The position numbers and the translations under genes were made by a program. From Capsulimonadaceae bacterium (lineage in GTDB: Bacteria > Armatimonadota > Armatimonadia > Armatimonadales > Capsulimonadaceae): a DNA stretch of 64,000 nucleotides. Each line of letters begins with the position of its first letter. Within the stretch, counting starts at the first letter, position 1. The notes under the pieces were generated by a model. That model ran no database searches and was not told the origin of the DNA. It was given only the letters and a program-made list of their open reading frames with translations. The stretch covers positions 1 through 64,000 of the forward strand of contig JARLGU010000011.1 in the NCBI GenBank assembly GCA_031292625.1, written 5' to 3'. This document shows, in pieces, positions 1-64,000 of this stretch.

Positions 1-373
1 AGACCTCTCTACCCCATCGGAATGGGGTCCCCTTCTCTCCGAAACGGAGAGACTGTTGGCCGCATTGCCAAGCGCTCCTAAGCTCCTCCCGCTTCGGCTC
101 CTCGGCCTCGCTCGGAGTCCTGAGCCTGTCGAAGGAGAGGACGGGGCCTGCCGTCCTCGGCGGGAAGGTGGGTTCCGCGCGAAGCGCGCCGAGGCGAAGC
201 CGATGTTAGTTCAATACTCGCTGAGCCCGGTTGCGATGGAAGGCATGGATCTGCTTAATGCCGCGTGCAAACCGACTCACGGCTTTTAGCGGCAGTGAGG
301 TACTATATTGGCGACTCGGATGCGGTCAAAGAGCTAAAGGCGGCGACCGACTAGCACGCGCGATACAGGTTCC
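1..373. other. Non-coding stretch with two adjacent hairpins
   Basis: No convincing gene is seen here. Two perfect stem-loops lie side by side: CCCCAT/ATGGGG with a 4-nt loop (12-27) and TCTCTCCG/CGGAGAGA with a 3-nt AAA loop (34-52). They could form the terminator of a gene outside the window, but no T-run follows. At 119-135 is CCTGAGCCTGTCGAAGG, which resembles a short repetitive motif common in GC-rich bacterial genomes (recalled, not checked). The promoter of the next gene must lie in the last part of this stretch, but I see no clear -35/-10 pair. Confidence 0.4.
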
Positions 374-2113
374 ATGACAGACCAAACAACCGGCCAATTG
401 CCGTTCACCACCACCACGACAACCCAGGCGGGCAACCGCCACGAGATTTCCACCGTCGGCGCTCACCAGATGCGCGTTACGGACAACCTGGATCAATTGC
501 TCGCCGTGATTCCGCCCGATATCCGGCGCGCGCTTGAACAGCTTGAGTCTCTTTCGGGACTGATCGAGATCGTAATGGATCTCGGTCGAGATGCCGAAGC
601 GCGGTTTCCAGAGCAAAAAGTGATCTGGCTGCGTGAAGGAATCGCTGTCACCGCCGAAGATATCGACCATGTGGTAACCCACATTGGGGCGTTCGGCAAG
701 GACAACCGCGCGGGCATCGAGCGGACCCTGCACAGAATCTCGGCGATTCGCAACCGCGTCGGGCGCATCGTCGGCCTTACTCTGCGTATCGGACGCGCGG
801 TCTACGGCACGATCGATATTATCCGGGATGTCGTCGAATCCGGCAAGTCGATCCTCGTGCTTGGCCGCCCTGGACGCGGTAAAACCACCAAGCTTCGCGA
901 AATGGCGCGCGTACTCTCCGACGAGTTTAACAAGCGCGTCGTGATCGTCGACACATCGAATGAAATTGCCGGCGACGGCGACATTCCCCACCCCGCAATT
1001 GGTAGAGCCCGCCGCATGCAAGTGGCGGCTCCCGAGCAGCAGCATGCGGTTATGATCGAAGCTGTCGAAAATCACATGCCCGAGGTGATCGTCATCGATG
1101 AGATCGGCGTGGAGGCGGAAGCGTTTGCCGCGCGCACCATCGCAGAACGCGGCGTTCAGCTCATCGGCACGGCGCACGGCAACAGCCTGGAAAACCTGCT
1201 GATGAACCCAACGCTCTCTGACCTCGTCGGCGGCATTCAGGCTGTGACCCTCTCCGATGAAGAGGCGCGCAAACGGGGCACCCAAAAGACCGTGCTCGAG
1301 CGCAAAGCTCCTCCAACCTTTGACGTCATCATCGAGATCATTGAGGTCGACCAGCTGGCAATCCACCACGACGTGACGAAGACCGTCGACCGCCTATTAC
1401 GCGGCGGACAACCGCGTCCCGAAATCCGAATTCGCAACGCGGACGGCGAAGTCGAGGTCGTCCAGCCCGGCGATAGCGACGCGAAAGCGCCGCGACGCGC
1501 CGCCGGGTCCGATCTGCATACGTTCGGCAACGCGACGCACGACGATTACGAGCCCGAGCCGCTTCCGGTCGTCGGACGACGCGAGCCCGCTCCCGCTGAG
1601 CCGCATGGCGAATCGAACGGCCATGCGCGGGGAAAGACGCTCCCGCCGGTCGTACGCCTCTTTCCGTATGGCGTCAGCCGCAGCCGTCTCGAACGCGCCA
1701 TTCGCTCGCTCAAGGTTCCGGCGTACATCACGCGCGAAGTGGGCGATGCCGACGTCATGATCGCCCTGAAGGCCAACTACCGCAAGGAGCCGACACGTTT
1801 ACAGGAAGGGCTTAACCGCAACCTGCCGACGTACGTCATCAAGAGCAACACATACATTCAGATCGAAAACGTGATCCGCGAAATCTTCAATATGGGCGCA
1901 TCGGTCACCGAAGAAGAGCAGGCCCTCCAAGAGGTGCAGGACGCAATCGACGAGATCAAGGGCGATTCAACGGGAGGCCTGAACTCCGTCGAGCTCGCTC
2001 CGCAGAACTCTTATACGCGCCGCCTCCAACACGAAATCGCCGAGCGCCATAGCATGGTATCCGAAAGCATTGGCGTCGAGCCGATGCGCCGTGTCCGAAT
2101 CAGCAGGCCTTAA
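374..2113 (+). CDS. R3H-domain AAA ATPase (Ycf45/SpoIIIAA-like)
   Basis: This 579-aa protein is predicted to be a cytoplasmic ATPase that binds single-stranded nucleic acid; the cellular role of the family is not well defined. The P-loop GRPGRGKTT lies near residues 164-172 and is followed by the conserved stretch [19 protein letters not shown]. An acidic Walker B strand, VIVIDEIG, is near 238-245. A low-complexity linker (about 350-425) leads to a C-terminal part whose last 60 residues ([15 protein letters not shown]) look like an R3H domain. The P-loop domain plus C-terminal R3H is the usual layout of the Ycf45 family. It starts at ATG 374 and is followed by a 153-bp gap with a hairpin before tmk, so it is probably a separate transcription unit. 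Confidence 0.85.
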
Positions 2114-2233
2114 CCCGACTGAGCCTTGCGACGTTTCAAAGCTGCGACGATGGCATACGCAATAATCGAACAGCTTGCGAGCCGGTGCGCGACACGTAGA
2201 ACGACACAACGATAACGATCGATATTCCAATTT

Positions 2234-2252
2234 GGGCCGGATCTTCCGGCCC
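2234..2252. terminator. Stem-loop between the R3H gene and tmk
   Basis: GGGCCGGA pairs with TCCGGCCC across a 3-nt loop, giving an 8-bp perfect GC-rich stem. No T-run follows. It may end the upstream transcript or structure the tmk leader, since it ends 14 nt before the tmk ATG and no Shine-Dalgarno sequence is visible there. Confidence 0.45.
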
Positions 2253-2266
2253 CTTGTCACACAAAT

Positions 2267-2899
2267 ATGGCCTACCCCATTCGCTTCATAACGTTTGAAG
2301 GCCCCGAAGGCGCCGGTAAAAGTACGCAATGCGCGCGGCTTGCCGAGTGGCTACGCGCACGCGGCGACGATGTCCTGACCACCCGCCAGCCGGGAGGCGA
2401 TCCGGTCGGCAAACGCCTGCGCGAAATCCTGCTGGGCGGCGCCGATGGAGACGTGACGGACCGAGCGGAGCTGCTCATGATGATGGCGGACCGCAGCCAG
2501 AGCGTCGCGAAGATTATTCGGCCGCATCTGGCAAAGGGCGGAACCGTCCTGTGCGACCGGTACGCCGACTCGAGCCTAGCCTACCAGGGGTATGGACGCG
2601 GAATCGACCTGGAATTTGTGAGTACGCTGAACGAGTTCGCCGTGGAAGGGCTTTGGCCCGATCTGACGCTGCTTCTCGACATCGACCCGGCGGAGGGCCT
2701 CGCACGGCAAATGGCGCGCACGAGGATGGAAGAAGAAGCGATCGACTTTCATCGCCGCGTTCATGCAGGCTTCCTTGCGATCGCGCGGCAAAACCCCGAT
2801 CGCGTCGCCGTCATCGATGCCGACGGCAGTCTTGAGGAGGTCGCCGAGAGGATTCGCATAGCTTATGAAGCTCATCATCGGAATCACGCAAGCGCGTGA
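2267..2899 (+). CDS. tmk: Thymidylate kinase
   Basis: The enzyme phosphorylates dTMP to dTDP with ATP in the cytoplasmic dTTP pathway. At 210 aa it has normal family length. The P-loop EGPEGAGKST is at residues 11-20. The DR(Y/H) motif (LCDRYADSSLAYQG) is near 94-107. A LID-like arginine-rich stretch (MARTRMEEE) lies near 150. The ATG at 2267 gives the expected N-terminus, with the P-loop close to residue 12. The 3' end overlaps darA by 35 nt in another frame, so the two are translationally linked. The order tmk-darA-(insert)-holB matches the conserved Firmicutes/Terrabacteria cluster. Confidence 0.95.
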   Translation: MAYPIRFITFEGPEGAGKSTQCARLAEWLRARGDDVLTTRQPGGDPVGKRLREILLGGADGDVTDRAELLMMMADRSQSVAKIIRPHLAKGGTVLCDRYADSSLAYQGYGRGIDLEFVSTLNEFAVEGLWPDLTLLLDIDPAEGLARQMARTRMEEEAIDFHRRVHAGFLAIARQNPDRVAVIDADGSLEEVAERIRIAYEAHHRNHASA

Positions 2900-3200
2900 C
2901 AAGCGACGCTTGTTCGACGAACTAGTCGAAGCAGGAATAAAGTTTACGACGCTCGGCAGCACGGGCGGTTTCTTGCGCCGCGCCAGCACCACCCTGCTAA
3001 TCGGAGCGCAAGACGAGGAAGTGGAACGCATCCTGCGCATTTTCCGCGAACAATGCTCTTCGCACGAGGATTTCGTAAACATCCCCTCCGAGTACGCCCC
3101 GCTTGCAGGTCTGAGCGCGACGATTTCGCAAGCCGTCAAGGTAAAAACCGGCGGCGCGATCACACTCGTGCTCGATGTCGAGCGGATGGAGACGTATTAA
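2865..3200 (+). CDS. darA: Cyclic-di-AMP receptor (PII-like, DarA/PstA family)
   Basis: This 111-aa PII-like protein is of the family that binds the second messenger c-di-AMP as a homotrimer. Visible family features are the N-terminal strand KLIIGITQARDKRRL, the glycine-rich loop TLGSTGGFLRRAST (residues about 28-41) and a C-terminal strand ending in KTGGAITLVLDVERME. Length and motifs match DarA (YaaQ). The start at ATG 2865 lies inside the tmk 3' end. In Firmicutes the gene sits between tmk and holB, which fits holB downstream here, although two extra genes intervene. The downstream target of the signal is unknown. Confidence 0.9.
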   Translation: MKLIIGITQARDKRRLFDELVEAGIKFTTLGSTGGFLRRASTTLLIGAQDEEVERILRIFREQCSSHEDFVNIPSEYAPLAGLSATISQAVKVKTGGAITLVLDVERMETY

Positions 3201-3245
3201 GGACGAAAGGGCGTATACTTGGTTCGTGCGAATGGAGTTTAAGAA

Positions 3246-4433
3246 ATGAGCGATGCCATACTAATCTCCGAGTTGAGGCCGAGAGGCTTCCTCTCATTTG
3301 GCCCCGACACCGAGCCCATCAAACTCGGCCCGCTCAACGTCCTGATCGGCCCCAACGGCTCCGGTAAGTCGAACTTGATCGAGGCGATCTGTTTTTTGCG
3401 CTCCGCTCCGATAAGTCTTGAGGACTTCCTCCGAAAAGGCGGCGGTGTTCGAGAGTGGATCTGGAAGGGCGAGGGCAATGAAAGTGCATCGGTGAGCGCG
3501 GTTGTGACCACTCCCGCTGCGCCAATACAGCGAGCGCATCTCCTGAATTTTCGTCCAGAAGGCCAATTATTTCAGCTTACGGACGAAAGTGTCAAAACAG
3601 TACAAGCAATAGGAGAGAGCGAGCGCTACAGCTACCACTTGCTTGGCAGCAAGCCAAGTATCAAGTTGAAACAGTTTACTAAGATCGGAAGCGGCGAGTG
3701 GGTAACGATGCGCGCTGGGACTGTGGATACAAACGCATCGATCCTCTCGCAACGCCAAGATCCGGATCAATATCCCGAGATCACACATCTCGCCAACCAA
3801 TATCGTGCGATAAGAACTTATCGCGAATGGTCATTCGGCCGCACCGCATCTATCCGAATGCCACAAGCCGCAGACATGCGGTCCGACAAGCTCGAAGAGG
3901 ATTTTTCCAACCTCGGATTGTTCTTAAACTCGCTCCGGCGCAACAGTGCTGCGAAACGCGCCATTCAAAAATCGCTCACCGACCTCTATGCCGGCATAAC
4001 CGATTTCGATGTCTCCATTCTCGGCGGTACGGTCCAAGTGTTTCTTGAAGAAGGCGAATTTCAGATTCCCGCGACCAGGCTCTCCGACGGCACGCTACGG
4101 TATCTATGCCTTCTCGCGATATTGCTCGACCCTACCCCGCCGCCGCTGATTTGCATCGAGGAGCCGGAACTCGGCCTGCATCCGGATATCATTTCCAAGC
4201 TCGCAAAGCTGATGATCGACGCGTCCAAGCACACGCAACTCGTGGTCACGACGCACTCCGATTTGCTCATCGACGCGCTGAGCGAGCAGCCAGATTCGGT
4301 CCTAGTGTGCGAAAAACACGATGGCAAGACCCTCATCCAGCGACTGGACGCGGAACACTTGAAGCCGTGGTTGAAAGATTACGGCCTCGGACAACTCTGG
4401 CTCAAAGGCGAAATCGGGGGAACTCGCTGGTGA
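3246..4433 (+). CDS. RecF/AAA_21-type ATPase of a putative two-gene defence cassette
   Basis: This 395-aa ABC/SMC-like ATPase resembles RecF/OLD ATPases. Walker A GPNGSGKSN is at residues 35-43. An ABC signature LSDGTLRYL is near 279-287 and Walker B LICIEEPELGLHP near 300-312. The switch histidine is in TTHSDLL near 336. The long middle region carries the usual insertion of these proteins. It overlaps the next gene by 4 nt (GTGA), so the two are surely co-translated. ATPases of this class are often paired with TOPRIM-like or DUF4276/DUF4435 partners in anti-phage systems such as PARIS and AbiL-like pairs. A defence role here is inferred, not shown. A GGAG ribosome site precedes ATG 3246. Confidence 0.85.
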   Translation: MSDAILISELRPRGFLSFGPDTEPIKLGPLNVLIGPNGSGKSNLIEAICFLRSAPISLEDFLRKGGGVREWIWKGEGNESASVSAVVTTPAAPIQRAHLLNFRPEGQLFQLTDESVKTVQAIGESERYSYHLLGSKPSIKLKQFTKIGSGEWVTMRAGTVDTNASILSQRQDPDQYPEITHLANQYRAIRTYREWSFGRTASIRMPQAADMRSDKLEEDFSNLGLFLNSLRRNSAAKRAIQKSLTDLYAGITDFDVSILGGTVQVFLEEGEFQIPATRLSDGTLRYLCLLAILLDPTPPPLICIEEPELGLHPDIISKLAKLMIDASKHTQLVVTTHSDLLIDALSEQPDSVLVCEKHDGKTLIQRLDAEHLKPWLKDYGLGQLWLKGEIGGTRW

Positions 4434-5029
4434 CCCACATTAAGCTCTACGTCGAGGGCGGGGGAACCACCAGGAAAGACCAGGGGCCCTGTCGCGAGGG
4501 GTTTAGCAAATTCATCGAGAAGCTAGGGATTGATCCCCGATCGTTTAAAGTCATTGCGTGTGGTGGACGCGCCAACACATTTAAGGACTTCGTTACTGCC
4601 TTCAAACAATCCGAAGACGCCTTTGTGGCGCTTCTCGTCGACAGCGAAGACCCGGTCGCGGACATTGAACAACCGTGGACGCATCTTCGAGAACGGCCCG
4701 GAGATGGTTGGATCGCCCCACCGGGTGCAACGGACAATAACGCGCTGCTCATGGTAACGTGCATGGAAACGTGGCTGACCGCCGACCAAGATGCTATTCG
4801 ACGCATATGCGGATCGACGATTAAGGCGCATCATCTGCCCACAGAAGACCTTGAAACGCGGGACAGACACGTCCTCAAAGACAAGCTTGCCGCAGCCACG
4901 AAAGATTGCAAGAAGACCTACGCCAAAGGCGACGTTTCGTTTGCCATACTCGCTGAAGTCGCCCCGGACAAGCTGGCAAATCTCCCGTCGTTCAATCGCA
5001 TGCGCCGCATACTGCAAGCCAACCTGTAA
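4430..5029 (+). CDS. DUF4276 family protein, putative TOPRIM-like effector
   Basis: This 199-aa protein starts at GTG 4430 inside the stop of the upstream ATPase. A longer open frame upstream is a shadow of the ATPase gene. Near the N-terminus is LYVEGGGTT, with Glu9 in a TOPRIM-like position. ALLVDSEDPV follows at residues 67-76, with Asp71, Glu73 and Asp74 as possible metal ligands. This E...DxxD pattern is what a TOPRIM-like fold would show. DUF4276 proteins commonly accompany AAA_21 ATPases, as here. I infer the ATPase senses and this protein acts as the effector nuclease, but no activity can be read from sequence alone. Both genes interrupt the otherwise conserved darA-holB neighbourhood. 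Confidence 0.75.
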   Translation: MTHIKLYVEGGGTTRKDQGPCREGFSKFIEKLGIDPRSFKVIACGGRANTFKDFVTAFKQSEDAFVALLVDSEDPVADIEQPWTHLRERPGDGWIAPPGATDNNALLMVTCMETWLTADQDAIRRICGSTIKAHHLPTEDLETRDRHVLKDKLAAATKDCKKTYAKGDVSFAILAEVAPDKLANLPSFNRMRRILQANL

Positions 5030-5048
5030 CGACGATTTAGCCTAACTG

Positions 5049-6140
5049 ATGTTCTCAACCATAATCGGACAACCTCAAGCGGTCGAAGTGCTCAAAGGCG
5101 CGATTGAAAATCAGCGTCTCGTGGGAACCTATCTTTTCGTCGGCCCCGCGCACGTCGGGAAGGCTACGACGGCGCTGGCGCTGGCGCAGGCGCTCAATTG
5201 CGTCGGAGAGCCGGACGCACCGTTCGACGGCTGCGGCACATGCTACGGCTGCCGCGCGATTGCTGACGGGACGCATCCGGATGTGCGAAGCGCCGCGCCG
5301 AGCGGTCCGTCGCGAACGCTGCGAATTCCGCAGTTTTGGCCGCGCGAGGGAGTAAGGGAGCACCCGGCTGACCGCGCAATGCTTCGCGACCTGCACTTCG
5401 CGCCCGTACGCGGCAAAAAGCGCGTGTTCATTATCGAAGACGCCGACGCGTTGAACGACGATACCGCGAACAGCTTGCTAAAAGTCCTCGAAGAGCCGCC
5501 GGCCTATGCGATTTTCGTCCTGACCGCGCCCTCCACAAACTCCGTGCTGCCTACAATATTATCGCGTTCGCAAGCCGTCCGCTTCCGCACGGTCGCCGCC
5601 CCCGATATCGAACAGGCGCTGGTTTCCCGGCACGGCGTCGATCAGGCGCACGCTCGTTTTCTCGCGGCGTTTACGCAGGGACAGATCGGCGAGGCGTTCC
5701 GGCTCGCATCGCATCCCGCGTTGCTCGATGCCAGACAGGCAGTCCTCGACGCCGCATCCGACCTGACATCCGGTTCGCCGTTAATTGCCGCATACAAGGT
5801 CGCCGATGACCTGCGAAAGGCCGCCGACAAGTTGACTGCCGGACGTAAGGACGATGCGGCGGAAAGCCAGCGGACCGCATTAACTCACGCGCTCGACATG
5901 GTGCTCCTCTGGTACGGCGACCTTCTCCGGATCGTCGTTGCAAAGGACTCACTCGCGCCAATCAACGCCGATCGCGCGGAAATGCTGCACCGGCACGCAG
6001 CCGGTTATGCGCCCGCCACGCTTGCACGCGCCGTCGCCATCCTGAACGATACCCGCCGCTATATCGAGCGCAACGCCAGCGCGCAGATCGCGACCGAGGC
6101 GCTGGCGCTCCAGCTCCTTGCGTTGCCGCGTCGAAAATGA
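5049..6140 (+). CDS. holB: DNA polymerase III subunit delta-prime
   Basis: This 363-aa AAA+ clamp-loader subunit takes part in chromosomal replication. The N-terminus MFSTIIGQPQAVEVLKGAI is typical. The P-loop region reads VGPAHVGKATTAL and departs from the strict GxxGxGK(T/S) form, as delta-prime subunits often do because they do not hydrolyse ATP. A zinc-binding module is formed by Cys residues in CVGEPDAPFDGCGTCYGC. KKRVFIIEDADALNDDTANSLLK is the Walker B/sensor region, and LEEPP is conserved. The gene starts 20 bp after the DUF4276 gene and is probably co-transcribed with tmk and darA. A dispersed repeat with a terminator-like hairpin follows its stop. Confidence 0.93.
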   Translation: MFSTIIGQPQAVEVLKGAIENQRLVGTYLFVGPAHVGKATTALALAQALNCVGEPDAPFDGCGTCYGCRAIADGTHPDVRSAAPSGPSRTLRIPQFWPREGVREHPADRAMLRDLHFAPVRGKKRVFIIEDADALNDDTANSLLKVLEEPPAYAIFVLTAPSTNSVLPTILSRSQAVRFRTVAAPDIEQALVSRHGVDQAHARFLAAFTQGQIGEAFRLASHPALLDARQAVLDAASDLTSGSPLIAAYKVADDLRKAADKLTAGRKDDAAESQRTALTHALDMVLLWYGDLLRIVVAKDSLAPINADRAEMLHRHAAGYAPATLARAVAILNDTRRYIERNASAQIATEALALQLLALPRRK

Positions 6141-6156
6141 TAATGTCGAATCACTC

Positions 6157-6510
6157 AGAAAATCGAAAGGCCTTGTAAGACGGCTCCCCGGCCGCCGTGG
6201 CCGTTTTTGAGAAAGGGTCGGCAGAGCGCTTTCACCGCTTAACGATGCGCGCTGGGTTCGGACGCCGACTGCAAAGGGCTGTACGCGTGTTGACGAGGCA
6301 TCGTAAATCACCGCCGTGAACGAGGCGCGGGCAAGACCGGTCCGTGACCGGCGGAGGATGGCGGCAAAGGGGCGTGCGCGTGTTGACGAGGCATCGTAAA
6401 TCACCGCAATGAACGAGGCGCGGGCAAAATAGTGCCCCGGCGGCACGAGCCGTCCTGAATCCTATTCTCAATGCGCCCGCAAATTATACAGGCTCTCAGC
6501 GTCTTTTCAC
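6157..6510 (+). repeat. Dispersed intergenic repeat, copy 1
   Basis: About 350 bp shared with 45213-45571 (same orientation) and in part with 59226-59372 (inverted). The shared core begins CTTGTAAGACGGCT and includes CGGCC/GGCCG plus TTTTT (about 6189-6208), a good intrinsic terminator shape just after holB. The second half holds two tandem units of about 90 bp, each carrying GTGTTGACGAGGCATCGTAA and GAACGAGGCGCGGGCAA. Homology with copy 2 continues to TCTCAG and TTTCAC at the right end. No protein is encoded. The element's nature (REP/MITE-like or other) is unknown. Confidence 0.8.
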
Positions 6511-6555
6511 AACTACGGACGCAACAGCCAAGATTCCCCATAAGGATCTCAACTC

Positions 6556-8817
6556 GTGCCTCTAAACAACCTACCGTCCGCCGGACATTGGATCACACTC
6601 GACTGGCAACGCGATGCGCGCCCTGTAGGCGGCCCACCCATCGCATTTCGCAAGGACTGGATCGTACCGCGCGATTTCACGGATGCACACATCCGCATCG
6701 GCGGCTCGTACCGGTACGCCCTCTATGTGAACGGAGCGATCGCCGGCTACGGCCCCGCGCGCTCGTTCCCCGATGCGCTATCGTTCGACACGTGGCCGCT
6801 TACACGGCTCTTGCACGCCGGCGCTAATCAGATCGCGGTGTTGTTGCTGCCCTACACGGGGGTCACTGGATACGCTCCGATCTCCCGTCTCGGATTGCGC
6901 GTCGACGCCAGCGCGACGCTCGCGGACGGCTCCGTCGAAACGTTGGGATCCGATCACACGTGGAAGGCAAGAGCCGCAGATTGGTACGAGGAGACGCCGC
7001 TGCTCATCTCGCTCCCGGTCGGCTTTCAAGAGCACTTCGACATCGCGAAGGAACCCACCGGGTGGAAAGTCGCCCCGCCAGGGGACGGATGGCGCGACGC
7101 GTTCGTGATCGGTCCGGTTGGCACGCCTCCATGGCGCGCGGAAGAGGCGCGGACGATCCCGCTTATGCGGGAAGAGCCAATCACGCCATCGATAGTCTGG
7201 CGCGGCCGCGCGCCGCGCGAAATGACTGCGGTCGCAATGAACCTCGCCCGCCAGTTCAACGCTCAGGTCGTCGAAGGCGCGCCGTTTTCCGAATGCGGCG
7301 GCGCTTCCATCGAGATGGCTGACAACAACGTTTACACTTTTGATTTCGGCCGCACTCGCCTGATCCGCCCCGGCTTAAGCGCAACGAGCATACAGGGCGA
7401 GATCCGCGTCGAAGCGTACTATTCGCTCGATATGGACGACAGGCCGAAGGCGAATTGCGGTTTTGGCCACGCACAAGAGGGCGCCGTCGACTCGGTAGTT
7501 CTCACGGGAGCCGAAACCGCCGATTGGGAAGCGCTGACGCCGCGCGGATTTCGCTTCCTGACCCTGCGGCTCAGCGGAAGCGGTCGAAGCAAGCTCACGC
7601 TTCGCGCAAAATCGGTCGACTACGACTTCCCGCGCCCTGCAACGTTCGTGTGCAACGATACAACGCTGCAAGAGATATGGAACATGTCCGCAACGACGCT
7701 GCGATCATCGGCCAATGACGTCTACGTGGACACGTGTTCCCGTGAAAATATGCTCTGGACATTCGACGCCTGTGTCCAGGCAAAGGCGGCCTTCTACACC
7801 TTTGGCGAAACCGCATTATGGCGGCGTTGTCTGAACCTGATCGGTGCAGGGATAGACTCCGGCGGACGGCCCCGCGCAATCGTACCAGCGGAGACCAGCT
7901 TCATGTGCCTGATCGACCAGGCGTTCATGTGGATCTGCTCATGTCGCGATTACACGGTCATCACGGCCAACGACGATGTTGCGCGGCACAATGCAGACGC
8001 GATTGGACGACTCCTTGCGTTCGCGACCGAGCACATCACGACCGACGGCTATTTCGTCCCGCCATCGTCGACGTGGCACTGGATCGACTGGGCTCCGCTG
8101 GAAAAGCGCCCTTACTCGCTCGCCGTAAACGCGTACCTGACGGTTGCCGCCGACGCCGCCGCTACCGTTGCCGAGGCCGCAAAGATGCCCGCGCTGCGAG
8201 CACAGGCCGAAGGCCTCGCGAACGCGCTCCGGCCGCGCCTGGCAGAGTTCTTCGATAACGATGCAGGCTGCTTCCGAGCCCGGATCGAACCGCAAGAAAG
8301 CGAGATCGAACATTCGCTTATGATGCCGCGTGACCCGAATCCCCTTAGCCATGATCTGCACGGCAACATCCTCGCCTGCATCGCGAGTGGCGGCGACGAG
8401 GCACAGCGAGCCTCTGCACTGCGCTTTGTCGCAGGCCGGCTTCGCGAACCTCTCGGCCCAGGCAACGCGTTCGGACCTGGCTGGACCGATACGCTGCTGG
8501 CTCCGTTGTTTGACGCCGGTTACGGCCAGGTCGCTCTGGACTTTGTCAAGAAAGCCTACGGCCAGACGATCGTCGCCGGCGCGCCGACGTGGGGGGAAGG
8601 CTTCGGCACGTCGCGCTACAATACGGCTCACGGTTGGGGCGCATGCGTCAATTCGCTCATCGCCGAGCAGATCGCCGGAGCAGGTCCCACGCGCGACGGC
8701 AGAGATCGCCGAACACCGCGACCGGAATTGGCGAGGGAACTTGAGTATCGCGTTGAGACCGGCAATGCGCATTTTGCCGTGATATTTCGCAATGGCCGCA
8801 CAGAGACCAGCAGCTGA
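6556..8817 (+). CDS. Glycoside hydrolase, GH78-like alpha-L-rhamnosidase
   Basis: This 753-aa protein probably cleaves terminal L-rhamnose from plant or microbial polysaccharides. It has N-terminal beta-sandwich domains (GGSYRYALYVNGAIAGYGPA resembles a rhamnosidase N-terminal sugar-binding sandwich) and a central (alpha/alpha)6 barrel beginning near residue 365. The barrel contains YVDTCSRENMLWTFDACVQ (about 390-408), which corresponds to the GH78 motif with the general acid. WHWIDW and TWGEG patches further on are barrel aromatic/acidic sites. No signal peptide is seen, so it is probably cytoplasmic. The start is GTG 6556 with AAGGA ten bases upstream. It precedes a LacI-type gene on the same strand. 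Exact specificity is uncertain. Confidence 0.75.
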   Translation: MPLNNLPSAGHWITLDWQRDARPVGGPPIAFRKDWIVPRDFTDAHIRIGGSYRYALYVNGAIAGYGPARSFPDALSFDTWPLTRLLHAGANQIAVLLLPYTGVTGYAPISRLGLRVDASATLADGSVETLGSDHTWKARAADWYEETPLLISLPVGFQEHFDIAKEPTGWKVAPPGDGWRDAFVIGPVGTPPWRAEEARTIPLMREEPITPSIVWRGRAPREMTAVAMNLARQFNAQVVEGAPFSECGGASIEMADNNVYTFDFGRTRLIRPGLSATSIQGEIRVEAYYSLDMDDRPKANCGFGHAQEGAVDSVVLTGAETADWEALTPRGFRFLTLRLSGSGRSKLTLRAKSVDYDFPRPATFVCNDTTLQEIWNMSATTLRSSANDVYVDTCSRENMLWTFDACVQAKAAFYTFGETALWRRCLNLIGAGIDSGGRPRAIVPAETSFMCLIDQAFMWICSCRDYTVITANDDVARHNADAIGRLLAFATEHITTDGYFVPPSSTWHWIDWAPLEKRPYSLAVNAYLTVAADAAATVAEAAKMPALRAQAEGLANALRPRLAEFFDNDAGCFRARIEPQESEIEHSLMMPRDPNPLSHDLHGNILACIASGGDEAQRASALRFVAGRLREPLGPGNAFGPGWTDTLLAPLFDAGYGQVALDFVKKAYGQTIVAGAPTWGEGFGTSRYNTAHGWGACVNSLIAEQIAGAGPTRDGRDRRTPRPELARELEYRVETGNAHFAVIFRNGRTETSS

Positions 8818-8857
8818 CGAGTGCCTGGACGCCAATCCCGATGTTGGTGACTCGCAT

Positions 8858-8883
8858 TGATAATTTTTACTAAATTATTATCA
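8858..8883. promoter_or_regulatory. Inverted repeat upstream of the lacI-type promoter (operator candidate)
   Basis: TGATAAT (8858-8864) and ATTATCA (8877-8883) form a perfect 7-bp inverted repeat with a 12-nt AT-rich spacer, ending 6 bp before the -35 hexamer. It is a plausible binding site for the LacI-type regulator that follows. Confidence 0.5.
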
Positions 8884-8889
8884 AATCCC

Positions 8890-8918
8890 TTGACACTCGT
8901 TTGGTCCACGCCTATAAT
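8890..8918 (+). promoter_or_regulatory. Consensus sigma-70 promoter of leaderless lacI-type gene
   Basis: TTGACA (8890-8895), a 17-bp spacer and TATAAT (8913-8918) match the consensus exactly. Transcription should start about 7 nt downstream, at 8925, which is the first base of an in-frame GTG. The mRNA is therefore predicted to be leaderless. This also rules out a TTG start at 8901, which lies inside the promoter. Confidence 0.8.
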
Positions 8919-8924
8919 GTCTTT

Positions 8925-10127
8925 GTGGGAACCAGCACGACGCTACAACCTCGCGTAACGCTCAAAGATGTCGCCATACACGCGAATGTATCGCAGGCGA
9001 CGGCATCTACGGTGCTCTCCGGCCTGGACAATGGCATTCGCGTGACGCCGTCCACCATAGAACGCGTTCGAGAGTCGGCGCGCATCCTCGGCTACCGTTC
9101 GCGGACGCGAGAGCGAAACGACAGGCTGGCCGCTGCGCACACGGGTGCTCACGCGCATTCCGACTCGATGTCCAGCACGACCAAGCTTTTCGCCCCAGGA
9201 ATCATTACGAAGGTCTACGGCGGCTCAGCCGGTCTCGGCGCGCACTTGGAACCATGGCATAACGAAGTCGCTGCCGCATTCGAAATCGTCGCGAGCGCGA
9301 TACCAGGGACTGCAACAAGATATTTCAACCGCGCGCGCACCGGACAACCGACGATCCCGGTCGAGTTCGCAATCGAATCGCTTATTGCGGACGGGGCAAA
9401 CGCGCTCATGCTGATCGATTTCGACTGGGTGGATGTTGTCGAAGAGTTTATTCCGGCATTCCAGGCAAGCGGCGTGCCGTTTGTCTTCGTCTCAGCGGGA
9501 CCGCTTGCCGCGCCCGTCGCCAACGTGTGTTATGACAACCGGGGGGCTGGCTTCCAAGCGGCAGCGCACCTGATCCAACAAGGGCATCGCGAGATCGCGT
9601 TCATTGCGACCGGCAAAGTCGACTGGATCGAGTCGCGCATCTCGGGCGCGCGGACAGCAATGCGGCAGCACGGCCTGCCGCCCGAATCCCTTCGCGTCTA
9701 CCCGGCAGATCGCCCACTGATCGCCCCATCCAAGAGTTGGACCCACAACTTAAGCCATCTCGACGCAAGTCGCGAGATCGCGCGGCAAGGCTTCCGCGAG
9801 GGCGTCATTCCAGCCGCGGTTATCGCGGCAAACGACGAAATGGCGCTCGGCGTGATCGACGCCGCCAGGGAGCTCGGAAAATGCGTTCCACGCGATCTGG
9901 CGATTATCGGATTCGACGACATACCACAGGCCAAGGAAGCCGGATTGAGTACCCTGCGAGCTCCTCGCGAGGAAATGGGACGCGAGGCCGCCAGGATGCT
10001 GTTTAAAATATTTCAAGGCAATCGACTCAGCAACCAGATCTGCTTTCGATCAGACCTTATTACGCGAGCATCAACATCGCCAATCAATGCCAATTGGGAG
10101 ATACCAACGAATGAACAGAACTGCTAA
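8925..10127 (+). CDS. LacI-family transcriptional regulator
   Basis: This 400-aa DNA-binding regulator is probably sugar-responsive. The helix-turn-helix [20 protein letters not shown] lies close to the N-terminus and is followed by the hinge helix region ([14 protein letters not shown]). The rest is a periplasmic-binding-protein-like sensor domain with [21 protein letters not shown] and [10 protein letters not shown], both LacI/GalR family signatures. GTG 8925 is chosen because the consensus promoter covers everything upstream. The 3' end overlaps the next pseudopilin gene by 17 nt, so the two form an operon. It probably also controls the neighbouring GH78-like gene. The effector sugar cannot be inferred. 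Confidence 0.88.
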
Positions 10128-11031
10128 GACACGATCGGCAAAGCCGGGCTGGTCACTATATGGCTTCACGCTTATCGAATTGCTAGTTGTTATCGCAATC
10201 ATAGCGATTCTCGCCGCCATTTTGTTTCCCGTCTTCGCTACGGCTCGCGAAAAGGCTCGCCAAACGGCCTGCCTCAGCAATCTCAAACAAATCGGCCTCG
10301 CGGTCGTCCAATACGAACAGGACTACGATGAGTCTGCCCCATGCGGCGTTTCCCAGACGAACAAGCTCATGGGTTGGGGCGGCAACCTCTATCCTTACGT
10401 CAAATCGACCGCGGTCTTCGTTTGTCCGTCCGATACCACGGCCGGAGCAAGTTGTTCGTACATCATCAATAACAACATCCTCAACACGACCACAACGATG
10501 ACGCTTTACAGCGGCCTTTTGTACGCAACGTACCCGCTCAGCAAGTTCGGCGCGCCCGCGAAAACCGTCCTGTTCGCCGAGGTAGCCGGGGCGGCCGGCT
10601 ACAATATCGCCGACATGAAGGCTGCCGACAACGTCAGCGACTTCTACAGCAGCGGGTATACGCCTGCCGGCACGGGCTGCGCGCAGGCATACGATCCGTA
10701 CACGACAAAGCTTGGATCAACGAATGTTCAGTGCGGTGGCGGCGTCTCGGGCCAAGGATGCGCGAACCCTTTCACGCTCCAGTACGCCACAGGGTATCCA
10801 TACAATATCGCCGCATGCCTTTCAGGCCTCTACACGAATGCGTCGGGGCGACACAGCAACGGATCGAACTATATCATGGCAGACGGCCACGCGAAATGGT
10901 TCATGGGAACCCAGGTATTCGCGGGCTCGAACAACAACGCGGCCGGAAATTGCTCCAGCGCCACCTCGACCCAAGCCATGAACACGCAGTGCGGCCTCGC
11001 GAACATCGCCGCCACCTGGAGCATCTATTAG
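10111..11031 (+). CDS. DUF1559 pseudopilin-like protein (H-X9-DG)
   Basis: This 306-aa protein has a type IV prepilin/type II pseudopilin N-terminus: [20 protein letters not shown], with the prepilin peptidase site between G and F and Glu at mature position 5. The family motif [19 protein letters not shown] follows. The C-terminal domain carries H-X9-DG ([12 protein letters not shown]), then [11 protein letters not shown]. It is expected to be processed by a prepilin peptidase and displayed in the cell envelope; the function of DUF1559 proteins is unknown. ATG 10111 is preceded by GGGAG and overlaps the lacI stop. Many Cys residues in the variable domain suggest an extracytoplasmic disulphide-bonded fold. 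Confidence 0.88.
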
Positions 11032-11425
11032 GCAAAGCGGCAGCCGATCAGTCCTCTGAGTCGCCGGCTCGAAGGCCCGTCGACGTCCCGGTAAATATGC
11101 CTGGACGACAACGGGCTTTCGCGTGTGGCCTCTCAAACGCCTATCCCTCTTATTGTTATATGGGCTAGCCCCGGATTCCCTTGACAGAACGCTATCAGCA
11201 TGCTATTCTGAGTATGCATAGATTTGAACTCGGGTTGCCCACTCGACCTGTGATCCGTCGACTTTGCGCCAGCCGCGCGGAAAGGCGGATTGTCCTTCGT
11301 TGAGATCTCGTGTAGTGCTAGAGAACATCCGACAATGGAATATTATTAATGAGATATTCAGCGAAAGTTCAGGCATTAGGCATGCTCTACGAGAAGGCTC
11401 CCGAATGAAACAGGAGGCGAAGACG
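11032..11425 (+). promoter_or_regulatory. Promoter and long 5' leader of second pseudopilin gene
   Basis: This 394-bp gap contains TTGACA (11181-11186), a 17-bp spacer and TATTCT (11204-11209), a strong promoter placing the transcript start near 11216. The remaining leader of about 210 nt has no recognised riboswitch. The ribosome site AGGAGG is at 11412-11417. The first 150 bp (11032-11180) show no gene or clear terminator. Confidence 0.6.
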
Positions 11426-12337
11426 ATGATGAAAAAAGCATTTACTTTAATAGAATTACTCGTAGTTATCGCCATTATTGCAATTTTAGCAGCAATACTA
11501 TTCCCAGTCTTTGCCACGGCCAGGGAAAAGGCGCGTCAGACAGCCTGCCTCAGCAACCTTAAGCAACTCGGTCTTGCCATCGTCCAGTACGAAAACGACT
11601 ACGACGAGACGCCGCCCGACGGAGTGGCGCATACCAATACGAACAAAGGCTGGGGCGGCCAGATCTACCCTTATGTCAAATCCGTAGGCGTTTACGTCTG
11701 CCCCGATGACACCTGGCCGAGCGTAAGCTGTTCCTATTTCATCAACAGCAACTTCGACTACACGCCCGCCGGTTTCTCGTGGAGCCCTCCTCTGCAGTGC
11801 CCGCCGGCATATCCCCTTGCAAAGTTCGGCGCTCCCGCCAAAACCGTAATGTTCGGCGAAATTACCGGCAGCGGCGGATACAATATCGGCGATTTGAACC
11901 CGCAAGACTCCGTAAGCGACCTCTACTACCCAGCGGGATCGCCCAAGGAGAGCGGCTACACGCCCAACGGCACTGGTTGCGGGGGAAGCTACGATCCATA
12001 TACGACGAACCTGGGAACAACGAATCAGGCCTGCAATACGCTTACGGCGAACGTCTGCGGGGACAAGACATTCACGCTCCAGTACGCCACCGGTTATCCT
12101 TACAACGTCTACTGCCAAAACAATTCCACGGTCTTCGCAAGCCCCTCTGGCCGCCATAGCAACGGTGCGAACTATCTCCTGGCCGACGGTCACGCGAAGT
12201 TTCTAATGGGCACGCAAGTCTTCGCCGGGGGCAATGACTTAACTGCGGGCGACTGTTCCAGCTCAAATAGCGGCACGGCAATGAATACTGGATGCGGAAG
12301 CTACCCGAACGTTCCGGTTACCTACAGCATCTTCTAA
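11426..12337 (+). CDS. DUF1559 pseudopilin-like protein (H-X9-DG)
   Basis: This 303-aa paralogue of the preceding gene has the prepilin N-terminus [20 protein letters not shown], then [19 protein letters not shown] and a C-terminal [12 protein letters not shown] motif followed by [14 protein letters not shown]. The cleavage-site residue before Phe is Ala rather than the usual Gly. The start is taken at ATG 11426 (or the next ATG, 11429) because AGGAGG sits 8 bp upstream; an in-frame ATG at 11405 lies before that ribosome site. It has its own promoter and is the only forward-strand pseudopilin gene here not directly preceded by a regulator. The body is Asn/Gly/Tyr/Cys-rich. A strong hairpin follows the stop. 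Confidence 0.87.
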
Positions 12338-12345
12338 GCGCTCCG

Positions 12346-12372
12346 CCCGCGGCAAGGCATTCTTGCCGCGGG
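12346..12372 (+). terminator. Strong stem-loop after pseudopilin gene
   Basis: CCCGCGGCAAG and CTTGCCGCGGG form a perfect 11-bp stem with a 5-nt loop, 9 bp after the stop codon. No T-run follows, so it may act as a 3'-end stabiliser or a terminator without a U-tract. Confidence 0.65.
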
Positions 12373-12487
12373 GACACGTTCCTCTCGCTTATTCCGGGGC
12401 AATCAACGGCTCCTCTCAGCTTCCGCCCCTCTGCGTACAGAGTCGTGAAATTTTCGCATAAAATTCCGTCACTAGCCTGTCACCCGC

Positions 12488-12516
12488 TTGACAGCGCCTT
12501 TCGATCGTGCTATCCT
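12488..12516 (+). promoter_or_regulatory. Promoter of second lacI-type gene
   Basis: TTGACA (12488-12493), a 17-bp spacer and TATCCT (12511-12516). The start of transcription is expected near 12523, immediately before the operator-like inverted repeat. Confidence 0.75.
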
Positions 12517-12525
12517 GACTCTGCG

Positions 12526-12547
12526 TTAACGTAAAAGCAAACGTTAA
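12526..12547. promoter_or_regulatory. Inverted-repeat operator candidate
   Basis: TTAACGT and ACGTTAA form a perfect 7-bp inverted repeat with an 8-nt spacer. It lies just downstream of the predicted transcription start and 12 bp before the regulator's ATG, a position suited to autorepression. Confidence 0.6.
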
Positions 12548-12559
12548 TGCAGAGGCTCT

Positions 12560-13603
12560 ATGAGATTGTCCCGGTCTACCGTCACCATAACCGATATCGC
12601 GCGAAGGGCCGGAGTATCGCCAACTGCCGTTTCGTCGGCGTTACACGGCACCGGCCGCGTGAGCGAAGAGCAGCGGACGATCATCCAGAATATCGCCCGC
12701 GAAATGAACTACCAGCCCAGCGTCGCCGCACAAATCATGCGTTCGCACGCGACGAACGGCATCGCGCTTGTCATTACCGACGACCACGAAACGGCCTCGG
12801 AATCCGGCGTCACGGCGCCGCTTGTCGCGCATTTTGTCCGCAAGTGTGAGGCGGAAGGCGTCCGCTACCACATCGACTACGCGATGGAATCATTGAGCGG
12901 TTCGCCGGTTCCGCCGTCAATGCTCGGCGGATTGGTCAGCGGCGGTATCGTCGCGGAAAGGATGCCTCCGCAGCTACGCGAATGGTTCACCACCCAGGAG
13001 CGCTATCCGTGGGTCGCGATCGATGACACCGCACCCTATACGGTCGTCTCATCGGTCGACGATGGGATCGCCGAGGCGGTTCGGCACCTTGCCGCCTTGC
13101 GGCATAGAAAGATCGCATTCGGCGGACTTAGCCCAACGATCCTGGTGCACGCAATGATCAGAGACGGCTTCGAGCGGACCGCGCGCGCTTACGACCTTCA
13201 CGTGGCGGAAGGCTGGAATGCGCATTTCGAGGGCGCAACGAGGGTCGAACAACTGAATCGTTACGCCGAGTTTGCCCAGTGGCTACTCACGCAACCCGAC
13301 AGACCAACCGCGATGGTCTGCGCAGACACGAAAATGGCGCGCGCAGTCATCTATATCGCGCAACGCCTTGGTATCCGCGTTCCGGAGGACCTGAGCATCG
13401 TCGGGTACGGAACGAGCGGCGATGCCGAAAAGGGCATCCCGTGCGTCGCCCAGGTCGAGCCGAATTTTGCAGGCATGATAGACAAAAGCATAACGATTCT
13501 GCAGCACTTGATTGACGGCAAGCCAGTCGATCAGGGCGTGCACCGCGTCCCCGCTAAGTTTACGCAGCGCGCAACTGTCGCGTGGGCAAATACTGAGGAC
13601 TGA
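12560..13603 (+). CDS. LacI-family transcriptional regulator
   Basis: This 347-aa regulator has the N-terminal HTH TVTITDIARRAGVSPTAVSS, the hinge stretch IIQNIAREMNYQPSVAAQIM and a LacI/GalR sensor domain (AMVCADTKMARAVIYIAQRL and IPEDLSIVGYG-like signature reading VPEDLSIVGYGTSG). AGAGG lies four bases before ATG 12560. It is followed after 31 bp by a pseudopilin gene, and beyond that by the 1108-aa secreted protein, so these are its likely targets along with its own operator. The effector is unknown. Confidence 0.88.
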   Translation: MRLSRSTVTITDIARRAGVSPTAVSSALHGTGRVSEEQRTIIQNIAREMNYQPSVAAQIMRSHATNGIALVITDDHETASESGVTAPLVAHFVRKCEAEGVRYHIDYAMESLSGSPVPPSMLGGLVSGGIVAERMPPQLREWFTTQERYPWVAIDDTAPYTVVSSVDDGIAEAVRHLAALRHRKIAFGGLSPTILVHAMIRDGFERTARAYDLHVAEGWNAHFEGATRVEQLNRYAEFAQWLLTQPDRPTAMVCADTKMARAVIYIAQRLGIRVPEDLSIVGYGTSGDAEKGIPCVAQVEPNFAGMIDKSITILQHLIDGKPVDQGVHRVPAKFTQRATVAWANTED

Positions 13604-13634
13604 GACAGGCTTTGGGCGCCGATTGGAGGAAATC

Positions 13635-14573
13635 ATGAAAACGGCGAATACAGCATCGTCCGTTAAGACGGCGAGTTCAAAAAGCGGATTTACGTTAATT
13701 GAGCTACTCGTAGTTATCGCTATAATTGCGATTCTTGCAGCAATTTTATTCCCCGTATTTGCGACCGCCAGGGAAAAGGCCCGCCAGACCACCTGCGCCG
13801 CCAATCTCAAGCAATTGGGCATTGCGATAACCCAGTACGAGCAGGACTATGACGAAACTCCGCCCGATGGAAATGCGCGCACGAATACGAACAAGGGATG
13901 GGCGGGGCAAATCTACCCGTACGTGAAGTCGAAAAACGTCTACGTGTGTCCGGACGATCTTACGACGGCCGCGAGTTGTTCGTACTTTATCAACACGAAT
14001 TTCGACTATCAACCTGCCTCCTACGTCTTTGGCGCTGGGCTGAATGCGCCGAGTTATCCGCTCGCGAAGTTCGGAGCGCCCGCCAAGACCGTCATGTTTG
14101 GCGAGGTAACGGGCAGCGCAGGCTACGACGTCAGCAACATGAATGCCACGGCTTCCCTGAACGACAATTATGCCCAATCTGCAGTTGCCGAAAGCGGCTA
14201 TTCGCCGAACGGCACGGGGTGCGGGAATAGCTGGGATCCTTATACGTCCTCGAACCTACCGGCAAACGTTGCCTGCAGCCGCATTACTGCCGGAGTTTGC
14301 GCGAACCCTGTTTTCACGCTCAAATACGCAACCGGTTATCCGTACAACATGGCCGGCTGCCAGTCAATCGTCTACACATCCTCTACCGGTCGTCACAGTG
14401 ACGGCGCGAACTACTTGATGGCCGACTGCCACGCAAAGTTCTTCAAGGGTTCGCAAGTATTCGCCGGGGCAAACAACGCGACAGGCGGCGATTGTTCGAG
14501 CGCGAGCAGCGCCACGGCAATGAATACGGCCTGCGGCCTGCCCAATATTGGGGCAACCTACAGCATTTTCTAA
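13635..14573 (+). CDS. DUF1559 pseudopilin-like protein (H-X9-DC variant)
   Basis: This 312-aa protein starts at ATG 13635 with GGAGG 5 bp upstream; a longer open frame reaching into the lacI 3' end is not needed. A 20-residue N-terminal extension precedes the prepilin motif [20 protein letters not shown], which keeps the usual Gly-Phe cleavage site. [19 protein letters not shown] follows. The C-terminal motif reads H-SDGANYLMA-DC, so the second glycine of H-X9-DG is replaced by cysteine. It is strongly similar to the 11426 gene in its first half (DYDETPPDG, [16 protein letters not shown]), indicating recent duplication. It is co-transcribed with the lacI-type gene upstream. Confidence 0.87.
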   Translation: MKTANTASSVKTASSKSGFTLIELLVVIAIIAILAAILFPVFATAREKARQTTCAANLKQLGIAITQYEQDYDETPPDGNARTNTNKGWAGQIYPYVKSKNVYVCPDDLTTAASCSYFINTNFDYQPASYVFGAGLNAPSYPLAKFGAPAKTVMFGEVTGSAGYDVSNMNATASLNDNYAQSAVAESGYSPNGTGCGNSWDPYTSSNLPANVACSRITAGVCANPVFTLKYATGYPYNMAGCQSIVYTSSTGRHSDGANYLMADCHAKFFKGSQVFAGANNATGGDCSSASSATAMNTACGLPNIGATYSIF

Positions 14574-14732
14574 TCAGACGCCTGCGACGGTTCTACTCGC
14601 CGCAGGCCCCATTTTCGCCAACTGGCTCGCAACCCAAGCGCCACGGAGATTCAAATCGAACACTGACAAGGGTTGCGGCGTCTACACATTCGTGCACACG
14701 ATTTGCAATCCGCCCTTCCGCCGCCTCGACAT

Positions 14733-17700
14733 ATGAAAACACCATCAACAACCATCATTCAACACGCACAACACAGTGCCATTGCCGTATTCCTCCTGCT
14801 GTGCTCGCTCATTGCCGCCGAGTCTCGCCCGCAAGCGCAAGCCAGGGAACTGCCGCCTGTTGCCCTCTACAAGGGCGCGACGTCGCTTGACGATATCGGC
14901 ATCTACGGCGTATCGTACCGCTACGATAGCGGCAAAACAGGCGAGATGCCAATTGGGTGGAGCGGAGGATTCGAGGCGAACAGCGGCATATCGCTCATAG
15001 CCACCGTGCCGCAAGCGGGAAAAAGCGCCTTCATCGAGCATCCGGTTTGGCGCGGCGGTCCCGGGGATGTTGACCAGACGTTCCGCCTTGCCCTGCCCGT
15101 CGCCTCCAGGATCGAACTTAGCTTTTCGATCGCCATGCGCAGCGACGTTGTTGGCAAATCCGATGGCGCTACGTTCCGGGTCTTCGTAGACGATCTAAAG
15201 ATAGCCGACGCCAATAAAACCGACGATGCGTGGTCCGATTACCGTTACGATCTTACGCGCTATGCCGGGAAGACAATCACGCTCGTGTTCGAGACCGACC
15301 CCGGCCCAGCGCGTAACGCCGGTTTCGACTTCGCCTTATGGGGCGATCGAACCATAACTGTCGACGGAGCTCCCGAACGCCCCGCCCAAAGCCGCCTGCA
15401 CCCATTTCCCGGCAACCTGAGCGGCGCGCGGCAAGGATGGGGCAGCACATCGCCGACCCATCTTGCCGGGACGAGCAATGCGGCGGTCATCAGTACGAAC
15501 TGCGCTCAGGCGCCGGCCGACATCCTGAGCGGCATCTGGGTGCGCATCGCGGGAAATGGCGCAGCCGTCCCGCAATCGACGCTGCTCGCCGCCAATGGAG
15601 GCTGTCTCGACCTGGTGGACGCGAGCGGCGCCATTGTGCCGTCATCGTCGCCCGATGCGCATGCGGTCGTGACGCAGCGGGATCTCGGCGCGAGCTCGGT
15701 CGAGCGGATTGCGACATACACGCTTGGCGAACGCAAGATTACCGTTCGCGCGGTCATCGACAGTTACGACGGCTCAAGCATTCGTGTTCGCCTTACGTCG
15801 CCGGATCCATACATCGCGCGAGTCCAAACCGGCGTCACCGGCCCGTTTCCCGTTCGCCGGTCAGTTATCACCCCATATTACGGACAGGTTTGGTATTGGC
15901 CGGATCGAGGCGTGTTTGCCAACGCTAGCATCGACTTCATGCTCTCGCATGCGAGTGCGCTAACGAACGACGCCGCTCTTTACAGCCCGCTAACCGACGG
16001 CAGGAGAATTCCGCTCGACGAAACGTTGTACTATGCCATCTCGCCCGATGTTCGCGACGTTTTCCCGACGCCGCCACATGCGGCGTCACCCTACCGCCAG
16101 ACAATGGGCAATGTCGCCGTGATCGACAATTGGGATTCGCGGCTCGATGCGAACGAAGCCTATCTCACGTCACTCGCATCTTACGACATGACGCACTTCT
16201 ACACGATTTTCCACGTCTGGCAACACGGCGGCTACGATTGCGAGCTGCCCGACGTCATGCCTGCCCGCTCCGGCAACGAACCGCTCAAGCATCTTATCGA
16301 TACCGCAAAGGGATTCGGAGAGCTGTTCGCGCTCCACGAGAACTACGTCGACTTCTATCCCAACGCGCCATCGTACAACAAAGATGATGTCGCGCTGGCG
16401 TCCGACGGCAAAATGAGGAATGCCTGGATGAAGTCGAAAGTGCCGTCGTTCCTGATGGCGCCGGTCGCGATGATGAAGTACGCGAAGCAGATTACGCCGG
16501 TCGTCCACCAGGTGCTCGGGACCAACGCGAGCTACCTCGACGTCCACTCATCGATCGATCCGTTCGTCCATACCGATATGCGAGCCGACCGGCCTGGCGC
16601 GGGCATGTTCATCACCTGTGTCAACGCCCAACGCGACCTCTGGCAACTCATGCGCGATGTCCACGCCGGTCCCGTCACCGGCGAAGGCAACCGGCACTGG
16701 TGGTGGAGCGGCATGCTCGATGGCGTCGAGGCGCAGTTTGGAACGGGCGTCCCTGACCATACAGGCGAATTCGCGCCCCTCTTTGTCGACTTCGATTTGC
16801 TCAAGATCCACCCTAAGCAACTCAATCACGGCATGGGCTACATCCACAGATGGATGGGCGAAACGCCTCCCACGCAAAGCCAGCTCGACGCATACCGCAT
16901 GCAAGAACTTATCTTCGGCCACTCGGCCTTTATCGATAGAACCGAAAAGCTTCCCTGGATCTTCGAGGAGCATAACCTTGCGATCCCCGTCGCATCGCGC
17001 TACGCCGTGTCGTCGGTTTCGTCGATCGATTACGAACTCGACGGCACGATGGCGGACGCCAACGAGATCGTCGCCGCAGGCGCGCCGTTCGACCGCGTGC
17101 GCGTCCGTTACGCAAACGGGCTAACCATCTGGGCCAATGCCCGGACGCAACCGTGGACCGTAACCGCGAACTCTCAGAGCTTCGAGTTGCCGCAATACGG
17201 CTGGGTCGCAACAGCCCCCACCCTGACGGCTTACACGGCAACCTTGGCTGGCCGCACGGTTACCTATTGTCGCACGCCGGAAACCCTATTCGCCAGTGCA
17301 CGGCCGCCTGTAACCGAATCGCTCACGCCTCTCGACAAGCCTTATGCGGCTCCGCGTGTGGTCTCCATCGCACGGACAGGGGCAAGAACGCTGCAAATCC
17401 AGTTCGCGTTCGACGCGCTGAGGCAGCTCGATCCGAGCTCAAGCGTATTCGTACATGTCGTGTCGCCCAAAGAGACGGAGAAGGAAGGGATTGTTTCGCA
17501 GTTCTCATCCGGCATAAGCATCAAGCCCGGACAGTGGACGGTGGGTCAGCGGCAAACAGGAAGCGTCGTTCAAGCAACGTTGCCGGCAAGTCTGCCTGAT
17601 GGAGTATATGAAATTCGCGTTGGCATAACCGCTGCGGCGCCCGGCGGCCGTATGCCGCTCGACGGAAACAACGACGGCGCACGTCGCTACCGAGTTGCTT

Positions 17701-18059
17701 CGGTACGGATCGCGGGCGACGCGCTAAGCGTTGCGCCGATCGAGCCCGCCGCAACAAGCGACCAATTCCCGCCGATAGTCAACTTCGGCGATATCGCCGC
17801 CAACGGCAGCGTCGCGCTTCGGCGTTTGTCCGATGGCGTCTGGAAGCTAACTCCATTGCCGCGAACCTCCCCATTTACGGCAAAGCTTCGCGGAGCAAGC
17901 ATCGACAAGGCTCTCGCGTCAATCGACGCCACGCCGATCGACGCGGACGGTCGCGCCCTGGGCCAGCCTGAAACGCTGCCGTGCACGAACGGCGTCAGCA
18001 CGCTGACGGTGAAATTGCCCGGCGGCGCCGTTGCATATAGGTTATGCGCGTCGAAGTAG
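14733..18059 (+). CDS. Large secreted protein, putative glycoside hydrolase
   Basis: This 1108-aa protein starts at ATG 14733. A hydrophobic stretch (SAIAVFLLLCSLIAAESR) followed by AQARE suggests a Sec signal peptide. Residues about 40-210 look like a beta-sandwich carbohydrate-binding domain. The central 380-800 region has TIM-barrel-like strands (YLDVHSSIDPFVHTDMRAD, EGNRHWWWSGMLDGVEAQFG) with many acidic and aromatic residues that could form a glycan site. It resembles GH101/GH129/DUF5696-type proteins in style, but I cannot assign a family with confidence. The C-terminus is beta-rich. It lies 159 bp after a pseudopilin gene and is probably controlled by the lacI gene at 12560. A weak hairpin (14580-14607) lies in that gap. 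Confidence 0.6.
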   Translation: MKTPSTTIIQHAQHSAIAVFLLLCSLIAAESRPQAQARELPPVALYKGATSLDDIGIYGVSYRYDSGKTGEMPIGWSGGFEANSGISLIATVPQAGKSAFIEHPVWRGGPGDVDQTFRLALPVASRIELSFSIAMRSDVVGKSDGATFRVFVDDLKIADANKTDDAWSDYRYDLTRYAGKTITLVFETDPGPARNAGFDFALWGDRTITVDGAPERPAQSRLHPFPGNLSGARQGWGSTSPTHLAGTSNAAVISTNCAQAPADILSGIWVRIAGNGAAVPQSTLLAANGGCLDLVDASGAIVPSSSPDAHAVVTQRDLGASSVERIATYTLGERKITVRAVIDSYDGSSIRVRLTSPDPYIARVQTGVTGPFPVRRSVITPYYGQVWYWPDRGVFANASIDFMLSHASALTNDAALYSPLTDGRRIPLDETLYYAISPDVRDVFPTPPHAASPYRQTMGNVAVIDNWDSRLDANEAYLTSLASYDMTHFYTIFHVWQHGGYDCELPDVMPARSGNEPLKHLIDTAKGFGELFALHENYVDFYPNAPSYNKDDVALASDGKMRNAWMKSKVPSFLMAPVAMMKYAKQITPVVHQVLGTNASYLDVHSSIDPFVHTDMRADRPGAGMFITCVNAQRDLWQLMRDVHAGPVTGEGNRHWWWSGMLDGVEAQFGTGVPDHTGEFAPLFVDFDLLKIHPKQLNHGMGYIHRWMGETPPTQSQLDAYRMQELIFGHSAFIDRTEKLPWIFEEHNLAIPVASRYAVSSVSSIDYELDGTMADANEIVAAGAPFDRVRVRYANGLTIWANARTQPWTVTANSQSFELPQYGWVATAPTLTAYTATLAGRTVTYCRTPETLFASARPPVTESLTPLDKPYAAPRVVSIARTGARTLQIQFAFDALRQLDPSSSVFVHVVSPKETEKEGIVSQFSSGISIKPGQWTVGQRQTGSVVQATLPASLPDGVYEIRVGITAAAPGGRMPLDGNNDGARRYRVASVRIAGDALSVAPIEPAATSDQFPPIVNFGDIAANGSVALRRLSDGVWKLTPLPRTSPFTAKLRGASIDKALASIDATPIDADGRALGQPETLPCTNGVSTLTVKLPGGAVAYRLCASK

Positions 18060-18100
18060 CAACGTCTCCGGCGCGGAACGCAAGCGTTGCCTTTTCTTGT
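18059..18100 (+). terminator. Hairpin with T-rich tail after the secreted protein gene
   Basis: GCAACG (18059-18064) pairs with CGTTGC (18085-18090) across a 20-nt GC-rich loop and is followed by CTTTTCTTGT. Moderate support as an intrinsic terminator. Confidence 0.45.
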
Positions 18101-18168
18101 CATACTTCCCTTGGCGCCCTCGCAGTATCCGCTAATAAACATGCTTGACAAAACATGCTTGCCCCCCC

Positions 18169-18197
18169 TTGACATTCGCGACCGGACGTGATACGAT
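18169..18197 (+). promoter_or_regulatory. Promoter of third lacI-type gene
   Basis: TTGACA (18169-18174), a 17-bp spacer and TACGAT (18192-18197). Just upstream, ACATGCTTG occurs twice in tandem (about 18140-18162), possibly an additional regulatory site. Confidence 0.7.
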
Positions 18198-18202
18198 ATT
18201 GC

Positions 18203-18244
18203 TGTTCAATCGTTTAATCAAGTGCCTAGTCCACTGTTCAAACG
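18203..18244 (+). repeat. Direct repeats in the lacI leader (operator candidates)
   Basis: TGTTCAATCG (18203-18212) and TGTTCAAACG (18235-18244) are direct repeats 32 bp apart, about three helical turns, between the promoter and the start codon. They could be paired binding sites for the regulator encoded next. Confidence 0.45.
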
Positions 18245-18265
18245 ATCAAACAAAGGAATGAAGAC

Positions 18266-19291
18266 GTGCCAGTATCGCTTTCGGATGTTGCTGCCAAGGC
18301 TGAGGTTTCAGTGGCGACGGTTTCTCTCGTGCTTAACGGGAAGGCTGTGGGCCGAATACCGGAGACGACGCGTGTTCGCGTCAAGCGGGCGGCATTGGAC
18401 CTCGACTATCACCCTAACCGATACGCAAAGGGACTGCAATCTCGCCAGACCATGAATATCGGCGTCCTGATTCAGGGCCTGCGCAATCCGTACTTCGCCG
18501 AAATTCACGAAATCGTTGAGGATCTCATCTGCGACCATGGATACGAAGTTCTATTCGACTCGGGCCGCCGTATCAATTTCGAGAAAGGCGGCGGCGTAGG
18601 GGGCTGGCCAATAGACGGTATCCTTGCGTGGGCCACATCGTATCAACGGATCAACTCGTCGTCGAGTGAGTCTTCCAACAACATTCCCGTGGTATACGTT
18701 GGATCCCCGCGCACCGACGGCACCGATTTCGTGACGCACAACGCAGAGCAGGGAACCTTACTGGCGCTTGACTATCTTTGGGAGCAAGGCTACCGCAGGA
18801 TCGGCTTCTCTGCTCCGCCCAATATCGAGTATCCCGCACGCGAGTTTCGACGCGAGGCTTACTTGAAATTCTGTGAAGACCGGTCGCTTCGGCCTGATTT
18901 GGTAGACGTTACGCCAATGCTCGAAATGCGCAACCGGTACCAGAGCGGTTACCGTCAGGCAGGATACGAGGCAGGATGCCGCCTCGCGTCAATACCCGCG
19001 AATAGCCGCCCCCAGGCTGTGTTGTGTTACAACGACCTGATTGGGATCGGCATGATGAACGGCGCGTTATCGGAAGGCCTGCGCATCCCGGAAGACGTCG
19101 CGATTGTCGGCTTCGATGGGATCGACGAAGGCAAGTATCAGATCAGGCCACTTACAACCGTTGTAACGCCAGTAGACAAAACGTGCTCGCTTGCGCTGGA
19201 TATCCTGCTTGGGCGAATCAGTGGAAATCTCGAAGAGGCAGCCCAAGGGATCGTTCTGCCAATGACTCTGAGAATCGGTAAGTCCGCTTAA
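18266..19291 (+). CDS. LacI-family transcriptional regulator
   Basis: This 341-aa regulator has the HTH VSLSDVAAKAEVSVATVSLV, the hinge region RVRVKRAALDLDYHPNRYAK and a classic sensor domain (MNIGVLIQGLRNPYFAEI, AVLCYNDLIGIGMMNGALSEG, IPEDVAIVGFDGIDEGKY). The start is GTG 18266 with AAGGA eight bases upstream. A pseudopilin gene and a GH16 enzyme gene follow on the same strand, suggesting a locus for a beta-glucan or galactan. GH16 substrates of this kind are a family-level inference. Confidence 0.9.
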   Translation: MPVSLSDVAAKAEVSVATVSLVLNGKAVGRIPETTRVRVKRAALDLDYHPNRYAKGLQSRQTMNIGVLIQGLRNPYFAEIHEIVEDLICDHGYEVLFDSGRRINFEKGGGVGGWPIDGILAWATSYQRINSSSSESSNNIPVVYVGSPRTDGTDFVTHNAEQGTLLALDYLWEQGYRRIGFSAPPNIEYPAREFRREAYLKFCEDRSLRPDLVDVTPMLEMRNRYQSGYRQAGYEAGCRLASIPANSRPQAVLCYNDLIGIGMMNGALSEGLRIPEDVAIVGFDGIDEGKYQIRPLTTVVTPVDKTCSLALDILLGRISGNLEEAAQGIVLPMTLRIGKSA

Positions 19292-19352
19292 CAAGGCCGT
19301 GCCGGCTCCAACGTGGATTATGCCGGCGGCCAATTTACAAGAGGAATAAACA

Positions 19353-20273
19353 ATGAATAAAGCTAAAGCGTTCACCTTGATTGAATTATTAGTTGTTATT
19401 GCTATTATTGCAATACTCGCTGCAATTCTCTTTCCTGTCTTTGCAACAGCCAGGGAAAAGGCGCGAGCGACCACATGCGCGAGCAATGAGAAGCAGCTTG
19501 GAATTGCGTTCGTCCAATACGCACAGGACTTCGACGAAACGTATCCCTGCAACGGCTTAAATGGCGCTTATGTTGGATGGGACAGCTTAATCAGTCCCTA
19601 TGTTGGGCTAAAAGCAACCTATACCCAGAGCAATGGAACGCCCTTACCCACCTCGTCATTCTTCCAGTGTCCGGACGATGTCCTTGCGCACTACAACAAC
19701 GCAGGCGGCCAATACCAGGCTAATGCGGTGGGCCGAACTTACGCCGAGGCCGCGACAGGCGGCGATGGCGGGTTCGCTCACGCATGTTGGAATCCGTATA
19801 CGACGGGCGTTTGCAGCATAGCGGTGCCCGGCGGATATGTGCTTCCCGGTCGCCAAACCTCCGAGATACCGTCTCCCGCAGCGACCTTCATGCTGGTCGA
19901 GCAACCCAATATGTCGAACTTGTTGGGTAGTTCCGGCGGCAGCTGGTGCTTCGGACCGTTCAACGCGCTCAACACGGCGACAAGCGGGATCAACGCGACG
20001 GCCGGCACCCAGGATTGCGCCGGGCACTTTACAGGGACTCTTTCGTCCAGCTGTACCGTTGCCGGTGACCTGCACGCGCCGCTTCATAGCGGCGGTTGGA
20101 ACTACCTGTACGTCGATGGGCACGTGAAGTGGCAGAACCCTGCTCAGACGTTTGGGAAGCCAGGCACGGGTCCAACGGGGCATTCGCTCAACGGTTACAA
20201 CACGGGCACATGGTGCAATGGAACGTCGGCGGCGCCGTGCGGTCCCTGGACGCTCGACGACAACGACAACTAG
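19353..20273 (+). CDS. DUF1559 pseudopilin-like protein (H-X9-DG)
   Basis: This 306-aa protein begins [20 protein letters not shown], with prepilin-type cleavage before Phe, and continues [24 protein letters not shown]. The C-terminal domain contains H-SGGWNYLYV-DG then HVKWQNPAQTFGKPG. It differs from the DYDETPPDG subgroup in the middle region (LNGAYVGWDSLISPYVGLK). AGAGGA precedes ATG 19353. It is placed 61 bp after a lacI-type gene and is followed by a strong terminator hairpin, so regulator plus pseudopilin are a bicistronic unit. Confidence 0.87.
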   Translation: MNKAKAFTLIELLVVIAIIAILAAILFPVFATAREKARATTCASNEKQLGIAFVQYAQDFDETYPCNGLNGAYVGWDSLISPYVGLKATYTQSNGTPLPTSSFFQCPDDVLAHYNNAGGQYQANAVGRTYAEAATGGDGGFAHACWNPYTTGVCSIAVPGGYVLPGRQTSEIPSPAATFMLVEQPNMSNLLGSSGGSWCFGPFNALNTATSGINATAGTQDCAGHFTGTLSSSCTVAGDLHAPLHSGGWNYLYVDGHVKWQNPAQTFGKPGTGPTGHSLNGYNTGTWCNGTSAAPCGPWTLDDNDN

Positions 20274-20320
20274 GCGAATTGCGCCGCCCGCCGCCAGTTC
20301 GGCGCGCTACGCGCGGCAGC

Positions 20321-20353
20321 CCATCCGTCAAACGCGGAGCATTTGACGGATGG
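20321..20353 (+). terminator. Strong stem-loop after pseudopilin gene
   Basis: CCATCCGTCAAA and TTTGACGGATGG form a perfect 12-bp stem with a 9-nt loop. No T-run is present. It separates the regulator-pseudopilin unit from the GH16 gene. Confidence 0.65.
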
Positions 20354-20515
20354 AGGGGCGATTTGCAGCCGAAGCACGCTTAAAATGGGCACTGTTTCCT
20401 TCGATTGTACCAATTCGCCACCTCATAGGCAAGCAAGAAAACGACAAGGAGACCGAACCGCGCACGCATTAGAACTGTGAGCGCGCCCTCTACCGCACGC
20501 AAAGGATTCACCCGT

Positions 20516-21358
20516 ATGTTCTCGAAGATGATTGCTTGGTCGTTGATACTATCGTCGATGTTCTGCATCGCGCAAGCGACGGCGCAAGCTTGGGGATCTT
20601 TAGTCTGGCAGGAGACCTTTACCGGTTCATCGCTCAACTCGTCGACGTGGAATACGTTCTTCACGAGCAACAACTCGAGTAATTGGCCATGGAATTACGT
20701 TAGCGGCCAGCCCTTGCCAAGCTCAAGCGAAAGCACGGAATACAATCTCGACTACGACTTGGCCTCGAACATCCTGGTGAACAACATGCTTGGCCTCAAA
20801 GCATCGCTTGGGTCATCGGCCGCCGGCTACACATGGACCGGCTCCGTGATTAGCTCCATGCCGGATCCGCAATTCGCCAAGACGACTGGCTACACGTTCG
20901 AAGACAAGTACATCGAGGTGAAGGCGCAGATGCCATGGAGCGCGAACGGCGCTTGGCCCGCCATCTGGTTTCTAGCGGCCCCGGGATCTAGCGGCGCGGA
21001 AATCGACTTGCATGAAGGCGGGTTCTTGGACCACGGCGTGTATCCGGACGATGTCATGGCGTGCAACCTTCACACGTCCGGCAACACCCAGACACTTATC
21101 GACACCGGCGTCGGACTTAGCGCAGGATTCCACCGCTACGGCATGGCTTACAAGCAAGGAACCTACATTAAGTTCTACTTTGATGACGGCCTCGTAGCGA
21201 CATATACCAAGAACGTGCCCAAAGGCAGCTACTTTATCATTATCAATAACAGTATGGGCGCTTCCAGTGCAGCGGGCTGGCACAGCAAGGTTAACGCCGA
21301 TACGCCGAGCACGCTTTGGATGACCGTCAAATCCATTAGCGTCTACAACCTGCAATAA
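20516..21358 (+). CDS. Secreted GH16 endo-glycanase
   Basis: This 280-aa protein is probably an endo-acting beta-glucanase or galactanase (laminarinase/agarase/lichenase class). The N-terminal signal peptide (MIAWSLILSSMFCIAQATAQA) is clear. The mature domain begins LVWQETFTGSSLNSSTW, like other GH16 jelly rolls. The catalytic motif EIDLHE at residues 162-167 fits the GH16 ExDxxE pattern with nucleophile Glu162 and acid/base Glu167. AWPAIWFLAA is the usual strand before it. ATG 20516 with AAAGGA upstream is chosen; an upstream in-frame GTG at 20477 would add 13 residues before the signal peptide. It lies downstream of a lacI-type gene and pseudopilin, presumably in one regulon. Confidence 0.9.
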   Translation: MFSKMIAWSLILSSMFCIAQATAQAWGSLVWQETFTGSSLNSSTWNTFFTSNNSSNWPWNYVSGQPLPSSSESTEYNLDYDLASNILVNNMLGLKASLGSSAAGYTWTGSVISSMPDPQFAKTTGYTFEDKYIEVKAQMPWSANGAWPAIWFLAAPGSSGAEIDLHEGGFLDHGVYPDDVMACNLHTSGNTQTLIDTGVGLSAGFHRYGMAYKQGTYIKFYFDDGLVATYTKNVPKGSYFIIINNSMGASSAAGWHSKVNADTPSTLWMTVKSISVYNLQ

Positions 21359-21429
21359 CCCTTTGGCAAGATAGATTCCGGTTGCGTCGTGCGGCGAGAT
21401 CGAGATCAGCGGATATTACGGAATCAAAG

Positions 21430-21453
21430 AGCCCTGCCGCAACTGGCAGGGCT
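21430..21453 (-). terminator. Terminator downstream of tRNA-Tyr
   Basis: AGCCCTGCC and GGCAGGGCT form a perfect 9-bp stem with a 6-nt loop. On the minus strand it follows the tRNA by about 12 nt and is trailed by CTTTGATTCC. It could also stop transcripts from the GH16 gene. Confidence 0.7.
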
Positions 21454-21465
21454 CCATAGACGAAT

Positions 21466-21551
21466 TGGTGGGCCGAGCAAGATTCGAACTTGCGTAGGCT
21501 TGCGCCGACGATTTTACAGACCGCCTCCTTTAGCCACTCGGACATCGACCC
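21466..21551 (-). tRNA. tRNA-Tyr (GTA)
   Basis: An 86-nt class II tRNA. The acceptor stem GGGTCGA pairs with TCGGCCC (one G-T pair). The anticodon loop CTGTAAA has anticodon GTA at 21515-21517. A long variable arm is present, the T-loop TTCGAAT is intact, and the CCA end is encoded at 21466-21468. Confidence 0.95.
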
Positions 21552-21666
21552 ATGCTATTCAGTTGTACTTGCCACCGTGGCGCGGAGCGGAAAACCGTAG
21601 CTTCGCGAAACCGATCGCAGAGCGGTCGCCGGAAGCAAGCAGCTCCCCTTGGCTAGCGCGGACACT

Positions 21667-21695
21667 ATATTACCCTAGGAAAGGACGCTTTGCAA
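21667..21695 (-). promoter_or_regulatory. Promoter candidate for tRNA-Tyr
   Basis: On the minus strand TTGCAA (21690-21695), a 17-bp spacer and TAATAT (21667-21672) lie about 115 bp upstream of the tRNA. The remaining stretch from 21552 to 21949 holds no recognisable gene. Confidence 0.45.
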
Positions 21696-21949
21696 GCCTT
21701 TTGCGTTAACTTCGGGCGTAATCGCAGATCGGAATTTCGGGAGCTGTCATCGCGGACCTGATGGAGCGTAAGAGCAGAGAAATCCGCCGCCGTGCGACGC
21801 GGAAACGCCCGCGCGCTCCATACAAAACGTTGCCCCCCCGCCGATACGGCGCCCCAAGTGGCGATCGCTCTCCTTCCTTCGTCGTTGCGATAGCTCCGCG
21901 CCGCGCGCCGGCAAACTGGCGACATGCACCGTGAGATTATGAGCGCCTG

Positions 21950-24157
21950 TTACGCCTCGATGATCTCCCACGAGACGTTATCGCCAACCACGGCGATATT
22001 GCCGTCCCTGATGCTCACGAGCGCAAGTTCGCCGCCCTTCAAGCGAAGCAGACGTCTGTCCGCCTCGACAATTCCGTCGAGACGCCGCCCGTCTCTGGCA
22101 ACGATTACGACGACGATTTCGGCGCTCGATCGATAGGCCCTCCAGAGCGCCGCATCGCAATGACAGCGGATCGGCGCACGCAACCATGGCTCGATGGCGT
22201 CGATCAGCCGTGCACGCGGGTCGAGGTCGCTCAAATACACGACGCGGCCGTTCAACGATGCAACCCCGTGCGCTTCTCCCTCAACCGAACGAAGCGGAGA
22301 GCCTGCATACGAATCGAGCGGCGCGACGCAGTCCAAGGCGTCCGCGCGCCGGTTGGGCAACTGGTAGCGGCTCCTAATACTGTCCAGATATTCGTCAAGG
22401 CCAATAGCCCGGTCCAACCCGGCCAATGAGCGGAATTCCTCCGCGAGATCCCGCCCATCCGTCGCGATTGCTGGCGGCGGCCCGGTAAAGACGATGCGGC
22501 CTCCCGCTGCGGCGAATGCCTGACAAGTGCGCCACGCGGAATCGGGGAGAACTGCCGCGTACGGCAAAATGAGCACGCGATAGCGCCCCAACACGTTCAC
22601 GAGATCGTCGCCGTCTATCGTCGAAGCGGCCAGCAGGCGGCTGTCAACGAAATCGAAAGCGATGTTCCTGAGCGTGAACTCGTGCGCCAAATTCATGACG
22701 CACGTCTTATGGGCGTTCGCGATCGCCGCATCGTTCAGCGCTGCAACGCCCTCCCAGCCGTGCCAAACAGCCACGTCGACCACCGGCGTTAGCCCATGCA
22801 ATCGCTCCTGAACGGCATCGTGCCGAAGCGCGGAGCTCTTCATTTCGCTCCACGTGTAGTGACTTGGGAGATGGCACGTATCCGCGCTATCGCCGCTCCA
22901 AATGTTGAACCAACAGACGTTAAACAGCGACATGAGTCTCGAGTGGTACCGCACGAGCGCATTCGTCGGCTTCCAATGCCATGTGTTTACTTCCGCCTCG
23001 CCCGAAGGCGAGAGGCGACCGAGAGCGCTGGCGAGCGCGTACACATAAGACACAGCCTTTTCGTCCCACCAACAGCAATCCGTATATCCAGCATCCATGC
23101 TGTCGCCAAGCCGGAAGTAATCGACCGCGCCCGCACGGTAATCGTTGATTCCGCCCTCGCCCTGCCACGTATGGTGCGTCCCGAGAAGGCAGTTGTCGCC
23201 GAAGAACGAGCGAGCCTGCGCCACGACTGCGGCCTGCGCCTCGAGAAGGCCCTGATTGAGCGTGTCGTAGTAGTCCAACCGTACGCGCACCGCCTCTGGA
23301 GTTGCGGCAGGCCAGTCTAGTAGGTAAGCGCGATCGGCCAAAGCGTAGCCGTTGCGCGCCGCGAACGCCTTCGCGAACCACTCGCCATACCGGTAGCAAT
23401 CCCAATTTCCGCTAACCGCGGGTTCATCCCAGCCGACGCCCGCAAGCGGGACGCTACGATAGGCGTTCAGCAGGTCCGCGTAATACTGACGAAAGCCCGG
23501 CGCCCAAAAGTCGGGAAGGAGAATGTCGTCGAAACGCGCGTACAAAAGGATTTCACCATCGGAAGCCCCGTCGCAATGGCCATCGATCCGGCAGACAAAA
23601 CGCGGCGTACACGGAAAGCCGTCTCTGAACGGCTGGCTCGCCCGCGTGTCTCCCTCGGCGTACATCTGAGTTTCCCACAATACCTGTGTTTGCAAGCCGC
23701 GCAATGGCGTCACGGAGTCTCCGCGACGCACGAACGCGCACTCGATCCCCGCCCAAACCGGCATTTTCGCTTCGACGCGCGGCGCGGGAACGCTGACGGA
23801 AAACTGACCGCGAACGACCCTGCCTTGAACCGGCACAAGGCGCGCGCTCGTCGAACCGGGATACATCCGCGCCATTTCGCCGACGACGGGGTGCGTGTGC
23901 GGCTCACAGTCCAACACCAGTCGCACACCCGCGGACACGGCGGCATGCGCGCCGGCGCTCACCGCGGCGACGACCTCCGGCGATAGATGCGTGTAGTTAG
24001 TGTTGCGAAGCATCACGCGGATAATCTTGTATCCGGCTTCCGCCAACTCGTTGACGCCAGACACAATCCTGCGCGGATCTTGAATGCTGGGCTCGTTAAG
24101 CCAATAGCCCATGCCCTGGCCCCGACGCGATTTTACCGGGATGCGATCTTCATTCAC
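21950..24157 (-). CDS. Large putative glycoside hydrolase (TIM barrel plus amidotransferase-like domain)
   Basis: This protein of about 735 aa starts at GTG 24157 (NEDRIPVKSRRGQG). The open frame continues upstream, but that part overlaps the methyltransferase gene and is a shadow. The N-terminal two thirds look like a GH-A type barrel: GYWLNEPSIQDPRRIV, AGVGWDEPAVSGNWDCYRYG with a candidate catalytic Glu in WDEP, and LLGTHHTWQGEGGINDY. The last third (VLGRYRVLILPYAAVLPDSA, FAAAGGRIVFTGPPPA) resembles the trimerisation/glutamine-amidotransferase-like domain of GH42 beta-galactosidases. No signal peptide is apparent. It lies 109 bp downstream of the ArsR-methyltransferase gene. Family and substrate are uncertain. 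Confidence 0.6.
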   Translation of the reverse strand: MNEDRIPVKSRRGQGMGYWLNEPSIQDPRRIVSGVNELAEAGYKIIRVMLRNTNYTHLSPEVVAAVSAGAHAAVSAGVRLVLDCEPHTHPVVGEMARMYPGSTSARLVPVQGRVVRGQFSVSVPAPRVEAKMPVWAGIECAFVRRGDSVTPLRGLQTQVLWETQMYAEGDTRASQPFRDGFPCTPRFVCRIDGHCDGASDGEILLYARFDDILLPDFWAPGFRQYYADLLNAYRSVPLAGVGWDEPAVSGNWDCYRYGEWFAKAFAARNGYALADRAYLLDWPAATPEAVRVRLDYYDTLNQGLLEAQAAVVAQARSFFGDNCLLGTHHTWQGEGGINDYRAGAVDYFRLGDSMDAGYTDCCWWDEKAVSYVYALASALGRLSPSGEAEVNTWHWKPTNALVRYHSRLMSLFNVCWFNIWSGDSADTCHLPSHYTWSEMKSSALRHDAVQERLHGLTPVVDVAVWHGWEGVAALNDAAIANAHKTCVMNLAHEFTLRNIAFDFVDSRLLAASTIDGDDLVNVLGRYRVLILPYAAVLPDSAWRTCQAFAAAGGRIVFTGPPPAIATDGRDLAEEFRSLAGLDRAIGLDEYLDSIRSRYQLPNRRADALDCVAPLDSYAGSPLRSVEGEAHGVASLNGRVVYLSDLDPRARLIDAIEPWLRAPIRCHCDAALWRAYRSSAEIVVVIVARDGRRLDGIVEADRRLLRLKGGELALVSIRDGNIAVVGDNVSWEIIEA

Positions 24158-24266
24158 GAAATATGTACTCTCCTCGCCGTGGATCTGCAAGCAATGATAC
24201 TCCGCCGAACAAAGAATAGCGCCTGCCGCTCCACGAAATAGTACGTTCGCCTGGAACAAGCCACGT

Positions 24267-25211
24267 TCACTCGTCTCGGAAGACGCCGCTCTTGACGCCG
24301 ATTGCAAGAACCGTCTTGAAATACGGCGGTTCCTCTTCGCGAAACACGACGCACACCTCGGGATCGTCAAACTCCTCCGCACGCAGCAGCCGCAAAAGCT
24401 CGGGCTGCGAAAAGCCCAGCCAGACGTCTGCGTACATCTCGCGCGCCGCATCGAAATCGTGTTTGAGCAGGTCCAGGATGACGATCCGGCCGCCGGGCCG
24501 CAAGATGCGCCGCGCCTCGCGAATCGCTCTTTCCGGACGGGCGACATGGTGCAAACTGTGATGCAGCAGCGCGACGTCCACGCTTTCATCGTCGATCGGC
24601 GGACGCTCGATCTCGCCGATCCTGTACTCGAAGTTCTCGACTCCCGTCCGCGATGCAACTCCTTGCGCGTACTCAGCCATCTTGACGGATGCGTCCACGG
24701 CAATGACGCGCTTCGCGCGCTGCGCGAGTAAGAGCGACAACGCCCCTTCGCCCGCGCCAAGATCCGCGATGACGAGCGGCGGCAAAAGCCGCAGGAGCAT
24801 CTCCGAAAACGCCTTCCAGCTTCGCCCAGGCAAATAGTCTCGCCCCAACCTCCCGGCAATCTCATCAAAATACGTGGTCAGCTTGTCGCGGCGGCGTGCG
24901 AGCACAAGCGCGAGACCAGCCTCATCGTCAGCGGCCTCGGGGATCTCCGGCGCACTCTTTTCAAGCACTTCGGTAAGGAGCTCAGCCACGCCGGACGGGT
25001 TCGACGCACGGTAGATGCTGCGCTGCCCGGAGCGCCGCGTCTCGACGAGCCCGGCCTGCCGCAATTGCGAAAGCTGCATGGATATCGCGCTCTGCCCCAT
25101 CCCAAGGATCTCCTGCAACTCGGCAACGCTCAAGTCTTCTTCGCGTAAGAGACGCAAAATCCGAACGCGCCCACGATCGCTCAGCAGTCGCAAAATTTTG
25201 AAGACGTCCAT
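24267..25211 (-). CDS. ArsR-type regulator fused to a SAM-dependent methyltransferase
   Basis: In this 314-aa protein residues 1-90 form a winged HTH of the ArsR family (LLREEDLSVAELQEILGMGQ, SAISMQLSQLRQAGLVETRR). Residues 140-314 form a class I methyltransferase with motif I VIADLGAGEGALSLLL (147-162) and a post-I acidic strand VIAVDAS. ArsR-methyltransferase fusions near ahcY are thought to sense S-adenosylhomocysteine or SAM and control the methyl cycle (SahR-like). That fits this gene, which is divergent from ahcY with an inverted-repeat operator between them. Whether the domain methylates anything or only senses ligand is unknown. No Cys metal site of classical ArsR is visible. Confidence 0.85.
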   Translation of the reverse strand: MDVFKILRLLSDRGRVRILRLLREEDLSVAELQEILGMGQSAISMQLSQLRQAGLVETRRSGQRSIYRASNPSGVAELLTEVLEKSAPEIPEAADDEAGLALVLARRRDKLTTYFDEIAGRLGRDYLPGRSWKAFSEMLLRLLPPLVIADLGAGEGALSLLLAQRAKRVIAVDASVKMAEYAQGVASRTGVENFEYRIGEIERPPIDDESVDVALLHHSLHHVARPERAIREARRILRPGGRIVILDLLKHDFDAAREMYADVWLGFSQPELLRLLRAEEFDDPEVCVVFREEEPPYFKTVLAIGVKSGVFRDE

Positions 25212-25235
25212 AAAGTTATTATGCCCAACCGATAT

Positions 25236-25272
25236 ATCAAAATATATTGATCTATTGATACTATGGTAAAAT
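25236..25272 (+). promoter_or_regulatory. ArsR-type operator overlapping the ahcY promoter
   Basis: ATCAA-N6-TTGAT (25236-25251) is a perfect palindromic site in the 80-bp divergent region, with a further TTGAT half-site at 25255-25259. TAAAAT (25267-25272) is the likely ahcY -10, so the operator would cover its -35 area. The AAGGAGGAG ribosome site follows at 25278-25286. The fused ArsR regulator is the natural binder (inference). Confidence 0.65.
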
Positions 25273-25291
25273 AGCGCAAGGAGGAGCTAAC

Positions 25292-26722
25292 ATGACTTCT
25301 GTTTTGACACAGCCGTCGACAACGCCTTACAAGGTGGCCGACATTCATCTAAGCGACTGGGGCCGCAAAGAGATTTCCGTCGCCGAGCACGAGATGCCGG
25401 GCCTGATGTCCATTCGGCGCAAGTATGCCCCTGGCAAGCCGCTCGCGGGCGTGCGCATCACCGGCTCGCTTCACATGACCATCCAGACGGCGGTGCTCAT
25501 TGAGACTCTCGTCGAGCTCGGTGCAAGCGTTCGCTGGGCGAGCTGCAACATTTTTTCAACCCAGGACCATGCTGCGGCCGCAATCGCGCAGGCCGGCGTC
25601 CCCGTGTTCGCATGGAAGGGCGAGTCGCTTGAAGAGTACTGGTGGTGCACCTATCAGGCGCTCAGCCATCCGGGCGGCAGGGGTCCGCAACTGGTCGTCG
25701 ATGACGGCGGCGACGTCACCCTTCTGCTCCACAAGGGCTACGAGCTCGAAAACGGCAGCGACTGGGTCAATACGAAGTCTGACAGCCATGAGGAGGACGT
25801 CATCAAAGGGCTCCTGAAGAGCGTACACGCCGAGGATCCCAAGCGCTGGCACGATATCGTCGCGGAATGGCGCGGCGTATCCGAAGAGACGACCACGGGC
25901 GTTCACCGCCTGTACAAAATGCAGCAAGAAGGCGCTCTTCTAGTTCCGGCGATCAATGTCAACGACTCGGTTACCTAGTCGAAGTTCGACTACCTTTACG
26001 GCTGCCGCGAATCGCTCGCGGACGGCATCAAGCGCGCAACGGACGTCATGATGGCCGGCAAGGTCGCGGTCGTCTGCGGCTATGGCGATGTCGGCAAGGG
26101 CTCGGCGCAGTCCCTGCGCGGCATGGGCGCGCGGGTGATTGTCACCGAAGTCGACCCAATCAACGCTCTGCAAGCTGCGATGGAAGGGTACGAGGTCAAG
26201 ACGATCGAGGACACGCTCGGCGTCGGCGACATCTATGTCACATGTACCGGCAACGTGGACATCATTACGCTGGAGTCGATCGCGGGGATGAAGGATCAGG
26301 CAATTGTCTGCAACATCGGCCATTTCGACAACGAAATCCAGGTCGACCGGCTCAATCAGGCTCCCGGAGTCGTCCGCATGAACATCAAGCCCCAGGTCGA
26401 CATGTTTACATTCCCCGACGGTCACAGCATCTACTTGCTCGCCGAGGGACGCCTCGTCAATCTCGGTTGCGCAACCGGTCACCCGAGCTTCGTGATGTCC
26501 AACAGCTTTGCGAACCAGACACTCGCACAAATCGATCTGTGGCGCAAGAAGGACGAGTACGCGGTAGGCGTTTACACGTTGCCGAAGTACCTGGACGAAG
26601 AGGTCGCCAGGCTTCACCTGGAAAAGATCGGCGTCAAGCTTACCACGTTGACGCAAAGGCAGGCCGACTATATCGGCGTCCCAGTCGAAGGACCGTACAA
26701 ACCGGACAGCTATCGGTACTAA
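25292..26722 (+). pseudogene. ahcY: S-adenosylhomocysteine hydrolase with in-frame amber codon
   Basis: The gene encodes an enzyme that splits S-adenosylhomocysteine into adenosine and homocysteine using bound NAD. Both halves are well conserved in one reading frame: an N-terminal part ending AINVNDSVT and a C-terminal part with the NAD motif [19 protein letters not shown], ending PYKPDSYRY. Codon 229 (25976-25978) is TAG where the family has Lys (DSVT-K-SKFDN), the catalytic lysine equivalent to human Lys186. The nearby active-site Asn (Asn191) is also changed to Tyr (25991-25993, FDYLYG), while the Asp is kept. Each change is a single A-to-T substitution. Other genes here use TAG as a normal stop. 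It could be a young pseudogene, a sequencing or assembly error, or recoding. Full length would be 476 codons. Confidence 0.9.
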
Positions 26723-26775
26723 GCGGTCATCGACCGATTTTAAGCCGATCGATTGAGCGACGTAACAGAACGGCG

Positions 26776-27066
26776 TTACGAAGGATCAGCTTCCGAGGAG
26801 GCTGGTCCTTCGCCCTCCGGCGACGCCCCTCCCTCTTTACGTTCTCCCGAAAAATCGAGGTGCGTCGGTCGATCCTCCGGCGTGGCCTCAATTGCCCGCT
26901 TGATTTCCTCGAACCGAGCCAGAATCACCGTTTCCGTTCCGACAGCCAGCGTGATCGGGCGCGTCGGCCCCATGACATGAATGTCACTGTTTGCGCCGTT
27001 AAGCTGAACCTTGATCTCCGCAACGCCAGACACTAAAACGATTGAGTTGCGCGTATAAATCCACAT
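26776..27066 (-). CDS. Small hypothetical protein
   Basis: A 96-aa protein of unknown function. The first 60 residues look like a beta-rich domain (MWIYTRNSIVLVSGVAEIKV, PITLAVGTETVILARFEEIK). The last 30 are acidic and disordered (ASPEGEGPASSEADPS). The start at ATG 27066 is chosen because a clear promoter lies just upstream (27098-27126), so the ATG of a longer frame at 27126 falls inside that promoter. It is convergent with ahcY. No family was recognised. Confidence 0.5.
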   Translation of the reverse strand: MWIYTRNSIVLVSGVAEIKVQLNGANSDIHVMGPTRPITLAVGTETVILARFEEIKRAIEATPEDRPTHLDFSGERKEGGASPEGEGPASSEADPS

Positions 27067-27097
27067 AGAATATGTATAACTCCCGGCTGATAAGCGC

Positions 27098-27126
27098 AGT
27101 ATATCAGCATTCAGTCGAATGTGCAA
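27098..27126 (-). promoter_or_regulatory. Promoter of the small hypothetical gene
   Basis: On the minus strand TTGCAC (27121-27126), a 17-bp spacer and TATACT (27098-27103). The start of transcription is expected near 27091, about 25 nt before the chosen ATG. Confidence 0.65.
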
Positions 27127-27260
27127 GCAAAAGCCGCCCCTGATCTCAAACGAATGCTAACGATTGTAACTGCGCACACGCGCACCAAGGACAAGTCGGT
27201 GCGGAGGCAACCTTGCAGGGAGTGCTCCGCAGCATTGCACCGCCCCGCCCGAAACGCGGA

Positions 27261-27303
27261 CAGCCCCCGCGACGCCGTGGTTGGACACGGGGCGCGGGGG
27301 CTG
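27261..27303 (-). terminator. Terminator-like hairpin after groEL
   Basis: CAGCCCCCGCG and CGCGGGGGCTG form an 11-bp perfect stem around a 21-nt loop, 32 bp after the groEL stop. The rest of the gap from 27127 to 27334 has no visible feature. Confidence 0.65.
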
Positions 27304-27334
27304 CTGAACGTTCACGCGGCGAGGCGCGGAGGGC

Positions 27335-28993
<1,659 letters not shown>

Positions 28994-29060
28994 TCAAATG
29001 CGCGCCGTAAAACACGGCGCCTGAAACCTTACTTGTAAGCGTAACGGCCTAACCGGCAGC

Positions 29061-29348
29061 CTACTTCTCCACCACGCCAAGGATATCGTCCGCGCGCAGG
29101 ATGATCACTTCCTCGCCGCCGACCTTGATCTCCGTGCCGCCATACTTCGAGTAGACGACAACGTCGCCGACCTTGACGTCTACCTGCGTGCGCGTTCCGT
29201 TCTCCTGGAGCTTGCCAGGTCCAACCGCCAGCACTTCCGCGCGCTGAGGCTTTTCCTTGGCCGTATCCGGCAGTACGATGCCACCGGCAGTGGTGCTTTC
29301 CGATTCAATGGCCTTGACGACGACTCGATCGCCGAGGGGCTTCAACAT
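29061..29348 (-). CDS. groES: Co-chaperonin GroES (Hsp10)
   Basis: A 95-aa co-chaperonin that caps GroEL. It shows the family start [15 protein letters not shown], the mobile-loop region with [14 protein letters not shown], and [16 protein letters not shown]. The C-terminus [13 protein letters not shown] is canonical. AGGAGG precedes ATG 29348. It is the first gene of the groES-groEL operon. Confidence 0.97.
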
Positions 29349-29449
29349 GGTTCATTGACCTCCTGAGAGATGACTCTTCCGATACACAATCACGAAACAA
29401 ACGGCCCACCCGCAAAATCGCTGATGAACCGCGCCCGTTTTCGATCAAT

Positions 29450-29489
29450 ATTATACGCTGCATTAGCACTCGTGTCAACAGAGTGCTAA
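29450..29489 (-). promoter_or_regulatory. CIRCE operator with embedded consensus promoter (groESL)
   Basis: TTAGCACTC-N9-GAGTGCTAA (29463-29489) is a perfect CIRCE element, the binding site of the heat-shock repressor HrcA. On the minus strand TTGACA (29473-29478) lies in the CIRCE loop, followed by 17 bp and TATAAT (29450-29455), an exact sigma-70 consensus. HrcA binding would block the -35 directly. hrcA itself is not in the window. Confidence 0.95.
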
Positions 29490-29618
29490 TGGTTTCCAGA
29501 AGATTTTTTTCACTTTTATTGAGCGCGGCACACTTAATGTCGGCGCAAAGATCAGGCCGGCAAACCGCCGCCCGCAGAACAGGCGCGTCCGCCGGCCATC
29601 CCTTCCTCGCGACCACGC

Positions 29619-30641
29619 CTAATTGGCGGGCGCCTCGACAAGCTTCACATCGCCAATCGTGACGTTGCCGGTTCCGGCCGCGCCCAGATTGAACCCAACC
29701 ACGACGTTGTCTTGCTTGACGTTCTTCGCCGTAAACGGGATCCTATCGAATCGCCACGACGGCCCGACGACTTCGCTATAATCGCTGCCGCCGACATCGT
29801 GGTAATCGTCGCTTGAGATGCGCACGACCGACGCGATCCGCCGCGGAACGTCGGACTTGACGTAGTACGAAAGCACGTAGTTATGACCGTTTACCAGATT
29901 AAACGGGTTCGTATTGAGCTGGATGCTCCAAACGTGGTCTCCCGGTTTCGCCATCGTAACCTGCAATGCGGACGCGGGTCCCTGCAGCGTCACCGATCCG
30001 CTCGCCGGAGCAAGAGACACATCCGCCAACCAAACAGCGCCCGTCTGCTCGCCCATTTGGATTACGAATTGTTCGCCGAGCTCGGTTAGGTTCTGCGCCG
30101 TAAACGGAAAAGTTAGGGTTTGCCATGTTGTCGAGACATCGATCTGCTGCGCCAAGCCGACGTCATGCCAGTCTCCGCCGAGGTTCTGGACGCCAACCCA
30201 GATTTGCCGCGCAGCATCGGCTTTTACGCGGAGCTTCAGCACATACGCTTGGCCTTCCTTCAGAATTAGATCCTTCTGATAAACATACGTCTTCCAGGCT
30301 GTACGATCGGCGTCAACCTTACCGACATCGACGCGCAAGGCATCCCCGTCAATGGATGTCTTCGTCTGGTCGGGAAAGGAGTAGCCGAGTCCCCACGACG
30401 CCAAGTTGTTTGTGGGGAAGAAGAGCTCGCTTACGGCGATTGGCGCCGGAGTAGCCGCCGCGACCGTTGCGGTTGCACTGTCGTCAATAAACGTCGACCA
30501 GCTTCCAAGCGTCGTCGGCGGCGCCAAAATTGGCGTCTGCGCGAACGCAACAGAGGCGGGCACGGTAAGCAGCGCAAATGTTGCGCATACGGTCGCACGA
30601 AGCGCAACCGGCAGAGGATGAGAAAGTCGCCATTGAGCCAT
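29619..30641 (-). CDS. Secreted protein with two carbohydrate-binding-like domains
   Basis: A 340-aa protein starting at ATG 30641 (MAQWRLSHPLPVALRATVCA), with AGGAGAT nine bases upstream and a signal peptide ending near AFAQTP. It contains two similar beta-sandwich halves of CBM4/9 style. Residues about 60-200 hold YVLKLRVKADAARQIWVGVQNLGGDWHDVGL and about 205-340 hold YVLSYYVKSDVPRRIASVVR with DDYHDVGG. No catalytic domain is present, so it is probably a glycan-binding or surface protein. It has its own promoter and borders the old end of the CRISPR array. Confidence 0.75.
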   Translation of the reverse strand: MAQWRLSHPLPVALRATVCATFALLTVPASVAFAQTPILAPPTTLGSWSTFIDDSATATVAAATPAPIAVSELFFPTNNLASWGLGYSFPDQTKTSIDGDALRVDVGKVDADRTAWKTYVYQKDLILKEGQAYVLKLRVKADAARQIWVGVQNLGGDWHDVGLAQQIDVSTTWQTLTFPFTAQNLTELGEQFVIQMGEQTGAVWLADVSLAPASGSVTLQGPASALQVTMAKPGDHVWSIQLNTNPFNLVNGHNYVLSYYVKSDVPRRIASVVRISSDDYHDVGGSDYSEVVGPSWRFDRIPFTAKNVKQDNVVVGFNLGAAGTGNVTIGDVKLVEAPAN

Positions 30642-30675
30642 AGTGGGATCTCCTGTATCAGTGAATCTATACACG

Positions 30676-30705
30676 CTTATACACCTACGACTCCAACCTT
30701 GTCAA
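30676..30705 (-). promoter_or_regulatory. Promoter of the carbohydrate-binding protein gene
   Basis: On the minus strand TTGACA (30700-30705), an 18-bp spacer and TATAAG (30676-30681). Transcription is expected near 30669, giving a short leader. Confidence 0.7.
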
Positions 30706-30828
30706 CTGCTCGAAAAAACGCTTGCTCAGCGAGGATCTCTCGCGCCCATAAGCCGCATCGAACGGGGGTATGGACGCCAAGCCGCTGGTTTGGTCGGCAA
30801 AGGAATCGTGTTCGTAGGGTCAAACGGA

Positions 30829-32169
30829 TGCGCCGCCTGCTCCGCTCCCGAAGGAGCGGAGCAACGCTCGGCGATATCCACCCTGCAGCGGTTCGCGCTG
30901 CGGTTTCAATCCTCTCCGCTCCCGGAGGAGCGGAGCAACCGACGCACACATTTAACCCCTGGCACGGCTGTACGTTTCAATCCTCTCCGCTCCCGGAGGA
31001 GCGGAGCAACCCGAACGCAGGGAGATCGGCTGCATTCGGACGGTGGTTTCAATCCTCTCCGCTCCCGAAGGAGCGGAGCAACGGTGTTTGCCCGATATGC
31101 CGTCGCCAACCAAGTAGTTTCAATCCTCTCCGCTCCCGAAGGAGCGGAGCAACTGTAAGATATTGCGGCGTGCTGCCCGGTTCCGGCTTTTGTTTCAATC
31201 CTCTCCGCTCCCGAAGGAGCGGAGCAACGTAGTACGTCACCTGGTTCGCAAACGCCTGATCGAGTTTCAATCCTCTCCGCCCCCGAGGGAGCGGAGCAAC
31301 AGCGACGCGGGGAGGCGATAACTATGCCACTGGGACGTTTCAATCCTCTCCGCCCCCGAGGGAGCGGAGCAACGCCGCCAGCGGACGTGGACGCGGCGCA
31401 GTATTGCTGGTTTCAATCCTCTCCGCCCCCGAGGGAGCGGAGCAACTTATATGTCCAGCTTCACTGAACGGGAGTTACTTGTTTCAATCCTCTCCGCCCC
31501 CGAGGGAGCGGAGCAACCGGGGTCGCTGAACGGTTCCGTGAGGGCAAACGATGTTTCAATCCTCTCCGCCCCCGAGGGAGCGGAGCAACCTGCGGTCTCG
31601 ATCCGTGGACCGCGCATAGGCAGTTTCAATCCTCTCCGCCCCCGAGGGAGCGGAGCAACAGGTTCCCGAACCCCTGACCATAACCATCATTTAGTTTCAA
31701 TCCTCTCCGCCCCCGAGGGAGCGGAGCAACGCGTTGGCGAGTACATCCATGCGACACCTGAGCCGGGTTTCAATCCTCTCCGCCCCCGAGGGAGCGGAGC
31801 AACCATCCGTTGAGGGTCTGGACTCCATAAGCCTTATTGAGTTTCAATCCTCTCCGCCCCCGAGGGAGCGGAGCAACGAACGTAAGCGACGCAGATGAGT
31901 TCGCCAAGAAAAGGTTTCAATCCTCTCCGCCCCCGAGGGAGCGGAGCAACCTTGGCGAGACGGAGCTGATATACGGCAGCACGTAGCGTTTCAATCCTCT
32001 CCGCCCCCGAGGGAGCGGAGCAACCTAGCCGTCCAGCAGGCTGCGAAGGGCGCGAAGAAAGTTTCAATCCTCTCCGCCCCCGAGGGAGCGGAGCAACATC
32101 AGCTGTCGAAATGTTCCGCCGCCGTTGGAAATGTTTCAATCCTCTCCGCCCCCGAGGGAGCGGAGCAAC
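30829..32169 (-). CRISPR. Type I-C CRISPR array, 18 full repeats plus one degenerate
   Basis: Full 37-nt repeats start at 30903, 30974, 31046, 31117, 31192, 31264, 31337, 31410, 31481, 31553, 31623, 31694, 31767, 31841, 31914, 31988, 32061 and 32133. A degenerate end repeat lies at 30829-30865. Spacers are 33-38 nt and all differ. Read on the minus strand, each repeat begins GTTGCTCCGCTCC and ends in the 11-nt handle AGGATTGAAAC, typical of type I-C. The cas genes and leader lie at the right, so the left end is oldest. That is where the variant repeats are: CTCCCGGAGGAG at the first two full repeats, CTCCCGAAGGAG at the next three, and CCCCCGAGGGAG afterwards (plus-strand reading). Protein-like frames across the array are artefacts. 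Confidence 0.98.
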
Positions 32170-32342
32170 TGTCTTTTCACGCTCGATTTGAGCCCGGCAT
32201 CGACGCCGTAATGGCCGGGTCCGCCGGATAATCGCACAGCCTGAGCGTGAACGGCTGCGCGAAACTTGTGCTCGAAATGTCATCGCTTGGGGTTCGCATC
32301 GATGGTTTTCTCGCTCTCTTGCATCCCATAGCATTGATACTA
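32170..32342 (-). promoter_or_regulatory. CRISPR leader
   Basis: The 173 bp between the cas2 stop and the first (youngest) repeat are in the leader position for spacer acquisition and array transcription on the minus strand. I cannot point to a convincing -35/-10 pair. Confidence 0.7.
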
Positions 32343-32633
32343 CTACACGAGCAGAACATCCTCGTAATCCACATATCCGTCGCGCCCAAATATTTCGACG
32401 CAATCCTCGCGGGAGCCGTGTATGTGATAGACGCGCAGGTTGTCCTCCTCGGGAATGACCACCTTGTCGATGCGCTGACGAAGGCGCTCTAGCTGCGCGT
32501 CGGTCAACTGGCACTCGAACACCGAATACTGGACGCGCTGCCCCACTCCCTCGCAGAGCTTGGCGACCTTTCTGAGCCGGCGCCGTCCTTCCTTCGTAAG
32601 AGTGTTGACGTCATATGCGATCACGACAAACAT
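32343..32633 (-). CDS. cas2: CRISPR-associated endonuclease Cas2
   Basis: A 96-aa protein that forms the spacer-integration complex with Cas1. It begins MFVVIAYDVNT, with the ferredoxin-fold strand and conserved Asp8. QYSVFECQLTDAQLERLRQRI and DNLRVYHIHG are typical. The start at ATG 32633 is chosen from this motif; the frame remains open further upstream but there it overlaps cas1. It lies 23 bp after cas1 and 173 bp before the array. Confidence 0.95.
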   Translation of the reverse strand: MFVVIAYDVNTLTKEGRRRLRKVAKLCEGVGQRVQYSVFECQLTDAQLERLRQRIDKVVIPEEDNLRVYHIHGSREDCVEIFGRDGYVDYEDVLLV

Positions 32634-32656
32634 AAGAGTTTCTCCCAAGCCCCCGC

Positions 32657-33694
32657 TTACAATATAAACGGAACGTAGTCGTCGATATCCCCGCGGAGAT
32701 GCCGCGCCAGGATGCGCGCCTGCACGTGCGGCGCGAGGCCTAGTTGGATCTTCGTGCCCAAGAATGCGTGCGAGACCTCTTCCTGCTTGCGCTTCTGATA
32801 GGCCGACAGGACGATTTTCCGACCGTCCGCGTTTAATAAGACGCCCCCGCCCAAATCGTCGCGAACGTCGAAGTGCTCGGGCTTGATCTGTTTGCGATTG
32901 ACCAGCGTCACCGCAAGGCGCTCGGATAGAATTGGCCGGAACTCCTCCATGAGATCGAGTGCGAGCGCTGGCCGTCCGGGTCTGATCTCGTGCAGATATC
33001 CGAACTGCGGATCGAGACCGACTCCCTCGCATGCCGCAGTGCAGTCCGCGCTGAGCAAGGCGTAGAAGAACGACAGCATCGCGTTCATCCGATCCCTCGG
33101 CGGGCGGCGGCTGCGGGTTTTGAATGCAAATTCATCTGTTGGAGCATTGATCAGATCCCCAAAGACGTCGAAATACAGCGCCGCGCACTGACCCTCGACG
33201 CCCCTCGCTTCGTCGATCGACTTGCGCTCCGGCAGCCCCTCGATGAACGTCGCCATCTTGCCCGCCGCCGTCCGAAGGCGCTCCGCGCGCTCCATATCCT
33301 TTGTGTCGCGCGCGCCACGCAGGAGGCTCCGGTGGGCATTCTGACACTTGCCGGCGACGATTGCCGACGCGATCTTCAGAGCCGCCGCCGGATCGTTCCT
33401 GGCTTCGTGCTGCGCTTGGCGAAGCAATACGTTGCCGCACAATGGTCCGACGACGCGCGCCTTGAAACGCCCCGCGTAGTCGAAGAACACAACGGCCCGC
33501 CCCTCCTCGGCGCACCGCTGCATTGCCCCGGCGCTCATCATCGCGTTGCCGAACAGGTAGACGGCCCCAAGATGTTGGGCGGGAACATGCATTAGCTTTT
33601 CGCCGCCAGCCTCGACCCGCAGCGTGTCGTGATCCAAGCGGACGTAAGCGTCCGGTGTGAGGACGTACAGCGTATTGAGTAGTTGAAGGTTCAT
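32657..33694 (-). CDS. cas1: CRISPR-associated endonuclease Cas1, type I-C
   Basis: A 345-aa integrase of the adaptation complex. It starts at ATG 33694 (MNLQLLNTLYVLTPDAYVRL), overlapping the cas4 stop by 4 nt. The catalytic region includes MNAMLSFFYALLSADCTAACEGVGLDPQFGYLHEI-type sequence, with His in GYLH and acidic residues in DLMEEFRP. The I-C style C-terminus has HARQ-like HVQARILARHLRGD. The length is normal. Confidence 0.95.
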   Translation of the reverse strand: MNLQLLNTLYVLTPDAYVRLDHDTLRVEAGGEKLMHVPAQHLGAVYLFGNAMMSAGAMQRCAEEGRAVVFFDYAGRFKARVVGPLCGNVLLRQAQHEARNDPAAALKIASAIVAGKCQNAHRSLLRGARDTKDMERAERLRTAAGKMATFIEGLPERKSIDEARGVEGQCAALYFDVFGDLINAPTDEFAFKTRSRRPPRDRMNAMLSFFYALLSADCTAACEGVGLDPQFGYLHEIRPGRPALALDLMEEFRPILSERLAVTLVNRKQIKPEHFDVRDDLGGGVLLNADGRKIVLSAYQKRKQEEVSHAFLGTKIQLGLAPHVQARILARHLRGDIDDYVPFIL

Positions 33695-34335
33695 TCCACG
33701 CCTCCTACGTCTCCCTCGACCGCCGGCCGGTAAATCCGGCCACGCGGCACACGCCGGGCTGCGACAACCGTTTCCGGCATGCACGCCTCCCGAAGCGAAC
33801 AATTTTCGCACCGGGCATCGCTAACAGCCGGCGGGAGAGCCCCGCCGTTTTTCATCATCGCGCGCACCTCCTCGATCAACTCCCGCGTGAGATCGCGCAG
33901 GTCGCGACTGAACTCTACCGTACGCCGCCGCTTACGTTCGCCGCTGAAAAGCGCCCCCTCGGCAACGTGAATGCCCAGCATCTCCTCCAGACACATCGCC
34001 TGCGCGCAGAGTTGTATGTCGTCGTGAAGCGCGACCGGCCTCGACCCCGGCTTATACTCGACCGGCAGCACCGCGCCATCGTCGTGGAACTCGACGATAT
34101 CAGCGACACCGGCCAGCCCGAGCGCATCGGACCAGAGCGGCAGCGCGCGCTCCACGCGAACCCCGTTCTCGATTCGCGTGGAGCGTTCATCCGCCCGCTC
34201 ATGCATCCGGTTGCCCCGCAGCGTGAAGACGTTCTCGTCGTACACTCTCTCGGCATGGATCAGCGCGCACTGTCGCGGGCAGTACGAGTAATGCTCCAAC
34301 GCCGAGATCGGCACGTACTCGTGATCGGGGAACAT
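33691..34335 (-). CDS. cas4: CRISPR-associated exonuclease Cas4
   Basis: A 214-aa Fe-S RecB-family nuclease that trims prespacers and helps select PAMs in type I-C. The N-terminal Cys of YCPRQCALIH and the C-terminal cluster CENCSLREAC give the four-cysteine Fe-S site. The nuclease motif VLPVEYKPGSR (Glu-x-Lys) is present near residue 90. It begins at ATG 34335, 26 bp after cas7, and overlaps cas1 by 4 nt. Confidence 0.95.
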   Translation of the reverse strand: MFPDHEYVPISALEHYSYCPRQCALIHAERVYDENVFTLRGNRMHERADERSTRIENGVRVERALPLWSDALGLAGVADIVEFHDDGAVLPVEYKPGSRPVALHDDIQLCAQAMCLEEMLGIHVAEGALFSGERKRRRTVEFSRDLRDLTRELIEEVRAMMKNGGALPPAVSDARCENCSLREACMPETVVAARRVPRGRIYRPAVEGDVGGVE

Positions 34336-34361
34336 GGCAGGATGCCCTTCATGAGTGAGTC

Positions 34362-35276
34362 TTAGCCGTCCACAAGGCTTGTCAGCGTGACGCCGTCTGG
34401 CATGTCACGGTTCAAGGTAACGACATAGTCGTCGAAACGCCGGGGCGCAGGTACTTTCTCGATCTTGAGCTTATCGAAGAGCTTATGGGCCGGGACATTG
34501 CCGAGAGCATTCTCGTGACTAAATACGTGCAAACCCCGAATAGACATCAGCCCACGCGCCGCCGAATGGTCGAGGTCCCACATCATGGTGAGCGCCGTCC
34601 AGAACAGCTCGAGGTCCTCGCGCGAGACGCCGGTTTGCTTGGCGAAGGCTGGCGTGTAGAAACCGTGCGCGAGGTAGAGACCGTACGGTACAATGGCCTT
34701 CCTGCCCATTTCCGTCGTCTTACCCTTGCCCTTCCCGTCCGCGCCCTCCTCGGACTCTACAACCTGAGCGTCTTCAGGTTTGGTAATTGCAACGCGGGTA
34801 ATCGTTTCGTCAAGCGGAACAATTGGGTCGACGGACCTCGCAAACGTGAGCTGAAAAGGGCCTCGGACTTGCCCTGCGTTCCGTCCAGTTGTCATAACTG
34901 CTCCGAACGAGCGAACGTCATAGAATCGCTTGCACATGATCTTGCGGACCTTGTCAATGTCGTCTCGGTTCTGTTTAGTGCCAGTCGATTTGATGTTAGC
35001 CTCGGCGTAGCCCTCTTCATGCAGCGTATTCAGCGCAATTCCGCGTTCATTCACGTATATCTCGTAGCCCGCAACTCCGTTCTTCGCGGTGGTAACGTAG
35101 TTTCGCACTTTCCGCTTGAGGCATACATCGGTCACGAGACCCTGAAGGGTTTCGGGATCGGTGCGAGGCATGTTCCCTGCGTCTGGGTCGCCGTTCGGAT
35201 TGCCGTCGGTCACATCAAAGAGCATAATGAAATCGTGGCGGCGCTCAGGGTCGCCGCAGACTGTAAAGTTCGCCAT
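34362..35276 (-). CDS. cas7: Type I-C Cascade backbone protein Cas7 (Csd2)
   Basis: A 304-aa RAMP protein that coats the crRNA spacer. Family sequences include HDFIMLFDVTDGNPNGDPDA near the N-terminus, MPRTDPETLQGLVTDVCLKR and the thumb region RSFGAVMTTGRNAGQVRGP. A charged insert (SEEGADGKGKGKTTEMGRK, about 188-206) is longer than I expect for the family. It starts 2 bp after cas8c and is strongly co-translated. Confidence 0.95.
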   Translation of the reverse strand: MANFTVCGDPERRHDFIMLFDVTDGNPNGDPDAGNMPRTDPETLQGLVTDVCLKRKVRNYVTTAKNGVAGYEIYVNERGIALNTLHEEGYAEANIKSTGTKQNRDDIDKVRKIMCKRFYDVRSFGAVMTTGRNAGQVRGPFQLTFARSVDPIVPLDETITRVAITKPEDAQVVESEEGADGKGKGKTTEMGRKAIVPYGLYLAHGFYTPAFAKQTGVSREDLELFWTALTMMWDLDHSAARGLMSIRGLHVFSHENALGNVPAHKLFDKLKIEKVPAPRRFDDYVVTLNRDMPDGVTLTSLVDG

Positions 35277-35278
35277 GT

Positions 35279-37009
35279 TTATTCGTCCTCGTTTTCGGTG
35301 TTGTCAATGTCGTGATCGTTCGTCTTTGCAACCTTCTCGTCATGCTTTGCGATGGCCGTCGCCCGGTCAAACGCCTTTTGATGATAGAATCCAAGGGCGA
35401 ATAAGCCCTGGTCTTTGAGTGTGAGGATCGACGGGAAATCGTCCAATTTGGTGCTAATCTCCATCAAGCGATTGTCGAGAGCGCCATGCCACTTTGGTTT
35501 CGTCTTTCGGATCTTCGGCAAGTGCGCCTTCGTTGCCATGCTGAGCAATAGCGGCATGACGGTCGCGGGCGAGGTCGACGCCGCGCCGTAATAGCGATCC
35601 ACGATATTGGCGCTAATATCACCCACTGCGGCTTTCTGGATGGCAGCGAGGTGGGCCAACAGCCGTCCGCAAACGTACGCCGGGCTGGTGTTTTCCATGT
35701 TTAGGGATGCCATAGGAATATTCGAGACCTCCTCATGAGTAGAAAGGATCATTTTGATAAGTGTTGCGCGGCCGTGGTTGACAGCTCGGTCAGCGCGGCA
35801 GCGCATTATGGTTCGTGCAAGAAGATGTTCTGGAATCGGCTTTCCGAGAATCGCAGCTTGCAAGAGGCCAACGGCGGCGGATGGTTCCATTTCCTTCGAT
35901 GCGGCGCGGTAAGCGGCCGCCGCGACCTTCCAGACGCCCCGGATTGGTCCCGGTGTCCCGTCGAAGTTGACCATGTCCTGTAGCTCAAACCATCGCGCAA
36001 GATTTTGCCGAACAGAACCGAGCGTGGTTGTTATCTGGTCGCGGATCACGACGCGGGCGGCGTTTGCCGAGAGAGCGAAGACGTAGAATTCCTCCTTCAT
36101 TTCGTCATCCAGCTCATAGAGCCGTCCGCTTCGCGCCGAATCGATCAGATCGCGGACCATCTCAGCTTGAGGCTCGTCGATCATGCCCGGGAAATACTCG
36201 TCAGGCCCGTGCTTTGTCCAGAAGACGTAGACGACATTACCGACGATTACTCGATTTTTCTTGTTCGCGATCAGGCGGTTGAGCGCCTTGACGATCCGCT
36301 CGCCAGCGTCGCGGTTGATTGGAGCCGTCTGGGCGCGCTTGAGCCCATGGGATTCAAACGCATTCGAGTTCGCGGATACGAGCGCGACGCCGGACGTCTG
36401 CCCGCCTGGCAAGCCTTTGACCGCCACCGACAAGCTCTCGTCCACCGGGCCGCGTATGCCAGTAACCAGGCACTGGAACTGAGTTCCTGCGTCTCCGTCT
36501 GCATCGCCTCGTGCCGATTTTGCCCAGAACCGCTGCACGGCGACCGAGTCGACGACGAGCTTGTCGCGGTAGCGAAATGTCACGATGTCGCTGGGGTCCA
36601 TGCCGTCTGGCAACTGGGCGGACTGGCTGTCGATCAATCGCAGAACGGCAGTCGCCCCTTCGTCCCCGGTCTCCTCGACGCACTGCTTCACCAACTCGCG
36701 AAACGCCCTATGCTTATCTGCGGCTCGCTTGTCGATAACGCCTTTGCTGTCGGGGATAGCCGCACCGAAGACATAAGAGGGAGTATCGGCGAGCAGAATC
36801 GGACGAATTCCAGCAGTTCTTCCCACAAACGGGATCGTTCGCGGCAGCCCCCGATCCTTCTTGCCATCGCCAGCGTTCGAACTGATCTCGTACCGTCCGT
36901 CGGGCGCAAGCTCAACGATCCAGCGAACCGGCTTGGTTTCATACATCGGCGGCGGCATGTTCTCGCCGATGATTGCCTCAGCGCATTCGTATAGCTTTTG
37001 AAGAATCAT
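35279..37009 (-). CDS. cas8c: Type I-C Cascade large subunit Cas8c (Csd1)
   Basis: A 576-aa large subunit that recognises the PAM and, in type I-C, may also yield an internal small subunit from its 3' part. The N-terminus MILQKLYECAEAIIG and the interior VFGAAIPDSKGVIDKRAADKHRAF fit Csd1. The C-terminal half is helical (AMASLNMENTSPAYVCGRLLAHLAAIQ-like) and contains several candidate internal starts, as expected for a translated Cas11c. It starts at ATG 37009, overlapping the cas5c stop by 4 nt. Confidence 0.93.
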   Translation of the reverse strand: MILQKLYECAEAIIGENMPPPMYETKPVRWIVELAPDGRYEISSNAGDGKKDRGLPRTIPFVGRTAGIRPILLADTPSYVFGAAIPDSKGVIDKRAADKHRAFRELVKQCVEETGDEGATAVLRLIDSQSAQLPDGMDPSDIVTFRYRDKLVVDSVAVQRFWAKSARGDADGDAGTQFQCLVTGIRGPVDESLSVAVKGLPGGQTSGVALVSANSNAFESHGLKRAQTAPINRDAGERIVKALNRLIANKKNRVIVGNVVYVFWTKHGPDEYFPGMIDEPQAEMVRDLIDSARSGRLYELDDEMKEEFYVFALSANAARVVIRDQITTTLGSVRQNLARWFELQDMVNFDGTPGPIRGVWKVAAAAYRAASKEMEPSAAVGLLQAAILGKPIPEHLLARTIMRCRADRAVNHGRATLIKMILSTHEEVSNIPMASLNMENTSPAYVCGRLLAHLAAIQKAAVGDISANIVDRYYGAASTSPATVMPLLLSMATKAHLPKIRKTKPKWHGALDNRLMEISTKLDDFPSILTLKDQGLFALGFYHQKAFDRATAIAKHDEKVAKTNDHDIDNTENEDE

Positions 37010-37626
37010 GCGCCGCCTCCTTCGTAAAGAGAATCCGGGACGTAGAGAACGCCGCCGTCGAGCCGCGCATTAAAGAAACGCGGGGTGGCCCGCTCCGGCC
37101 CGTAATCGAGGTCAAACAGCAGCCGTCCGAGATCGCGGTTGTCGTCGATTGGCTTCGCGGTCCCGTCCACCGGCCCAAAGCCAGCCGCAAACTCACGGCA
37201 TCCAAGGTATGGCCGCTGCCAGCATTGGCCGCGCTCGATGCGGCGGCGAAATTGGTCGCGATATTTTGCAGGGTCGGCGTCGGTTGATCCTGCCGGAATG
37301 TAAACATCCGCGCGGATAATATACGCGACATCCTTGAGCACCAGGCTGCTGCGCTGTGCGCGGTCGTCGGTGATCGAGATGCCATTGTTGCGAGGCGAGG
37401 CGCGGGAACTCACTTCGTTGCGCAGGATCGACAGGTGCTTGATCGGATTGAGCACGACAATCTCGCGCACGCGCCAGCGCATCGGCTTGTGCCAGAAGAT
37501 CGCCTCAAGCACCCCTCGCGCCGCCGACGGCGTTATAACGGGATAAGTAACGCGCTCAGTCTTAAATTCGCTCGTGAAGAGCGCGTAGGGTCCCCACACT
37601 TTAACTTCAACCGGTGGGTAGTTCAT
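37006..37626 (-). CDS. cas5c: Type I-C crRNA-processing endonuclease Cas5c (Csd5)
   Basis: A 206-aa RAMP endonuclease that replaces Cas6 in type I-C and cuts each repeat 3' of its hairpin to leave the 11-nt handle. MNYPPVEVKVWGPYALFTSE and TYPVITPSAARGVLEAIFW are characteristic. The tyrosine/histidine/lysine catalytic triad lies in this N-terminal third. AGGAGG precedes ATG 37626. It is the first cas gene after the small XRE regulator. Relevant here, it should also recognise the degenerate repeat at 38086-38116. Confidence 0.95.
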   Translation of the reverse strand: MNYPPVEVKVWGPYALFTSEFKTERVTYPVITPSAARGVLEAIFWHKPMRWRVREIVVLNPIKHLSILRNEVSSRASPRNNGISITDDRAQRSSLVLKDVAYIIRADVYIPAGSTDADPAKYRDQFRRRIERGQCWQRPYLGCREFAAGFGPVDGTAKPIDDNRDLGRLLFDLDYGPERATPRFFNARLDGGVLYVPDSLYEGGGA

Positions 37627-37693
37627 AGTGCCTCCTTTTCTGATGAAGGATATGGCCGGAGAGCAAAGCACCGGCCAAAACCGAGAAGCGCAG

Positions 37694-37915
37694 CTAGTTG
37701 TACGGACACGGTCCTAAAAGCGATTGGATCTCCCGCAGATAGCTCTCAGGAATGGCCTTTTGGCCTTGTTCCCATTCAGAAATTCGGCCCGGATGAATGT
37801 CAAGCCTATACGCCAAATCACTCTGGCGCATGCCGGCACACAGGCGCTGTTCATAAAGCCATTGTCCCATGGGAGTTTGGCGAGGCCTTGTTGCTGGCCG
37901 CGGTATCTTTTTCAT
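37694..37915 (-). CDS. Small XRE-type HTH regulator inside the cas locus
   Basis: A 73-aa DNA-binding protein with a single XRE helix-turn-helix (LYEQRLCAGMRQSDLAYRLD, then IHPGRISEWEQGQKAIPESY). A basic N-terminal tail (KKIPRPATRPRQTP) may add DNA contacts. ATG 37915 is chosen because GGAG lies 7 bases upstream; a longer frame reaches into a hairpin region. It is 67 bp upstream of cas5c and 172 bp downstream of the crRNA-like element. It is probably an autoregulator of the cas operon and may bind the TTCGAAATCTAG arms there. No toxin partner was recognised. Confidence 0.8.
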   Translation of the reverse strand: MKKIPRPATRPRQTPMGQWLYEQRLCAGMRQSDLAYRLDIHPGRISEWEQGQKAIPESYLREIQSLLGPCPYN

Positions 37916-38007
37916 AAAGTTCTCCTGTCCCCACGAAAGGGGCGTAAAGAGAACCCAGAGGTATAATGCAGTTGGACGGTGCATCCTGGGTTCCCTGGAT
38001 CGCGTCG

Positions 38008-38038
38008 GGCAGCCAGGAACTGCAATTTCCTGGCTGCC
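38008..38038 (-). terminator. Hairpin closing the crRNA-like unit
   Basis: GGCAGCCAGGAA and TTCCTGGCTGCC form a perfect 12-bp stem with a 7-nt loop. On the minus strand it begins 47 nt after the handle of the degenerate repeat, so it may define the 3' end of a small RNA or attenuate read-through into xre-cas5c. No T-run follows. Confidence 0.6.
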
Positions 38039-38116
38039 ACCCAAACTTCGAGCAATCGTAAGAATAGAATTGTTCGAAATCTAGTGTTTCAATCCTCTCA
38101 TGAACCTATCATCATG
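38039..38116 (-). ncRNA. crRNA-like RNA: degenerate repeat plus self-matching spacer
   Basis: On the minus strand a small hairpin, CATGA/TCATG with an 8-nt loop (38099-38116), is followed by GAGAGGATTGAAAC (38086-38099). This is identical to the last 14 nt of the array repeat and includes the complete 11-nt crRNA handle. The rest of the repeat is different. The next 13 nt, ACTAGATTTCGAA (38085 downward), are repeated as a protospacer at 38148-38160. The match begins exactly at spacer position 1 and continues imperfectly for about 20 more nt. This is the layout of CreA/CreR-type regulatory guides of type I systems (pseudo-repeat, partially matching spacer, target in a nearby promoter). Transcription is not proven. 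Confidence 0.6.
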
Positions 38117-38147
38117 GTCGTCTGAGCCGTGCAGTCAATAGCAGTTT

Positions 38148-38187
38148 ACTAGATTTCGAATAATCTATTTTACGGTTTCTGTGTAAA
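38148..38187 (-). promoter_or_regulatory. Putative cas-operon promoter overlapping the self-protospacer
   Basis: On the minus strand TTTACA (38182-38187), a 16-bp spacer and GATTAT (38160-38165) form a moderate promoter firing toward the crRNA-like unit, xre and cas5c. The plus strand at 38148-38160 carries the 13-nt match to the crRNA-like spacer, preceded by TTT at the PAM position (type I-C usually prefers TTC). A guide complex bound here would cover the -10 and start site. Confidence 0.5.
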
Positions 38188-38287
38188 CTCGATATTGACA
38201 TGCAAACAGGTTACCTCGAATACACACGATAGTCAACTGGCCACGCAAATATTTTTCGCACCTGCAAACCTGTCTGACCAAATCGAC

Positions 38288-40564
38288 TTACGCCTGCAAA
38301 TCCAGCGGGTCGTACAGGACCGACCCGCCAATGCCTTTGAGGCGGTCATACGGCGCCACCCAGGCATAAAGGTCGTCGTTGAGAGCCTCAATCTTTCCTT
38401 CCTTTGCCAACCGTATAACTTCGTTTTGCCGCACCGCGACCGTGTACGGCTGAACTCGCCTCCAGAGCGAGCGGTTCATCGACCGTTGCCTGGCATGTGT
38501 CTCGCGGATTTCGTCGAGGATAGCACCTGCCGTTGCGTTATATGGGCAGAGGACCGGTACCGTGTCGTCCTTGATCAACTTCATCTTTTCGGCGACTTGT
38601 GGAAAGTCGAAGCGGCGACGGAGTTCTTGGACGCCTTCCTGGTCGAGCCCGGCATCCCCAAGACGCGCATAGAGGTGCGCGAAGTAATCAGTCGGCACAT
38701 CCGCGTCGTTGAGTTTCCGGTCCCCAAGGTACCAATCGATATAGAGCTTGGCCTGGTCGCATTCGGTTTGATATGTCCCCTTCGGTGTGCCGCCATCCCT
38801 CGGCTCAAAGACGATCACTTCACTCTCGTCGCGCAGTCGCAAACCTTCCCTGTTCACACGGCCAGCGGCTTGCACGATCCGGTCAAGCGGACCGTGCGCA
38901 CGGTAGCCGCGTGGAAAGCTGATGTCGACGCCTGCCTCGATTACCTGCGTCGAGACAAGGTGGATTGGCGGACCGCCATTTTCGCGCTCACGCCGCAGAG
39001 CCTCCTTCACTTCGTCGATGACATCCCGGCGATGATCTGCGCATAGCAGAGTCGAAAGGTGGCGAACGTTTTCGCCTGCAAGGGCATCAACAAGCGCGAG
39101 CGCATCCCGCTTTGTGTTGAGTACGACCAGCGTCGAACAGTTCGCCTCGCGGATTTGCTTTGCCAAATCATCCCAACTCAACGGATCGGTCGCAAACCGG
39201 AACGTCACGCGGTTCAAAGATTCAAAATGTTCGTTGATCTGCGTCTCACCTACGATCGGCCGCACATCAAAACCGTGGACAAAGGCCGACTCACCCGCAA
39301 GTGCCGGCTGCGTCGCACTGCAAAGAACAAGCGAAACCCCAAAATTGTGCGTAAGTGATTGAAGGCCGCTAAGAAGCGGGGTCAACAGCTTAACCGGAAG
39401 CGTCTGAACCTCGTCGAGAATGACTACGCTCTCAGCGATATTGTGGAGTTTGCGGCACCGGGAGGTCTGATTTGAAAAGAGGCTCTCGAAGAACTGGACT
39501 GCCGTTGTCACGATGAGCGGCGCATCCCAGTTTTCGGCAGCGAGACGCCTCGCGGCATCCCGGTCATCTGCGTCCTCGTCGCTCCACTTAGCCTCGCGCA
39601 CGGCAGAATGGTGTTCAAGAACCGCATTCTCGCCAAGCACTTTGCGGAACACTGCGGCCGTTTGATCGATGATACTGGTATATGGGATCACGTAAATGAT
39701 CCTGCGGAGCTTGTTCGCCTGTGCATGTCCGAGGGCGAACGCGAGCGACGAAAGAGTCTTGCCGCCACCCGTAGGGACCGCAAGACTAAAGACGCCCGGG
39801 GGCTCGCTTGAAGCGTAGAGGCACGCATCGTAAACCTCGCGCCGCACCCGTGCGACATCGGTTTCAGGCCCAGGTTGAAGCAACGAGGCGATATGTTGGT
39901 CCAGCTTGAGTATCCAGCCGCCAAGCACGGATTCAAGCGCTATCGCTTTCTCACGCAAGGCCGATTCTTCTGGGTGCTGGTGCCTTTCAGTGTCTAGGCT
40001 ATCGGCATCGACGAGGCACGAAAACAGAAATCGCAACATCATCTCGTGTGCGAAATAATCTCTTTCAAGCGATGCAGGGAGTGTTGCGTCGCTGATGTCG
40101 ATTTTGCGAAAATGCTGATCGAGATAAGTGCGCGCAGTTGTGACCACTACGTCGAAATCATCGAAATCGTTAACACGTGCCTTGCGCTGCGTTTGCTCAT
40201 TCTGTACGCCCGAGTTGCACAGCAACCCTCCGTGATGTCCGAGCACGCACTGAATTGCTCGATCCCGCATAATTGGTGGAAGTGCATCCCGAACCAGCGC
40301 CGCGCCGACTGCTTTGTGCTCAGCGCTACCGGGCTTGGGACGAGGACCCTTGCCTTGTTCGGCCTTCCAGCAAAGTCGAAGATACTGCTGAAACGCATCG
40401 CTGAACTTGCCGGCATCGTGATAAAGTCCGCAAACACGAGCCAGCGTCCCGCAGCCGAACGGTGCCCCAAACTCCTCCGCGCTGTCCGCGACGGCGGCTA
40501 GGTGTTCCACAAGGTCGTGCCAGGGGCCGCCGGGGCGGCTGGGCGTGTGAGCGTAGTAATCCAT
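38288..40564 (-). CDS. cas3: CRISPR-associated helicase-nuclease Cas3
   Basis: A 758-aa effector that unwinds and degrades target DNA after Cascade binding. The N-terminal HD nuclease domain shows HDLVEHL (residues 16-22) and GLYHDAGK (46-53). The helicase part has Walker A VPTGGGKTLSSLAF near 263 and the DExx motif VVILDEVQTLP near 380. SATQPAL (motif III) and a C-terminal helicase core with VSTQVIEAGVDISFPRGY and QAAGRVNREG complete it. The start is ATG 40564 with GGAG upstream; the open frame before it is spurious. It is the first gene of the locus but is separated from cas5c by the 372-bp regulatory gap and xre. Confidence 0.95.
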   Translation of the reverse strand: MDYYAHTPSRPGGPWHDLVEHLAAVADSAEEFGAPFGCGTLARVCGLYHDAGKFSDAFQQYLRLCWKAEQGKGPRPKPGSAEHKAVGAALVRDALPPIMRDRAIQCVLGHHGGLLCNSGVQNEQTQRKARVNDFDDFDVVVTTARTYLDQHFRKIDISDATLPASLERDYFAHEMMLRFLFSCLVDADSLDTERHQHPEESALREKAIALESVLGGWILKLDQHIASLLQPGPETDVARVRREVYDACLYASSEPPGVFSLAVPTGGGKTLSSLAFALGHAQANKLRRIIYVIPYTSIIDQTAAVFRKVLGENAVLEHHSAVREAKWSDEDADDRDAARRLAAENWDAPLIVTTAVQFFESLFSNQTSRCRKLHNIAESVVILDEVQTLPVKLLTPLLSGLQSLTHNFGVSLVLCSATQPALAGESAFVHGFDVRPIVGETQINEHFESLNRVTFRFATDPLSWDDLAKQIREANCSTLVVLNTKRDALALVDALAGENVRHLSTLLCADHRRDVIDEVKEALRRERENGGPPIHLVSTQVIEAGVDISFPRGYRAHGPLDRIVQAAGRVNREGLRLRDESEVIVFEPRDGGTPKGTYQTECDQAKLYIDWYLGDRKLNDADVPTDYFAHLYARLGDAGLDQEGVQELRRRFDFPQVAEKMKLIKDDTVPVLCPYNATAGAILDEIRETHARQRSMNRSLWRRVQPYTVAVRQNEVIRLAKEGKIEALNDDLYAWVAPYDRLKGIGGSVLYDPLDLQA

Positions 40565-41035
40565 GACAAGACTCCAGCGAAACAGACTATGCTGCGGTAG
40601 GAGGCGCGCCGCCGCCAAATCAGGCGTCCGTACAGACACTCGTTTGCTGACGGGAAAACCGGAAGCGCTTGCGAAAAACAAATCGCCGGATTAGCACATA
40701 GCTGCGGCAAGGCTCGTCTGATACCCAATTTAGTATGTTAATGCGCAATCGATTGGAATCCTGCAAGAAAATGGGGATCAATATTGCGGGGGATGAGAAG
40801 CTCCAGCGGCTCACATGCGGGCAAAAGGTTCACGAACACCTTGCCCGGTCGGGATCCCCATTCGCACGATGTCCCGCGTCAGATGCTTGACCTCGCCATG
40901 TATCCGGTAAACGCTGTAGGTCGTCGACCACCAAGCTCGGCGACAACAAGGTCAGCGAGACCAACCGCGTCCCCAAGCCGCCGCCCTGCCCTATCCTGGC
41001 CGCGCCGCGCGCGACAGGCGGGTACAATAGAAGGC
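40565..41035. other. Divergent gap between cas3 and rlmI
   Basis: This 471-bp stretch holds no gene that I can support; long open frames here are extensions of the flanking genes. A -10-like TACAAT (41023-41028) sits 7 nt before the rlmI ATG without a good -35. I see no clear cas3 promoter. Confidence 0.4.
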
Positions 41036-42235
41036 ATGCCTAATGACACGCCTCTTCCCCTGATCCGCCTCAAGCCCCGCCGTCCCGAACGCTACGGCCA
41101 CCCGTGGGTCTACGATAACGAGGTCGCCGCCGTCCCGGATGCCGATCTTGAAGACGGCTCCCTGGTCGAGATTTTCGACCACAACGGCAAGTCGCTCGGA
41201 ACGGGCTACTTCAACACGAAGAGCAAAATAATTGCCCGCCTCCTGAACGCAGATTCGTCGGAGAAAATCGATCTGGAGTTCTGGCGGCGCAAGCTGCGCG
41301 CGGCGCTTGAGTTCCGGCAGCGCGTTCACCAACCCCTGCCGCCGATGTACCGGCTCGTCCACGGCGAGGCCGACGGCATCCCAGGGTTGATTATCGACCG
41401 GTACGACAAATGGCTGATCGTCCAGATCCTGACTCTTGGCATTGAGCGACAAAGGCAGAACCTTCTGCGGGCCATATGGGAAGTCTTTCAACCTTCCGGC
41501 GTCTACGAGCGGTCGGACAGCCCGGCGCGCGGTCTTGAGGGAATGGAGCCAACGTCCGGCCTGCTTCGCGGCGAGCCGGCCCCGTCGCCGCTCATCATCG
41601 AAGACCAGGGCGCGCGCGTGTTCGTAGACCTTACCGGAGGCGCTAAGACGGGATTGTTCCTGGATCAGCGAGATAATCAGATCGCGGCGGCGCGTCTGGC
41701 GCGCGGCCGGACGGTTTTCAATTGCTTCTCGTACACCGGCCTCTTCGGCCTGAGGGCGGCCCTAGCAGGCGCAAAGTCGGTGACCGATGTCGAGATATCG
41801 GCCGAGTTCAACCGAACAAACGAAGCGCAGTGGGATGGCAACGACATTCGCCGATGCGCGCACGACGTCGTCACCGCCAACGCGTTCGATCTCCTGCGCG
41901 CGAAGGAGCAGGAGCACGCCGCCTACGGACTGGTCATTCTCGACCCACCGGCGTTTACGAAGTCGCGCGGGCAACGCGAAGGCGCGTTCCGAGGTTACAA
42001 TGAGATCAACCGCCGAGCAATCAAGATACTCGAACCCGGCGGCGTCCTGGTGACGTGCTCGTGCTCCCACCACGTATCGCTTGAGGAGTTCCGCGAGATT
42101 CTACGACTCGCCGCCAAGGATGCGGGACGATCGTTGCGGCTTGTCGAGCAACGCGGCCAACCCGCCGACCATCCCGTGCTGCTCAGCGCACCGGAAAGCG
42201 AGTATCTCAAATGTCTCATCTATGTCGCACAGTAA
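41036..42235 (+). CDS. rlmI: RlmI-like class I SAM-dependent 23S rRNA methyltransferase
   Basis: A 399-aa cytosine-C5 type rRNA methyltransferase of the RlmI/RlmK group. The N-terminal PUA domain covers residues about 8-85 (RLKPRRPERYGHPWVYDNEV). A linker region follows with MYRLVHGEADGIPGLIIDRY. The Rossmann methyltransferase has TGLFLDQRDNQ, FNCFSYTGLFGLRAALAGAK (SAM motif I) and LVILDPPAFTKSRGQ (motif IV with Pro-Pro), then VTCSCSHHVS with the catalytic-type Cys. The ATG at 41036 matches the usual N-terminus. The exact target base is inferred from the family. Confidence 0.9.
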   Translation: MPNDTPLPLIRLKPRRPERYGHPWVYDNEVAAVPDADLEDGSLVEIFDHNGKSLGTGYFNTKSKIIARLLNADSSEKIDLEFWRRKLRAALEFRQRVHQPLPPMYRLVHGEADGIPGLIIDRYDKWLIVQILTLGIERQRQNLLRAIWEVFQPSGVYERSDSPARGLEGMEPTSGLLRGEPAPSPLIIEDQGARVFVDLTGGAKTGLFLDQRDNQIAAARLARGRTVFNCFSYTGLFGLRAALAGAKSVTDVEISAEFNRTNEAQWDGNDIRRCAHDVVTANAFDLLRAKEQEHAAYGLVILDPPAFTKSRGQREGAFRGYNEINRRAIKILEPGGVLVTCSCSHHVSLEEFREILRLAAKDAGRSLRLVEQRGQPADHPVLLSAPESEYLKCLIYVAQ

Positions 42236-42286
42236 CGGCGACCGCTTGACATAGAAATTCCTCCTCTCGTCGCCAGGTAGAAGACA

Positions 42287-43327
42287 ATGAAGCAACTGAT
42301 TCGCAAGGTTATCGGCCGTCAGAATCTGACGCGCGATGAAGCGGCGTATGCCATGACGCAGATAATGGAGGGCGAAGCGACGCCGTCGCAGATCGCGGCG
42401 CTTGCCGTTGCGCTCCGCATGAAAGGCGAAACAGCCGACGAGCTCACTGGGTTCGCGAAGGTCATGCGCGACTTCGCCATCCACGTCCCCGTAACCACAT
42501 CCAAGGTGGTAATCGACACGTGCGGCACTGGAGGCGATTCGCTAAAGACGTTCAACGTCTCCACGTCGGCGGCCATCGTCGTTGCCGCCACCGCGAAAGT
42601 CGCGGTCGCCAAGCACGGCAATCGGGCGGCGACGTCGAAGTGCGGCAGCGCCGACGTGCTTGAAGCGCTTGGCGTCCGCCTTGAACTCGCCCCCAATCTG
42701 ATTGGCCGCTGTATCGACGAAATCGGGATCGGGTTTCTCTACGCCCGGCAAATGCACCCCGCCCTTAAATACGCAGCGGTTCCTCGGCAAGAAATTGGCA
42801 CGGCATCCTTCTTCAATATCCTTGGACCACTCACCAACCCGGCGAGCGCGACGGTCCAACTGATCGGCGTCAACGATGCCAGCCTTTGCGATATGCTCGC
42901 GCAGGTTCTCCGGAACCTTGGCAGCGACCGCGCCATCATGGTGCACGGCGTCCACGGACTCGACGAGCTGTCCACCCTGGGCGACACGCTTGTCAGCGAA
43001 CTCGTTCGCGGCGAGATCCGCTCGTACACGCTCAACGCACAGCGCGACTTGGGCATTCCGGAAGCCACCATCGACTCACTCGCCGCCGGAGAAACCGCCT
43101 CGGAGAACGCGCTTATCCTCAGGGGCGTCATCGAAGGACGCGACAAGGGGCCGCGCCAGGACATCGTCGCGCTTAACGCCGCCGGAGTTCTGCTCGCGGC
43201 GGGCATCACGGACGACCTGCGCATGGGCGTCGATATGGCAACCGAGACCATCGAATCCGGCGCGGCGTCGCGGACGCTCAATCTGCTCATCGAATTCACC
43301 AACGATGCGCACGCGACGGCGTTGTAG
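42287..43327 (+). CDS. trpD: Anthranilate phosphoribosyltransferase
   Basis: A 346-aa enzyme for the second step of tryptophan synthesis, transferring phosphoribose from PRPP to anthranilate. Signatures include DTCGTGGDSLKTFNVSTSAA (PRPP site), VAKHGNRAATSKCGSADVLEALG and IGTASFFNILGPLTNPA. Length and start (MKQLIRKVIGRQNLTRDEA) are normal. It stands alone, with no other trp genes in the window. It is convergent with GH97, with only 3 bp between the two stop codons. Confidence 0.97.
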   Translation: MKQLIRKVIGRQNLTRDEAAYAMTQIMEGEATPSQIAALAVALRMKGETADELTGFAKVMRDFAIHVPVTTSKVVIDTCGTGGDSLKTFNVSTSAAIVVAATAKVAVAKHGNRAATSKCGSADVLEALGVRLELAPNLIGRCIDEIGIGFLYARQMHPALKYAAVPRQEIGTASFFNILGPLTNPASATVQLIGVNDASLCDMLAQVLRNLGSDRAIMVHGVHGLDELSTLGDTLVSELVRGEIRSYTLNAQRDLGIPEATIDSLAAGETASENALILRGVIEGRDKGPRQDIVALNAAGVLLAAGITDDLRMGVDMATETIESGAASRTLNLLIEFTNDAHATAL

Positions 43328-43330
43328 CCC

Positions 43331-45193
43331 TCAGGGTACCGGCCGGAAGACGGCCACGAAGCCGTCAGCAGCGGCAAGATTGACGGCGAGACCATCCGTT
43401 GAAGCGATCTGTGGCCGCTCAGTAGACACGAGCGATGCCAGGGTCCCGCCGGTCGCGATCAGTTCGCACGCATAGGACCGGCCGGCGGTCAGGAAGCCGG
43501 CTTCAAGCTCAAGAGCTTCCGCCGGATTGTCGCCGGTCAATCCGGCAAGATACCAGACATCGCCGGAACGCCGCGCCATTATCGCAAGCTCTCCGATTAC
43601 GCTTTGCGGCATCACGACGGTCTCGTCCCACGTTGTCGGCAGCGCTTTGAGGACGCCAAGAGCTGGCCGCGTGCCGGGGTTGTCGAGGATGTAGTCAAGG
43701 CCCTCCGCGATGACGTTGAACGGCGAGGTGAAGAGGAACACCGTGGCAAGCTGCTGCCCCCATGTCGTTGGCCCAGGGTCGGAGAAGCCGACCGGCGTAT
43801 AGTCGCCGTGCCCCATCAAGTACCTCGTAAAGGGCAATGCCGCGTTGTGCGACGGATAGATCGGTCCCTCGGACATCTTGTTAAGCTCGAGCCCCCGGAT
43901 CGCCTCTCGCGTTACCTCGTTTGGAAACGTCCGCCATTCTCCCGTCGGCTTTTGGCAACCATGAAAGAGAAGCAGCAGCCGGCGCTGCGCGGTTTTAATA
44001 TGCGCCGCGCGCTGGAACTGAATGCGGTCCAACGATTCCGCATTCATGAAGTCAATTTTCACGCCAGCGACGCCCGCCAGACGGCAATTCTCCAGGAAAG
44101 CATCGAGTTCCGCATAATCGCTCGCCGGATTGAAGACGACATCGTTGTAATCTTTCCAAACGAGCACGCCGATGCCCTTTGAGCGCCCGTACTCCGCAAG
44201 CCCCGCAATTGCGCCCCACTTGTCCGGCCAGCGTTCCCAACCGTCATCGACCAGCGAGAACTCCCAGCCAAGCCGTTCCGCATAATCGACATATTCGCGC
44301 TCCTCGGCCGGTCCAGCGAGCCCCGTGCTCCACCAACGCCACGCGCAGCGGCCCGTCTTGATCCACGACGTATCCGCAAAGAGAACGTCGTCGGCGGGCG
44401 GATTGAGATTGGTCCAGATATCCGAGTTCACAAGTCCGTTGAGATCCGGCGAGTAGAGCACGACGCGCCAGGGGCTGACGATGTCTCCCTCCAGCGAAAA
44501 CCCGGCTTCGCCTTCGTGGAAATCGGCCGTAATCGTGTCTTTTCCCGTCGCGCGTAGACGCATGCCGCTGTAGTTGGCAAGGGCCGCCTCGCCAAGCACA
44601 GCATAGCCGCCTTGCGGCAACTCGAACACCAGCGGCATCATCTGCACGGGGCCCTGAGAAGAGACACCCGGCAGGTCCGAAAGATCCGTCTTTATCCACC
44701 AGCCCGCATACGATTTCAGCTTCCAGTCGTTGTTGCGCTCAGCCAGCCAAACTTTGCTCCGCGCCGGCATAGTCCATGATGACGCCTCCCCGTTCACGGT
44801 TCGCTTGGCCGATCCCGCGTCCGGAACAACGTAGCGGTATGCGACGCCATCGTCAAACAGTCGAACCTCCAGCGTCCAGTGCGTGCCCGTTTCCGCATGC
44901 GTAAACGGCAATGTCAGCGTTCTCGCACGGTCCCGTGCAACCGAATGCCAGCCGCGCGAGGGATAGCTTTCGTCGCGCTCACCAGGAATGGGAACACCCG
45001 CAACGCTTCGATCCCCGAGATCGATGCCGTCGACGGAAATGCCAAGCGATGCGTTCTCGACAATCTTACAATCCGCCTCGCCCGTTTTAGATAGGACGAA
45101 AGCCAGTCGTCCGGAAGGCGACTGGCTGAGGACGAATTCGAGCAGCCCTGTAGGACTGAGCAGGGTGGATAAAAAACCTCTGTTATCGTTCAT
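43331..45193 (-). CDS. GH97 family alpha-glycosidase
   Basis: A 620-aa alpha-glucosidase/alpha-galactosidase of the SusB family. The N-terminal beta-sandwich (about 10-250) leads to a TIM barrel with RCAWRWWSTG, SLVDDGWERWPDKWG and GVKIDFMN near 381. The Asp in KIDFM corresponds to the nucleophile of retaining GH97 alpha-galactosidases, so that subgroup is favoured. A C-terminal beta domain ends AADGFVAVFRPVP. ATG 45193 with GAGG upstream is chosen; the open frame before it lies in the dispersed repeat. No signal peptide is obvious. It follows two pseudopilin genes and a GntR-type gene on the same strand. Confidence 0.9.
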   Translation of the reverse strand: MNDNRGFLSTLLSPTGLLEFVLSQSPSGRLAFVLSKTGEADCKIVENASLGISVDGIDLGDRSVAGVPIPGERDESYPSRGWHSVARDRARTLTLPFTHAETGTHWTLEVRLFDDGVAYRYVVPDAGSAKRTVNGEASSWTMPARSKVWLAERNNDWKLKSYAGWWIKTDLSDLPGVSSQGPVQMMPLVFELPQGGYAVLGEAALANYSGMRLRATGKDTITADFHEGEAGFSLEGDIVSPWRVVLYSPDLNGLVNSDIWTNLNPPADDVLFADTSWIKTGRCAWRWWSTGLAGPAEEREYVDYAERLGWEFSLVDDGWERWPDKWGAIAGLAEYGRSKGIGVLVWKDYNDVVFNPASDYAELDAFLENCRLAGVAGVKIDFMNAESLDRIQFQRAAHIKTAQRRLLLLFHGCQKPTGEWRTFPNEVTREAIRGLELNKMSEGPIYPSHNAALPFTRYLMGHGDYTPVGFSDPGPTTWGQQLATVFLFTSPFNVIAEGLDYILDNPGTRPALGVLKALPTTWDETVVMPQSVIGELAIMARRSGDVWYLAGLTGDNPAEALELEAGFLTAGRSYACELIATGGTLASLVSTERPQIASTDGLAVNLAAADGFVAVFRPVP

Positions 45194-45212
45194 GAATTCC
45201 TCAGAGCATGTG

Positions 45213-45571
45213 AAAAAATCGAAAAGTCTTGTAAGACGGCTCCCCGGCCGCCGTGGCCGTTTTTGAAAAAGGGCCGTCACAGCGCTTTCACTGCTTCACG
45301 ATGTACGCCGAAATCGGACGCTGGCGGCAAAAGGCCGTACGCGTGTTGACGTGCCTTCGTCATTCACCGCCGTGAACGAGGCGCGGGCGAGACCGGTCCG
45401 TGACCGGCGGACGATGGCGGCAAAAGGCCGTCCGCGTGTTGACGAGGCATCGTAAATCACCACCGTGAACGAGGCGCGGGCAAAAAATTGCGCCGGCGGC
45501 ACGAGCCGTCCTGAATCTTTCTCGCAATACGCCAGTTTATTACACGCACTCTCAGAATGCGCATTGTTTCA
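45213..45571 (+). repeat. Dispersed intergenic repeat, copy 2
   Basis: Same orientation and layout as copy 1 (6157-6510): the CTTGTAAGACGGCT core, the terminator-like CGGCC/GGCCG-TTTTT hairpin and two tandem units with GTGTTGACG and GAACGAGGCGCGGGC. It ends at GAGCCGTCCTGAAT followed by weaker homology to TTTCAC. It fills most of the gap between the pseudopilin gene (stop at 45603) and the GH97 start. Confidence 0.8.
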
Positions 45572-45602
45572 CGCGTTGCGGCGCACGAAATATTCGCGCC
45601 GG

Positions 45603-46442
45603 TTAGATGGCAGGCGCGATGCCGGGATCGACGCCGGCATTCGATGGCATCGCCTGCTTAGCGAGCGCATCGTGGCTTAATCCCTTAACATGAGCATCGG
45701 CAAACAGGCAATTGAAAATATCGACATGCGGCCCGAGACGCGTCGTCAAGTTCATCGAAAACGAGTTGCTATCGGTCCAACCTTGCGAAGGGTTCCAGAA
45801 CGGTCGGTAGTACATGTACCGCTCGTTCCCAAATCCGCCGATATTAACGTTCCGCTTGTCGAGATTGTCGTATATCGTAATGATCTGCGACGCCCCCACC
45901 CCTAGCGTAGCCTCAGTCCTCGCGGAAGGTAATACCGCCCCGTCGCTGGCAGTGGTAGTCGTGTTGGGATTGAACCACGGGACGGCGCTCGTGAAATAGC
46001 CAATCATGTGGCCTTGTGTCACGGCCCCCGAAGCCATATACTCGCTGCTTGGCTCTTGGAAAACGTTCGTCGTCTTAATGTAGGGATAGATCATCGCGCA
46101 CCACGTCGTCGGCTGGGAGAACGGATCGTAGGCAGCGGCCGTATTGGCGACGTAGTTCGTCTGCTGGCCGATCCATTCCCACGTAGGGTTTCCACAGCCA
46201 ATGGTCGTATACTCTGCGTGCGTATCATTGAAACCGCATTTGTCGTAGGGCCACGCCTCATCGTAGTCCTGAACATACTGCGCGATTCCCATTCCGATTT
46301 GCTTGAGATTGTTCAGGCATGACGTCTGCCGCGCCTTTTCACGCGCGGTGGCAAACACCGGAAACAGAATAGCGGCCAATATCGCAATTATCGCGATAAC
46401 TACGAGGAGCTCAATCAATGTAAACGCTTGATTTCGGTGCAT
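45603..46442 (-). CDS. DUF1559 pseudopilin-like protein (H-X9-DA variant)
   Basis: A 279-aa protein. [20 protein letters not shown] is the prepilin-type start, followed by [22 protein letters not shown]. The C-terminal motif reads [12 protein letters not shown], with the terminal Gly replaced by Ala. The middle domain ([20 protein letters not shown]) is unlike that of the other copies, so it may be an older paralogue. A strong promoter lies about 110 bp upstream of the ATG at 46442. Confidence 0.85.
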
Positions 46443-46557
46443 TTGTGTACCCTTTTACGCCTGGATTATTGGTGTTCGCCGCAGAGAAGAAACGACTTCC
46501 AGGTCTTTGTGAAATCCGACGATACGTACTGCCCATTCGTATGTTCAATCCATTTAT

Positions 46558-46586
46558 ATACTACAGCGGTTCCAATGATTTGTCAA
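46558..46586 (-). promoter_or_regulatory. Promoter of the 45603-46442 pseudopilin gene
   Basis: On the minus strand TTGACA (46581-46586), a 17-bp spacer and TAGTAT (46558-46563). It gives a leader of about 110 nt. The -35 side lies next to a segment duplicated at about 48820-49090. Confidence 0.7.
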
Positions 46587-46730
46587 TAGGCCCGTCGCGA
46601 CGAGTTTCGCAACAACTGCGGCGTCCACGAACAATCCTTGCCGCGGCATGCGGATAGCCGCCTCCAGAAATACCTGGGCGTAAAGCCTCTCGAGCAGCGA
46701 AAGCCGCCGCCAACCCGCTGTTCGCAAGAC

Positions 46731-46774
46731 AAAAAAAGGGGACGGCGTGCACCTTAGCGCACATCCGCCCCCCC
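46731..46774 (-). terminator. Intrinsic terminator after pseudopilin gene
   Basis: On the minus strand a long GC-rich hairpin (GGGGGCGGA arm at 46764-46773 pairing with CCGTCCCC at 46738-46745, with an inner GTGC/GCAC helix) is followed directly by TTTTTTT (46731-46737). This is a textbook Rho-independent terminator. Confidence 0.9.
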
Positions 46775-46795
46775 TAGAAGAGCTTTTTCGCAGCA

Positions 46796-47596
46796 CTACA
46801 TGGGGCTAAACGTCAGCACGAACTTGATCGTGTGCGTTCCGTTATCCGTCATGCTGCCCGTGCTTGCGGCGTTGGCGCAGCCCGTATTTTCGGCCCAGTT
46901 GATCGTCTGGCCACAGGTCGTAGCCCAGCGCCCTGGGCTAACCTGGGTCCCCAATAGGTACTTGACGTGCCCGTCGAACGCGAGCCAATTCGAGCCCTGG
47001 GTATGCCGGGCCGCCATCCATTTGGTGAGACCGAGCGTTTCCCCGTTGACATACTCGGGGCCTCCAAGAAAACCGGAGGTCACTCCGGACAAATTGCTCC
47101 AGACCGTATACCCGTCGGTGAGCGCCGAATAATCGCCGGCGTTCGTCTCGAAGCACGAACCGGTACACTCTCCCAGCATCACCGTAAGCGCCGGAGCACT
47201 GAGCTGGCTATCCTGCATCGGCGCGCCATTGTTGTAACCCTGAAAACCTGTCAGCCACATGTTGCAATAGTACGAGCATTTATACGCTGCCGTGTTCCCC
47301 GGTACGTACTGGTCATCTGGACATTGGAACGCGCCAATGCTCTTGACGTAAGGATAGATCGGATAAACCCACCCTTCCGAAGCGTTCGTATGCCCAATCG
47401 GCATTTCGAACGTCTGATCGAAATCCTGCTCGTACTGCGCAAAGGCGAGACCGAGTTGCTTCAGGTTGCTCGCGCACGTCGTCTGTCGCGCTTTCTCGCG
47501 CGCAGTCGCGAAGACCGGAAACAGTATTGCCGCGAGAATCGCAATTATTGCTATAACGACAAGTAGTTCAATAAGCGTAAAGCCTGATCGTTTCAT
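46796..47596 (-). CDS. DUF1559 pseudopilin-like protein (H-X9-DG)
   Basis: A 266-aa protein starting at ATG 47596 ([19 protein letters not shown]) with AGAGGA upstream. [24 protein letters not shown] follows, and the C-terminus has [12 protein letters not shown] then [13 protein letters not shown]. It ends [13 protein letters not shown]. It is 31 bp downstream of the GntR/LacI-hybrid regulator and co-transcribed with it. Its 3' end plus terminator is duplicated as a decayed copy at 48852-49090. Confidence 0.88.
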
Positions 47597-47627
47597 ATCA
47601 TTTCCTCTTTTGCAGTCACGTTTGCCT

Positions 47628-48758
47628 TTATCTCGATAGCGACGGCGCAGGTCCGGCGCTCTCACGAATGACTAGCGACGGCGCAAGCCGCGCCGAGCGC
47701 GGCGTATCGGACCACAGCGCATCCATTGCCGACTTCACGAGATCGCCGATTGGGTGCGCGACAGTCGATAATCCAGGCTGCGTAAACTCGCTCGTACGCG
47801 TCCCTTCAAAGCCGAGAACGGAGATATCCTCCGGAACACGTAGGCCGTGCGCCGCCAACCATTTCAACACGGCCCACCCTCCTGGATCGGACACCGTGAA
47901 GATTGCCGTCGGATAGTTCGGAGCGGATTCTGCCCAGAACCGATCCATATTCGCATAGGCGGCATCGTAAGAACTCTGCCAGAGCTGCGTCCCACACCGC
48001 CAAATGCGCGATCCGGGATCGAGCCCTCTAGACGTCGCGATCTGCTCGAAAGCCGCCATTTTCTCGACGACGCTCAGGACCACGGCGGGCTCGTTAACTA
48101 AAAGTGCTATCCGCGAGTGCCCCAGCGTCCGCAGATAGTCGACCCCGATATAGACCGCCATTGTCGAGTCGGTCTCGACCACGACGCCAGGATAGTCCGT
48201 CCTGAATTTTTCGAACGCGACGGTACGATAGCCGCGATCGTTGAGCGGATCGTACAACTCCTGCGCGGAGATCAGGAGCAAGCGCTCTTCGTCCGGCGGT
48301 CGCTGAACGCAGCGGTAGGCCTTGGCGACATCCTCGCCTTTGTGCGTATGGTAGATTTGCAAATTCATATCGCGCTGCCGGCATGCGCCCGCGATCCCCT
48401 CCAGCAAGCTGCTCATATACTCGGAATCGTATTGAGAAACGAACACGCCGACGGTAGAGGTTCTCGGAACGCTATCCCGGCTGTGCGGATCGGCTGCGCA
48501 ACGCTTCGTGACTACGCTCCCCTTGGCTGCACGACGAACAATGATTCCTTCCCGGCTCAACTCACCCAACGCCTGACGGACCGTCGCGCGCGAAACCTTC
48601 AGGCGCTCGACCAACATGCTCTCTGTGAAGAACGGCTCGCCGTCCTCAAAATGCTCATCGATCATCGTGCGCAACGCCCGCTGAACTTGCAAGTGCAAAG
48701 GCAGTCCGCGCCGCTGATCCACGATGACCGAATTAAGAATGTCGCTATGCTCGTTCAT
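47628..48758 (-). CDS. GntR-type HTH with LacI-like sensor domain
   Basis: A 376-aa regulator. Residues 10-80 form a GntR winged HTH ([20 protein letters not shown], then [20 protein letters not shown]). Residues 95-376 form a LacI/GalR periplasmic-binding-like domain ([58 protein letters not shown]). This AraR-like architecture usually senses a pentose or another sugar. It is transcribed from a consensus promoter flanked by AGGAC/GTCCT palindromes, most likely its own operators. It leads into a pseudopilin gene. No clear Shine-Dalgarno sequence is seen before ATG 48758. Confidence 0.88.
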
Positions 48759-48765
48759 TGTTCGT

Positions 48766-48826
48766 TTGTCCTATTGTACGTACAGTAGGACAATACTATT
48801 ATAGGACACGTCCTCACGTTTGTCAA
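48766..48826 (-). promoter_or_regulatory. Consensus promoter with two palindromic operators
   Basis: On the minus strand TTGACA (48821-48826), a 17-bp spacer and TATAAT (48798-48803) match the consensus exactly. A palindrome AGGAC-N2-GTCCT (48803-48814) fills the spacer. A second site, TTGTCCTA-N12-TAGGACAA (48766-48793), lies over the start and leader. Both share the GGAC/GTCC core and are probably bound by the regulator encoded next. Confidence 0.85.
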
Positions 48827-48851
48827 TAGGAAATTCAAGGACACTGGAAAT

Positions 48852-49090
48852 TCACTGCAGATACCCGTCGCGACAACTACGGCGTCCACTAACTATCCTC
48901 GCCGCGGAATGCGGATAGCCGCCTCCAGAACCGCCTTGGCGTAAGGCCTACCGCGCGACGATGAGCCGCCGCCAACCCGCTGTTCGCAAGACAAAAATGG
49001 GGACGGCGTGCACCTTAGCGCACTTCCGTCCCCCTAAAAGAGTTTTTTCGCAGCACTACATAGGGCTAAGTCAGCACGAATTTGACATTT
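48852..49090 (-). pseudogene. Decayed 3' end of a pseudopilin gene with its terminator
   Basis: About 240 bp here are a diverged copy of 46590-46835. Shared blocks include GCGGATAGCCGCCTCCAGAA, GCCGCCAACCCGCTGTTCGC, the terminator hairpin (48993-49034) and TTCGCAGCACTACAT followed by GGGCTAA and GTCAGCACGAA. In the intact copy this last block encodes the final residues of the pseudopilin gene. Upstream coding sequence is missing, so only the tail and terminator survive. From 49090 to 49197 nothing else is recognised. Confidence 0.7.
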
Positions 49091-49197
49091 TCCCCCGCGC
49101 CCCTGTCGCCTCAAGCGGCCCTGCAAGCGGCCTGGTAGGCCACCAACAATGTGGCCAAAGGGCGTCTGCTTACCGTATCCCGAGGCAGCGAGATCTC

Positions 49198-51249
49198 CTA
49201 GCCATTGCCTGCCATTCCCGCGAAAGTGTACCAATCGATCGTTGCCCAATCGCCGCCGATGTTGTCAATCAGTACGCGATGGCGGCCAGGCGGGATCGGG
49301 CAGGAATACGTCTTGTCGTATTCTGCGGCCGCGCCGTCATTCTTGCCGTCCAGGTCGGGAAGGTTAAGCGTGCGGACAGGTTTGCCGTCGATGCTTATCT
49401 GGATACGAGCCCCAAGACTTGCGACGGCGCGGACGTGAATATTGACCGACGCCCGGTTGCCGGCGTTCACCAAGAACGTGGGAGGGTTGCGCATTTCGGT
49501 ATGGAGCATGCCTTGAAGGTAGGCGACAACATCCAGGTCATCGCGAATCGAACCGTCAGATCGAATAGGGAATTGGCTGGCATCTGGACGGCCCCAGTTG
49601 TAAACGGTGTGTATTTTTGCCGTGTCGCGCAGAGTGGAGAGATCCGGAGTGCGCTCGTAGTGCAGCAATACGACGGTATAAGCGTCGATGGCAGGCAGAG
49701 TCAATCGCAGGACGCCGTTCGCTTCGTGAAACGCAACTGGCCTTGCGCCGTCGAAATCGGGCGAGATCGCCGTAACGTTAGCCGGAGCTTGGCCCAGTTT
49801 GAGGGAAATCTCGATCGGCCCGCGAGGGCGAAGAGCGCCGTCGCGCAACTCGCGGTTGATGACATGCACCGCCACGGTTCGAGACGCCGGTATCCAGCTT
49901 GTGGAAAGACTCAGCAGCGGATCGCCACCGCTCGTGATCGCATCCGCGCCCAACCACTGGCTACGCAGGTAGATATTGCGCTGGCGCTGGTAAAACTCCG
50001 TCAGGTGCGCCATTGTCGCAAGTGTGCCGTCTTTTCCCGCATCGCGGACGGGAAACGCAAAAAAGCCGCCCGCGGCATAGAGCTCCGCAGCCCGTGTACG
50101 CATCCAAATGATCCGCTCGCTTGGCGGAATGGCCTCCCAAGGATAGGGCGGATCGGTGAACCCCCAATCTTGAAAGAGAACAAAGGGAACGGGCCGCCCC
50201 GCCGCATGCTGGCCGCTCTGCACCAATCCCCGAAATAGTTCAACCTGATTGGGCATCAGGTCGATATGTCCGTCCTTGATGAGGGCATAGGGATATCCCG
50301 TAATTTGCAGGTCTACATATTTGACCATGCCATTGCCGCTAATGAATATCGTGCGGTGCAAAGAGCGTCCATAAGCGCGTATGCGGTCCGTCAGCGCATG
50401 CCAGACCCGATCGTCACGTACGCTGCGAAACCTTTGCCACAAAGGAAACAGCTTGTTCGTTGTAGCGTCGGGTCGATCGAAAATCCCGTTTTCGCGCATG
50501 TAGGCTCGGTAATCGAAACGATCCATACTGCCCGATGGGCAGATGGCAGAGTCAGCCAGATTAATCCCGAGGCGAGTCTTCCACCGCGAATCGTTAAGCT
50601 TCCAACCACGGGTGTCCGTACAATCGTGAATGAGGTATTGCCTGAAATCGGCCAGCGAATGGTCGTCGTAACCTTCCCGATTGCTCAGTGCAGCGGTATT
50701 TTCATCCATGAACAGATAATCCGCCCCCGCATCGATCTGCTCTTTGCACCAGCGAAACAAATAATCGCAATACGCCGGGCTTGAGAGCGAGCCGTGCCGG
50801 ACGCCCTTCTGCCCCCAGGCATCCACAAGAGAGCCGTCTGGAGCGCGTGTCACCATGTCGAGCTCCTGCTCCTGCGTGAGTCCGTTTTCGCCATCGTAGA
50901 CGGCGCTGCAGGTGATGCCCCCGCCAAACACCTCGCCGAGACGGTGAGCGAACTCGGGCTCCTGTGTTCTCTGCGATACCAGAGGCGCTTTGTTCCACTT
51001 GAACCAGGCCCGGACCAGAACATCGGAGCCAACCTTGCGCTGCAATAATTCAGGGTCGACCGCCCCCCAGTTTTCGTTGATTGTGTAAACAGCGGCATCG
51101 CGCAGATCCGTTACGGGCGATTTGTGCCTCAGCGAAGCGGGAAAATCAGGCAGGGCGTTGATTGATGCCATGGTTGAATCCGCGAGGGCAATCATCGGTG
51201 TGGATGATAAGAGGAGCACTCCAGCGACGAACATTGAAAAGTGTTTCAT
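49198..51249 (-). CDS. Secreted putative glycoside hydrolase (TIM-barrel type)
   Basis: A 683-aa protein beginning MKHFSMFVAGVLLLSSTPMI with a Sec signal peptide (cleavage near ALADS). The central region has barrel-like segments: AVYTINENWGAVDPELLQRK, CKEQIDAGADYLFMDENTAA (candidate acidic residues Asp-Glu after a core strand), RTIFISGNGMVKYVDLQITG and PFVLFQDWG. The C-terminal beta domain is sugar-binding-like (HVRAVASLGARIQISIDGKP). It overlaps the DUF4380 gene by 4 nt (ATGA), so the two are made together. It resembles putative GH-like proteins of carbohydrate loci, but I cannot name the family. Confidence 0.65.
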   Translation of the reverse strand: MKHFSMFVAGVLLLSSTPMIALADSTMASINALPDFPASLRHKSPVTDLRDAAVYTINENWGAVDPELLQRKVGSDVLVRAWFKWNKAPLVSQRTQEPEFAHRLGEVFGGGITCSAVYDGENGLTQEQELDMVTRAPDGSLVDAWGQKGVRHGSLSSPAYCDYLFRWCKEQIDAGADYLFMDENTAALSNREGYDDHSLADFRQYLIHDCTDTRGWKLNDSRWKTRLGINLADSAICPSGSMDRFDYRAYMRENGIFDRPDATTNKLFPLWQRFRSVRDDRVWHALTDRIRAYGRSLHRTIFISGNGMVKYVDLQITGYPYALIKDGHIDLMPNQVELFRGLVQSGQHAAGRPVPFVLFQDWGFTDPPYPWEAIPPSERIIWMRTRAAELYAAGGFFAFPVRDAGKDGTLATMAHLTEFYQRQRNIYLRSQWLGADAITSGGDPLLSLSTSWIPASRTVAVHVINRELRDGALRPRGPIEISLKLGQAPANVTAISPDFDGARPVAFHEANGVLRLTLPAIDAYTVVLLHYERTPDLSTLRDTAKIHTVYNWGRPDASQFPIRSDGSIRDDLDVVAYLQGMLHTEMRNPPTFLVNAGNRASVNIHVRAVASLGARIQISIDGKPVRTLNLPDLDGKNDGAAAEYDKTYSCPIPPGRHRVLIDNIGGDWATIDWYTFAGMAGNG

Positions 51250-52235
51250 TGGGGAAAATCCTTGAGTAGCGTCCTTGCCATCTCCGAAAGGTTTGAGGTG
51301 TGCTGGGAAATGTCGTGGACACTCCAGTGAATCGTCATTGACCAGCACGATCCCACTTTGGCATGGATAAGCGGACCGAGCATCTCGAGTTCGCAGTAGT
51401 ATTGCGCGGGGTCGTTCTTAACATAGAACTCGACAGGGCAGCCGGCCGTCTCTGCTCCATCGGGATATTGCCCCCGCACCTTATCCGCAGCAATGCGAAA
51501 CGCGACGTTATGCAAGATCGACACGATAGACGCCACATCCGAGTCGACGCCGATCCGGCATTCCGTATGCGCGTCAGGAGCGACGCGGAGCATATCGGAC
51601 CAACTCGACGCGACCTTGCTGGTTTTCACGAGGCTAAGATAGCCGCTCTTATACACGCTGGTCGGGCTGACCGGCAGGAAGACCGCCTCGCCCGGTACGA
51701 TTTGGGCAATGCTCCACAGCCCGATGCGCATGGGAGCGCCAGATAGTTTACGGGCCGTGATCTTTATCACGAAATCCCCGCTCGGCGCGAAGGACAATGT
51801 GCGCGTGATTTGAACTCCAGCGCCGGGTGAAACCTGCGATCGCATTTCGAGCACTCCCGGGGCGATCTCCCGAACGTCGTATGGCGTTCCGTCGAGCACG
51901 GGATCGGGAGGCCATTCATCGTTTCCGTGGAATTCAAGCCACGACGACTTTGGCGCCAGCCACTCCTTTTCGCCGCCGTAGTTCTTCCAGTCGCCAGGCT
52001 TCCAGTTCCGCTCGGCAGCGTTCCAAAGAAGATTGTCGCCGCCGATTTTCCCGTAGCGCATGATCCGCCCGATTTTGGGCACGACGACCGCCTCGGTCTG
52101 ACCATTGCTGAGTCGATATGCCGGTAGTCCATTGTATGTGGTGGGCTCAATCTGTGCGGCAAACGCCGGAGTGGCGCAGACCGTCAGCACACAGAGGATG
52201 CTTGCCCCGATCAATCGTGGAGTGCATTTAAACAT
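51246..52235 (-). CDS. Secreted DUF4380 family protein
   Basis: A 329-aa protein with a signal peptide (RLIGASILCVLTVCATPAFA). The mature part looks like an aldose-1-epimerase/galactose-mutarotase type beta-sandwich: EAVVVPKIGRIMRYGKIGGD, NLLWNAAERNWKPG, KEWLAPKSSWLEFHGNDEWP. That matches DUF4380. Function is unknown, though the fold suggests sugar binding or hydrolase-associated roles. ATG 52235 lies 28 bp after the upstream pseudopilin stop, and the 3' end overlaps the following hydrolase-like gene. All four genes from the lacI at 54220 downward appear to be one operon. Confidence 0.75.
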   Translation of the reverse strand: MFKCTPRLIGASILCVLTVCATPAFAAQIEPTTYNGLPAYRLSNGQTEAVVVPKIGRIMRYGKIGGDNLLWNAAERNWKPGDWKNYGGEKEWLAPKSSWLEFHGNDEWPPDPVLDGTPYDVREIAPGVLEMRSQVSPGAGVQITRTLSFAPSGDFVIKITARKLSGAPMRIGLWSIAQIVPGEAVFLPVSPTSVYKSGYLSLVKTSKVASSWSDMLRVAPDAHTECRIGVDSDVASIVSILHNVAFRIAADKVRGQYPDGAETAGCPVEFYVKNDPAQYYCELEMLGPLIHAKVGSCWSMTIHWSVHDISQHTSNLSEMARTLLKDFPQ

Positions 52236-52263
52236 TTCGAGGCCATTTCCCTTGGCGAACGAC

Positions 52264-53145
52264 CTATTTCGTGCTGAACGTTGCGGCAATGTTATTCGAG
52301 TAGGAACAGCTTGTCGCTGCCGTACCTGCCGCCATCATCCAAGCGCTGGCTGCTGTTGTTCCACAGTCCGACGGGCCATTGGTGTTGATATCGCCCGCGG
52401 ACACTTGCGATCCGCTAAGAAGCTTGACGTGCCCGTCGCAGAACAGGTAATTCGTCCCGATCGTGTGTCGAACGGTCAGAAACCGGCCGGACGCCTTTTG
52501 CGTGTTTGCGAATGGCCCGGTGACGTACGCCGAGTTCCAGCCTGCGGAGTAGTTGGTTTCTCCAGGACCTATCGAATGGTTAGCGCCGCTACTGTCTATG
52601 ATTCCTTGATCATAGTCGAAGCCCGAGGTGGTGAGCGAGTCGCCGGCTGTATCCCAATTGACGATGTTCGTTCCATCCTGAATGCCGCGCACTTCGATGA
52701 TCTCGATGGTTCTGGATGGGGCATTGAGATAGGACTGCTGAACAGATGTTACATGGGGAGGGTTGCCAAAGCCCGCGGGCGTCGAGCTCCACATGCTCAG
52801 ATCGTAGTTAATCGCATACGATGTGACTTCAGGACCCCATTGATTCGCATTTGTCGTGTCGCTGGGGCATGTGAAGACAGCGGTGCTCTTGACGTATGGG
52901 TAGACCTGGCAGGTCCAATTCGCGGTGGGCGTTCCCCAACTCACGATACCGTTTGGGTAGGTATCGTCGTTATCCTGGATGTATTGTAGAAATCCGAGCC
53001 CAAGCTGCTTCTCGTTACTGGCGCAAGAAGTCTGCCGGGCCTTTTCGCGCGCAGTGGCGAAGACCGGGAACAAAATAGCAGCAAGTATAGCAATAATACC
53101 TATAACAACGAGTAATTCAATTAAAGTAAAACCAACGCGCTTCAT
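52264..53145 (-). CDS. DUF1559 pseudopilin-like protein (H-X9-DG)
   Basis: A 293-aa protein. [20 protein letters not shown] is a clear prepilin start, followed by [24 protein letters not shown]. The C-terminus contains [12 protein letters not shown] then [20 protein letters not shown] lies 7 bases before ATG 53145; a longer frame reaching back over the lacI stop is not used. The 5' coding part is strikingly AT-rich (ATTAAAG, ATTGCTATA-type codons) compared with the gene body. It is 10 bp after the lacI gene, in the same operon. Confidence 0.88.
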
Positions 53146-53155
53146 TGTCTTCTCC

Positions 53156-54220
53156 TTATTCACACGCCTTGGGCGGGGCGCACGACTCCCGCTCGATAAG
53201 CTTCGCCGGCAGTTGAATGCGTACGGGCGGATCGGTTCTTGACGAGTGAGCTGCCCGTTCGATTCGAGAGCACAGACGCCGAACCGCCAACCTGCCGAGA
53301 TATTCCTTATCGACCCTAATTGTCGATAGAGTCGGATGAACATACGCGCCAAGCTCAATATCGTCGTAACCGATCACGCTTAAATCATGAGGGATTGAGA
53401 TCTTGAGCTTCCGGCAGGCGCGCATGAGTTCCACAGCATAGACATCACACACGGCCACAAAGGCGGTTGGGCATTCCTTGGAGCGCAAATGCGCGATGAT
53501 GTCGTCGCCTGAAATAAAGTGTTCTTCCGCATTCTCCGACGAACCGACCGCCGCAATGCGGGACCACTCCAGCGGAATGCCCGCCTGGATGTGCGCGGCC
53601 ACGTAGCCGTTAAGGCGCTGCTGAAACGTCACGTCCTTGAGCGTGCTTGTCAGAAATCCGACGCGTTTGTGTCCGAGACCGAATAGATAATTCGTCGCGG
53701 TCATTGCGCCGCCAAAGTCGTCGGAAATCACACAGTCGTATTCCTGGGCGGCGTCCCAGTTCTCCACAAGCACGATGTGCGGAACATGCGTTAAGTAGGC
53801 GCTTAAGACTGCCGGATCAGCCGTTCCCGCCAATAGCAACCCAGAGACAGCGCACTCACGCACCATTTGAGGCAGCTCGCCCTCAAGCGTGTACCGATTG
53901 GTCGTGCTGAGCAGCATATGCAGGCCAATTTCGGCTGCTTCGGCCTGGGCTCCAACCAATACGGGGCCGTAGAACAAATTTGCTGTAAGCGCGTCCGCTT
54001 CATTCAAAGCGAAAAACTGGAAACCAATCATCGAACTGGTCTTGCCGCTGGCGTCGCGGACCGCCTTTGCGGAGCGATGCGGATGGTAGTTTAGCTGCGT
54101 AGCCACATCGAGCACGCGTTGACGTGTTAAATCTTTAAGGCTGTGTTCATTCCTGAAACTGCGCGAGACAGTAGCCGTCGAGACTCCCGCCAGTTTAGCG
54201 ACATCGCGGATGGTTGCCAT
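53156..54220 (-). CDS. LacI-family transcriptional regulator
   Basis: A 354-aa regulator with the [23 protein letters not shown] at the very N-terminus and the hinge [20 protein letters not shown]. The LacI sensor domain includes [40 protein letters not shown] and [23 protein letters not shown] 54220 coincides with the predicted transcription start of its promoter, so the mRNA is probably leaderless. The downstream pseudopilin, DUF4380 and hydrolase-like genes are its likely regulon. Confidence 0.92.
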
Positions 54221-54255
54221 GCCATCATGTTAACACAGTCTCCTCTTTGTGTCAA
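54220..54255 (-). promoter_or_regulatory. Promoter of leaderless lacI-type gene with operator-like repeat
   Basis: On the minus strand TTGACA (54250-54255), a 17-bp spacer and TAACAT (54227-54232), then six bases to ATG 54220. TTGACACA and TGTGTTAA form an inverted repeat (one mismatch) spanning -35 to -10, a probable autoregulatory operator. Confidence 0.75.
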
Positions 54256-54401
54256 TTGAATCTCGGAAAACATTCGCGTGATTTACAGTAAATTTTCCGA
54301 AACAGCGCACATTGTGTTACTACGCCGTCTCGGACGGCGAGCATATGACCGGGATATCGCGCGCATATCGCCCAAAGAGCCTCACGGGTATACTGAAAAT
54401 C

Positions 54402-54875
54402 ATGAGCACGCAACCGATACGAGTCCTCTTTGTCTGCCTCGGCAATATATGCCGGTCCCCAATGGCGGAGGCGGTATTCCAGCATAAGGTCGCGCAAGCA
54501 GGGCTTAGCGAGCAGATCAAAACGGACTCGGCCGGCACCGGTCACTGGCACGTCGGTCATCCGCCTCACGAGGGGACGCGCAAGCTTCTGCAGGCGAAGA
54601 ACATTGAGTACACCCACCTTGCTCGCCTGGTACGCTTGGCGGACTTCACCGATTTCGACTACATTCTCGCGATGGACGAACAGAATCTGGCGGACCTCCA
54701 GCGCATGAGCAGCGGTTCGGAGCGTGTTCGGACCTTGCTATCGTATGCGCCGGACTGTGGGTACGCCGAAGTGCCGGATCCCTACTACACAGGCAACTTC
54801 GATGAAGTTTACAGCCTCGTCGACAGTGCGTCCGACGCGCTGCTTGCAGTCATCCGGCGGGAGCGGGGTCTGTGA
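54402..54875 (+). CDS. Low-molecular-weight protein phosphatase
   Basis: A 157-aa phosphatase with the P-loop VCLGNICRSP (Cys12 nucleophile, Arg18) near the N-terminus and the acid loop VPDPYYTG (Asp near 126). TDSAGTGHWHVGHPP is a family motif. It overlaps the fructosamine-kinase-like gene by 4 nt. LMW phosphatases beside FN3K homologues have been linked to removal of phosphate from ribulosamine-5-phosphate adducts, so a protein-deglycation role is more likely here than phosphotyrosine signalling. TATACT (54389-54394) lies 7 nt before the ATG, hinting at a leaderless transcript. Confidence 0.9.
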   Translation: MSTQPIRVLFVCLGNICRSPMAEAVFQHKVAQAGLSEQIKTDSAGTGHWHVGHPPHEGTRKLLQAKNIEYTHLARLVRLADFTDFDYILAMDEQNLADLQRMSSGSERVRTLLSYAPDCGYAEVPDPYYTGNFDEVYSLVDSASDALLAVIRRERGL

Positions 54876-55780
54876 GCGGCGAGTTTGACCTGTTGCCGCC
54901 CGGCATCGCCGCGGCCATCGAAGCGCGTTTCGGCCACATCATGAGCGTCCACGCGCTTTCGGGCGGGATGGTGAATACGGCGGCGCGGGTCGACGCCGCT
55001 AGCGGCCCTCTGTTCGTTAAGTGGAAGCGTGACGCTCCCGCTGCGCTCTTTGCGCGGGAGGCCGCCGGACTGCAACTGCTCGACGGCGCTTCCCCGCTTC
55101 GCGTCCCGAAAGTGCTTCACGTCGCCGGAGAAGCCTCCCCAGAATGCCCGTCGTTCCTGGTCCTCGAGTGGATCGACGTTACCACGCCCGCCAATCCCGA
55201 TCTGTTCGCCCAGCGGCTCGCCGAAGGAGTAGCGACGCTTCATGCATCCAATCCGTCGCCGGATGCGCAGTACGGATTAGGCTACGACAACTTCCTCGGC
55301 GCACTGGAGCAATCGAACGCCTGGACGAGCACGTGGCCAGCGTTCTACCGCGACCAGCGCTTATCGGCAATGCTACGTCTGGGCCGACGCGACGGATGGC
55401 TTTCGCCGTCGCGCTCCCGTCGGCTTGAAACGGTAATCGAACATACCGAAGACCTTCTGGGCCATTCGGATACGCGCGCGGAGATGATCCACGGCGACCT
55501 GTGGGCCGGGAACTTCGTTTGTTCGCCGGGCAACAACCCGGTCCTGATCGATCCTGCGGTGCACTACGCCGATCGTGAGGTCGAGATGGCTTTCATTGAG
55601 CTCTTCGGCGGCTTTCCGCGCCGGTTCGGCGAAATCTACCGCGCTTCATATCCCCTCGATCCCGGCTACCCATCCCGCCGCCCTTTGCTGCAGCTTTACC
55701 CCCTGCTCGTGCATCTCCGCCACTTTGGCGAGGAGTATGGCCCGCCGGTGGATGCCATTCTCGCGCGGTATTCAGCATAA
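54872..55780 (+). CDS. Fructosamine/ribulosamine 3-kinase family protein
   Basis: A 302-aa kinase that phosphorylates sugar amines on glycated proteins, making the adduct unstable so it falls off. The APH-like fold shows FVKWKRDAPAALFAREAAGL (ATP-site Lys), FLVLEWIDV (hinge), the catalytic loop MIHGDLWAGNFVCSPG and LIDPAVHYADREVEMAFIEL. It starts at GTG 54872 inside the phosphatase stop. Bacterial members are often ribulosamine/erythrulosamine kinases; the exact substrate is inferred from the family. Confidence 0.9.
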   Translation: MSGEFDLLPPGIAAAIEARFGHIMSVHALSGGMVNTAARVDAASGPLFVKWKRDAPAALFAREAAGLQLLDGASPLRVPKVLHVAGEASPECPSFLVLEWIDVTTPANPDLFAQRLAEGVATLHASNPSPDAQYGLGYDNFLGALEQSNAWTSTWPAFYRDQRLSAMLRLGRRDGWLSPSRSRRLETVIEHTEDLLGHSDTRAEMIHGDLWAGNFVCSPGNNPVLIDPAVHYADREVEMAFIELFGGFPRRFGEIYRASYPLDPGYPSRRPLLQLYPLLVHLRHFGEEYGPPVDAILARYSA

Positions 55781-55806
55781 GCGCGGGCAACAATCGCCCG
55801 TTCCCA

Positions 55807-57390
55807 TCAGAGGCGCTGGTTAATCAACACGACGCGCTGCCCCCTGTTCATGAAGGTCTCAAGGGGCTCAAAGCCGCCTGGTCCGGGAACCACGCTGAGC
55901 ACGCGAAAGTGACTGCTCACGGGCTCGAGGGCGACGACCCGATTGAAGCAGCGGACCGAATACTCCTCCGCGTCCGGATCATCGACATAACCAACCAGCC
56001 GGATTGGCTTCCGGCCAGCGCCGTCGTGTAAGAGCGCGCGATAGTGGTAGCCCGTACGCTGACCGACGCCGAGAAAGTCGCGCCGCCCCCACGCATTCTC
56101 AAGCCACACGCACGGCCAAATCCGCCAATACTCGCCAACGATGCCATCGACTCCCTCGATCCCGCGAAGTTCTTGCGCGTACGGCACATTGGCCGCAATG
56201 CGGTCGACCGGCGACTCATAACGCCCAACGTGGAAATCAGACGCCAGCGTCACGATAACGACGATCGCCATCAGGGTTATGAGCACGGGGCGAACGCGAT
56301 CCCACCGCGGAACATACTCTCCGACGCAAACGGCTAGGTACGCGGCATTCATTGCGAGAAGCAGAATTGGGTCGCAGTAGTAGCGGCCATGATAGTGGTT
56401 TTCCTTAACGAACGCGAGCGACGCGAGCGTCACCGCAATGATTGCGGCGGGAACGAGGAAAAGTATGATGGACGCGCCGATTCGATCGAAGCGGCCGTGG
56501 GCCGCCAAGACGCCGTAGGATGCAATCACCAACCATGTCACGAAAACGATCAACGCCGGGTTTTTACCGTAGGCGCCGATTGCACTCATCGAGCACGCCA
56601 GGACGCCATGAACGATGGCGTGCATGTTGATTGTGACGGCGAGGTTCGTCCACAGGGCGTCGCCGTGCGATGTAGCGGATAGCTGAATCGCGGCGAATGC
56701 GAGAAACAGAACCACCGAGAAACCCGCAATCATCACAAACGACCGCGTAACGCGCCGCGCACTGTCGAGCTGCAAGTGCGCGGAATCAGCGTCCACGGAT
56801 ATCTTCAACGCGCGAACGGCAAGCCAACTCAGCCACACAATGAACACGGCCATCGCGGGCTGGGCAACATTGTAGGCCGCGAGAATGAGGATACTGCCAA
56901 GCAAAGCCCAACCCGCGCGACTGTCCTCTTGCTCCGTTGCGAACGCTCTTTTGCAAGCAAGAAGGGACAGCACAAGGAGAAAGAACGACTGCGTATAGGG
57001 GACGACGCACAGCTCGATCCAGAAGAAAGCCTTGAACAGCGCAAGGCACCCGAGAACGACGAAACCGAAAAGAGTTCGATGCCGGATATCCAACAGAGCC
57101 GCCACAAGAAACGGCAGCGTGAACGCCATCGCCAGCATGCACGCGGCCATCGCTACGAGGTTCGCTTCGGGGTTCTTGATTGGGCTGAGCAGCGCGGGAA
57201 GAAGCGCAAGCAAACGGTCCTGCCCCCAAAAATACAGCGTCGGCTGATGGTAGCTCATAATGCTGTAAACGAGGGAATCGGCGTTTTGGTAGCTGTGGAA
57301 GTCCCCAAAGAACTGGAGCCCGAAACAACCGGCAAGCAGTATCGAGGTTAGGAGAGCATTGTGGATGTGCTTGTTGCGAACGATATCCAT
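55807..57390 (-). CDS. Polytopic membrane protein, unknown
   Basis: A protein of about 527 aa with many transmembrane segments over residues 10-385 (for example ALLTSILLAGCFGLQFFG, LVAMAACMLAMAFTLPFLV, SIILFLVPAAIIAVTLASLA) and a soluble C-terminal domain of about 140 residues. The general plan resembles GT-C type glycosyltransferases or oligosaccharide-processing membrane proteins, but no diagnostic motif was seen. The start at ATG 57390 is preferred because the promoter at 57433-57462 overlaps an upstream ATG at 57471. Confidence 0.6.
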   Translation of the reverse strand: MDIVRNKHIHNALLTSILLAGCFGLQFFGDFHSYQNADSLVYSIMSYHQPTLYFWGQDRLLALLPALLSPIKNPEANLVAMAACMLAMAFTLPFLVAALLDIRHRTLFGFVVLGCLALFKAFFWIELCVVPYTQSFFLLVLSLLACKRAFATEQEDSRAGWALLGSILILAAYNVAQPAMAVFIVWLSWLAVRALKISVDADSAHLQLDSARRVTRSFVMIAGFSVVLFLAFAAIQLSATSHGDALWTNLAVTINMHAIVHGVLACSMSAIGAYGKNPALIVFVTWLVIASYGVLAAHGRFDRIGASIILFLVPAAIIAVTLASLAFVKENHYHGRYYCDPILLLAMNAAYLAVCVGEYVPRWDRVRPVLITLMAIVVIVTLASDFHVGRYESPVDRIAANVPYAQELRGIEGVDGIVGEYWRIWPCVWLENAWGRRDFLGVGQRTGYHYRALLHDGAGRKPIRLVGYVDDPDAEEYSVRCFNRVVALEPVSSHFRVLSVVPGPGGFEPLETFMNRGQRVVLINQRL

Positions 57391-57432
57391 AATCGATCGC
57401 CGCGAGCAAAGATTGCTCCAGGGCGATGAAAG

Positions 57433-57462
57433 ATTATAGCGCTTTGGAAGCTCGATCGGCAA
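57433..57462 (-). promoter_or_regulatory. Promoter of the membrane protein gene
   Basis: On the minus strand TTGCCG (57457-57462), an 18-bp spacer and TATAAT (57433-57438). Transcription would begin near 57426. Confidence 0.65.
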
Positions 57463-57520
57463 GATCGACAAGCGCGATACACGCGCTTGCCGATAATTCA
57501 GATCTTACTCCGCGTACCGC

Positions 57521-58996
57521 CTACCGGCCTGGGCGCAGAGGAGCGCCAGCGCCTCTGCCTGGTCGCGACTGGCTCCGGGCGCCGCGAACATCGCCGCCGC
57601 GGCCGGGGCGTCCGCCAGAACGGTGAAAGGGGTTGTCGCTGCCGATGCCAGGCGTCGTCTGACCGTTCCAGCGAATGTCCGGAGCAGCGTGCATTGCGCC
57701 GACGGGCTCGCGTCCAGGCCTCGGAGCGGGAACGACATCGACAAGATGCTCGCCTCTGCGCGGAGCGGGCCGGTTGGATCGTGAGTCGTAATGTCCGCTT
57801 TCATGCTTGCGCTGAAAGAACGGGTTGCCGCTTTTGGGAGCCTTCGCGCCGCCCTGGGCATTCCTCGCGCTGGGCGCAAGTTCCACTGAGTATTCGGAAA
57901 GCGGCAACGACCTGTCGATCAAGCGCTCGATGCTGTGGACGTCCATGTACTGCTTTGGCGTCGCAAACGAAATCGCGAGGCCGTCCTTGCCCGCACGCCC
58001 CGTCCGGCCGATCCGGTGGATGTAGTCTTCGGGCGCATCGGGCAGATCGTAGTTGACCACAAGCTCGATGTCCTGCACATCGATACCGCGCGCGGCGATA
58101 TCCGTGGCAACGAGAACCCGGTAGCGTCCGGCCTTGAACCCGTCAAGCGCCCTGCGGCGCTGGGAAAGAGTCTTGCTCGAGTGTATTTGCGCGGCATCGT
58201 AGCCGATCCGGTCGAGGTGGCAGCAGAGCTTGTCTGCCCCATGTCGAGTGCGCGCAAAGACGAGCACCGAGCCATTGTAGCGCTGCAGAAGCGTTTCCAG
58301 CACTTCGGACTTCCGGTCTTGATCGACGTAGCAAAGATGCTGCTCGATCGTCTCGGGCGCTGTCCCAGCAACCGACGCTTCCACGCGCTTGGGGTCGATC
58401 ATGTAGTGTTCCGCAAGCGTCGTAATCTCCGGGGACATCGTCGCCGAGAATAGCATCGTCTGCCGGTCACGCGGGACGGCGGCCAGAATACGATCGATCT
58501 GCGGCTTAAAGCCCATATCGAGCATCCGGTCGGCTTCGTCCAGAATGAGCGTGTTCACGTCGGAAAGGTTGATTGCTCCGCGGGCGATCAGGTCCATCAA
58601 CCGGCCTGGAGTCGCGATAATGATGCGCGGATTGCGGCGGATGGCATCGATCTGCATCCGGATATTCGTCCCGCCGATGGGCGTGACGATCCCGAGATGC
58701 GGCCGCATGCGGTCCGAGATGCACCGGAAGCTCTGCTCGACCTGGAGCGCGAGTTCACGGGTCGGCACGAGGATCAGGGCGCGGCCTTCGCCGGCGCGCA
58801 GCTTCTCGATAATCGGCAGCGCGTACGCAAGGGTCTTGCCTGTTCCGGTGCGCGCAATGCCCATAACATCGACATTCTTAAGCGCGAGCGGGATCGTGAG
58901 GTCCTGAATGGGAGTGGGTACGGTAAACTTGGCGGCGGTTAGTGCCGCAAAAACAGCCTGCGAGAGGCCAATGGCCTCAAAGGTCTCTGATGACAT
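57521..58996 (-). CDS. DEAD-box RNA helicase
   Basis: A 491-aa ATP-dependent RNA helicase of the RhlE/CsdA type. Motifs in order: the Q motif with FTVPTPIQDLTIP, motif I ARTGTGKT, PTRELA, TPGRLMD, DEAD (LDEADRMLDMG), SAT, VATDIAARGIDV and HRIGRTGRAG. The C-terminal 100 residues form a basic, Arg/Gly-rich RNA-binding tail (RPGRGGDVRGARSQSRPGRG). ATG 58996 is chosen. It probably works in ribosome assembly or cold adaptation. No operon partner. Confidence 0.93.
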   Translation of the reverse strand: MSSETFEAIGLSQAVFAALTAAKFTVPTPIQDLTIPLALKNVDVMGIARTGTGKTLAYALPIIEKLRAGEGRALILVPTRELALQVEQSFRCISDRMRPHLGIVTPIGGTNIRMQIDAIRRNPRIIIATPGRLMDLIARGAINLSDVNTLILDEADRMLDMGFKPQIDRILAAVPRDRQTMLFSATMSPEITTLAEHYMIDPKRVEASVAGTAPETIEQHLCYVDQDRKSEVLETLLQRYNGSVLVFARTRHGADKLCCHLDRIGYDAAQIHSSKTLSQRRRALDGFKAGRYRVLVATDIAARGIDVQDIELVVNYDLPDAPEDYIHRIGRTGRAGKDGLAISFATPKQYMDVHSIERLIDRSLPLSEYSVELAPSARNAQGGAKAPKSGNPFFQRKHESGHYDSRSNRPAPRRGEHLVDVVPAPRPGREPVGAMHAAPDIRWNGQTTPGIGSDNPFHRSGGRPGRGGDVRGARSQSRPGRGAGAPLRPGR

Positions 58997-59225
58997 ATGT
59001 AAATTGTTTCCTACTATCGTATTTTTGCTTATCCATCCCGATCCGGGATCATACGAAGCATGAAACAAGAGAGGGAATATCGGCCTACAGAAGTGGAGGG
59101 CGAAACTGGTTGCGGTCTTAGTATACCTTATTCATGGCCGTTCTCACATGCGAAGTTTTCGCGACAACCGGAATTGCCCGAAATCTCGAAGATTCGTCCC
59201 GTCCGTATGCGCCCGCGCCTCCCTC

Positions 59226-59372
59226 TACGAAGCCGCGTCAACGCGCGTACGGCCTTTTGTCGTCAGCGTCCGATCCCTGCGCACATCGTGAAGCAGTGGA
59301 AGCCCTGTGGCGGCCCTTTTTCAAAAACGGCCACGGCGGCCGGGAAGCCGTCTTACAAGGCCTTTCGATTCT
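59226..59372 (-). repeat. Dispersed intergenic repeat, copy 3 (truncated, inverted)
   Basis: Reading on the minus strand, this matches the first half of copies 1 and 2: the CTTGTAAGACGGCT core, the terminator-like CGGCC/GGCCG-TTTTT hairpin, CACTGCTTCACGATG and GCGTTGACG followed by GGCTTCGTA. The tandem-unit half is missing. It lies in the 455-bp gap between the DEAD-box gene and ogg; the rest of that gap shows no gene. Confidence 0.75.
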
Positions 59373-59451
59373 TTGCGCACTCTTTTACATACTCATGAAA
59401 AGAATCGGTCAAACGGAGGAGAAGCGATTTAGCTCTGAGATTAAGGGAGTG

Positions 59452-60345
59452 TTAAGAGGTGTCGATTTGAGAGAAGAAAAGATACTGTTGCGCCCAACCG
59501 GCCTTGGAACCGAAGCGCTCGCGGAAACGATCGGCGATGGGTATGTATGTCTTGGGGGTAACCGAAGCAGGCAGTCCCTCGAACAGCGTGCGCGCGACGC
59601 GGGCAATGTGGACATCGATCGGCACGGCTTCGTCCTTGTCCAGCGAGAAGAGGCACACGCAGTCGGCGATCTTGTCGCCCACGCCAGGGAGGCGAACAAG
59701 TTCCCGCTTGGCATCGGCGTAGTCGGCGGTTCGTAGATCTTCAAGCCAGCCGCGCCCGCCGCGATCGAGCACCATCGAGGCTGCCGCAATCAGATTCGGT
59801 CCTCGAAATCCAAGCCCGCACTCATCGCAAACGACGCGTTGCGTCGCCGCCAGCGCCTCAGGCGCTGGAAATCGGCAAAACAGCTGCCCGTGCTCGCTCG
59901 CGCACGGCTCGCCGATTCGCGCGGCAAGCCGCAACATGCTTCGCCGGATCCGGTAGATCGGGGCTGCGGGCGATGCAAGAAACGAGATCAGGCATTCCCA
60001 AGGGTCCTGGCGAACAACGCGCAGACCGGGATACGCCGCAATCGCCGCGCAAATCTCGGGACCGCCGGACCGCTGCCATTCGCCCAACCAATCGTCTAGC
60101 GGTTCATCGAGGCGGAAGTAGCGCTCAAGCAACGCGGCGACGCCAGTTGACTTGGAGTCGACATCGATCGAGGTTTGCGTTTGACGGAGGTGGACGACGA
60201 TCCCACCGGGCTCCAGACACGCGCTCCATATGCCGGCATCGTCCCGGATCCATCGAAAGACCTGGCCGCTGGAGAGAGTGCGGTCGAGGTCGAGGCGCGC
60301 CGGAACGCAGGAGATATGCTCGATAATATGTGGAAGATCGTTCAT
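59452..60345 (-). CDS. ogg: 8-oxoguanine DNA glycosylase, OGG1 type
   Basis: A 297-aa base-excision repair enzyme that removes 8-oxoguanine and nicks the strand. The N-terminal OGG domain has LDLDRTLSSGQVFRWIRDDA. The HhH-GPD region reads LVRLPGVGDKIADCVCLFSL, with the Schiff-base Lys at residue 225. VPIDVHIARVA supplies the catalytic Asp at 244. This is the eukaryote-like OGG1 family, less common in bacteria than MutM. The start is ATG 60345 rather than an upstream TTG. Confidence 0.92.
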   Translation of the reverse strand: MNDLPHIIEHISCVPARLDLDRTLSSGQVFRWIRDDAGIWSACLEPGGIVVHLRQTQTSIDVDSKSTGVAALLERYFRLDEPLDDWLGEWQRSGGPEICAAIAAYPGLRVVRQDPWECLISFLASPAAPIYRIRRSMLRLAARIGEPCASEHGQLFCRFPAPEALAATQRVVCDECGLGFRGPNLIAAASMVLDRGGRGWLEDLRTADYADAKRELVRLPGVGDKIADCVCLFSLDKDEAVPIDVHIARVARTLFEGLPASVTPKTYIPIADRFRERFGSKAGWAQQYLFFSQIDTS

Positions 60346-61048
60346 AGCGCCCGGCAAGCAAAACGCCGCTGCTTCGTTCCCCGTCGAAGCAGCGGCGTAA
60401 TTCTGGACTAAGCCAGTATGCAGTATTATGCCAATTCTCGGTCCACCGAGCAGCTACAACGCGCCGCTCGGGGACTGGCAGAAGGAACGCCTCTCATGAC
60501 CGCTAGGCCACGACCGAACTCCTATTCGTCCTTCAACCGACAGTTCGCCGGCTGCTTATCGGCCAGTCCGGATGAGTATCCCCCCTCAATCCTGACTTAT
60601 TGTTCGGTTGCCGATTTCGCGTCCTGCACCTGTATAACGACGGACGCATACTATTTGTTCCCGAAAAGGCAACCAGCCGCACATACGATTTTTCGGGCAG
60701 CTCTATCCAACTCCCCGTCATGCACCATTTGCGCACGAATTCCTTTGCGACGCGGGTCCCGCAGAGAGGCAGCGGAACGGCTCCGTTTTACATTGCGATC
60801 GGCGCCTGGGGCAGCGTCCGTAAAGAAGTCAATCCCGTAGCCTAAACCAAGCAAATGGTTGCCGAGCGCCTTTTCGGAGCCAGGCCCAAAGTGCGCCGCT
60901 AACTTCTCCGACGCCTCCTCAGTAAAGCTGAACGACCAAAGAACGTAAGGCGGACGATCACCAGCGATTACGCATTTGATATCGTGCTGCGCTTATCTGA
61001 ACCATCGCGACTGTCCGTCAAGCTTCCTGCCAATCTGGCTGACTCCCC
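60346..61048. other. About 700 bp without a supported gene
   Basis: No gene is convincing here. A short plus-strand frame from TTG 60600 to 60845 encodes a protein-like sequence (YNDGRILFVPEKATSRTYDF, FYIAIGAWGSVRKEVNPVA) but has no good start or ribosome site. It could be the remnant of a broken gene or chance. Several other overlapping frames are equally unsupported. Confidence 0.3.
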
Positions 61049-63310
61049 CTATCCCAATATGCGCACACCGAAGATCGCGGCGGGACATGGCCCGTTGACT
61101 TCGGTCACCTCGATTGCGACCTTCCGGGTCGTCACGGGCGTCGTTAGTTCATGCACACGACGAGCCTGGTGGTTGCCGAACTCCTCTGCAAGCACATTGC
61201 CGTCTGCATCGAGAATGCGATACGCCTTTACGCAAAACGGCATAACCGATTCCGGGTGCCCCATGAGAACGGATTCCATCGGATGATCCCAATCGGCGTC
61301 ATATGTCAGCACGATGGCGCGCACGGATTTGGCATCCGGCCACTCGAATGCTATCGTTGGCTTTGCATCGTCGAACGCGGCAACCCAGGCGTTCGATGAT
61401 GCCGCTGGCCGGTCGATTCCGCTGGTCACCAAATGCGGCGCGAACGGCTCGATCGGAGCGTCCAAGCTCAGGGCAAGGTTCCGGCCGCCAGGACGCCGCT
61501 CTGGAAGCCAGAGATCGAAGGTATCGACGCCATATCCGGCAGGCGGAGTCTGCGTACGGTTGTGCGTCAGCGAGAGGATACCCGTGACGCGGATGTCCGA
61601 GGTGTAAACACAGACATCATCGTTGGCCATTAGGCAGTAAAACAGATACGCGTCTTTGTCAATGTGCGTGTCAAACCTGGTCGTGACCGCCTGCATCTCT
61701 CCGGCCGGCACTTCAACCTCGCTCGACGCCAGCAGGATGTCGGGCGTAAAGGCTCCGCTCCGGCTCGACGTACGCAATTCAAACCGAAGGCGAGCCGACT
61801 GCGCAATATCGACGGTGAACGCAGCCTCGGGTACACGTCCGGCTGGAACAGGCAGAACCTGAGCGCGGCTGCGAGAGAGCTTGACCGCGCTGCCCGACGG
61901 CGGCAGTTCCGTCAGAGCGAGCTGGCTGCTCGCGCTGATCGCCGCGCACTGTGCGATATCATTGCCGTCTCGCAGGCGAAGACCGGGCACATGCTGCCCC
62001 GTCGCGAGAAGACGCTGTTGCAGAGCGCCGATCCGATTCGCATGCGAGAGATCGGCAGGAAGGCTGCTTGTCTCATGACACAAAACGGCCGCGACGGCAA
62101 CCGCCTGGGCTGAGTTTGAGCAAGTCCCAATCACGCGTGTCGTACCGAACGCCACATGCGAGACGCTAATAATGCGACCGGCGAGAAACAGATTCTTGAT
62201 GTTGCGGCTATAGAGGCACCGGTACGGGATCTGATAGATAGACTTGTTCTGCCAATGCGTACATCCGGGAAACTCGCTGTAGACGCCATCCGCCGGATGA
62301 AGATCGATCATCCAGCCGCCAAACGAAACGGCGTCGTAATGCGCCCCGCCGCTAACGACATCCTGCTGACGCAGTATGTAGTCGCCCTCAAACCGGCGGC
62401 TCTCACGCTTGCCGGGGATCGTACTCACCCACTCCAGGGTCATGTTCGCGGCTTCGGGGAACTTGCCGGAGTTTTTGATGTAATCCCATACGCCGTAAAC
62501 CACGCGCCACAGCTCCCACTTAATCTTCTCGGTGTCGTGGACGGTATCGAGGCGGCCGCCGTACTCGATCCACCAGAGGCGGCAACCGTCTTCGCTCGAA
62601 TTGAAGTCACGATAGCGCGGGATAATCCCCTCGATATTTTCGTGCGCAAAACTGGGAGCGACAAAACGAACTGGCTTGCCGGTATCCCTGGAATAGAAGT
62701 ACATCGAATGCCCAAGCAACTCTCCAAATGCCTCAGATGGCGCGAACGGTTCGTCAAACTCGTCCCGGCTCTCCGCACCCATCCTGAACGCAGCGCCCGC
62801 AAGAAATCCGAGAGCGCCGTCGCCGGTCGCATCGCAGAACAGAGGCGCGTGCAACTCATACATCGTCGAGTTCTGGCTACAGAAAGCGCGGACGCTTCGG
62901 ATTGTGCGGTCGTCGCTTTTCTCGACATCGAAGACGGCCGTATTCAGCAACAGAGTGATGCGGGGTTCCTCGACAACCTTCTCCAATACGATCGTGTCGA
63001 ACACAGGCGCGTTGCCTTCCGGATTGCGATACATGTTCTCGACGAGGATCTCGTTAATCACCCCACCCTCGCGCGCCCAACGGTTGTTGTTGCCGGCATG
63101 GGCAGTCGCACCGAGTATCCAGAGGCGCACCTCGGACGACGCATTGCCGCCGAGAACCGGACGATCCTGTACGAGCACGACCTTAAGTCCCTCGCGCGCA
63201 GCGGTAATCGCGGCAACAACGCCGGCCATACCGCCGCCGGCAACAATAAAATCGGCGCTGAGGCGAGTCACGGGAAAGGTTCTTTTGTTATCTGCAGGAC
63301 AAATTAGCAT
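61049..63310 (-). CDS. FAD-dependent oxidoreductase with C-terminal beta domains
   Basis: A 753-aa protein. The N-terminal FAD site ADFIVAGGGMAGVVAAITAA (about 19-38) is followed by the FAD_oxidored motif VLGGNASSEVRLWILGATAH. NLFLAGRIISVSHVAFGTTR (near 385-405) is the second FAD contact. Residues about 490-620 and 640-753 look like two beta-sandwich modules (TVDIAQSARLRFELRTSSRS; AFDDAKPTIAFEWPDAKSVR), the latter discoidin-like. No signal peptide is evident. Such proteins are frequent in glycan-degrading bacteria, possibly as sugar oxidoreductases; the substrate is unknown. GAGG lies 8 bases before ATG 63310. The partial AraC gene upstream is on the same strand. Confidence 0.8.
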   Translation of the reverse strand: MLICPADNKRTFPVTRLSADFIVAGGGMAGVVAAITAAREGLKVVLVQDRPVLGGNASSEVRLWILGATAHAGNNNRWAREGGVINEILVENMYRNPEGNAPVFDTIVLEKVVEEPRITLLLNTAVFDVEKSDDRTIRSVRAFCSQNSTMYELHAPLFCDATGDGALGFLAGAAFRMGAESRDEFDEPFAPSEAFGELLGHSMYFYSRDTGKPVRFVAPSFAHENIEGIIPRYRDFNSSEDGCRLWWIEYGGRLDTVHDTEKIKWELWRVVYGVWDYIKNSGKFPEAANMTLEWVSTIPGKRESRRFEGDYILRQQDVVSGGAHYDAVSFGGWMIDLHPADGVYSEFPGCTHWQNKSIYQIPYRCLYSRNIKNLFLAGRIISVSHVAFGTTRVIGTCSNSAQAVAVAAVLCHETSSLPADLSHANRIGALQQRLLATGQHVPGLRLRDGNDIAQCAAISASSQLALTELPPSGSAVKLSRSRAQVLPVPAGRVPEAAFTVDIAQSARLRFELRTSSRSGAFTPDILLASSEVEVPAGEMQAVTTRFDTHIDKDAYLFYCLMANDDVCVYTSDIRVTGILSLTHNRTQTPPAGYGVDTFDLWLPERRPGGRNLALSLDAPIEPFAPHLVTSGIDRPAASSNAWVAAFDDAKPTIAFEWPDAKSVRAIVLTYDADWDHPMESVLMGHPESVMPFCVKAYRILDADGNVLAEEFGNHQARRVHELTTPVTTRKVAIEVTEVNGPCPAAIFGVRILG

Positions 63311-63383
63311 GGTGTTTCCTCAAACACAATGCTATCACGGCGCCGGAATGATTGGTTATCCTGCAACGAGCAAGGTTTTGCGG

Positions 63384-64000
63384 TTATCGCTCAAGCTCGC
63401 CAGTATGCCGCATCTGACGGTAACGCGCGGGAGGAATGCCGTAGGTATCGCGAAATAACCGCGTGAAGTGAGAGAGAGACTCGAACCCGAGGTCGAGGGC
63501 AATCGAGGCAATGAGATCGGTACCGGAAACTAGCCGCTGCTTGGCTTCGGCAAGACGATAGCTGCTGACGAATGCGTGCGGCGCTTGACCAGTCCAGCGA
63601 TGGAACTCGCGGCGAAACTGCGCCGGGCTGTAGCCGGTGGAACGGGCAAGCTCGCTAACCGAAATCCGCGGATCCGCCTGCAGCAGTTGCAACACCTCTG
63701 GCATTGCTCCCGTGGCAAGCAGGCGGCTGCCTTGCTCGCGTTCGAGCAGAGCAAACACACTCCCGAAAACTGCTTGAGCAAGTCCTGTGCGAACAAACGT
63801 CGCTGCCGCCGTCTGATCGTCCCACGCGGCCAGCAAGTCGAGCAACCACCTTTCCAGGCGAGCGCGATCCACGGCATCAGGAAAGACGCAAAGCGGAAGG
63901 CGGTAGTGATCCAGGAAATCGGTCCGGCCGTAGAGAGATAGTCGAAAGCCGAACGACAGCCATTCCGCGTCGGACTCGACAACCAATGAGCGCCCCGCAG
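63384..64000 (-). CDS. AraC-family regulator, 5' end outside the window
   Basis: A partial gene of at least 205 codons, open to the window edge. The C-terminal 100 residues are an AraC/XylS DNA-binding domain with two HTHs (ISVSELARSTGYSPAQFRRE and IASIALDLGFESLSHFTRLF), ending GIPPARYRQMRH. The visible N-terminal part (YGRTDFLDHYRLPLCVFPDA) belongs to a cupin-like ligand domain. It is 73 bp upstream of the FAD-dependent oxidoreductase and probably controls it. Confidence 0.88.
   Translation of the reverse strand, partial: AGRSLVVESDAEWLSFGFRLSLYGRTDFLDHYRLPLCVFPDAVDRARLERWLLDLLAAWDDQTAAATFVRTGLAQAVFGSVFALLEREQGSRLLATGAMPEVLQLLQADPRISVSELARSTGYSPAQFRREFHRWTGQAPHAFVSSYRLAEAKQRLVSGTDLIASIALDLGFESLSHFTRLFRDTYGIPPARYRQMRHTGELER

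Follow-up and report, generated by a model that had tools for sequence, protein, structure and literature searches.

The window, by which we mean the whole stretch of 64,000 nucleotides that was analysed, carries on its minus strand a complete-looking type I-C CRISPR-Cas system in the order cas3-xre-cas5c-cas8c-cas7-cas4-cas1-cas2, together with an array of about 19 repeats. Pfam assigns the products to Cas3, HTH_3 (xre), Cas5c, Cas8c/Csd1, Cas7, Cas4, Cas1 and Cas2. The gap between cas3 and xre contains a solitary degenerate repeat, again on the minus strand, the last 14 nt of which (GAGAGGATTGAAAC) are the end of the array repeat and the remainder of which has diverged. This lone repeat, with its retained 11-nt crRNA handle, had been described in a first-pass annotation, and we confirm it (Table 1).

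Table 1. Coordinates of the cas genes and of the elements of the solitary repeat unit in the window
Feature	Position	Strand	Details
CRISPR array	~30.8-32.2 kb		repeat GTTGCTCCGCTCCCTCGGGGGCGGAGAGGATTGAAAC
cas8c and cas7	34362..37009	-	remaining Cascade genes; Pfam
cas5c	37006..37626	-	Pfam Cas_Cas5d
xre	37694..37915	-	small XRE-family HTH gene (73 aa); HTH_3, E = 1.9e-6; local to window locus
Hairpin closing the unit	38008..38038	-	12 bp
Pseudo-spacer (guide), first 36 nt	38050..38085	-	begins ACTAGATTTCGAACAATTCTATTC
Repeat 3' 14 nt	38086..38099	-	11-nt crRNA 5' handle AGGATTGAAAC at 38086-38096
Pseudo-repeat hairpin	38099..38116	-	CATGA-8-TCATG; weak, p = 0.47 against shuffles
Candidate promoter P2	38111..38138	-	TTGACT-16-CATGAT; just past PAM side of protospacer
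PAM position	38145..38147	+	TTT; TTC or TTT in relatives
Protospacer	38148..38183	+	first 13 nt identical to spacer nt 1-13
Candidate promoter P1	38160..38187	-	TTTACA-16-GATTAT; inside or at edge of protospacer
Candidate promoter P0	38208..38236	-	TTGACT-17-TAACCT; consensus scoring, not evidence of function; protospacer at about +19 to +57
cas3	38288..40681	-	upstream of unit; Pfam

Directly after the handle the minus strand reads ACTAGATTTCGAA (38085-38073), and a second copy of these 13 nt lies about 62 nt upstream on the plus strand (38148-38160), beside the TTT; that the identity begins at spacer position 1, as was claimed earlier, is borne out. Aligned without gaps, spacer and target agree at 16 of the first 17 positions, with a mismatch at 14, and the match is lost beyond nt 17. 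The reported continuation through TCTATT and TTACG requires gaps and hence should not count. In 20,000 spacer shuffles the chance of the match was p <= 5e-5 with a TT(C/T) PAM and about 1e-4 without the PAM rule. The combined seed and PAM pattern (TTYACTAGNTTTCGNA) occurs only once in the 5.77-Mb genome when at most one mismatch is allowed, namely at 38145-38160, and no further guide target was found at that threshold; two-mismatch matches were no commoner than those of a reversed control pattern.

The secondary structures and promoter elements proposed for the unit fared less evenly. The CATGA/TCATG hairpin of the pseudo-repeat is present in the sequence but scores no better than shuffled sequences, and the 12-bp hairpin that closes the unit was found but lacks a T-tract and therefore does not qualify as a canonical intrinsic terminator. 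A downstream hairpin is also present in several other units. The target, said to overlie a putative -10 region, does so for one candidate promoter; two more candidates adjoin it. A search of the unit against Rfam gave no match.

Related loci were surveyed in a sample of 126 distinct I-C loci, duplicates removed, from Armatimonadota and, by way of a Cas5c alignment, from other phyla. The alignment search kept 80 loci of about 600 matched, and the sample favours relatives of the Cas5c of the window; a scan of the genome collection with the Cas8c protein returned no matches. In a scan that was blind to the handle, a 17-nt stretch was compared with a TTC- or TTT-flanked copy in 83 gap regions (23.3 kb), the score counting 15 positions with 6 and 12 omitted. 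Nine pairs reached at least 14/15, seven of which begin right after TTGAAA, compared with 0.26% of background positions (P about 3e-17); the remaining two are plain hairpins. Dinucleotide shuffles of the gap regions yielded no pairs in 19 of 20 replicates. When the test was instead anchored on the handle, 15 of 89 non-array handle-like sites had p <= 0.01, every one of them upstream of cas5c and 14 with cas3 on the other side, the exception (L003) sitting on a truncated contig. The best target chosen without a PAM rule was still flanked by TTC or TTT in all 15.

Together with one weak unit (L018, p = 0.22), this gives 16 units among the 126 loci, all upstream of Cascade genes. Each carries a distinct spacer and has, close by, a target of its own that adjoins a TTC or TTT PAM; in L003 and L017 the assignment of the target depends on omitting positions 6 and 12. 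Besides the window, the Armatimonadota contribute L003, L017, L018, L020, L026, L048, L129, L150 and L156, and the others come from Salinivenus (L034), Oscillochloris (L045), Poribacteria (L046), a gammaproteobacterial MAG (L063), a planctomycete (L068) and a proteobacterial MAG (L093). Where the gap measures 150-1300 nt, 15 of 28 loci have a unit, and the 88 loci with shorter gaps have none. The loci of Thermus, Deinococcus, Zymomonas, Leptolinea and a Desulfovibrio plasmid have no unit because their gaps are too short. Handles in L037, L040, L077 and L088 had no target matches. Five units (L020, L034, L045, L046 and L063) end at most 100 nt before the first Cascade gene and thus lie inside the leader of that gene. 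In L068 and L093 the unit faces the other way from cas5c, and its target lies between them. Across units the targets lie at about -75 to +60 relative to the best predicted promoters, and that of L129 overlies a TTGACA-18-TATAAT promoter. In L045, two pseudo-repeats occupy the cas5c leader (4813-4900), and the target/spacer sequence TATTT(A/C)GT..ATGTACA occurs there as three related tandem copies.

The way in which spacer and target agree differs sharply from one position to the next. Positions 1-3, 5 and 10 match in 16 of 16 units and positions 4 and 7 in 15, so that positions 1-5 pooled give 79 matches out of 80; the remaining positions as far as 11, except 6, match in 13-16 units. In contrast, matches are few at positions 6 (1/16), 12 (5/16) and 18 (3/16). 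The choice of target has little influence on this pattern: with positions 1-11 weighted equally the targets were unchanged in 14 of 16 units, and position 6 then had 13 mismatches as against 0-3 at the other positions up to 11. Type I crRNAs pair in a base-flipping rhythm, in which positions 6, 12 and 18 are the flipped-out guide bases, and the pile-up of mismatches at these three positions is explicable only if the guide pairs with its target within a type I effector. At protospacer position 6 the flipped base is A in 14 units and G in two, compared with an A content of 33% in the rest of the targets (P about 1e-5), and the spacer base at this position varies among the units.

Spacers and targets also change together. 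Seed matches number 8-10 of 10 within each locus, whereas pairs across loci average 3.1 and do not exceed 7. In the cas3-cas5 gap of the relatives the handle is kept, and in all relatives with units the identity of spacer and target starts at the junction of handle and spacer; these points, together with co-variation, are among those on which the first-pass annotation had proposed that its reading be judged. Where the array handle itself is variant, as in L068 (TGGATTGAAAC) and L156 (CGGATTGAAAC), the unit bears the same variant as its array. Within this family the window unit departs in some respects: it alone has matches at both 6 and 12, its PAM is TTT rather than the canonical TTC, its pseudo-repeat hairpin is weak, and xre comes between it and cas5c.

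We consider it highly probable that the window unit is a CreR-type autorepressor RNA of subtype I-C that acts on the Cascade genes. The co-variation, the PAMs and the mismatch rhythm in the relatives support the original suggestion of a CreA/CreR-like guide on its own cas promoter region, and we infer that the unit is expressed and exerts repression. Transcription of the unit would run together with that of the Cascade operon leader or take place immediately upstream of it. In type I-C, Cas5c takes care of pre-crRNA processing and clamps the handle (PMC7684278); it would bind the handle of the unit and perhaps cut the degenerate repeat, whereupon an RNA with the predicted 5' end AGGAUUGAAAC-ACUAG could enter the I-C Cascade in the manner of a crRNA. 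Cascade charged with this guide would recognise TTT followed by ACTAGATTTCGAA and occupy the promoter region that feeds xre-cas5c-cas8c-cas7, blocking transcription without calling Cas3 onto its own locus. Destruction by Cas3 would not be expected, as the match is confined to about 16 of the first 17 bases. Interference by the I-C system of Xoo requires at least 27 bp of matching guide (PMC8406640), so a match of 16-17 bp should leave the locus undestroyed. Cas levels would then drop while unoccupied Cascade is abundant and climb once array crRNAs or anti-CRISPR proteins occupy it.

CreR RNAs, which regulate cas genes, have been reported for types I-B, I-E and V-A (PMC13131331; also described in PMC12737573). 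A search of the literature for CreR in type I-C found none; the original CreR description lies outside that literature, so an earlier mention of type I-C is possible. All CreR features that can be tested on sequence are found in the window unit: a predicted crRNA-like RNA from a solitary degenerate repeat in a cas locus, a partial match to a cas promoter region with predicted autorepression, and pairing that is limited to the first 17 nt, below the trigger of destruction. The family further shows seed pairing that tolerates mismatches at positions 6 and 12, although the window itself matches at both. Unlike the known CreR RNAs, these units belong to a subtype without Cas6, in which processing would fall to Cas5c; they sit in the cas3-cas5c gap, several within the 5' leader of cas5c, and mostly have one upstream pseudo-repeat (two in L045).

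The pairing is reminiscent of CreA as well. In the haloarchaeal I-B CreA of CreTA, nt 1-5 and 7-11 pair next to a TTC PAM, the 6th and 12th nt being freely exchangeable (PMC8501985), while the I-F CreA of Acinetobacter lies in the cas3-csy1 gap and has mismatches at 6, 11 and 18 (PMC10097628). Shared with these are a pseudo-repeat plus spacer, a PAM-flanked partial target near a promoter, base pairs at nt 1-5 and 7-11 where mismatches at 6 and 12 are tolerated and, with the I-F element, the position directly after cas3. In contrast to the CreA of CreTA, the target in the window feeds Cascade genes, through xre. Phage RNA anti-CRISPRs (Racr), which are viral and sequester Cas proteins (PMC10651486), likewise derive a crRNA-like RNA from a solitary CRISPR repeat, as predicted for the window, but the window unit lies inside a cas operon, with a guide matched to the promoter, and the first 21 nt of its spacer have no exact match in viral contigs.

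The likeness to CreA raises the possibility of an addiction module of the CreTA or CrePA kind, in which the guide would repress xre or a small RNA or peptide from the same promoter, loss of Cascade would free something harmful, and regulation of the Cas proteins would be secondary. The xre gene does lie between unit and cas5c, and its HTH has a weak match to YdaS-like toxins, below the cut-off; a CrePA-like module would have a protein toxin driven by the target promoter. Variable small genes, such as an HNH gene and unidentified ORFs, fill the same slot at other loci, and Streptomyces I-C loci have a comparable unit ahead of a small hydrophobic ORF. However, no toxic RNA was found between target and guide in the window, where the roughly 30 nt between the target and the pseudo-repeat hairpin leave no room for a toxin gene, and in at least five loci (those whose unit ends close to the first Cascade gene) cas5c or cas7 follows within 100 nt, again without such room. 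Since xre, moreover, is not conserved at other cas loci, we regard addiction as an unlikely explanation for the window unit.

The part played by xre deserves separate mention. Its presence next to the unit, remarked upon in the first-pass annotation, holds for the window but not for the other cas loci, none of which was found to carry it, although the phylum holds weak homologues; it is therefore not a general part of the arrangement, and we rejected it as a conserved partner. At other loci the slot contains no gene, an HNH gene (L129) or the small ORFs, and in view of this variability xre is best seen as local cargo. It could still be the real target gene of the guide, or an additional one. 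Small ORFs that resemble one another (about 75-85 aa, K/NPGIVV...HP...NYP) and have no Pfam match are placed like xre in L048, L150 and L156. The interval between unit and cas5c in L017 and L018 contains another shared ORF of about 120 aa (..YIPD..AEAE..H..QW..F..), possibly frameshifted in L017 and with no convincing Pfam match.

In the Streptomyces loci, which comprise a plasmid of Streptomyces microflavus (L215, in the cas3-cas5c gap), S. cyaneofuscatus (L218) and S. anulatus (L207), a degenerate handle (AGGATCGCAAC or AGGGTCGCAAC) is followed by a spacer that matches a TTC- or TTT-flanked site just upstream of an ORF for a hydrophobic peptide of 41-44 aa. Mismatches fall at 6, 12 and 15 in L215 and L218 and at 9 and 12 in L207. 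These are candidates for an I-C module of the CreTA/CrePA type; alternatively, the spacer may pair antisense to the mRNA.

Three further readings of the window unit are weaker still. Both copies of ACTAGATTTCGAA might be operators of the adjoining XRE regulator, a kind of protein that binds repeated sites, with the neighbouring handle a coincidence; this is scarcely credible, given that equivalent pairs with unrelated sequences exist at loci without xre, that the match begins at the handle and beside a PAM, and that other loci skip positions 6, 12 and 18. The inverted arrangement of the copies, noted earlier as unusual, recurs in six other units and would allow them to pair as a stem or attenuator in a leader RNA, but 9 of the 16 units have direct copies, which Cascade could bind on either strand and which cannot form a stem, so we reject this very improbable reading. 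A functionless remnant of an ordinary decayed array, with an accidental or self-acquired spacer, is hardly to be entertained either: solitary degenerate repeats do occur and the pseudo-repeat is unlike the array except at its 3' end, but 824 array spacers scored in the same way against their own gaps reached at most 12/15, and that once, the start of the spacer is absent from viral contigs, and decay fails to explain 16 co-located units with their own targets and PAMs in unrelated hosts.

By its signature, the window unit is thus a member of a family that spans several phyla, and autorepression of the CreR type remains our preferred reading of it. We lean, by a small margin of belief, towards a more general proposal, that guide-directed self-repression is a general and so far undescribed layer of type I-C immunity across many phyla, exerted by a Cas5c-processed single-repeat guide in the Cascade leader and diverted in some lineages to cargo or toxin genes, as the variable neighbours and the small hydrophobic peptides of Streptomyces may indicate. 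Type I-C is among the commonest CRISPR subtypes (PMC7684278). Little is known about how it limits its own expression, and a guide family with a clear sequence signature makes autorepression directly testable, including in the cultured Salinivenus iranica CB7 and possibly in Tistrella mobilis. Anti-CRISPR proteins against type I-C would be predicted to raise cas expression wherever such a unit exists. Further guides may be sought by a simple rule, that is, a handle followed by matches at positions 1-5 and 7-11 to a nearby TTC- or TTT-flanked site. In plasmid pTM3 of Tistrella mobilis KA081020-065 (L202), the cas3-cas5c gap contains a handle TGGGTTGAAAC whose spacer, TGATGTTTTTGGAAG, has a target flanked by TTC. 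Mismatches fall at 3, 6, 12, 15 and beyond, which makes this a further but weaker candidate for an I-C CreR, in a cultured organism.
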